This document shows positions 1 through 25,187 of a stretch of DNA of 25,187 bases, in pieces. Source of the DNA: a virus. Numbering within the stretch: the stretch's first letter is position 1; each line of letters starts with the position of its first letter. The stretch is taken from positions 1 through 25,187 of IMG/VR virus record IMGVR_UViG_3300012924_000026; one strand, given 5' to 3'. The notes under the pieces are model-generated. The model searched no databases and was not told the DNA's origin. It worked only from the letters and a program-made list of their open reading frames with translations. The position numbers and the translations under genes are program-made.

Positions 1-16
1 CGCGTAGGGACGGCAT
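1..16 (-). CDS. 5' end of a gene running off the window
   Basis: An AAGGAG ribosome site (23-28, read on the minus strand) lies 6 nt before an ATG at 16-14, followed by the codons for M-P-S-L-R before the window ends. The strong ribosome site and the position as the next gene of the late head operon make this a real start. Too little is visible to identify the product. By position, a head-completion or tail-joining protein would be expected after the capsid gene, but that is inference only. Confidence 0.6.
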
Positions 17-38
17 AGGGAACTCCTTGAATTAGTAA

Positions 39-60
39 GGGGCCGACGAATGCCGGCCCC
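39..60 (-). terminator. GC-rich hairpin between late genes, possible weak terminator
   Basis: GGGGCCG (39-45) pairs perfectly with CGGCCCC (54-60) around an 8-nt loop. Read on the minus strand, the hairpin follows the 84-residue gene. The bases after it are only moderately T-rich and contain the ribosome site of the next gene, so it may be a partial terminator, an mRNA-stabilising 3' structure or an RNA processing site rather than a full stop. Confidence 0.4.
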
Positions 61-72
61 TCGGATTACAAC

Positions 73-327
73 TCAGTCTTTGCTGCTGCCGGCAGCGCGG
101 GCGCGGTAACCGCCCTCGTTACCGGGTTCCATCGCCCGATCCGGCGCGAACGGAGGCGCAATGCGCGCCTTGCCCTTGCCAGCGCCATACTCGCCAACTT
201 CGCCGGCCGGACGCGGGGTAACGCTTACGCGACCCTTGTTGGTCCCATCGGTGGCGTACTGGTGCTGATCCGGCTTTTCGCCGCCGCTCGTGCTGCGATT
301 GGCGGTGTCCTTCATTGCATCTGCCAT
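73..327 (-). CDS. small hydrophilic protein downstream of major capsid gene
   Basis: An 84-residue protein of unknown function. It starts at an ATG with a strong AAGGAGAG ribosome site and sits 26 nt after the capsid stop. The composition is rich in Gly, Ala, Lys, Arg and charged residues with almost no hydrophobic core and no Cys, suggesting an unfolded or accessory protein. Small genes in this position in other phages can encode head decoration or accessory head proteins, but nothing in this sequence proves that. A GC-rich hairpin follows its stop codon. Confidence 0.6.
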   Translation of the reverse strand: MADAMKDTANRSTSGGEKPDQHQYATDGTNKGRVSVTPRPAGEVGEYGAGKGKARIAPPFAPDRAMEPGNEGGYRARAAGSSKD

Positions 328-353
328 GACAATCTCTCCTTACACGGGCCTGA

Positions 354-1232
354 TTAGGTCAGACCCTGCTGAGCAACGATATTACCAACAAACGCCGGCA
401 CCACGGTATTGAAGCCGTAAGCGCACACAGAACGGACGCCGACGCCAATCTGAGTGACCAGCTTGACCAGATCGGTTTCCGTGAACTGCGAGGCCCAGGC
501 AAGGCCGGGGGACCAGCCAAACGGGATGTCCCACGTATTGACGTAGTTGTCCGCGAAAACTGGTAGGTTGTTGGACTGATAGACGGTGAAGTCAGCAATA
601 CGGCCGACCTTGCCGTTACGGGCCGGTGACACAGCATCGCCCGTCTCGTACACCAGCTTGATTTCCGAATTGCGCAGTTTGCGGATCAGCCAAGACGGTA
701 GGACGATCCAGCGGCGGCCATCGTACGGAATATTCTGCTCGTCCAGCGCTTGTGAGGCGGCGAACAGGACAGAATCGACCACGTTGGCGCTCGTAACAAC
801 CAACGGCGCGGCGATGGAGCCGAGATTGATGTTGGCCGACTGTGCGCCGGCAGCGTTGCCGCTGTTCTGCGCACCGGCCTGCGACGGGATGGTGGCGAGC
901 AGGGTTTGATCCTGAACCACCATGGTCTGCTGCACGGCCGCCTGCGTGAAGTTGTCCATCAACTCGATGTCCGCCTCGTAGCGGTCCACGTCGTCAATGG
1001 CATACGCCCAGTACAGGCCCTGACTGATGGTCAGGCTGGTAGGCGTACTCGTCGGCACCTGATACGTGATGGTCTGGCCAATCGCATAGGGGTTGATGTT
1101 CATGTTGGGAGTCGTGCGGATGTGCACGGTGTCACCCATTTTCCGAATCTCGCCTTCCCAGCTCAAGTCACAAATCTCCGAAAAGACGGTATTTGCGAAT
1201 ACCTTCTCGGTCAACATCATTGACCAGATTTC
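354..1232 (-). CDS. major capsid protein, 3' exon (exon 2)
   Basis: This exon codes for residues 27-318 of the coat protein, which forms the icosahedral shell. After splicing to 1919-1996 the junction reads Q-F-I-P/E-I-W-S-M-M-L-T-E-K, matching the usual coat N-terminal motif (F-I-P-E-[IL]-W). The M-G-D-T-V-H-I segment, the central part and the C-terminal V-G-V-R-S-V-C region look like the HK97-fold or P22-like coat families. A naive reading would start at the ATG at 1220 and lose 30 residues, giving a truncated 288-residue protein with no typical N-terminus. It follows the scaffold gene and precedes a small accessory gene. Capsid identity rests on recognised sequence pattern and on context, not on a search. 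Confidence 0.85.
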   Translation of the reverse strand, partial: EIWSMMLTEKVFANTVFSEICDLSWEGEIRKMGDTVHIRTTPNMNINPYAIGQTITYQVPTSTPTSLTISQGLYWAYAIDDVDRYEADIELMDNFTQAAVQQTMVVQDQTLLATIPSQAGAQNSGNAAGAQSANINLGSIAAPLVVTSANVVDSVLFAASQALDEQNIPYDGRRWIVLPSWLIRKLRNSEIKLVYETGDAVSPARNGKVGRIADFTVYQSNNLPVFADNYVNTWDIPFGWSPGLAWASQFTETDLVKLVTQIGVGVRSVCAYGFNTVVPAFVGNIVAQQGLT

Positions 1233-1918
1233 CTTGCTATTACTTTGCGCCGGTCATTGCGCAATTGACGTGCGTTAAGCTGCACGCGCCAAGATCGTTT
1301 CCGTCTTGGTCACGGCATCGCTGCCGTGTTTGGACTGTAGCATCAATTGAATTTCTTCAATTGCCCTCTCGCTCAGTCTCTGCGGGTCGTGCTTCATAGC
1401 GGAAAGTTCATCAGCGAACTTATGCCGCGCCTGATCTATCCCAGAGCACTCAGTCGATCTAACTCCTTGGCAGTTATTCAACCACCACAAAGCTAGTTTC
1501 GCCTGTTCTCTTTTCAAGATCAGGTGGGGAAGCATTACTTCGATAATGCTACGCATGTTTGCGTCATTCAACAATTCCCAGGAAACACTATCACGCTGCT
1601 TTCCTTTGCCGTGTTTCCTGATAGACATGTGACCTCCAAAACGCTCACATAGTCCATCTAAAACAATCCGGCTGGTAACTGTTTGGGATATTCGAACTCG
1701 CGGCCTTACATAAAACCGCGACTTGAATTTCCCTGCCGCATACATACGCTGCACATCTATGCAACCTTCTCCATCGAAGAATCCGGCTAAATACTCAGGA
1801 GTCATTTGACAAACTCTATGGTATAAATACCGAACCATCTTACCACGTTCCCTCGGGTTGTCTACTAGAGAGTTTCCCGTTATTCAGAGAGGGTTTTACA
1901 TCCCCAAAATCAAAGGCT
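1233..1918 (-). mobile_element. group I self-splicing intron in the major capsid gene
   Basis: A 686-nt intron. P1: exon CATCCCT (1925-1919) pairs with intron GGGGATG (1905-1899), giving the diagnostic U-G wobble at the 5' splice site. P10: 3' exon GAAATC (1232-1227) pairs with GATTTT (1911-1906). The intron ends in G (1233). P3: CCCTCTC (1893-1887) with GAGAGGG (1370-1364). P7: GACTG (1378-1374) with CAGTC (1337-1333). P8: CAATTGAA-GAAA-TTCAATTG (1363-1344). P9: ACGGCA-GCGA-TGCCGT (1327-1312). P9.1: CCAAGA with TCTTGG (1309-1289). P4-P6 were not resolved by eye. The pairings fix both splice sites independently of protein homology, and splicing restores a continuous capsid frame. Confidence 0.93.
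1275..1805 (-). CDS. LAGLIDADG homing endonuclease (intron-encoded)
   Basis: A 176-residue protein from the ATG at 1805. An upstream in-frame ATG at 1838 would add 11 residues that overlap intron core sequence, so the shorter start is preferred. Near the N-terminus, L-A-G-F-F-D-G-E-G-C-I (residues 6-16) is a clear LAGLIDADG motif carrying the catalytic acidic residue. One motif and the length suggest a protein acting as a homodimer. Family knowledge: such enzymes cut the intronless allele at the insertion site and so spread the intron by double-strand-break repair. The last roughly 35 codons coincide with the ribozyme elements P7, P3', P8, P9 and P9.1, so the same bases serve protein and RNA. 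The ribosome site is weak (ATAGAG), fitting low expression. Confidence 0.88.
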   Translation of the reverse strand: MTPEYLAGFFDGEGCIDVQRMYAAGKFKSRFYVRPRVRISQTVTSRIVLDGLCERFGGHMSIRKHGKGKQRDSVSWELLNDANMRSIIEVMLPHLILKREQAKLALWWLNNCQGVRSTECSGIDQARHKFADELSAMKHDPQRLSERAIEEIQLMLQSKHGSDAVTKTETILARAA

Positions 1919-1996
1919 AGGGATGAACTGACCACCAGTGCCAGTTGAGCTGTAATCGGCATACCCGCCAGCGCGGGCAATACCCGTTGTTGCCAT
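1919..1996 (-). CDS. major capsid protein, 5' exon (exon 1)
   Basis: An AAGGAG ribosome site (2010-2005) lies 8 nt before the ATG at 1996. The exon encodes 26 residues beginning M-A-T-T-G-I-A-R-A-G-G-Y and ending G-G-Q-F-I-P, then meets the intron. Unspliced, translation would add S-L and stop at TGA, giving a useless 28-residue peptide. Joined to exon 2 it gives a 318-residue coat protein with the family-typical start. The exon is too short for ordinary gene finders, so the capsid gene would normally be annotated as truncated. Confidence 0.9.
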
Positions 1997-2016
1997 ACTA
2001 AATTCTCCTTACCCGA

Positions 2017-3069
2017 TCAGCGGCTGATGCCGGTGCGGGCTAACATGATGCGTTTCTTGATTTCGGCTAGTTCTTTCTGTCCTTGGACAGACCGGAATTC
2101 ACCTTTGGCGGCGCGGCGTTCAAAGTCTCGTATTTCCTCGACCGTGATAACCGGAGCCTGCGGAATTTCCGTACGAACGTCGCCTTTACCTCTTCCTACC
2201 GGGATCATGCCCCTTTGTGGGGTGGCCGGCGGCTGTTCAACGGGCAGGGTTGACTTGTACTGCTTGTAAATGGCGATGAACCGACGATGGTTTAGCGTGT
2301 CGCGGGCCTCTACTCCGAGGTCACGGCGCGTCTTTCCGGTCAGGTCATCCATGCCACCAAGCCACTGCAAGAACCCTGAAGTCTTGTCTACTACGTCCCA
2401 GTCCGGAACTGCTTCCCGAACTCGGTCCCAAAACGTTTCACTGCGAATCTGTTGCGCTTCCTGACGCGCGGCAGTTGTCTCGCGGCGCGCCTCTTCTACG
2501 GCGGACTGTACCGCAGGGCCGGAAATTTCGCCAGCAATCATCCGCTGAGCTTGTATCAACACCTTGGCTGCTTCGGTTCCCATGCGGTCGATTTCGGACT
2601 GCGGCAGATACCGCAGCAAATCGGCATCCGTGATGGGCCGATTGCGCTCCTGCTCCTGCTGCACCTGAATACGCTGCTGGCGCTCGGATTCGGCAAGACG
2701 AATGGCTTCCGCAGCCTGAGCCTGTGCGGCTTCCCGCTGCTGGCGTTCTCGCTGGCCTTCGGCTTTGAAATGCCCTTCCTGCCAAGTAAAACGCTCCTGC
2801 AACACGCGCAACTGTTCCTGAAGGTCCTCGATTGTCGGTCCTTGGGCAGTGGGCACCGGAGCAGCCTGAACGGACGGCGGATCTACGATGGGAGCAGGGT
2901 CCGGATTGATATTGCTCAACTCCTGCGGCGTAGACTGAGGCGCCGCTGCACGAACCGGATCGGGGTTAAGCCGTTCCAGATTGGCGCGGGCCAATTCCGC
3001 CTGTTTCGCAGTAATCGCCAGACGCGCCTGCGCAATACGTGACGCCTGACCTTCATTCGTTTGTGCCAT
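2017..3069 (-). CDS. probable capsid scaffolding protein
   Basis: A 350-residue hydrophilic protein between the portal-side genes and the capsid gene, the usual place for a scaffold. Residues about 1-35 are Ala/Gln/Arg-rich helix, 36-75 are Pro-rich linker, and about 78-145 and 185-215 are long Gln/Glu/Arg/Ala coiled coil (many R-Q-Q-R and Q-E-Q-E-R runs). A basic C-terminal tail (E-L-A-E-I-K-K-R-I-M-L-A-R) resembles the coat-binding helix of scaffolds. The family role is to direct procapsid assembly and then leave the shell. The ribosome site AAGGAG is strong. No protease motif was seen. Identity rests on composition and position, so it could also be another head-assembly protein. Confidence 0.7.
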   Translation of the reverse strand: MAQTNEGQASRIAQARLAITAKQAELARANLERLNPDPVRAAAPQSTPQELSNINPDPAPIVDPPSVQAAPVPTAQGPTIEDLQEQLRVLQERFTWQEGHFKAEGQRERQQREAAQAQAAEAIRLAESERQQRIQVQQEQERNRPITDADLLRYLPQSEIDRMGTEAAKVLIQAQRMIAGEISGPAVQSAVEEARRETTAARQEAQQIRSETFWDRVREAVPDWDVVDKTSGFLQWLGGMDDLTGKTRRDLGVEARDTLNHRRFIAIYKQYKSTLPVEQPPATPQRGMIPVGRGKGDVRTEIPQAPVITVEEIRDFERRAAKGEFRSVQGQKELAEIKKRIMLARTGISR

Positions 3070-3096
3070 TTCGCCGATCTCCTTGGATGGTAGCGA

Positions 3097-3324
3097 TTAC
3101 CGCGATAATTCCGGCGCCTTGGCGAACTGCTCAAGGATTTCCTTGAGAATAGTCGCCCGGCCCTGCATCTTTGCTGTGATGGTTGCGTCTGATGCTGCCG
3201 GACTCAACAACATTTCAACTTCTTCATCGAAACTGGACTGGACCCACGCAAGAATCGTCTTGCCGTCCGGCAGTAATGCCACACGGGCCAACGCAAGGTA
3301 CTGTGGGGCAGTCAACCGATTCAT
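3097..3324 (-). CDS. small protein between portal and scaffold genes
   Basis: A 75-residue protein whose ATG overlaps the portal stop (ATGA, 3321-3324), so translation is probably coupled to the portal. It is mostly helical with an acidic middle (S-F-D-E-E-V-E-M-L-L) and no Cys, and I do not recognise a family. Its place in the head cluster suggests a head-assembly accessory role (inference). Confidence 0.65.
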   Translation of the reverse strand: MNRLTAPQYLALARVALLPDGKTILAWVQSSFDEEVEMLLSPAASDATITAKMQGRATILKEILEQFAKAPELSR

Positions 3325-5510
3325 TGCGGGCCTAACCCTTGCATCTGTGGCTGCGGCGCAGCAGGAGGCGGCGGCGCCGGCAGGGATGCCATTTCACGAG
3401 CACCGGCTTCCGGATGAACCATAGCTTCCTTGGCAAGCGACACGGCAGCGCGGGTATTGGACTGCCGTTCCTTGGACTGAATCTCGCTCGTCTTGACTTG
3501 CGCGTCCACCAGCGTGTCGCCGCTCGGCTTCGGAGGCTGCTGCTGCATGGCCTCCATCTGCTGGTTAAGCTGTTCCTCAGTCGGAATGATGTCGTCCACC
3601 GGCATGTCCAGAGCCTTGACCACTTCGGCCAGCACGGCACGGCGTCCTTTCATGCCGATGATCTGCATGTCGGTCGGGTTCGCAGTCATGCCCAAGAACT
3701 GGATGCGGACCTGTTGCAAATGTTCTTTGATGAGAACGGCGGCGGCGCCACGGGCGGACACGGTGCAGTCACCCTTGGCTAGACGGTTCGTGCCGTACAG
3801 CATCTGCCACTCATAGGCCAAAGTGATCGTCGGCCGGATGACGTGAAGGTCGATATTCGACACGGCGCGCTGCAAGCCTTTAGACGCGGTGCCCATTAGC
3901 ATCGACAGACCGGACGAGGTTGCCGCGGCGCCCTTCAAGTCCTGACTGCCGCCGTAGGCATAGCGCGGGATGCCAGTTAAGTCATCGGCTTCCTGCTTGA
4001 AGCGCTCCAAGACCGACATTAATTCGGTGGCGCGGGAGTCGGCCTGCCAGAATACGATAGCCTTTGTCGCATCCTGTGTTGGGGATCGGCTGGTATCCAA
4101 TTGGATCGTTTCCAGCGGCGCAATGGCTTTCGGATCTTCGCCATCTGCCAGTTTCGACACGTCCACGCCCATGATCGGGCCGCTAGCAAGGCCCATATTG
4201 GCGTTGAGCGCGCGGACGGCAGCATTGCCTAGGGCTTGGCAATCCTCCATCAAGTCATAGATTGAGTTTCCCCAAAATGCGCCCGGAATTGGGTCATAGC
4301 TAGACCCCCAATAAGGGCGACGGCCAAGCGGGTCATCGTTGATTTCGCAGCGGATGATTTCGTTATCGATCAGAATCGCATCGACTTCGTAGTAAGCCAG
4401 CGGATCGCCGTCGCCTATATCCATGCCCTGCGCCTGCAAGTCGCGTCCTGAAACAGCGTCCCAGCAATGCAGCGCATCAATCAGATAATCCGGCTTCCAG
4501 ATGTCGGTCGTGTAAGACTCGATTTCCCGGCGCTGGATATCCGACCACAGCCATGATTGCAGGTTGCCGCTCATGTTGAACTGCAAGATACGGCGGATCG
4601 CAGATTCAATATAGCCGGGCACGCCGATCATGTCGTAAAGATCGGACCGGGTGAAGCGCATCCGCTCGATGAAGCACCCATCTTGTGCGGACTTCGCTTG
4701 TGGTGCCGGGTAGGCATCGAATGGGCTAACGGTATCCCAAGCGCAGACGGCGGAATGAGTGACAACGGGCTTTTTACCCTGCCACTTCAATTGCCGCGTC
4801 ATTTTGGAGAATGGACCTTTCAGAATAGCGGTCGGGAACGTGGTGAATTCAGAAGTGAATTTGCGCGCGGCCTCATAGTAGCTGCCGACAATCATGGACT
4901 GTTCGATTTCATCTTCCATGCGTGCCGCACGTTCGCGGGCTTCTTTGCGCAGAGCTTCCAATTTTTCATCGTTCATGCGCTCTGATAGCGCGACCTCTAA
5001 GCCGACGTAATCCTCCATCGTCATCGGCTGGCCCTGCTGCGTGGCCTGCTGCATCCTCTGCTGCGCCATCTTGTAGGCTTTAGCGTTGATCGGTTCCGCG
5101 ACTTCAGGTGGCAATTCAGGGAGCGGGGATGGATCTAGGCCCCAAGGACGATCACCATTCGGCAGTAGCAGTTCGTTGATGGCCGCTTCGGCAGCGCGCA
5201 TCTTGACGGATGCTAGCGGCAGATACGGCGGTGACTGGCCATTGCGGCTGTATAGGGTATTGTCTTCGGGACTGTACTTGGCTCGGCGCGCTCGCAGGTT
5301 GGCAAGCAAGCGGTAATCGATTAACTCTTTGGCGCGGTAATTGTGAACCCATTTTTGCCTAAAGAAGCTCACAAGAGGCGTATACGAAACAGGTGATATG
5401 CCGTCCTCTTTTGGCGCTGTGTCGCTCGGCTTCAGGCCGCCGTCAACAAAAGCAACCGCAGGCGGATTATCTTGCGGTATGGCTGGCGATGCTTGCTGCG
5501 GACCGGCCAT
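3321..5510 (-). CDS. portal protein (head-tail connector)
   Basis: A 729-residue protein, the length expected for P22-type or podoviral portals, located between the terminase side and the scaffold. The portal ring sits at one vertex, nucleates head assembly and is the channel for DNA entry and exit. Features seen: a Pro-rich N-terminus; a long charged helical region about 150-215 (Q-Q-R-M-Q-Q-A, R-K-E-A-R-E-R-A-A-R-M-E-D-E); a central core with P-F-D-A-Y-P and R-R-P-Y-W-G-S-S-Y-D-P-I-P-G-A-F-W-G-N-S, typical of head-to-tail connecting proteins; and a Gln/Pro-rich C-terminal tail. It directly abuts the previous stop (TAA 5513-5511, ATG 5510) and overlaps the next gene by 4 nt. Confidence 0.88.
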   Translation of the reverse strand: MAGPQQASPAIPQDNPPAVAFVDGGLKPSDTAPKEDGISPVSYTPLVSFFRQKWVHNYRAKELIDYRLLANLRARRAKYSPEDNTLYSRNGQSPPYLPLASVKMRAAEAAINELLLPNGDRPWGLDPSPLPELPPEVAEPINAKAYKMAQQRMQQATQQGQPMTMEDYVGLEVALSERMNDEKLEALRKEARERAARMEDEIEQSMIVGSYYEAARKFTSEFTTFPTAILKGPFSKMTRQLKWQGKKPVVTHSAVCAWDTVSPFDAYPAPQAKSAQDGCFIERMRFTRSDLYDMIGVPGYIESAIRRILQFNMSGNLQSWLWSDIQRREIESYTTDIWKPDYLIDALHCWDAVSGRDLQAQGMDIGDGDPLAYYEVDAILIDNEIIRCEINDDPLGRRPYWGSSYDPIPGAFWGNSIYDLMEDCQALGNAAVRALNANMGLASGPIMGVDVSKLADGEDPKAIAPLETIQLDTSRSPTQDATKAIVFWQADSRATELMSVLERFKQEADDLTGIPRYAYGGSQDLKGAAATSSGLSMLMGTASKGLQRAVSNIDLHVIRPTITLAYEWQMLYGTNRLAKGDCTVSARGAAAVLIKEHLQQVRIQFLGMTANPTDMQIIGMKGRRAVLAEVVKALDMPVDDIIPTEEQLNQQMEAMQQQPPKPSGDTLVDAQVKTSEIQSKERQSNTRAAVSLAKEAMVHPEAGAREMASLPAPPPPAAPQPQMQGLGPQ

Positions 5511-5804
5511 TTATCGTCCGCGCGCCTGCTTCAAATCCGCCGCCGCCGCGTACTGCTCGACTTGCGAGATATGCGGCAGACGGGTTGTTTCGTTGAAAGG
5601 CAAGATCAGGCCAGATTTCTTTTCGTTCTTGCCGGAGGTGATCGTGTCCATGCCTTCCGGTTTGGCGGCGTCCCATCCATCCTTGATCCGCTGAAACATA
5701 GCACTCGGCATCGGTACGCTGTGCTTTTTCAGCAGATACAGCATATCCGTGTAGCCGTTGATGATGAGGCGCTGGCGGGCCGGGGTTAGGATGGTTACGC
5801 TCAC
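5511..5804 (-). CDS. small head-module protein, unknown function
   Basis: A 97-residue protein starting with GTG at 5804, overlapping the previous stop as GTGA, and ending exactly where the portal gene begins. Residues 8-50 look helical (L-I-I-N-G-Y-T-D-M-L-Y-L-L-K-K-H), followed by a polar stretch. The translational coupling on both sides shows that it is part of the packaging and head operon. I do not recognise a family. Confidence 0.65.
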   Translation of the reverse strand: MSVTILTPARQRLIINGYTDMLYLLKKHSVPMPSAMFQRIKDGWDAAKPEGMDTITSGKNEKKSGLILPFNETTRLPHISQVEQYAAAADLKQARGR

Positions 5805-5980
5805 TTGCCGAGGCCCTTGAGCGTCTTTGCGAGCCGGGCGCGCTGCCCGAGTTTCCCGCCGGAATTGGCGGCCTTGTTGATCTTCGCAGCAGGGATTTTC
5901 TTGCCGGCAGGGACGCCGAGTTGCTTATGAAGGGCGCCGGGCTTCTTGATGGCCCCCTGAATCCACTTTTTTGCAGGCAT
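5801..5980 (-). CDS. short Lys-rich basic protein
   Basis: A 59-residue protein with an ATG at 5980 and a GGAGG ribosome site just upstream (5984-5990 region). It begins M-P-A-K-K-W-I-Q-G-A-I-K-K-P-G-A-L-H and carries about 14 Lys or Arg with only one Trp as a bulky core residue. This K-K-W-I-Q and K-K-P-G-A-L-H pattern is one I know from tiny basic proteins in podovirus-like head clusters. Their function is not established; nucleic-acid contact is plausible from charge alone. The stop overlaps the next start (GTGA). Confidence 0.75.
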   Translation of the reverse strand: MPAKKWIQGAIKKPGALHKQLGVPAGKKIPAAKINKAANSGGKLGQRARLAKTLKGLGK

Positions 5981-6008
5981 ATCAGACCTCCAATCTGCTA
6001 CTGAATTT

Positions 6009-6049
6009 GTAACGCTTACCGATGCGTTACTGGAATAGTAGCGCGCTAC
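6009..6049. repeat. two dyads at the edge of the glycosyltransferase cassette
   Basis: GTAACGC (6009-6015) pairs with GCGTTAC (6024-6030) around an 8-nt loop. Next to it, GTAGCGCGCTAC (6038-6049) is a perfect 12-bp palindrome overlapping the stop codon of the glycosyltransferase gene. No T-run follows on either strand, so these are not classic terminators. They may be an RNA structure, a protein-binding site or a cassette boundary. Confidence 0.4.
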
Positions 6050-6918
6050 TTGTTGCTAAGTCTAGCCTTCACTCCGGAAATAATGTCATCGGCACCCTGA
6101 ATGATGGCATCTACGCCATCCGAAAAAACGAATTCCTTGAACATATTGGCCTCGACGTGGCCCGGTTTGCACCAGGAATGAGCCATGGTCTTGAGGTGGT
6201 TGAAGTCCACCATAATGACCGGGGTGTCGTAATTGTCAGCGATGACGTTAAGCCCGGACTGAAAACCGACCAGCAGCTTTGCATCCCGCAGCAGTCGAAT
6301 CGACACATCCGGAGCGCCGTCAATTACCATTTCGGCCTGTATCCCCTGCTGCTGAAGCCTGGCTAAAACCGACTTCTGCATCCATGCATCGTAGCTGGCA
6401 CCGATCAGGACCACTGGCAAGTGCGCTAGGCTGTGTCGCTTCAGCATCGTCGCGTAGAGCATGGCCCACTGTTCCGGTGAGAACTTATCATGGTAGTGGC
6501 GCGAAGATCCGGAAACGTAGAGCATCAGGTAATCGCCCTCTTTCGCAGATGCATCCGGTACCTGCCATTGCACGCCCCATTCGACCTTGGCACCGATGTC
6601 TATGGCTTCCAAGCGGATGCCTTCTTCCAGCGGCCGATTAACGGCGTACTGGTGGACGATGGACGGATTATCAAGGATCGGCAGGATACCGAAGCGCCAT
6701 GTTGCGACGCGGTTATAGAACGCGCCATCTACCACTTTCGCCTTCACCTCTCCGCATTTCGGCAGTAGCGGCAAGAATTTCAGGGACCGGCGCTGAGTCT
6801 CATCCTCGCACGTCATTAGCACGTTGTAATTGACCCGGTCGAAATACGGATACATTTTCTGGTGAACCCAGAAGATGTCGCCAATTCCCTGCACTACGTC
6901 AAGCGTGACTTCCTTCAT
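6046..6918 (-). CDS. GT-B/GT9-like glycosyltransferase
   Basis: A 290-residue protein. The C-terminal half has the features of heptosyltransferase-like (GT9) enzymes: a phosphate-binding opening (L-M-L-Y-V-S-G-S-S-R, about 130-140), a strand with V-V-L-I-G-A-S-Y-D near 170, and the sugar-nucleotide segment D-A-K-L-L-V-G-F-Q-S-G-L-N-V-I-A-D near 213-229, ending in a P-V-I-M-V-D strand. The N-terminal half, with the G-I-G-D motif at about 11-14, would be the acceptor domain. It overlaps the upstream methyltransferase by 4 nt. It is likely to glycosylate a host surface sugar, DNA or a virion protein; the substrate cannot be read. Confidence 0.7.
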   Translation of the reverse strand: MKEVTLDVVQGIGDIFWVHQKMYPYFDRVNYNVLMTCEDETQRRSLKFLPLLPKCGEVKAKVVDGAFYNRVATWRFGILPILDNPSIVHQYAVNRPLEEGIRLEAIDIGAKVEWGVQWQVPDASAKEGDYLMLYVSGSSRHYHDKFSPEQWAMLYATMLKRHSLAHLPVVLIGASYDAWMQKSVLARLQQQGIQAEMVIDGAPDVSIRLLRDAKLLVGFQSGLNVIADNYDTPVIMVDFNHLKTMAHSWCKPGHVEANMFKEFVFSDGVDAIIQGADDIISGVKARLSNK

Positions 6919-7556
6919 ACGACTCTCCGGAAAACATAACTGCCGATGCCGTCTCGGCCAAGGTCTGACTCGCGCGTGTCGTGATAGATCATTTCAAATC
7001 CGTAACCGCGCATCAGGAACTGGAAGCCTTCATGCGTGCAGTAAATCAGATGTTCCCTTGGCTTGAAGTGCCGCGACTGCAAGACGTGCGCTCGATCACG
7101 ATAGATCGGCGTGGATACGAATAGAAGTTTCCGGCAATGGTCCAGCAATTCGCGTGGCTCTTTCAGATGTTCGATTACGTCCCACATCGTCATCGCGCCC
7201 ACGGCTCTGCCATCCCACTGCCGATCACCTAGCCACTCAAGCGCGTAGGGGTTCACGTCATGGCCGAAGCACTGTGCGGAGGATACGAATGCGCCGCCGC
7301 CTATGCCTACGTCTACCATGTCATCGGCGCCATTGGCCAGAAACTTTCTGACCAACGATAGCCTGGAAGCGGTCAGAGCAGCCCCCATTTTCGTGCTATC
7401 GCGCTTGCGGTACTCATCCCAATACTCACGCCCGTATAGGGATTCTCCGAACACTGGAAGCCAACCGATACCGATAGGGTCAATCCATTGCAAGGCATCG
7501 CCCCATATCTCGCCGAGGCTTGGAGCCTCACAAATTTTTGCTGGTAAGCCAGTCAT
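6915..7556 (-). CDS. class I SAM-dependent methyltransferase
   Basis: A 213-residue protein from the ATG at 7556, which has a good GAAGGG ribosome site. An upstream in-frame extension to 7649 would run deep into the neighbouring gene and is not used. Motif I is D-V-G-I-G-G-G-A-F, motif II includes H-D-V-N-P, and the post-I segment is M-W-D-V-I-E-H-L, typical of the Methyltransf_11/23 group that act on small molecules, sugars or lipids rather than DNA. It overlaps glycosyltransferase genes on both sides (29 nt upstream, 4 nt downstream). A joint sugar-modification pathway is likely. Confidence 0.8.
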   Translation of the reverse strand: MTGLPAKICEAPSLGEIWGDALQWIDPIGIGWLPVFGESLYGREYWDEYRKRDSTKMGAALTASRLSLVRKFLANGADDMVDVGIGGGAFVSSAQCFGHDVNPYALEWLGDRQWDGRAVGAMTMWDVIEHLKEPRELLDHCRKLLFVSTPIYRDRAHVLQSRHFKPREHLIYCTHEGFQFLMRGYGFEMIYHDTRESDLGRDGIGSYVFRRVV

Positions 7557-8484
7557 TGAATTTCCCTTCAAAATCTGAAATATGTTTCGGACAGTCGTGC
7601 CGCTCGTCGTAGCACATGCAGTAGTTGTCCGGAAGCGCAAAGCCGACATGATCGAATCCCGGCGCTATCCGGTCTGGTCCATTATGACCACCGATACCGC
7701 CGGCCACGCAATACAGCGGCGTACCCGTCAGCAGGCAAGCGGGAACTATCCATCCCGGAGTGCCGACACATACGGTCACGGCTTGAACTAAAGCTAGTAG
7801 ACGGCTGAATGCTAGTTCCCCGCCATACAACTGTACATCCGCAACAGGCAGCGGCTGCAACGCCCATTCGGCGCCGCGCTGTAAATCGGCAACAGTGATG
7901 ATGGAGTACCCTCGGCGGCGCAGAATATCAGCGGCTTGCGCGATGTACTGCGGATCGCAATTGCGCGCGGCATTGTGATACTCGGTGCGCAAGCATACGG
8001 GGCGGATCAGGGCCACTTTAGGCGGTAGATTCCATGGCGTCCCGAGGGGCGGCGCGTCCCATATTAGCGGCTTATCGGTGATGCCCATACAGTCCGCAAT
8101 ACCATATGGAATTCCGCCCTTGTCCATATGCTCGCGTCGGTACAGGATCGTCTGATATGGCAAGTCCTGCGGCGGCATGTACCACCGATATTCTTCCGAC
8201 TCGATAGCGGCGGCCTGAGTGCGCAGCGGAGTAGATGGTTTGACGCAATTCACGCCTAGATCAGAGAACAGCCATGGAAACGGAGTCCGAAGATAGCTGC
8301 CCCGGAAGTGCCGCAAGATAGGGCGCATATACATCGAATCGCCGAAACCCATCATCCCGAAGATGATGCGGGGGCTACCGTTATCGTAGGGGAGTGATTT
8401 GAATTCGTGACGGCGGGGGATGTTTGGCGGGGTGAATTTTGTTTCACCGACGTGGATCGTTACGGACTCGCCACTAAGATCCAC
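7528..8484 (-). CDS. second GT-B-like glycosyltransferase
   Basis: A 318-residue protein starting with GTG at 8484 (TAGTG overlap with the upstream stop). It has a G-F-G-D-S-M-Y-M-R-P segment near 47-56, like the N-terminal G-x-G-D loop of GT9 enzymes. A C-terminal Rossmann part contains V-A-L-I-R-P, G-Y-S-I-I-T-V-A-D and the V-C-V-G-T-P-G-W-I-V-P-A-C-L-L-T-G-T-P region that normally holds the nucleotide-sugar site. The C-terminus is Cys-rich (C-M-C-Y-D-E-R-H-D-C). It forms a three-gene cassette with the methyltransferase and the next glycosyltransferase. The acceptor is unknown. Confidence 0.7.
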   Translation of the reverse strand: MDLSGESVTIHVGETKFTPPNIPRRHEFKSLPYDNGSPRIIFGMMGFGDSMYMRPILRHFRGSYLRTPFPWLFSDLGVNCVKPSTPLRTQAAAIESEEYRWYMPPQDLPYQTILYRREHMDKGGIPYGIADCMGITDKPLIWDAPPLGTPWNLPPKVALIRPVCLRTEYHNAARNCDPQYIAQAADILRRRGYSIITVADLQRGAEWALQPLPVADVQLYGGELAFSRLLALVQAVTVCVGTPGWIVPACLLTGTPLYCVAGGIGGHNGPDRIAPGFDHVGFALPDNYCMCYDERHDCPKHISDFEGKFNDWLTSKNL

Positions 8485-8654
8485 TAGCTTCTCTTACGCC
8501 CCATTCCCATCATGGTTTTAACCTGATTGACGGGCGGCCGCACATACACACCAAGTGCCCGCGCCGGAGGATTAACGCGCGGATGCACGGGATTTTCACA
8601 CCCTGTAACCGGCGCATGGAACCGTCCGCAATGGTCACAACGTAGAGCGCTCAT
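8484..8654 (-). CDS. 56-residue protein with Cys-x2-Cys motif
   Basis: ATG at 8654 overlaps the upstream stop (ATGA) and its TAG overlaps the next GTG start. The N-terminus reads M-S-A-L-R-C-D-H-C-G-R-F-H, with a third Cys at 19, giving a possible small zinc knuckle (C6, C9, C19 plus His8, His13 or His24). A Pro-rich middle and a Met/Arg-rich end (M-M-G-M-G-R-K-R) follow. The continuous chain of overlaps supports it as real. I do not recognise a family. Confidence 0.65.
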   Translation of the reverse strand: MSALRCDHCGRFHAPVTGCENPVHPRVNPPARALGVYVRPPVNQVKTMMGMGRKRS

Positions 8655-8809
8655 CTGAACCTAACCTCCCACGTCCTATCGGCAATCAGCCATAGACTGC
8701 CGTAACGCTCGTTGTGGTGCAACCTGCGAGCCGTCAGCATGGCTCGCTGGATGGCGTCGGTGATGCCGGCGAAACCGTGGCCATGGGAGCGGAGGACGAT
8801 GCGGATCAA
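8651..8809 (-). CDS. 52-residue basic protein, TTG start
   Basis: This frame fills the only gap in the operon. It ends with an ATGA overlap into the Cys-motif gene and begins at TTG (8809), which overlaps the previous stop (TTGA), 4 nt after a GGGGGAAG ribosome site. It is Arg/His-rich with one helix (I-T-D-A-I-Q-R-A-M-L-T-A-R-R-L) and an R-T-W-E-V-R-F-R end. The rare start codon and short size keep confidence moderate. The function is unknown. Confidence 0.55.
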   Translation of the reverse strand: MIRIVLRSHGHGFAGITDAIQRAMLTARRLHHNERYGSLWLIADRTWEVRFR

Positions 8810-9078
8810 TGCACTTCCCCCGGAACCGTCTCAACAATCTCCACACAAATCCGATGCCCATACCCACCGCCCATACTCAACGGCATCAATTCAGTCTTGC
8901 CCTTGTCCGGCACGCACCGCACAGTTATCCAGCTATGCGCATGCCGCGTCTTGGCACAGTGATGCTTGACCAGAGAAATAATCACGTCGCACATCTGACC
9001 CCATGAGATATTCCATTCTTCGCGGGCTACGGGATAGTCGGTGCGGAAGCCGTATAGGTACTGCCGGGTCTCACTCAC
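8806..9078 (-). CDS. small protein downstream of terminase
   Basis: A 90-residue protein starting with GTG at 9078, overlapping the terminase stop (GTGA). It contains W-N-I-S-W-G-Q-M-C-D-V-I, K-H-H-C-A-K-T-R-H-A-H-S-W and a Gly-rich G-G-G-Y-G-H turn. One Cys/His cluster could bind metal. No family is recognised. Tight coupling suggests co-expression with packaging genes. Confidence 0.6.
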   Translation of the reverse strand: MSETRQYLYGFRTDYPVAREEWNISWGQMCDVIISLVKHHCAKTRHAHSWITVRCVPDKGKTELMPLSMGGGYGHRICVEIVETVPGEVH

Positions 9079-10586
9079 AGCGGCCTACCCTGCCTCAACG
9101 GCATCTTGCGACGGCGCCCCATCTGCACATTGGGCGAGTAGATGTATTCGGCGAACGAATACACCAGCGAATCCATTTCGTCTGGCGATTCTTTCTTAGT
9201 CCGGTCCAAATACTGCTTCTTCGTCTCTACCTCTATCTGCATGGCCGCGTTGTAACCAGCCTGTATGGATTCCATCTGCTCGATCAGCGGAGATTCATAC
9301 GGAATGTCAGCTTGCCGCAGCCAATCACGGCAGCGGCTATATAACTCGCTACGGAGATTGCGGAACTGGATCGGATCACTCGATCCATGTGATCCGTAGA
9401 CGTGAACGATAGGTGGCACTACTTGCGGCGTCTCTGAATGTAGCTGTGACAGCCGATCCGCGACACCTTTGCCGATACCGTTGGCATCGACGCAGATACA
9501 GCGGACGTTACGCTCTACCCTGACAATATCAATGATGCGCGCAACAAGAACCATGGTGTCAGGCGTGTACTGCTCGCTGCGCTGCCAGACGAGTTTGCCG
9601 CCGCGCCGATTCGTTATGACGGTCTTGTTCGTGCCGCCACCAGCCACGTCCACCGCAATAACTGCCGGCTCCATGGCAAGCTGCTGAATCGGTATCTCAT
9701 TCTTCTTCGCGTTATATACCCAATCGCTGGGGAAGAACTGCAACTCACCGACGCGCGGAAACTCAGCACGGACGCGGACGCGGAAGAAATCGTGGTCCTC
9801 GCCGTAGTCGGCAGCCCATTGTGCAATCAGTTTTTTATTGGTGGACTTAGCCTCACGCCCGTCCACCTTGCCATTCTTGATGCCGGGTCCATTCGGCTTG
9901 ATCCAGCGCGAATCGAAGCGGCCCCAGCATTCCTTGAATCGGCCGGTGTTGCGCGTCGTGTTGCCCGTCACCAGCCAGATAATCTCGGTGTCATCATCCG
10001 TAGTGCTGGCATCCTGATATTCCCAGATGATATCGTCGATCGAACTGGCCTCATCAGACCACAGAATGACGCGCCGACCCTTGTTGTGCATGCCGGCAGT
10101 GGCTTCCGGCTTCTCTGCCGACCATGGCACGGCGTCAATGCGGTAATCCTTCGCATTCTCGCCCGGGCTGATGAGGGATGTTGCCTGTAACTCCAATAGC
10201 CCCTTGGTTATCGACAGTCGGCGCCACTTCGACAACTCAGCCCATGTCTTGGTGCGTAGCTGGTGCTGCGTGTTCGCAGTAACAGTGCCGCGCGTGAATG
10301 GTGATGTGGACATAGCCCAATCTAGAACGATTGCGCCTAAACTCGTTTTCCCGACGCCGTTAGCTGCGCCAATGCTGATACGGATCGGCTCGTTACGGCC
10401 CGGAGTGCGCAATGCCTTACCAAGCGAATCCAGAACGGTACACTGCCAATCATCCGGCCTCTCCCATCCTTCTAAATCGCGCTCGCCCCATGGATAGGCC
10501 CAGAATGCGTAGCCGAGTGGATCTAATACGAACTCCCCGGCTTTGGTGGCGATTTCTTTTAGGGATTGAGGGGATACGGCAGCCAC
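9075..10586 (-). CDS. terL: terminase large subunit
   Basis: A 503-residue packaging ATPase and nuclease. The ATPase has a Walker A-like loop G-A-A-N-G-V-G-K-T (73-81), Walker B V-I-L-W-S-D-E-A-S (173-181, catalytic E179) and a coupling motif T-G-N-T-T (about 207-211). The RNase H-like nuclease has acidic residues in A-V-D-V-A-G-G-G (D313), C-V-D-A-N-G-I-G (D368) and P-D-E-M-D-S-L (D472), the usual metal-binding set. It starts with GTG at 10586, overlapping the KTSC gene stop as TAGTG. It works with the portal to fill the head; no small terminase is certain nearby. Confidence 0.9.
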   Translation of the reverse strand: MAAVSPQSLKEIATKAGEFVLDPLGYAFWAYPWGERDLEGWERPDDWQCTVLDSLGKALRTPGRNEPIRISIGAANGVGKTSLGAIVLDWAMSTSPFTRGTVTANTQHQLRTKTWAELSKWRRLSITKGLLELQATSLISPGENAKDYRIDAVPWSAEKPEATAGMHNKGRRVILWSDEASSIDDIIWEYQDASTTDDDTEIIWLVTGNTTRNTGRFKECWGRFDSRWIKPNGPGIKNGKVDGREAKSTNKKLIAQWAADYGEDHDFFRVRVRAEFPRVGELQFFPSDWVYNAKKNEIPIQQLAMEPAVIAVDVAGGGTNKTVITNRRGGKLVWQRSEQYTPDTMVLVARIIDIVRVERNVRCICVDANGIGKGVADRLSQLHSETPQVVPPIVHVYGSHGSSDPIQFRNLRSELYSRCRDWLRQADIPYESPLIEQMESIQAGYNAAMQIEVETKKQYLDRTKKESPDEMDSLVYSFAEYIYSPNVQMGRRRKMPLRQGRPL

Positions 10587-10798
10587 TAAACCTTCTTCCC
10601 CGGATACCGGTCCCTAATATGCGCCGCAAAATGCGACCCAATCGAATCCGCCGCCATCAACTTCGCATGCGCGCTCGCCGGCACGCCGCGATACTGCCAG
10701 ACATCGCCGTTATGAAACTCAACGTGCAACACACCGGGGCCGCGCGCATCATGGCCTATGGATTTTATGTTTTCGGATTTTATGGGGGAACGGTTCAT
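10586..10798 (-). CDS. KTSC-domain protein
   Basis: A 70-residue protein matching the KTSC domain pattern over nearly all its length: S-I-G-H-D early, then L-H-V-E-F-H-N-G-D-V-W-Q-Y-R-G-V-P, then A-D-S-I-G-S-H-F and a final I-R-D-R-Y-P. The family is common in phages and bacteria near nucleic-acid genes. Its biochemical role is not settled. It overlaps the upstream gene by ATGA and the terminase start by TAGTG, so it is co-translated with packaging genes. Confidence 0.8.
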   Translation of the reverse strand: MNRSPIKSENIKSIGHDARGPGVLHVEFHNGDVWQYRGVPASAHAKLMAADSIGSHFAAHIRDRYPGKKV

Positions 10799-10917
10799 GG
10801 CTTACCTCTCTTGCGGCGCCGAGCGACATACTGCGCCTGCCTCTGTGCCCCAGTCATCGGCACAGGTTTACGCACTCCGTTCCACTTTTGGTTGCAGGTT
10901 GGGCAGCGGTCAGTCAT
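10795..10917 (-). CDS. 40-residue Cys2 basic protein
   Basis: ATG at 10917 overlaps the previous stop (ATGA) and its own TGA overlaps the KTSC start (ATGA). The sequence begins M-T-D-R-C-P-T-C-N-Q-K-W and ends R-R-R-K-R-G-K-P, a half zinc finger followed by a basic tail, as seen in small nucleic-acid-binding phage proteins. The perfect fit between two overlaps is the main evidence. Confidence 0.65.
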   Translation of the reverse strand: MTDRCPTCNQKWNGVRKPVPMTGAQRQAQYVARRRKRGKP

Positions 10918-11192
10918 GAATTCAACGTCTGATCGTTCTCGCCGCTCAGAAATGCCCGGAATGCCTCAGCACGCGCAACGTACTCCGCCGTAGTCATCAC
11001 TTTCGATGCGCGCAAAGCGAACTCAAGCGCGGTGACACGGGTCCGCTGCTTCAAATCGTCCTCTATCCGTTCGGCTCGCGCCCATGCTGCTTTCTCACTA
11101 CTGCGGAAACGGTCAATCTGCTCGGATAGCGGAACTTCCGCTGGATAATCGGGATAGATCGTGTCAGAACGAGGTATCTGCTGCTCGGCCAT
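10914..11192 (-). CDS. first gene of the late operon; coiled-coil protein, possible small terminase
   Basis: A 92-residue protein from the ATG at 11192 (a TTG at 11222 is a weaker option). The middle is a charged coiled coil (E-Q-I-D-R-F-R-S-S-E-K-A-A-W-A-R-A-E-R-I-E) followed by helices with T-A-E-Y-V-A-R-A-E-A-F. It is the first gene after the candidate late promoter and leader terminator and lies upstream of the large terminase. That is where small terminase subunits often sit, but no helix-turn-helix is obvious, so this is only a suggestion. Confidence 0.6.
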   Translation of the reverse strand: MAEQQIPRSDTIYPDYPAEVPLSEQIDRFRSSEKAAWARAERIEDDLKQRTRVTALEFALRASKVMTTAEYVARAEAFRAFLSGENDQTLNS

Positions 11193-11297
11193 GTGGCGAT
11201 CCCATAAGTATGTGACAGCCAATAGTCACACGCGGCCTCAGAATTTGCAACCGAAATTTTTTCGAGAGCTGGTCTCGGCTGGCGGCGTACCCCACAT

Positions 11298-11334
11298 AAA
11301 AACCCGGTCAGCGCCAGGGGATAACGCTGCCGGG
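11298..11334 (-). terminator. intrinsic terminator in the late leader
   Basis: CCCGG-t-CAGCG (11303-11313) pairs with CGCTGCCGGG (11325-11334). On the minus strand the hairpin is followed by TTTTT (11302-11298). It lies only about 40 nt after the predicted start of the late transcript. A second hairpin, GCCGGA/TCCGGC (11344-11362), forms just before it. Together they would end most transcripts after about 78 nt unless an antiterminator acts. Confidence 0.75.
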
Positions 11335-11381
11335 TCACTTCTGGCCGGATAGCAGGTCCGGCATCACGCCCACGCGCTAGG

Positions 11382-11410
11382 ATAATGCGCCCTACAGGCA
11401 AGAGGGTCAA
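11382..11410 (-). promoter_or_regulatory. candidate late promoter (sigma70-like)
   Basis: On the minus strand: TTGACC (11410-11405), a 17-nt spacer, then CATTAT (11387-11382). An A/T-rich block (AAATTTTCAAAAAG) precedes the -35, like an UP element. The predicted start is near 11375, upstream of the leader terminator and the whole packaging and head operon. Nothing else in this strand and region has as good a match. Confidence 0.6.
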
Positions 11411-11433
11411 CTTTTTGAAAATTTGGGGAGTTC

Positions 11434-11512
11434 TCAGGGACGGTAGGCGGGATCGGAACCGAACGCCCGTCTGGACGAGTCCCGGGTCCTCCTGCCCGGG
11501 CGGGTCCCCTCT
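11434..11512. other. GC-rich folded element upstream of late promoter
   Basis: On the minus strand GGGAC...GTCCC, flanked by TCA...TGA, can close a roughly 75-nt domain with internal pairs around two CCCGGG copies and a TCGGTTCCGA dyad. It lies in a non-coding gap after the frameshifted gene. It may end early transcription or be a structured RNA. It resembles a tRNA in size, but the T-arm and anticodon arm do not fit. Confidence 0.3.
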
Positions 11513-11518
11513 GAGGCG

Positions 11519-11774
11519 CTAGGACATCGCTTGCTGGGCTGCCTGCTCGTACCTCCCCCGGTCGGCGCGTTGCTCAGGAGTGGCGCGCAGGGGCTTGTGG
11601 GGGTACATGGTGGCGGAGAGTGGATAGCCTGCCTCGAGCCCACCGAACGAATTGCGCCTCAACGGCGGCGCTCGTGTACCCATTGCCATTGCGCTCTTGG
11701 CCGCCGAACTCGCTCTCGAACTCCCTGCGCGCCCGTGCAACCTGCGGATAGCATTCGATGCAGCGGCAGATCAC
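11519..11774 (-). pseudogene. small gene with an apparent +1 frameshift
   Basis: The frame starting with ATG 11774 (ATGA overlap) encodes a plausible protein up to A-Q-F-V-R-W-A-R (codon 47, CGA at 11636-11634) and then degenerates. The other frame becomes protein-like just there: A-G-Y-P-L-S-A-T-M-Y-P-H-K-P-L-R-A-T-P-E-Q-R-A, ending at TGA 11519. Skipping the single G at 11633 joins both halves into an 84-residue protein. The Cys-rich start (C-R-C-I-E-C) may bind metal. It could be a real mutation, a recoding site or a sequence error. Function is unknown. Confidence 0.55.
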
Positions 11775-12358
11775 GGCTTACCTTGGCTGATTGCCGGCAC
11801 ACGAACGGATTCGCCCTCGATCACGCCGGCAGACTCCGGCACTACGGCCGGCCCGTGAAACTCCAACGTGATCTTCCGAAACCGAGAGCTGGCCGCTTCG
11901 AGCGCTGCGACGATGCCGGAGCCGTCGTCCGTCTGATCCTTCGGCCGCTCAGCCCATGACTGTCGGTCCAGGCGTTCAGCCATCAGGAACAGGCGCCGGG
12001 TAACCTGCTCAATCGAATTACAAGCCTCCCGATGCGCCGCCGGATCAAGCTGCCCCCTGAGCATGGCCCCGGTCAGATCCGTCTGCACCTTCTGGAAAGA
12101 CTCATATTGCATCGCGGCCAGATGAGCGCGTGCTGCACGGTCTTGCTGGCGGTCGGGCTGGATGATGAGGTCGCGGGCTTGCTCAAGAGCTTCGGCCAGG
12201 CGGGTGAGGGCGGGTGGTGGTTCAGCCTCTGCGGCCACGTCGCGCTTGGCCTGCTGCTTGATCAGTTGCCGCTGGTAGGCATCATCGAGCCGTTGCTTTG
12301 ATCGTTCCGCGCGCGTCGGTTGAGGCGGGAGGGTTGCGTCTTGCCAGTCGAGGTCCAT
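11771..12358 (-). CDS. helical charged protein, unknown function
   Basis: A 195-residue protein, first in a short minus-strand unit leaving the AT-rich control region. The N-terminal 60 residues are strongly basic and Gln-rich (R-A-E-R-S-K-Q-R-L, K-Q-Q-A-K-R). The middle is predicted helical with many Ala, Gln and Arg. The C-terminus is Val/Pro-rich. The arrangement (basic N-terminus, helical body, upstream of packaging genes) would fit a small terminase or DNA-binding protein, but no motif confirms it. The ribosome site is weak, so start choice is not certain. Confidence 0.6.
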   Translation of the reverse strand: MDLDWQDATLPPQPTRAERSKQRLDDAYQRQLIKQQAKRDVAAEAEPPPALTRLAEALEQARDLIIQPDRQQDRAARAHLAAMQYESFQKVQTDLTGAMLRGQLDPAAHREACNSIEQVTRRLFLMAERLDRQSWAERPKDQTDDGSGIVAALEAASSRFRKITLEFHGPAVVPESAGVIEGESVRVPAISQGKP

Positions 12359-12384
12359 AGCGGCAGTGTAGCGCCGATCTGGTT

Positions 12385-12418
12385 AATTAAACGAACGTTC
12401 AGAATTAAACGAACGTTT
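12385..12418. repeat. direct repeats upstream of minus-strand gene, likely operator
   Basis: AATTAAACGAACGTTC (12385-12400) and AATTAAACGAACGTTT (12403-12418) are direct repeats 18 bp apart, just upstream of the 195-residue gene. The first contains the perfect palindrome GAACGTTC. No good -35/-10 pair was found, so this promoter may need an activator, or the repeats bind a repressor. Confidence 0.55.
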
Positions 12419-12494
12419 GGTATGAAGATTGCGACGCGCGTGCGCGCATGGGGAATAGGGATCGAGGTGAGGCCGCAAGCCGCTCAATCCAATG

Positions 12495-12800
12495 TTCGTT
12501 ATAAATTCGTACATAAATTCGTACACATTTCCCAATGAAATCAACTATCTTAGTTAAATTCGTTAAATTCGTACCGTCTGTACATAAACAGGGGTATATA
12601 TAAAATTGTGTACATATGTCTACAAGAAACTATAAGTATATGTTTATATTAATATTATTTATATTTAAATCCATAAACTTCGTAATCTGTACAGATGCAT
12701 AAAAACACGGAAGCTACGAATTTAACGAAGATAACGAATTTATTGTGTAATCAATATGATGCTGGCGAAGTTATCTACTAAGTTATCTACTAAGACAATA
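12495..12800. repeat. AT-rich iteron-like region, candidate origin or control region
   Basis: The gap from 12359 to 12857 has no gene and from about 12495 is extremely A/T-rich. TAAATTCGT occurs six times: forward at 12502, 12514, 12555 and 12564, inverted at 12716-12724 and 12734-12742. ATAAATTCGTAC is a perfect 12-bp tandem at 12501-12524, GTTAAATTC a 9-bp tandem at 12553-12570, and AGTTATCTACTA a 12-bp tandem at 12769-12792. TGTACATA appears at 12579 and 12609. Repeated short motifs beside an easily melted block are typical of replication origins, but multi-operator control of the divergent genes is equally possible. Confidence 0.65.
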
Positions 12801-12857
12801 CAGTTAAATTTAGTGATATATTGCATTCTTAATCCGTTGTTATGGAGAGAGTTCGCC

Positions 12858-13118
12858 ATGAAATACGAAGTTGAACGCAAAGATTTATCTGCGCTGCCCC
12901 GCAAACAAGTGCGCGCCTGCGCGCGCTATCCGTTTGACCAGATGAAGATTGGAGAGTCCTTTTTCGTCCCGGCGATTCATCGCACGCCGAGCGGCCTGCA
13001 AACGGTGCGCAGCAATCTGAGCGGGTCCGCGAATGCCTATTCAAAGCGGCATGGGCTGAGGTTTTCTATTCTCATGAATCGAGACCTTTACGGGTATCAC
13101 TGCCAAAGAATTGCATAA
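12858..13118 (+). CDS. small early protein (G-E-S-F-F-V-P motif)
   Basis: An 86-residue protein, first gene of the plus-strand unit. The pattern Y-P-F-D-Q-M-K-I-G-E-S-F-F-V-P followed by A-Y-S-K-R-H-G-L-R-F-S resembles a common family of small phage proteins (a DUF7303-like pattern, from memory). Function is not known. The ATG at 12858 has a GGAG site 10 nt upstream. An upstream in-frame ATG at 12756 would translate the tandem repeats and is unlikely. Confidence 0.7.
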   Translation: MKYEVERKDLSALPRKQVRACARYPFDQMKIGESFFVPAIHRTPSGLQTVRSNLSGSANAYSKRHGLRFSILMNRDLYGYHCQRIA

Positions 13119-13146
13119 ATCGTTATGGCCGACAAACGGCGCTTGC

Positions 13147-13179
13147 GTGACTCACAAAACCATGTAGTGTGTGACTCAC
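13147..13179. repeat. two GTGACTCAC dyads before a small gene
   Basis: GTGACTCAC occurs at 13147-13155 and 13171-13179, 24 bp apart. Each copy is itself a dyad (GTGA-c-TCAC). They lie in the 97-nt gap upstream of the gene at 13216. They may be a protein-binding site; no convincing promoter was seen. Confidence 0.35.
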
Positions 13180-13215
13180 GGTCTGACTTGGACCGGAAGC
13201 AGAGGGAGAAGGGAA

Positions 13216-13356
13216 ATGGACTCACGCATCGGCATCCTGATTCGCAACGGCAAGACGATCTACTACGCTTTCGTTCCCTGCGATGGCCGCTCCGACATCT
13301 ACGTCGAGCATGCCAACCTTGCTGAAATCGAAGGCTGGTTGGGATGCGGCAAGTGA
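13216..13356 (+). CDS. 46-residue protein, unknown function
   Basis: ATG at 13216 follows a GAGAAGGG ribosome site closely; longer upstream starts lack one. The sequence has alternating strands (R-I-G-I-L-I-R-N-G-K-T-I-Y-Y-A-F-V) and an acidic end. Its stop overlaps the GTG of the next gene (GTGA), supporting coupled translation. No family is recognised. Confidence 0.6.
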   Translation: MDSRIGILIRNGKTIYYAFVPCDGRSDIYVEHANLAEIEGWLGCGK

Positions 13357-13538
13357 AGACGGCGCAGGTTCATCTGTTCAAGACTTCATCGGACGGCCGC
13401 AGGGGCGTGACAGCGTGCGGCCGGACGGCTTGGCGGGAAGCCAATACCAGCAGCGAGGCATCAACTGCGGCGGGCGCACGGCTGGAAATCACCGAGTTGA
13501 AACACGCTGTCACCTGCAAGCGCTGCCGTCCGAACTAA
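13353..13538 (+). CDS. small Cys-containing protein (possible zinc ribbon)
   Basis: A 61-residue protein from GTG 13353, which overlaps the previous stop (GTGA). ATG 13344 would add three residues and is also possible. It shows K-T-A-Q-V-H-L-F-K-T-S, T-A-C-G-R and, at the end, H-A-V-T-C-K-R-C, so three Cys and two His could hold a metal. This layout is common among small phage proteins of unknown role. Confidence 0.6.
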   Translation: MKTAQVHLFKTSSDGRRGVTACGRTAWREANTSSEASTAAGARLEITELKHAVTCKRCRPN

Positions 13539-13579
13539 CCCCACCAGCGAGCCGGCGCTTAATCCGGCGGGAGAGAGAC

Positions 13580-13834
13580 ATGGGAAATCGCACTTATGCA
13601 CTGGTCGGCCGGCATGGCGACGATAACGGCCGCTATCTGATAAACCAATGGCCGCGCATGAAGATCCGCGCCTGGCAGATGCACCGCGCCGGCAGCACTG
13701 TTCAGGTGTGGCGCGCGAACGATGAAGGGCTTATCAGCTACGACAGCAAAGCCACGCAGCAGATGACGGATTACATCGTCGAAGGCATGAAGCATCTGGT
13801 AGCCATGGATGTGACGGCTGGGATTAAGTCATGA
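13580..13834 (+). CDS. 84-residue protein, unknown function
   Basis: ATG at 13580 with a GGCGGGAGAGAG site. The first part alternates strand-like segments (R-T-Y-A-L-V-G-R-H-G-D-D), with three Trp and an R-A-G-S-T-V-Q-V-W-R-A-N turn; the end is helical (Q-M-T-D-Y-I-V-E-G-M-K-H-L). It overlaps the next gene by 4 nt. No family is recognised. A longer upstream frame is translation of the two preceding genes in the wrong frame. Confidence 0.6.
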   Translation: MGNRTYALVGRHGDDNGRYLINQWPRMKIRAWQMHRAGSTVQVWRANDEGLISYDSKATQQMTDYIVEGMKHLVAMDVTAGIKS

Positions 13835-14040
13835 AGTCTGAATGGCTTCCGCTCAGCATCGCGCCACAGGATGAAAACATCCTAATCGCCGCCGAACCGG
13901 ACTGGACCGGAGAGGGGCGGCTGGAATTGATCCAGCAAGACGGCTACGAAGACTGGGCATGGGTCTGGGTCTCCGGTGCTCTCGTCAAAACACGCGTTAT
14001 CGCTTGGATGCCGCTCCCCGCATATCCAGGCGCCTCATGA
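13831..14040 (+). CDS. DUF551-like protein
   Basis: A 69-residue protein with the DUF551 signature: a Trp near the N-terminus (S-E-W-L-P-L-S-I-A-P-Q-D-E-N-I-L-I-A), a variable centre and a C-terminal V-I-A-W-M-P-L-P. The family is widespread in phages and its role is unknown. ATGA overlaps join it to the genes on both sides. Confidence 0.7.
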   Translation: MKSEWLPLSIAPQDENILIAAEPDWTGEGRLELIQQDGYEDWAWVWVSGALVKTRVIAWMPLPAYPGAS

Positions 14041-14162
14041 CTGCCCAAACCCCAGCCCAAACCCCAGCCCAACGCCGAGCCCGCTGGCGCAAGCTGCATC
14101 CGGAGCAGCATGCCGAGCAGCAGAAGGCTTACCGGAAGCGAAAGAGGGATGCTGGGCGCTGA
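14037..14162 (+). CDS. 41-residue basic protein
   Basis: Last gene of the plus-strand unit; ATG overlaps the previous stop. The first residues come from a short internal repeat (A-Q-T-P-A-Q-T-P-A-Q), followed by a highly basic helix (R-R-A-R-W-R-K-L-H) and a Q-Q-K-A-Y-R-K-R-K-R tail. DNA or RNA binding is plausible from charge. A terminator follows 10 nt after the stop. Confidence 0.55.
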   Translation: MTAQTPAQTPAQRRARWRKLHPEQHAEQQKAYRKRKRDAGR

Positions 14163-14169
14163 ATTGAGA

Positions 14170-14195
14170 CCGCCGCTGGTATGGGGCGGGTTTTT
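14170..14195 (+). terminator. intrinsic terminator of the plus-strand unit
   Basis: CCGCC (14170-14174) pairs with GGCGG (14185-14189), followed by TTTTT (14191-14195). It stands between this unit and the convergent helicase gene ending at 14196, so it also insulates the two. Confidence 0.7.
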
Positions 14196-15656
14196 CTATT
14201 CCTGATCCGGGTGGATGGTCCGATACTCAATGCGCGGCTTCGGACCGCCACTTTGCACCTCTTGGCGCTCCACCTGCTTCTCCAACATCAGACTTTCGAG
14301 GGCCTTATCGAGCGCGGCCTTGGCAACATTATTTTGGAAGCACTCGCCAATAATTACGGTCCGGCTGCACCAAATTTCGGCGCTGCGCAGGTAATTTAGC
14401 AGTCTTTGAGCATCTTCAGACCGCTTAATTTCCTGTTCCTGATTAGTCTGCGGCCCAAACACCATATGCACGGACTGTGCGTAGTAATCCATCCATGCCG
14501 CAGCGGCTGTCAGGTGGTCAACATTGATTTGATCGAGCCTATCCGTCATAGCGAACAAACCAGCAATGCGCAGCGCCATAGGCGCCCGCCGTTGCAGCAA
14601 TCCGCTAATCATTTCGCCGCCAGGATGCGCATTCGAGTATTGCCCGTAAATCTTGGCGAAATAGGCGCGCGCCTGCTGGCTCAAAGTGATATACCGCTGC
14701 ACGCCGTCATGCGGGTAGCCGCAAAGCCCGTGTCGAATGATGCTGGTGAACTTTCCCGCATACATGAACACCGTAGTGTCATTGGTTCGGGCTGGGAATG
14801 GGATACTGCCGCGTCTCTCGGCCCAGAACACCAAGAACCGATTGGCAAACCCGTTAGTCATTTCACCGGCCGACATTTTATCGCGTAATTCGGTCGGGGT
14901 GATGCTTCCATGCAATGCGATATGCGGCCGCGATGCCCAGATGCGGCTAGATTTCGTCGCCGGCTTCAAACTGTTGCCGTCCCATGCATCGCGCAATGCG
15001 GATGACAGCGTATTCCCTTCGCGCTTGGCCTGAGCAAGAATATTGGCGAACTCTGACTCAATCACAAACAGCCGCTTGTCGTCAATTGAGGGGATCTGTT
15101 CTTTGCCCTCTTTATAGCCGTCATGGATCATTACGACCAGACCTTCACGGCTAGATAATCCGCCCGAGTGATCTTTCGGAACTAAATCAGGTTCGGCCTC
15201 TCCAATTTCCTGCGCCACGCGCATCAGCAAGTCTTTCGACATGCCTTTGCCGCCTTTGTAGCTGCGGCCTACATGCAGCGTGAATAATCTCAGGTGGTGC
15301 CATCCATCACCGACATGAATAACGCGGTTGCGCCCCATCGCAGCCGATAGCCAGGTCATTGCGGAAGCCATAGCAGCAACCGGGTTCACTTCGGTCCCGT
15401 TCGCCGCCTGTTGCGCTAATTCACCCAGCACGCCATAGAACATTTCTTTTGTCGGTTCCGGTGGCGGGATTACGCTATCCCAAACCTCTGCCGCCTCTGA
15501 TTCCGGGCGTGGATCGCGCGGTGTCTCCAAGTCTAAGTAAGGCTCATATCCCTGCTGCGGATAATCGGCTTCTGTCGGGTCTGGTGCGGCCTCCCTTGCC
15601 GAGTTGCGTGCTTTGGGGGGAATTACCCTAACATCATCAAGCGGCGGGGCATTCAT
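14196..15656 (-). CDS. DUF3987-like replicative helicase/primase-type protein
   Basis: A 486-residue protein. After an 80-residue polar N-terminus, the core matches the DUF3987 group found in phage and plasmid replication modules: a phosphate-loop-like G-R-S-Y-K-G-G-K-G-M-S (130-140), an acidic strand L-F-V-I-E-S-E-F (196-203, Walker B position), A-L-R-D-A-W-D-G and a helical R-R-A-P-M-A-L-R-I-A-G-L-F C-terminal half. The loop differs from the canonical G-x4-G-K-[ST], so ATP use should not be assumed. It ends the early minus operon and is coupled to the upstream gene by ATGA. It is likely the main replication protein. Confidence 0.7.
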   Translation of the reverse strand: MNAPPLDDVRVIPPKARNSAREAAPDPTEADYPQQGYEPYLDLETPRDPRPESEAAEVWDSVIPPPEPTKEMFYGVLGELAQQAANGTEVNPVAAMASAMTWLSAAMGRNRVIHVGDGWHHLRLFTLHVGRSYKGGKGMSKDLLMRVAQEIGEAEPDLVPKDHSGGLSSREGLVVMIHDGYKEGKEQIPSIDDKRLFVIESEFANILAQAKREGNTLSSALRDAWDGNSLKPATKSSRIWASRPHIALHGSITPTELRDKMSAGEMTNGFANRFLVFWAERRGSIPFPARTNDTTVFMYAGKFTSIIRHGLCGYPHDGVQRYITLSQQARAYFAKIYGQYSNAHPGGEMISGLLQRRAPMALRIAGLFAMTDRLDQINVDHLTAAAAWMDYYAQSVHMVFGPQTNQEQEIKRSEDAQRLLNYLRSAEIWCSRTVIIGECFQNNVAKAALDKALESLMLEKQVERQEVQSGGPKPRIEYRTIHPDQE

Positions 15657-15874
15657 GAATCGTAGAAACCGGCTTCACAATGCGCGGCATCTACGACAAG
15701 CAAACGCCCAGAAACGCCTTTTGGTTTCGATTCCGGAGACCATCTAGGATATTGCCTGACGCCGCTAGTTTTGCAGCGCGGCATTTCAGGCTTCAATATT
15801 GGGTCAACGCGCCAGATATGGCGGCAGCGTTTCGGGTCAAATCTCTTTACGGTGATATCCGTAATTGATGCCAT
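15653..15874 (-). CDS. 73-residue protein before helicase gene
   Basis: The ATG at 15874 is chosen because GGAGG lies 6 nt upstream; an in-frame ATG at 15916 has no such site. Seen: I-T-D-I-T-V-K-R-F-D-P-K-R-C-R-H-I-W, K-P-E-M-P-R-C, and a final A-H-C-E-A-G-F-Y-D-S. Three Cys and two His suggest metal binding. It overlaps the helicase start (ATGA). No family is recognised. The 109 nt upstream, between it and the previous gene, hold no gene. Confidence 0.6.
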   Translation of the reverse strand: MASITDITVKRFDPKRCRHIWRVDPILKPEMPRCKTSGVRQYPRWSPESKPKGVSGRLLVVDAAHCEAGFYDS

Positions 15875-15983
15875 TGAATCCTCCAGTGAGCCAGAGAAAG
15901 CCGGCCCTCCCGACACGCTGGTTCGTGGCTGTCCCCTGTGGAGCTACCGCAGGGTTAGGGAGGCGGTTACTTCATGAATGATT

Positions 15984-16202
15984 CTACGCCCCGCCCTCCC
16001 CCTCCACAACCGCAGCCCTACCGGCGTCCGTCAGCCTCACGAAGTAGGCATTTATCCCGTATTCGATCAGAGGCACCGGCAGGCCCATTAGAGCATTCAC
16101 AGCCTTAATCGGCACACTGCGCCGCCCATGGTTATGCGAAATCATCTTAGGCCCGCTGCGGAGCGCCTGGAGGGTCTTTAGCTGGGAGGGCGTCAGCTTC
16201 AT
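15984..16202 (-). CDS. small winged-helix-like protein
   Basis: A 72-residue protein with ATG 16202 overlapping the previous stop. The pattern L-T-P-S-Q-L-K-T-L-Q-A-L, a middle helix with V-N-A-L-M, then Y-F-V-R-L-T-D-A-G-R-A-A-V resembles a compact winged-helix fold (last strand and wing). It could be a DNA-binding regulator of the operon. This is a pattern-based guess. Confidence 0.55.
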   Translation of the reverse strand: MKLTPSQLKTLQALRSGPKMISHNHGRRSVPIKAVNALMGLPVPLIEYGINAYFVRLTDAGRAAVVEGEGGA

Positions 16203-16378
16203 TTCAAGCCGCACTGGACCCGAAAGTCACGGACAGCATTTTCATACTCCTGCACCGTAAACTCCATCCCAGCGCGCGCCTCGATCCAATCCGTCCGCAT
16301 CCTCTCGAACCGGTCCTGTTTGTAGAGGTCTTCGACGGAGCGGCCGACGCGGGCTTGCTTCTTGAATTGGCGCCTCAC
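16199..16378 (-). CDS. 59-residue protein, GTG start
   Basis: GTG at 16378 overlaps the previous stop (GTGA) and its TGA overlaps the next ATG, so it fills a gap in a chain of coupled genes. It is strongly charged and mostly helical: R-R-Q-F-K-K-Q-A-R, E-D-L-Y-K-Q-D-R-F-E-R-M-R, then F-T-V-Q-E-Y-E-N-A-V. No family is recognised. It is easily missed because of the GTG start. Confidence 0.6.
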   Translation of the reverse strand: MRRQFKKQARVGRSVEDLYKQDRFERMRTDWIEARAGMEFTVQEYENAVRDFRVQCGLK

Positions 16379-16638
16379 TTGTTCTTCTCCCGTAATGGAC
16401 TTCCGATTGCATTGGGGATACGACCAAGAAAATCCATCACTATCTTCCGATGAGAATCATCCTTTGGCAATTTACGCATTGTGCGTATCAGCATCGCAAC
16501 AAGATTTTCTTTGTCGCGGCTCAGGTCCCTAATCAAAACATTCTCTGCTTCTGTTTCATCACGGCTTTCAATATCAACAATAAATGAGCGGCGCGTTCCG
16601 CAAGTCGGGCAAGCGTTGCTGCTGGCTCTTATGTTCAT
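16375..16638 (-). CDS. small protein with N-terminal Cys-x2-Cys
   Basis: An 87-residue protein with ATG 16638 overlapping the previous stop. The first part has A-C-P-T-C-G-T-R-R, a half zinc finger. The rest is helical and charged (E-A-E-N-V-L-I-R-D-L-S-R-D-K-E-N-L), possibly a dimerising coil. No family is recognised. Confidence 0.6.
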   Translation of the reverse strand: MNIRASSNACPTCGTRRSFIVDIESRDETEAENVLIRDLSRDKENLVAMLIRTMRKLPKDDSHRKIVMDFLGRIPNAIGSPLREKNK

Positions 16639-16862
16639 GCCTTGATGACTCCTTGGCGACAAAGATTAGACGTTGCAAATGGTCCAAGATATGATTCTCG
16701 TATCGCACGCGCCGCCATGTAATACCCGGCCGAGTAAACCTGATTCTTGATACACTTCTCAAGATCAGGAGTGGCAGCCCCAAGAGACTGCATGGCGGCC
16801 AAATGGTACTTGCGACCATTTAGCATGTTGTAACGATAGCGGCCAAGCTGGTTTGAGTTCAT
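16635..16862 (-). CDS. 75-residue protein, unknown function
   Basis: ATG 16862 overlaps the nuclease gene stop. It is basic with Tyr/Asn-rich start (Q-L-G-R-Y-R-Y-N-M-L-N-G-R-K) and an A-A-R-A-I-R-E-S-Y helix; two Cys are scattered. It sits right after the DUF1064-like gene and may act with it (context only). Confidence 0.55.
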   Translation of the reverse strand: MNSNQLGRYRYNMLNGRKYHLAAMQSLGAATPDLEKCIKNQVYSAGYYMAARAIRESYLGPFATSNLCRQGVIKA

Positions 16863-17311
16863 AGGCCTATAAACTCTCCTTTCTTTCTGGTTATTACTTC
16901 AATCTTTACCGGGAATAAAGCCTCGACCTGTTTCCGCTTCAAAACGAAGATCGGATGCAGCGGACCGCCTTTGAAATCGAGATAGCGCACAACTCCATCA
17001 TCGTATCCTTGCGGGTAGCCGGAATAGAACACGGCGAAATCGCAGCGATACACAATATTTCCTGGCAGGTGAAATGGAACTTGACGCAGAAAATAGGCTA
17101 TTCCTCCGGCCGATTGCATCATGCTCAGACGGTCGTATAGTGCAGCCTCGCCCTTGGATGCGAACTTGGCGCCATTGCTGGTAGTCGGTTGTGCGTGAAA
17201 CTTGTTCTGTTGCTTGCGCTCTTCAACTGCTGCGGCAACGCCATTGACCAATTTCTTCTGCTTGGCATTATGCCGATTCAGGTCCTCTTGGGACCAACGA
17301 ACGCTAGCCAT
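16859..17311 (-). CDS. DUF1064-like nuclease
   Basis: A 150-residue protein with the DUF1064 layout: a conserved helix with K-F-A-S-K-G-E-A-A-L-Y-D-R-L, a hydrophobic strand I-A-Y-F-L-R-Q-V-P-F-H-L, the metal-site-like C-D-F-A-V-F-Y and Y-L-D-F-K-G-G, and a last K-R-K-Q-V-E-A-L-F-P-V-K-I segment. Family knowledge: this is a restriction-endonuclease-fold group, thought to be Holliday-junction or other DNA nucleases in phages. The acidic residues and the Lys of D-F-K are present, so it is probably active. The N-terminus is basic. Confidence 0.75.
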   Translation of the reverse strand: MASVRWSQEDLNRHNAKQKKLVNGVAAAVEERKQQNKFHAQPTTSNGAKFASKGEAALYDRLSMMQSAGGIAYFLRQVPFHLPGNIVYRCDFAVFYSGYPQGYDDGVVRYLDFKGGPLHPIFVLKRKQVEALFPVKIEVITRKKGEFIGL

Positions 17312-17331
17312 TCCAAATCTCCCGCCACGAT

Positions 17332-17694
17332 TTAGCGGCCATGGGTTAGGCGCATCGCCGCAACCTGTTCCGGATTCTCATCCCGCCAAGCCTGCCAACT
17401 CGGATGCGTTAGCTTCCATTCAATCCATGCGGCAACATCCGGCTTAGCATTGAACGGTTCCAGCGTATCGGCACACCGCTGACAGGCTTGACATTCCAAT
17501 ATCTCGGAATAAGCCAAGTGTTTCGAGCAGAAGAACAGACCGCAACCGTTATCGCCGCCATAAGCCTTTTCGCCGCAGACATGCGAGAGACCGCGATCAA
17601 TCTCCGTGCTGCAATCCGGATGGTCACATACCGCAGGAACCGCATAGCCGATGTCGCGGTTCCAATTACTATCAAAGCCGAGACTCCATCCCAT
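17332..17694 (-). CDS. Cys-rich protein of a common phage family
   Basis: A 120-residue protein from ATG 17694 (GGAGG upstream; an earlier start would run into the previous gene). The start M-G-W-S-L-G-F-D-S-N-W-N-R-D-I-G-Y is familiar from many phages, followed by C-D-H-P-D-C, S-H-V-C-G, G-C-G-L-F-F-C-S-K-H and C-Q-A-C-Q-R-C, clearly several zinc sites. The C-terminal half is a Trp-rich tail (W-I-E-W-K-L-T-H-P-S-W). Function is unknown; zinc ribbons suggest nucleic-acid or protein contact. Confidence 0.7.
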   Translation of the reverse strand: MGWSLGFDSNWNRDIGYAVPAVCDHPDCSTEIDRGLSHVCGEKAYGGDNGCGLFFCSKHLAYSEILECQACQRCADTLEPFNAKPDVAAWIEWKLTHPSWQAWRDENPEQVAAMRLTHGR

Positions 17695-17695
17695 A

Positions 17696-17947
17696 TTACT
17701 TCCTCCCCGCAACGCCGTCTGTTTCGGTGGGTGGCGGCCTGCGCAGAGACGCCAGGTTATCGTTCAGGAACCCACGAATCACACGAGCGCAGAATTCAAT
17801 GAACGATTTTCTATCCCCGGTTTCGTGGCAGATGTCCATTGCGCATTCCACCAATGCAGAGCGCATGCAAGAGCCCGATGCGCTATCGGAAATATCTGAC
17901 CACACCATAACTTCGATCTTACTGCGCATATCTTCGTATTCGCTCAT
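17696..17947 (-). CDS. 83-residue helical protein
   Basis: Starts at ATG 17947 (ATGA overlap). It is acidic at the start (E-Y-E-D-M-R-S-K-I-E-V-M-V-W), then a helix with C-M-R-S-A-L-V-E-C-A-M-D-I-C-H-E. The C-terminus is Pro- and Arg-rich. Four Cys are present. Not recognised; gene order and coupling support it. Confidence 0.6.
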   Translation of the reverse strand: MSEYEDMRSKIEVMVWSDISDSASGSCMRSALVECAMDICHETGDRKSFIEFCARVIRGFLNDNLASLRRPPPTETDGVAGRK

Positions 17948-18129
17948 TTAGATTCCTCCGACACGATGCGGTAGGCGATGATGTCGTAATCACCCTGATT
18001 GTGTCTCCATATCCATCGATTCGCGCGATTAGGGCCGCTCGTTGAAGGATCGCAACGGAATCGAACTATCACAGCCTGGCTTGCTGGCACCGGCCGTTTG
18101 CCGCCATTGAATTTAATCCACTCGCTCAT
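17944..18129 (-). CDS. small protein, common phage pattern (W-I-K-F-N-G-G)
   Basis: A 61-residue protein that I recognise as a pattern in many phages: W-I-K-F-N-G-G-K-R-P-V-P near the start, V-I-V-R-F-R strand, and Y-D-I-I-A-Y-R-I at the end. Its function is unknown. ATGA overlaps connect it on the downstream side. Confidence 0.65.
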   Translation of the reverse strand: MSEWIKFNGGKRPVPASQAVIVRFRCDPSTSGPNRANRWIWRHNQGDYDIIAYRIVSEESK

Positions 18130-18341
18130 TCTATCGGCCCCTCATAGTCGGGGCAGGTTTCGGCGGTCAGCAATAAAGCGCGAACTGCCTCTGCATCATC
18201 TGGCCGAACCTCGTTGTAATGCCCGGCCCAACACTTGGCGCCACCTTCTGGCCCGCATCCTGGATAGCTACTGTTTGGGTCGCCCGTATTGATAGAATCC
18301 CAATCGAAATGCTTGCAGAAGATGCACAATTTTTCGCTCAT
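18126..18341 (-). CDS. Cys-rich protein (possible zinc binder)
   Basis: A 71-residue protein: L-C-I-F-C-K-H-F-D-W-D at the start, then P-G-C-G-P, A-K-C-W-A-G-H and a late T-C-P-D-Y-E. Five or six Cys with two His suggest one or two metal sites. It overlaps neighbours by 4 nt on both sides. No family is recognised. Confidence 0.6.
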   Translation of the reverse strand: MSEKLCIFCKHFDWDSINTGDPNSSYPGCGPEGGAKCWAGHYNEVRPDDAEAVRALLLTAETCPDYEGPIE

Positions 18342-18601
18342 TTCGCCTCCCTCGGCCCAAGCGGACCATTTTTCAGAGACCAGCCGTAGCGTGCATGTTC
18401 CGAAAACAAAAAATATTCAACTGGTAACGCCGCGTACCAAATAACCAGGCCATAGCCATAACCGGGCATGAAGGCTGAAATCCTATCTTCTTTCCAGTTT
18501 CCCTCAGCTATAAGAGGAAATTTACGCTGAAAGTACGCATAATCCCAGCCAGCAATAACTGGCGCCGAAACCAGATAGCCGATGATGTTGAATAATTTCA
18601 T
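18338..18601 (-). CDS. small membrane protein with two helices
   Basis: An 87-residue protein with two hydrophobic stretches: about residues 3-24 (F-N-I-I-G-Y-L-V-S-A-P-V-I-A-G-W) and about 46-66 (G-Y-G-Y-G-L-V-I-W-Y-A-A-L-P-V-E-Y-F-L-F), separated by a charged loop. GGGAGGCG precedes the ATG. It sits among soluble early proteins, so a role in host membrane takeover or superinfection exclusion is possible (inference). Confidence 0.6.
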   Translation of the reverse strand: MKLFNIIGYLVSAPVIAGWDYAYFQRKFPLIAEGNWKEDRISAFMPGYGYGLVIWYAALPVEYFLFSEHARYGWSLKNGPLGPREAK

Positions 18602-18633
18602 CTCGCCTCCCTAAACTCTGCGTCACTGTTCAT
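18598..18633 (-). CDS. 11-codon mini-cistron bridging two genes
   Basis: ATG 18633 overlaps the TGA of the 106-residue gene (ATGA) and its own TGA overlaps the next ATG (ATGA). The peptide would be M-N-S-D-A-E-F-R-E-A-R. The GGGAGGCG site for the next gene lies within it. It may be a coupling peptide or the relic of a longer gene. Confidence 0.3.
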   Translation of the reverse strand: MNSDAEFREAR

Positions 18634-18950
18634 TTCCTACGCCTCTCCATCAAAGCCGCCGAAGCCGCCTCAAGCGCCTCGGCTTCCAATTCGTTCCGCG
18701 CTTCGTCCAATGCCCTGTTGCGATCCCGTTCGTACAGATATTGCAGTTCCAGAACACGTTCAGTCCTATCTAGCAATGCCTCTGTATCGCCGCGTGAAAT
18801 CCTGGCATCCTCGTATAGCTGTGCGGCATGCTGAGATTGCGTCAGGTACTGAGCGGTTCGGCCGTTATCGCGGTGATCTCTGGCAATGGCTGCTGTAGCA
18901 TGAGCGGCCATCGTTAGGCCTCGGAATTTGGCGCGTTCGGCGGCTGTCAC
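18630..18950 (-). CDS. helical, Ala/Arg/Glu-rich protein
   Basis: A 106-residue protein with a GTG start (18950, GTGA overlap). The sequence is almost wholly charged helix (E-R-V-L-E-L-Q-Y-L-Y-E-R-D-R-N-R-A-L-D-E-A) and probably forms a coiled coil. No Cys. The function is unknown; similar coiled coil early proteins often bind host factors. Confidence 0.55.
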   Translation of the reverse strand: MTAAERAKFRGLTMAAHATAAIARDHRDNGRTAQYLTQSQHAAQLYEDARISRGDTEALLDRTERVLELQYLYERDRNRALDEARNELEAEALEAASAALMERRRK

Positions 18951-19147
18951 GATTCCGCCTCATCCTTCCCGCGCCAAACAGGAATACCGGCTGCGATTCG
19001 CCTCAACTCATACGATCCAGCCCCACGATTAAACGCCGTCTCGCACTCAGCCGAGCAGAGGCACGGTTCGGGCAGTTCGTCGGACGAATATGGGGGATCG
19101 AAGCCGGGGACGGGGCGGTGGCAGATTAGACAGGTTGGATGGGTCAT
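18947..19147 (-). CDS. small Cys-rich protein
   Basis: A 66-residue protein: C-L-I-C-H-R-P-V-P-G at the start, then P-C-L-C-S-A-E-C-E-T. Four to six Cys in C-x2-C pairs indicate a zinc ribbon. ATGA/GTGA overlaps on both sides. Family not certain. Confidence 0.65.
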   Translation of the reverse strand: MTHPTCLICHRPVPGFDPPYSSDELPEPCLCSAECETAFNRGAGSYELRRIAAGIPVWRGKDEAES

Positions 19148-19326
19148 TTCACTTCTCCTGTCTGCGGGTTGGCCAATAACCGTTCGGCTTCTTGCATGCC
19201 GCCCAGAACGTGCGCAACATAAATCTCTCGGCTAGCAATGTCTGTGACTTCAGCTTTAGACCATCCCGGATTCATACGGTCGAAATATTCGTAAGCCTTT
19301 GCGCTCCAGTCAATCGGACTATTCAT
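19144..19326 (-). CDS. 60-residue protein, unknown function
   Basis: A small protein with an ATGA overlap on both sides, rich in aromatic residues in the first part (W-S-A-K-A-Y-E-Y-F-D-R-M-N-P-G-W) and helical after. No Cys, no clear motif. It lies directly between the GIY-YIG-like and the Cys-rich gene. Confidence 0.55.
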   Translation of the reverse strand: MNSPIDWSAKAYEYFDRMNPGWSKAEVTDIASREIYVAHVLGGMQEAERLLANPQTGEVK

Positions 19327-19640
19327 TGTTTATCCCCCGGCCTGCGGGTTTGGTTGGCGGCATGCGCACGATTGAGTCTAATTTGTTTTACTTCGCCGGT
19401 AATTGTTAGGCGGATCAATCCATCGGTATCATCAAACCATTCGCCAGAAAGACGCCGACCATCAAAAAGTATATGTAGGGCTTTCTCTAAATTACAGCCG
19501 CCCAAGAATTTCTTGCAAAATATGACTGGCCGGCCAAGTTCATTTTTGAGCGAACGAAGCCTATATTTAATATTCAGTGTCCAGCCAATCTTGACGTTGT
19601 TGTTAGATGGGTCCAGAACGATATAAACGTAACTATTCAC
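19323..19640 (-). CDS. GIY-YIG/T5orf172-like protein
   Basis: A 105-residue protein that starts M-N-S-Y-V-Y-I-V-L-D, matching the GIY-YIG strand pair, then V-K-I-G-W-T (the second half of the motif), R-Y-R-L-R-S-L with the conserved Arg, and F-D-G-R-R-L-S-G-E-W-F with the catalytic-position Glu. This is the T5orf172/MUG113 style of short GIY-YIG proteins. They include homing and host-attack nucleases, but many are of unknown role. It follows the Cro-like gene (ATGA) and so is expressed early. Confidence 0.7.
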   Translation of the reverse strand: MNSYVYIVLDPSNNNVKIGWTLNIKYRLRSLKNELGRPVIFCKKFLGGCNLEKALHILFDGRRLSGEWFDDTDGLIRLTITGEVKQIRLNRAHAANQTRRPGDKQ

Positions 19641-19831
19641 CGTGTCTGCCTCTGTGCCAATTTCACCGCCTCGGTTATGCGGTCTGCGCGCAGCAATGCG
19701 GCAATAACACGATCCTCAATGCGCGGCGGCAGATCATCTGGCCAGCCATAAATAGCTTGATGTTTTATCCCGATGGCCTGCGCCAAATTCAGGACCGTTC
19801 CGAAACACTTGATAGCGCGTGCTTTCTCCAT
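19637..19831 (-). CDS. Cro-like repressor (regulator 1)
   Basis: A 64-residue protein from ATG 19831. The pattern F-G-T-V-L-N-L-A-Q-A-I-G-I-K-H-Q-A-I-Y-G-W is a typical Cro helix-turn-helix, with an R-I-E-D-R-V-I-A-A-L-L dimer helix after it. A longer frame from 19993 would run through the operator and is rejected. It is first in the minus-strand early operon ending at the helicase, and its promoter region overlaps a perfect operator palindrome, so it probably represses its own operon. Confidence 0.8.
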   Translation of the reverse strand: MEKARAIKCFGTVLNLAQAIGIKHQAIYGWPDDLPPRIEDRVIAALLRADRITEAVKLAQRQTR

Positions 19832-19854
19832 AAGTCGAGTATGCCAGCAGTGTA

Positions 19855-19923
19855 ATACTTGCGCAAGTATCATTAAATTGTCCGAATATAACAATGAAAT
19901 TGACTTGCAAGCGCAATTGCAAG
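19855..19923. promoter_or_regulatory. operator region 1 with CTTGC/GCAAG half-sites
   Basis: ATACTTGCGCAAGTAT (19855-19870) is a perfect 16-bp palindrome. CTTGCAAG lies at 19904-19911, GCAATTGC at 19913-19920 and GCAAG at 19919-19923. The gap between the divergent genes at 19831 and 19973 holds nothing else. These are probably sites for the Cro-like proteins. Confidence 0.7.
19866..19894 (-). promoter_or_regulatory. candidate early promoter for regulator 1 operon
   Basis: On the minus strand TTGTTA (19894-19889), a 17-nt spacer, then GATACT (19871-19866). The -10 lies inside the 16-bp palindrome, so a bound repressor would block it. Each hexamer matches four of six consensus bases, so it is a moderate promoter. 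Confidence 0.5.
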
Positions 19924-19972
19924 GCGCTAATCTCTCCCTCACTGAAGAAGCAGAACGAATTGGAGAAGGGAA

Positions 19973-20152
19973 ATGAATATGAAGAACGAGCAAGACATAA
20001 CGGTGCTTCTAGCCGCCCTTAAAAATGCCGCAGCGGCTTTGGCAGTCATAGCCAATAGCTCGCAGAACTCTAGAGCTTTTGCGCTTGAATCATTTCACAA
20101 GGCGCAGTTGGTAATCAAGGCATTTAGAGGCAAAGAAGTTGCACGGTCATGA
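19973..20152 (+). CDS. 59-residue helical protein, first of right operon
   Basis: ATG 19973 with GGAGAAGGG upstream. The stop overlaps the next ATG. It is Ala-rich and helical (L-L-A-A-L-K-N-A-A-A-A-L-A-V-I-A) with a K-A-F-R-G-K tail. It is first in the plus-strand unit, so it is an early gene, but nothing shows its role. Confidence 0.6.
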   Translation: MNMKNEQDITVLLAALKNAAAALAVIANSSQNSRAFALESFHKAQLVIKAFRGKEVARS

Positions 20153-20436
20153 GTTATGACATATGCGAAAAATGTCGCAAGCATGGGCCAGTTTCTGGAA
20201 TGGCGGTTATCGCGTGTAGTGATGACCGAACTATTTGTCCTAGGGCACCATCAGAGTTTTTCAAGAATTTATTGGGGCAAATACCAAGTAGGTCATACCG
20301 GACAAACATAGTCTGTGAACTTGGCGAAACTGGCGTGGATGATCCTCTTTTCGGCTGCGTGAAATGCGGCGCTGAATATGACGGCGATTCAGCAAAAGAT
20401 CATGAACGGAAATGCCTAGAGGGACGCAAACCATGA
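20149..20436 (+). CDS. Cys-rich zinc-finger-like protein
   Basis: A 95-residue protein: I-C-E-K-C-R-K-H-G-P at the start and F-G-C-V-K-C-G-A-E-Y with D-H-E-R-K-C-L near the end; several pairs of Cys. Two metal sites are likely, one in each half. ATGA overlap with the upstream gene. Confidence 0.65.
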   Translation: MSYDICEKCRKHGPVSGMAVIACSDDRTICPRAPSEFFKNLLGQIPSRSYRTNIVCELGETGVDDPLFGCVKCGAEYDGDSAKDHERKCLEGRKP

Positions 20437-20489
20437 ACCGCCATTCGCAGTCGTCACAAGCCTAACCGCCCGCACTGAGGGGGTAGAAG

Positions 20490-21020
20490 ATGAATAACGT
20501 TTTGACATTGGCTGATTGTGAGCGCCGCAAGTTGGAAGTCGCGCAAGACATTAAGAGCGCGAAAGAGCAATCTGCCAAGATTTTGCAAAGTCTGGAATTT
20601 GAATGGCGCGAGGCAGACAGGCAGGCGCGCTACATCGTGGATAACATTGACTCGGCCAAGATATTGCTAGCCGAACATGTCATCAATGTTGGCGGTCTAT
20701 ACGAAAAGGCCGGAGACGAAAAATCCGCCGTCCGAGAGCAAGCCATCAAGTATCTGTTGGATGGCGGAAAGTCCCTGAAATCGGCCTATGTTGGCACCAA
20801 GGATTACGATAGATGGCATGGTCAGGCCATCGAGTGTGAATATGGCATGGGTCCGCGCCATGGCTCAGTCATATTTCGGATTGAGCTTGTTCGGGAACAG
20901 AGACAGCGTGAAGGCCTGTTAAGCGCAGAAGAAATCGACGCCGCTATTTACTACCTTCGCAATCTGGAACGCATTCAAGCCCTGCACCAGCAGACCAAGA
21001 CTGCGCAGATCGCCCCCTAA
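20490..21020 (+). CDS. helical phage protein with G-P-R-H-G-S motif
   Basis: A 176-residue protein. The first 80 residues are coiled coil (E-R-R-K-L-E-V-A-Q-D-I-K-S-A-K-E-Q). The middle contains a motif I know from many phage proteins (Y-G-M-G-P-R-H-G-S-V-I-F-R-I-E-L), of unknown function. The last part is helical and Gln-rich. It starts 53 nt after the previous stop with GGGGGTAG upstream. Confidence 0.65.
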   Translation: MNNVLTLADCERRKLEVAQDIKSAKEQSAKILQSLEFEWREADRQARYIVDNIDSAKILLAEHVINVGGLYEKAGDEKSAVREQAIKYLLDGGKSLKSAYVGTKDYDRWHGQAIECEYGMGPRHGSVIFRIELVREQRQREGLLSAEEIDAAIYYLRNLERIQALHQQTKTAQIAP

Positions 21021-21032
21021 CCGGACAACCCC

Positions 21033-21269
21033 ATGAACCGCCAACTCAACGCCACCACCTGCATTTCCGGCAAGAACAATATCCTCGTCATCGAATACAC
21101 GCGCCATGCGAATCGCGTTGACGGCGTTGATGATGACTTCGAGATTGAGCGCGCTAGCATGTTCGCCGATCCTCACGACAGGCAATTGCTGCCGGCAATT
21201 AAGCGGCATCCGCAGTGGTTGAAGATGGTTACGGATCGGGTAGTGGCGCAGATCGGTATCGACGGGTGA
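21033..21269 (+). CDS. 78-residue protein, unknown function
   Basis: ATG 21033, 12 nt after the previous stop. It shows N-I-L-V-I-E-Y-T-R-H-A-N-R-V-D-G-V-D-D-D-F-E and W-L-K-M-V-T-D-R-V-V-A-Q, a compact alpha/beta pattern. The acidic patch V-D-D-D is notable. No family is recognised. Confidence 0.55.
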   Translation: MNRQLNATTCISGKNNILVIEYTRHANRVDGVDDDFEIERASMFADPHDRQLLPAIKRHPQWLKMVTDRVVAQIGIDG

Positions 21270-21556
21270 GCGCTGTTCTGGTCAATGGCGAGATTCTAGC
21301 CAAACGCGGCGTGTTCAAGGCGTTTCGCGAGTGGATCAATGCCACGTATTCCGATCAGCATATGTTTGCTCTTCAGAATAAAGGAATTTGGCGCGCAGGT
21401 GATCGCAACCAATACGGCAACCGTACCCGCCTCTACGGCGATTGGCTCTACCACCAAGACCGCGACATGTTCAATGAATGGCTCTGGCGTGCTTTGCAGG
21501 GCCGGGATTGCGAGGGATTCAATTGGAAGAAATGGCTTGTACAGAAGGATGCGTGA
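21266..21556 (+). CDS. 96-residue Trp-rich protein
   Basis: GTG 21266 overlaps the previous stop (GTGA). It has six Trp (W-I-N-A-T-Y-S, G-I-W-R-A-G-D, Y-G-D-W-L-Y-H-Q, N-E-W-L-W-R-A-L, N-W-K-K-W-L) and many basic residues. Its stop overlaps the next ATG (TGATG). Not recognised. Confidence 0.55.
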   Translation: MSAVLVNGEILAKRGVFKAFREWINATYSDQHMFALQNKGIWRAGDRNQYGNRTRLYGDWLYHQDRDMFNEWLWRALQGRDCEGFNWKKWLVQKDA

Positions 21557-21771
21557 TGGCCCGGCCAAATAAAACAGTAGCCGCGTGGCGCAATGCGAAG
21601 TGGTCGCAACAAGCCTTGGAAGTTAGGCCGAATTCTTGGGAAGCCCAGGATGCAGCAGATGCAATGCGTTCGGCCAATCCATCTTGGCGCGTTGTAATCC
21701 GTTCTTTCCGCGTTGGTCCGCGCTCTGAGCAGCGCCGTAATTATGCTATACGCGGCTACATCACCGATTAA
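21556..21771 (+). CDS. 71-residue basic protein
   Basis: ATG 21556 shares an A with the previous stop (TGATG). Basic (A-R-P-N-K-T-V-A-A-W-R-N-A-K-W) with a helix in the middle and R-V-V-I-R-S-F-R-V-G strand. Possibly nucleic-acid binding (charge only). A longer frame from 21478 lies inside the previous gene and is not used. Confidence 0.55.
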   Translation: MARPNKTVAAWRNAKWSQQALEVRPNSWEAQDAADAMRSANPSWRVVIRSFRVGPRSEQRRNYAIRGYITD

Positions 21772-21802
21772 CCAAACACCACCGCAGCACGAGGGGAAGA
21801 AG

Positions 21803-22222
21803 ATGAGTGAACATATGCGTTTGCCGCTATCAGTACACCAAGCGAATTCTTCAGTGCCTGGCGTGACTTATAAGCCGGTTAGAATTGTTGATGCTGATGG
21901 CTTAACGATCATCAATGTCGGGCCGACTAGCAGTTGCTTACCATTCGCCATAGACATCGTTGCCGCTTGCAACGCCTGTAGCGGCATGGCCGACCCCGCC
22001 GCTGAAATCGACCGACTCCGCACCCGAGTCGAGGACGAATCCTGCGGCCGGGGACTCAGGGATCGGGAACTCGCCACCCTCACCCAGCAGCGCGACGAAC
22101 TGGCGGCGGCTTTGGAGCGCGCACAGGGCTGCATTAAAGGGCTTCTGAAGCGCACGCCAGTCCGCGATGTTTCCGAGACTCTAGCTGAAATCGAACACGT
22201 ACTGGCCAAGGTCAAGCCGTGA
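21803..22222 (+). CDS. 139-residue protein with coiled coil
   Basis: ATG 21803 follows GGGGAAGAAG. The first half is strand-rich (G-V-T-Y-K-P-V-R-I-V-D-A-D-G), then C-N-A-C-S-G and a coil with D-R-L-R-T-R-V-E-D and Q-Q-R-D-E-L-A-A-A-L-E-R-A. The start at 21713 would overlap the previous gene and is rejected. Function unknown. Confidence 0.6.
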   Translation: MSEHMRLPLSVHQANSSVPGVTYKPVRIVDADGLTIINVGPTSSCLPFAIDIVAACNACSGMADPAAEIDRLRTRVEDESCGRGLRDRELATLTQQRDELAAALERAQGCIKGLLKRTPVRDVSETLAEIEHVLAKVKP

Positions 22223-22452
22223 GCGCCATAGACCTGCAAGCATCACCGTCGCGCTTCCCCATCGGCACCAAGTTTCACAGTCGCGGCAAGTATCCGAAAC
22301 TCTGCACTGTGACGGATATCCTGCGCACCTATGACAACGCCGGCAACCTGGTGAGCATCCGCTATATCGCCACGCATTCATTCTGCGGCCAAGTGGTTGC
22401 CGATACGGATGTCAACGATATGACCATTGCGCGCGGCCTGGTGGTGCCATGA
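22219..22452 (+). CDS. 77-residue protein, GTG start
   Basis: GTG 22219 overlaps the previous stop and its stop overlaps the next ATG. It is beta-rich (G-T-K-F-H-S-R-G-K-Y-P-K-L-C-T-V-T-D-I-L, V-S-I-R-Y-I-A-T-H-S-F), like a small SH3- or OB-like barrel. No family is named. Confidence 0.55.
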   Translation: MSAIDLQASPSRFPIGTKFHSRGKYPKLCTVTDILRTYDNAGNLVSIRYIATHSFCGQVVADTDVNDMTIARGLVVP

Positions 22453-22544
22453 CCCACCTCTTCGCCGCCCACTTCATCGCAACCGCCATCACCTTCTACG
22501 TGCATGTGCGGCGGGATATTCGCAGGCAAGACCGGACCCGATAA
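22449..22544 (+). CDS. 31-residue single-helix membrane peptide
   Basis: ATG 22449 overlaps the previous stop. L-F-A-A-H-F-I-A-T-A-I-T-F-Y-V-H-V is one likely membrane helix, followed by a very basic tail (R-R-D-I-R-R-Q-D-R-T-R). Last gene of the right operon; terminator follows in 26 nt. Confidence 0.5.
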   Translation: MTHLFAAHFIATAITFYVHVRRDIRRQDRTR

Positions 22545-22569
22545 TCTCCCCCTATCGGCTCCGATGATT

Positions 22570-22594
22570 GGCCCGGCTTTGTCGGGCCTTTTTT
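22570..22594 (+). terminator. strong intrinsic terminator of right operon
   Basis: GGCCCG (22570-22575) pairs with CGGGCC (22583-22588) around a 7-nt loop, followed by TTTTTT (22589-22594). It ends the plus-strand unit and overlaps the stop of the convergent ASCH-like gene. Confidence 0.9.
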
Positions 22595-22769
22595 ATTCCA
22601 CCGGCTCGACGTATTCAAACTCGATGCGGGTTACAACTGTTTCCGGCGTGCATCCTTTGTGTGATCCGCAGAAGAAATCTACGAACCGTATCGGGAAGTA
22701 CAGCGTTGGATGATCGCCGAATCCCTCTCGGAAACATTCGTCAACGCCATAAAGCAAATCATCCGTCAT
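22593..22769 (-). CDS. C-terminal half of split ASCH-like protein
   Basis: A 58-residue cistron from ATG 22769, which lies 11 nt inside the previous frame. It runs D-D-L-L-Y-G-V-D-E-C-F-R-E-G-F and ends G-C-T-P-E-T-V-V-T-R-I-E-F-E-Y-V, which I recognise as the tail of phage ASCH-like proteins whose head is the upstream frame. It may be translated by coupling, as AAGAG lies nearby. Whether the two parts form a working protein is open. Confidence 0.6.
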   Translation of the reverse strand: MTDDLLYGVDECFREGFGDHPTLYFPIRFVDFFCGSHKGCTPETVVTRIEFEYVEPVE

Positions 22770-22968
22770 CTAGGCGCTCTTGCCTCACGTCAGTAACCCG
22801 AATGACCGCAAGCCGTTTAATCGTCTCCCCAGCCTTCAACCCCATTCCTTTCTCGACGCCTTGCAACAGATCGCCGACCTTCAGATGCTTCCAGCCAACA
22901 CGCCTGGTTACGGTTTTAGTCCGCGCAAGGATCTGCGGCTTGGTCAACATGAATGAGATATTTCGCAT
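22759..22968 (-). CDS. N-terminal half of split ASCH-like protein
   Basis: A 69-residue frame beginning M-R-N-I-S-F-M-L-T-K-P-Q-I-L-A-R-T-K-T-V-T-R-R, the typical start of a phage ASCH-like protein, then W-K-H-L-K-V-G-D-L-L and I-K-R-L-A-V-I-R-V-T-D-V-R-Q-E. It ends in L-D-D-G, where relatives continue into the sequence now found in the other frame. ASCH domains are PUA-like, RNA-binding folds. The full protein would be about 127 residues. Confidence 0.65.
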   Translation of the reverse strand: MRNISFMLTKPQILARTKTVTRRVGWKHLKVGDLLQGVEKGMGLKAGETIKRLAVIRVTDVRQERLDDG

Positions 22969-23024
22969 AGTTATGGCGCCAGTTCATTCTTATAGGACCG
23001 CTCGAATACCGCACAAGCCCGCTC

Positions 23025-23147
23025 CTACTCCGCCTGCGCCTTAATCCAAGCACTATCAGGCAATGCGCCGCACTCTCTCAGATCGCGGGCGCGGCGGTAG
23101 ACTTCGGCGGCTTGGTCGTGGGCGGTGAGGGTGGCTTTATTGTCCAT
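23025..23147 (-). CDS. 40-residue protein with possible premature TAG
   Basis: ATG 23147 lies within the end of the methyltransferase gene. It starts M-D-N-K-A-T-L-T-A-H-D-Q-A-A-E-V-Y-R-R-A and is charged and helical. After the TAG (23027-23025) the same frame continues E-R-A-C-A-V-F-E-R-S-Y-K-N-E-L-A-P to a TAA at 22971, only 2 nt before the next gene, as expected if the original gene ended there. Function unknown. Confidence 0.5.
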   Translation of the reverse strand: MDNKATLTAHDQAAEVYRRARDLRECGALPDSAWIKAQAE

Positions 23148-23886
23148 CGAACATTCCAGCTTGTTCGGGCTTGGTCTGGATAGATGGTGCGAATAACTGC
23201 CCCTGTGCATAGGCGGTTTCTATTCGGCGGCAGGCAATGTCGAAGTATTTGGGTTCGCGCTCTATTCCGATGAATTGTCGCCCAGTATTCAAGCATGCGA
23301 CGCCGGTTGTTCCGCTGCCCATGTACCAATCCGCAATTATGTCGCCGGGATCTGTGAAATCGGTTACAAAATCAGTAATCAGTCCCAAGGGCTTTCCAGT
23401 TGGATGGCCGCTATTATTTTGGCCTTTAGGCCAAGAATAGAAAGCGTGTTTTCCGCCACCGTTCCATCGCTTACGCCCAGGTCTGTGACAGATAGCAATA
23501 GCCTCCCATCCCATTCCCGGCCTGTCACCAGTAAATTGCGGGGCGCCATCTGGTTTTCTCCATATGCCGAGTCTAACGAGCAACCCGGCCGCATCAAGAG
23601 CATGCGCGAATTTCCATTCGCAAGTGAATACTACCCAGCGTTCGGCCTTATCAACCCATTGGCGGCATAGATCAACCATTTCTTCGCAATTGATTCCGCC
23701 GAATCCCAGAGCTTGACCAGCAGGCTCTCCATTTCTGAGCAAGATGCCAGATAAATGTTGATCATGAGTATCTGCCTGTCCATAAGGCGGATCAGTAATC
23801 ACTGCATCCACTTTCGGCAACGTCGGTAGAATTTCGCGGCTATCCCCTAAATAGAGTGTGGCAGCGCCAATGATAACTTGATTCAC
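23137..23886 (-). CDS. DNA methyltransferase (N6-adenine or N4-cytosine, beta-class order)
   Basis: A 249-residue protein from GTG 23886, which overlaps the stop of the membrane peptide gene (GTGA). Motif IV D-P-P-Y-G is at about 32-36, and motif I-like M-G-S-G-T-T-G is at about 189-195, followed by F-I-G-I-E-R-E-P-K-Y-F-D-I-A. This order (IV before I) marks beta-class amino-methyltransferases. In phages such enzymes protect DNA against host restriction. The longer frame from 24207 covers two other genes and is not used. No partner nuclease was seen, so it is probably solitary. Confidence 0.85.
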   Translation of the reverse strand: MNQVIIGAATLYLGDSREILPTLPKVDAVITDPPYGQADTHDQHLSGILLRNGEPAGQALGFGGINCEEMVDLCRQWVDKAERWVVFTCEWKFAHALDAAGLLVRLGIWRKPDGAPQFTGDRPGMGWEAIAICHRPGRKRWNGGGKHAFYSWPKGQNNSGHPTGKPLGLITDFVTDFTDPGDIIADWYMGSGTTGVACLNTGRQFIGIEREPKYFDIACRRIETAYAQGQLFAPSIQTKPEQAGMFDGQ

Positions 23887-23987
23887 AACTTCCAAATCCC
23901 CACCCACCAAGCCCCCGCCAGCACAAGCAGAACTGTGGCGGTTGCGGCGTAGATGAGTAGGACGGTTTCGGCGGCAATAATTATCAT
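23883..23987 (-). CDS. 34-residue single-helix membrane peptide
   Basis: ATG 23987 overlaps the HNH-like gene stop and its TGA overlaps the methyltransferase GTG. The peptide is nearly one membrane helix: V-L-L-I-Y-A-A-T-A-T-V-L-L-V-L-A-G-A-W-W, with a short K-L end. Too short for most gene finders; double overlap supports it. Confidence 0.55.
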   Translation of the reverse strand: MIIIAAETVLLIYAATATVLLVLAGAWWVGIWKL

Positions 23988-24418
23988 TTGGTCCTCTTAC
24001 CGCGCTTTTGCCTAGGAATGTATCCCTCCACAAAAGCATGTAGCCCTTGGCCTCGCCGCGTATTACACGGCAGGCATACTGGGACCACATCAAGAGGTTT
24101 GGAATAATCGCGATGGTCATATGCCAAAGCCGGTTTATTGCAGTCTGCGCAAGGCGTTTTGCCGTCCGAAAGAAGCGGAAGAACTCCATTCTTTTTGGCT
24201 CTTGCAACAGCGCTATAAGCTACGCGTCTATATGGCGACCAGCGAGTCTTTGCAATCCTTTGCGAAAGTCTTTCTTGCAACAACCGATTTTGCCGAATTT
24301 CTTGGCTGCGCAACTCAGCAGCTTTCCTCTGGGCAGGGGCGCACTTTTTACAGAGCCATGCAAAGCCAGCATTGGCCTTAAAGCTATCTCCGCAATCGTA
24401 ACAAAGCCACGTTTTCAT
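23984..24418 (-). CDS. HNH/zinc-type protein
   Basis: A 144-residue protein. It begins W-L-C-Y-D-C-G-D-S-F and L-C-K-K-C (zinc ribbon), has a basic middle (R-W-S-P-Y-R-R-V-A-Y), and a C-terminal HNH-like part: C-A-D-C-N, then Y-D-H-R-D-Y-S-K-P-L-D-V, then P-V-C-L-P-C-N-T-R-R-G. The D-H-R-D-Y and the C-x2-C pairs match the beta-beta-alpha metal fold of this group. It may be a DNA nuclease or a DNA-binding protein. It follows the second Cro-like gene (ATGA). Confidence 0.75.
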   Translation of the reverse strand: MKTWLCYDCGDSFKANAGFAWLCKKCAPAQRKAAELRSQEIRQNRLLQERLSQRIAKTRWSPYRRVAYSAVARAKKNGVLPLLSDGKTPCADCNKPALAYDHRDYSKPLDVVPVCLPCNTRRGQGLHAFVEGYIPRQKRGKRTK

Positions 24419-24609
24419 GCGCGAGCCTGCCTAAGAGTCCCATCTTTCTTAAACGATTCCGGCATCAGTTCATAGCGCAGGCGAAGATACTGTTTCTGGG
24501 GAATGTCCTTGTCTGCCGGCCATTGTTCTACAGCCTGCCGGGTAATCCCAAGCGTTTCGGCAAGCTCATATTGGTTCTCGAACAGCGTCAGTATTTCGCT
24601 CTTTGTCAT
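24415..24609 (-). CDS. Cro-like repressor (regulator 2)
   Basis: A 64-residue protein, M-T-K-S-E-I-L-T-L-F-E-N-Q-Y-E-L-A-E-T-L-G-I-T-R-Q-A-V-E-Q-W, a clear Cro-type helix-turn-helix, followed by P-Q-K-Q-Y-L-R-L-R-Y-E-L. It differs from regulator 1 in sequence but is the same size and class. First in the minus-strand unit that includes the HNH-like and methyltransferase genes. Its promoter appears to start transcription at the ATG itself. Confidence 0.85.
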   Translation of the reverse strand: MTKSEILTLFENQYELAETLGITRQAVEQWPADKDIPQKQYLRLRYELMPESFKKDGTLRQARA

Positions 24610-24615
24610 ATGGCG

Positions 24616-24644
24616 AATATACGGGGTCAGAAAATAAATTGCAA
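24616..24644 (-). promoter_or_regulatory. promoter of regulator 2, probably leaderless
   Basis: On the minus strand TTGCAA (24644-24639), a 17-nt spacer, then TATATT (24621-24616). The ATG lies only 6 nt after the -10, at the expected start site, so the mRNA should have no leader. The -35 overlaps the first GCAAG half-site. Confidence 0.65.
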
Positions 24645-24671
24645 GAAGGCTTGCGCGGCAAGAAAACTTGC
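24641..24671. promoter_or_regulatory. operator region 2: alternating GCAAG/CTTGC array
   Basis: GCAAG (24641), CTTGC (24650), GCAAG (24658) and CTTGC (24667) alternate every 8-9 bp, forming three overlapping dyads (spacers AAGG, GCG and AAAA). It covers the -35 of the minus promoter and the -35/spacer of the plus promoter. Confidence 0.75.
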
Positions 24672-24679
24672 GCTAGGAT
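24651..24679 (+). promoter_or_regulatory. candidate plus-strand promoter
   Basis: TTGCGC (24651-24656), 17-nt spacer, TAGGAT (24674-24679). It would drive the repeat-bearing gene at 24727. The operator array covers it, so both divergent promoters can be controlled together. Confidence 0.5.
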
Positions 24680-24726
24680 GGGCTCACTTGGTAACACACC
24701 GCCACCCAACGCAGCCGGAGAAGAGA

Positions 24727-25187
24727 ATGAATGAGGGGAAGGAAGTCGTAACGAGTTACAAGGGCTTCGATGCGGACATGAAGTGCCGTGGATTCGCCTA
24801 TAAAGTCGGCGAAACTTACACGCATGCCGGCGCAGTCTCCAAGTGCAATTCCGGTTTCCATGCCTGTGCCTATCCGCTGGACGTTCTGGCCTACTATCCC
24901 GCAGCCGGCTCCAATTTCGCCGTGGTCGAACAGACCGGCACTTTGGATCGCGCCACGGACGATTCCAAGATCGCCAGCTCGTCCATCAAAATCACGGCTT
25001 CCATCGGTCTGCCGGGACTCATCAAGGCGGCGATTGAGTACACGTTCAGCCGAGTGAATCCGGCAGTTGCCGACAACAATAAGGCCGTCAGTGGCGCGGC
25101 CTCGAACAGCGGCTACAGTGGCGCGGCCTCGAACAGCGGCGTCAGGGGCGCGGCCTCGAACAGCGGCGACAGTGGCGCGGCCTCGAA
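24727..25187 (+). CDS. DUF7666-like protein with C-terminal tandem repeats (partial)
   Basis: ATG 24727 with GGAGAAGAG upstream; the frame stays open to the window edge (153 codons and 2 nt). The N-terminal 110 residues match the DUF7666 pattern: Y-K-G-F-D-A-D-M-K-C-R-G-F, K-V-G-E-T-Y, S-G-F-H-A-C-A-Y-P-L-D-V, D-D-S-K-I-A-S-S-S-I. Then nine-residue repeats x-S-G-A-A-S-N-S-G follow, with x = V, Y, V, D. Family knowledge: such proteins are common in phages, often with Gly/Ala/Ser/Asn repeats, and their function is unknown. The repeats may form a beta-solenoid. Confidence 0.75.
   Translation, partial: MNEGKEVVTSYKGFDADMKCRGFAYKVGETYTHAGAVSKCNSGFHACAYPLDVLAYYPAAGSNFAVVEQTGTLDRATDDSKIASSSIKITASIGLPGLIKAAIEYTFSRVNPAVADNNKAVSGAASNSGYSGAASNSGVRGAASNSGDSGAAS
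25087..25187 (+). repeat. 27-nt in-frame tandem repeats
   Basis: Copies begin at 25087, 25114, 25141 and 25168 (the last cut by the window edge). The units are nearly identical: bases change mainly in the first codon (GTC, TAC, GTC, GAC) plus one AGT-to-AGG. Such low divergence with a single variable codon suggests recent expansion or active copy-number change. Confidence 0.9.

Follow-up and report, generated by a model that had tools for sequence, protein, structure and literature searches.

Our analysis indicates that positions 1233-1918 (minus strand) of a phage record from IMG/VR (25,187 bp, analysed over its full length and termed the window below) are very probably a mobile group I intron, which sits in the major capsid gene between the Pro and Glu codons of a conserved F-I-P-E-I-W stretch and is one of at least 12 introns at that same site. 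Its RNA would splice to restore a 318-aa capsid protein and its nuclease would drive homing. The decisive support for an intron, as judged from sequence, is comparative, namely an empty site in a close relative (L001) and 11 sibling introns that covary with the one in the window.

Split capsid gene and empty site

The major capsid gene lies on the minus strand of the window, preceded on its 5' side by terminase-like (9075-10586), portal (3321-5510) and scaffold-like (2017-3069) genes, and is split by a 686-nt insert (exactly 1233-1918) that separates, in phase 0, the Pro codon from the Glu codon in the conserved capsid start. Exon 1 (1919-1996, minus; 26 codons, MATTGIARAGGYADYSSTGTGGQFIP) has its own ATG at 1996 after AAGGAGAA and encodes the N-terminus of the uninterrupted L001 capsid, the 26 codons being the same except for G/A and I/T differences. 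Exon 2 (354-1232, minus) begins EIWSMMLTEK. When joined, the two form a single frame for a 318-aa capsid, which matches the PHROG 267 major head protein family (E 1.9e-38), and the predicted spliced junction (CAGTTCATCCCT-GAAATCTGGTCA) specifies the peptide GQFIP-EIWS. So the original prediction that splicing restores F-I-P-E-I-W agrees with the reading frame. The related motif F-[I/T]-P-x-x-[W/F]-S is unbroken in the capsids of Rhizobium phage RHph_TM3_14A, Microcystis phage MaAM05, Pelagibacter phage HTVC033P and phage D6E. Because the insert holds in-frame stops, an intein can be ruled out and it follows from the frame that capsid production in this phage would depend on splicing.

The one close relative found in our scan of viral contigs, L001, has a capsid 92% identical to that of the window and a continuous gene, reading GGCCAGTTCACCCCC joined directly to GAACTGTGGAGC where the window reads GGTCAGTTCATCCCT, the intron and then GAAATCTGGTCA. 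Its junction, QFTP^ELWS (here and below, the caret marks the insertion point), coincides exactly with the predicted splice site; since L001 is continuous across it, the ends of the insert match both predicted splice sites exactly. Another 96 alignable capsid records, 80 from viral and 16 from bacterial contigs, are continuous at the insertion place (16 of 17 bacterial-contig capsids were counted; the 17th is near the match limit and also reads through).

Some further features of the window are recorded here in their own right. Three overlapping genes between terminase and portal (6046-8484, minus) are unusual cargo in a head module; one has a weak methyltransferase match (PF13489, E 1.1e-5) and the other two are without Pfam match. 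A T5orf172 (GIY-YIG type) domain protein (19323-19640, minus) may be a second mobile nuclease in the record, and an N6/N4 DNA methyltransferase (PF01555, E 4.1e-23) is encoded at 23137-24207 (minus). An AT-rich intergenic stretch between divergent gene blocks (12505-12740), possibly an operator or origin, contains recurring TAAATTCGT(T/A) motifs, and its positions 12550-12581 form a 32-nt imperfect inverted repeat with 12707-12738. A 27-bp tandem repeat (GGCGCGGCCTCGAACAGCGGC...) at 25086-25187 runs off the record end and the contig probably ends inside it.

Ribozyme structure

All elements named in the original prediction - P1, P10, the terminal G, P3, P7, P8 and P9 - could be located in the window, and the coordinates it gave for the intron and both splice sites proved exact. 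The intron ends in a G at 1233. The internal guide sequence GGGGATG (1899-1905, minus), which forms the 3' strand of P1, pairs with exon positions 1919-1925 over 7 bp (CAUCCCU/GGGGAUG) and places a U.G at the 5' splice site, while the P10 strand GATTTT (1906-1911, minus) pairs with GAAATC of exon 2 (1227-1232) over 6 bp. P3 combines CCCTCTC (1887-1893, minus) with GAGAGGG (1364-1370), hence CCCUCUC/GAGAGGG in the RNA. The block at 1844-1879 (minus) comprises P4-P5-P4', followed by the 5' strands of P6 and P6a, and contains AACTCTCTAGTAGACAA as in T4 td. In the 3' half of the core (1304-1391, minus) we find P6a'/P6' (1384-1391), the 5' strand of P7 (GACTG, 1374-1378), P3' (GAGAGGG, 1364-1370), P8 (1344-1363; 8 bp), P7' (CAGTC, 1333-1337; GACUG/CAGUC with its partner) and P9 (1311-1328; 7 bp).

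As for chance, the full-strength P7-P3'-P8-P7' arrangement arose in 0 of 2000 shuffles (with the P4 block held fixed) and a 7-bp P1 in 125 of 20,000. A loose P3/P7/P8 descriptor was discarded as stand-alone proof: with P3 allowed anywhere upstream, its topology turned up in 45 of 1000 shuffles, which makes it weak evidence. The 20-mer AACTCTCTAGTAGACAA occurs in 23 viral contigs, and for 12 of the 19 that were scanned Rfam places a group I intron right there.

P7.1/P7.2, sought between P7 and P3' in the window intron, were not found there, the gap amounting to three bases (AGC). Subgroup IA2 (T4 td type), considered for the td-like motif, was therefore rejected, and it is because P7.1/P7.2 are missing that the intron, despite its td-like P4/P5 motif, is filed under neither IA1 nor IA2. 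Going by its sequence, we classify it as a new lineage of group I introns at a defined site, with a nuclease of the I-CreI type.

In the mechanism we propose, the 686-nt RNA would fold within the capsid mRNA into a group I ribozyme, in which P1 and P10 would hold the two exon ends and P3/P7 would form the guanosine site. Two transesterifications would then excise the 686 nt and join the exons, so that the 318-aa capsid protein can be made.

Same-site family and covariation

Searches with the window sequence itself were negative, as blastn found no match to the intron among 50,697 phage records and a close-relative search with the single window nuclease sequence found none. The lineage was recovered from viral contigs by nuclease profiles, built first from distant relatives and then from the first siblings. 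The window intron is one member of a family of at least 12 recurring at one codon boundary. The 12 distinct complete introns (window, L135, L136, L138, L139, L140, L215, L217, L219, L220, L221, L227) measure 601-713 nt and all sit in phase 0 at F-[I/V]-P^E, with exon 1 ending in CCCT, exon 2 starting with GAA and the intron ending in G; a 13th (L232) is cut by a contig end and stands outside this count. Identity of the host capsids to that of the window goes down to about 28% (L138), and the family nucleases are 35-54% identical to the window nuclease.

For covariation, the 12 introns were aligned with the ORF body omitted and with helices named beforehand from the window. Standard pairs fill 94.9% of the cells versus 81.8% in column shuffles, changes occur on both sides in 20 of 40 pairs, and 0 of 500 shuffles reach the observed paired percentage, number of double-changed pairs or covariation score; when the partner is slid by one to three columns, pairing falls to 34-47%. 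P1 keeps its U.G in 12/12 and covaries with the exon in two pairs (A-U to G-C, C-G to U-A), the guide sequence following the exon in L138-L140. P10, 4-7 bp long in 12/12, tracks the exon as well, being GAAATC/GATTTT in the window, GAAATT/AATTTT in L136 and L221 and GAAG/CTTT in L138-L140. Three pairs of P3 covary with 100% of cells paired, P6a covaries, and P8 is a hairpin in every one of the 12. Moreover, a hold-out covariance model built from eight siblings, the window excluded, has a single match in the window (1304-1388, minus; 69.3 bits, E 9.5e-16), which together with the pair counts backs the 3' half of the core. Judged by pair counts (n=12), P8/P7 in each member and the hold-out model, the family thus has the P3-P4-P5-P6-P7-P8 core with P3/P7 pseudoknot that characterises group I introns.

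An Rfam group I match, by which the original prediction was to be checked, did not materialise, though the family-built model matches as above: the window yielded no group I match at either gathering or relaxed thresholds, and neither did a search for the Rfam family across the record (RF00028 is absent even at E 5), and Rfam missed 11 of 11 sibling introns of the capsid-site lineage. A match to RF00028 is not a defining feature of the group I class. Rfam does detect the ordinary ORF-less second intron in L217 (81.9 bits). In the window intron, P6a and P6a' are ~450 bases apart with the 0.56-kb LAGLIDADG ORF between them, and most likely it is this nuclease ORF, inserted in P6a, that splits the core and blinds Rfam to it.

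Nuclease and its overlap with the ribozyme

The endonuclease ORF (1275-1838, minus) encodes 187 aa if translation begins at ATG 1838; alignment with the siblings is consistent with a start at ATG 1805. Its product has the motif YLAGFFDGEG and matches Pfam LAGLIDADG_1 (PF00961) over the cut-off (E 8.2e-08), and the family nuclease profile matches I-CvuI, I-MsoI and I-CreI chains, with the best E (3e-8) for I-CvuI. These three nucleases have a single motif and act as homodimers. We predict the encoded protein to be a single-motif LAGLIDADG endonuclease of the I-CreI/I-MsoI class.

The ORF begins in the loop of P6a and continues through P6', P7, P3', P8, P7' and P9, so coding and ribozyme bases are shared. 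In P6a, the partner strand consists of the nuclease codons Met-Lys-X-Asp-Pro-Gln-Arg-Leu and the other strand precedes the nuclease start; X (His, Arg, Met, Val or Gln) varies in step with that opposite strand. Eight introns have G-C as the last pair of P7 and the other four have A-U, which on one side means a silent Leu change (CTG/CTA) and on the other CAG turning into the stop TAG. RNA pairing in P7 thus accounts for this nuclease-shortening change. Overlap between ORFs and group I cores is a known phenomenon (PMC3984707). It is unusually legible here, with P6a and P7 pairs that co-change though one or both sides lie in codons.

Proposed mobility and target site

By analogy with homing introns, the intron-encoded endonuclease should cleave capsid genes that lack the intron at this conserved site, and repair of the break would spread the intron. 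The distribution is patchy: in a quick tree of a chosen sample of 63 capsids, at least 8 gains or losses are required to explain where the intron occurs (well-supported branches impose 8 of these), and the window groups with the intronless L001. CCCT^GAA is present in 12/12 carriers versus 7/96 non-carriers, and ATCCCT in 11 of 96 continuous capsids, so the target would either be limited to part of the gene pool or have been copied with the intron. In L041, the unoccupied site reads TTCATCCCT^GAAATCTGG and is identical to carriers over TTCATCCCT^GAAATCTGGTCGG. A palindromic nuclease target, looked for in one register, gave no signal. By eye, TTCA-TCCC-TGAA around the site reads as an inverted repeat, both in the window and in several other introns of the family, which we note as a lead only.

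Nucleases of the family also occur free-standing, directly 5' of intact capsid genes and between these and scaffold-like genes, in L137, L225 and L226 (near-identical) as well as in L228. This resembles the psbA case, in which a free-standing nuclease reportedly targets an intron insertion site. A possible scenario, which we put forward tentatively, is a lineage specialised on the F-I-P^E codons of HK97-fold-type capsid genes that passes between distant phages in two forms, the intron and the free-standing nuclease next to an intact gene. In this scenario, the capsid gene of co-infecting phages without the intron may be a further substrate of the nuclease, which would then serve as a weapon, and ribozyme pairing would override protein sequence at the overlap, with the last P7 pair setting the stop codon of the nuclease. 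For phage PhiPA3, an intron nuclease is reported to act as a weapon against co-infecting phage (PMC11620839).

Alternative explanations

Could the nuclease gene have inserted alone, without a working intron, and the capsid be translated from ATG 1220 without exon 1? A 288-aa ORF does begin at 1220, and the free-standing family nucleases directly 5' of intact capsid genes (L137, L225, L226, L228) show an arrangement of this sort. In those loci, however, the capsid keeps its whole N-terminus, and exon 1 of the window retains its ATG, the ribosome-site-like AAGGAGAA and the 26 codons of L001 (bar the G/A and I/T differences). Nor does such an insertion predict 12 introns that keep exon ends, P1, P10 and a core with compensatory changes, which to our minds makes it highly improbable. 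An intron that is group I by descent but has lost splicing, with the capsid supplied otherwise or the phage defective, would be compatible with an uncultured contig as the source and is rated as very unlikely: the window copy retains all core pairs and an open nuclease frame of 187 aa, the exons are likewise open, with 92% identity to the intact relative, and a second capsid gene was not recognised in the window.

As the contig is metagenomic, two unrelated reads might also have been joined inside the capsid gene. This we regard as practically negligible and already refuted by the siblings, since homologous inserts occupy this codon in 11 further contigs, which come almost all from separate metagenomes, and since both ends of the insert coincide exactly with the predicted splice sites. 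Our preferred explanation hence stays with a mobile group I intron that would be spliced from the capsid mRNA.

Comparison with known systems

Capsid introns as such are already known, so we make no claim to uniqueness (PMC3706429, PMC7886860), and the rarity implied by the original prediction has to be toned down given LittleE, Tuc2009 and crAss-like phages; what appears to be new, from the loci compared here, is a site-specific lineage at F-I-P^E. In the non-subscription literature covered, we found no description of a lineage fixed at this site. The capsid intron of Mycobacterium phage LittleE is spliced in vivo, as demonstrated by RT-PCR and N-terminal sequencing (PMC3706429). Like that of the window, it (locus L003) is a group I-like intron, ~0.82 kb long, that interrupts the major capsid gene within its N-terminal part and comes with a LAGLIDADG-type nuclease, and its site, GTGG^YAVPP, apparently belongs to the same N-arm motif as TGTGGQFIP^E of the window (aligned by eye). 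The LittleE insertion, however, lies four codons further upstream in the motif, its nuclease is on the opposite strand, and its weak Rfam score (30.7 bits) contrasts with the lack of any Rfam match for the window intron; no sequence match was found between the two introns. In Lactococcus phage Tuc2009 (mp4, NC_002703; L005), a group I intron with a nuclease ORF (Rfam 43.2 bits) also splits the head gene, yet its site follows GNTLKFPAWS, the ORF is annotated as HNH and, as far as tested, it is not homologous to our lineage. For Delta and Zeta crAss-like phages, group I introns repeatedly inserted in MCP genes have been reported from protein domains (PMC7886860); likened by description, these recur in capsid genes of metagenomic phages as the window lineage does.

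With the T4 td intron (IA2) and other phage group I introns, the window intron shares the P4-P5 motif AACNTCTCTAGTAGACAAYCC and the overall P3-P9 plan. Unlike td, it lacks P7.1/P7.2 between P7 and P3', encodes a LAGLIDADG rather than a GIY-YIG nuclease, and has an ORF that overlaps P7-P9 instead of lying wholly within a loop. Its nuclease is like I-CreI, I-CvuI and I-MsoI in being a single-motif LAGLIDADG protein (~150-190 aa) encoded by a group I intron. While these three reside in chloroplast rRNA genes, the site of the window nuclease family is a phage capsid gene.

For many phages, the capsid gene serves as a marker more often than any other and is also the most strongly expressed, yet introns of this family interrupt it close to its start. 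Automatic annotation of loci such as this one would give a capsid without N-terminus plus an orphan 'HNH' nuclease and, with the family invisible to Rfam, further capsid genes split by introns have probably escaped notice. Furthermore, empty site, occupied site and free-standing nuclease beside the intact target make up a natural series in one gene, which suits tests of how mobile introns choose and spread through essential genes.

Other introns were met along the way. In L217, another group I intron, this one without an ORF (L217:2885-3095; Rfam 81.9 bits), lies in the capsid gene between SIWSD and DAAQQ, so that this one gene carries two introns of different kinds. L107 (1453-3610) is an intron-dense gene with three Rfam group I matches, one of them over the cut-off, and up to seven weak-to-strong matches to the family model in 2.2 kb. 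Finally, L142, L143 and L092 have other group I introns at other sites, in genes that by eye resemble other phage capsid families, and those of L142 and L143 contain LAGLIDADG nucleases.
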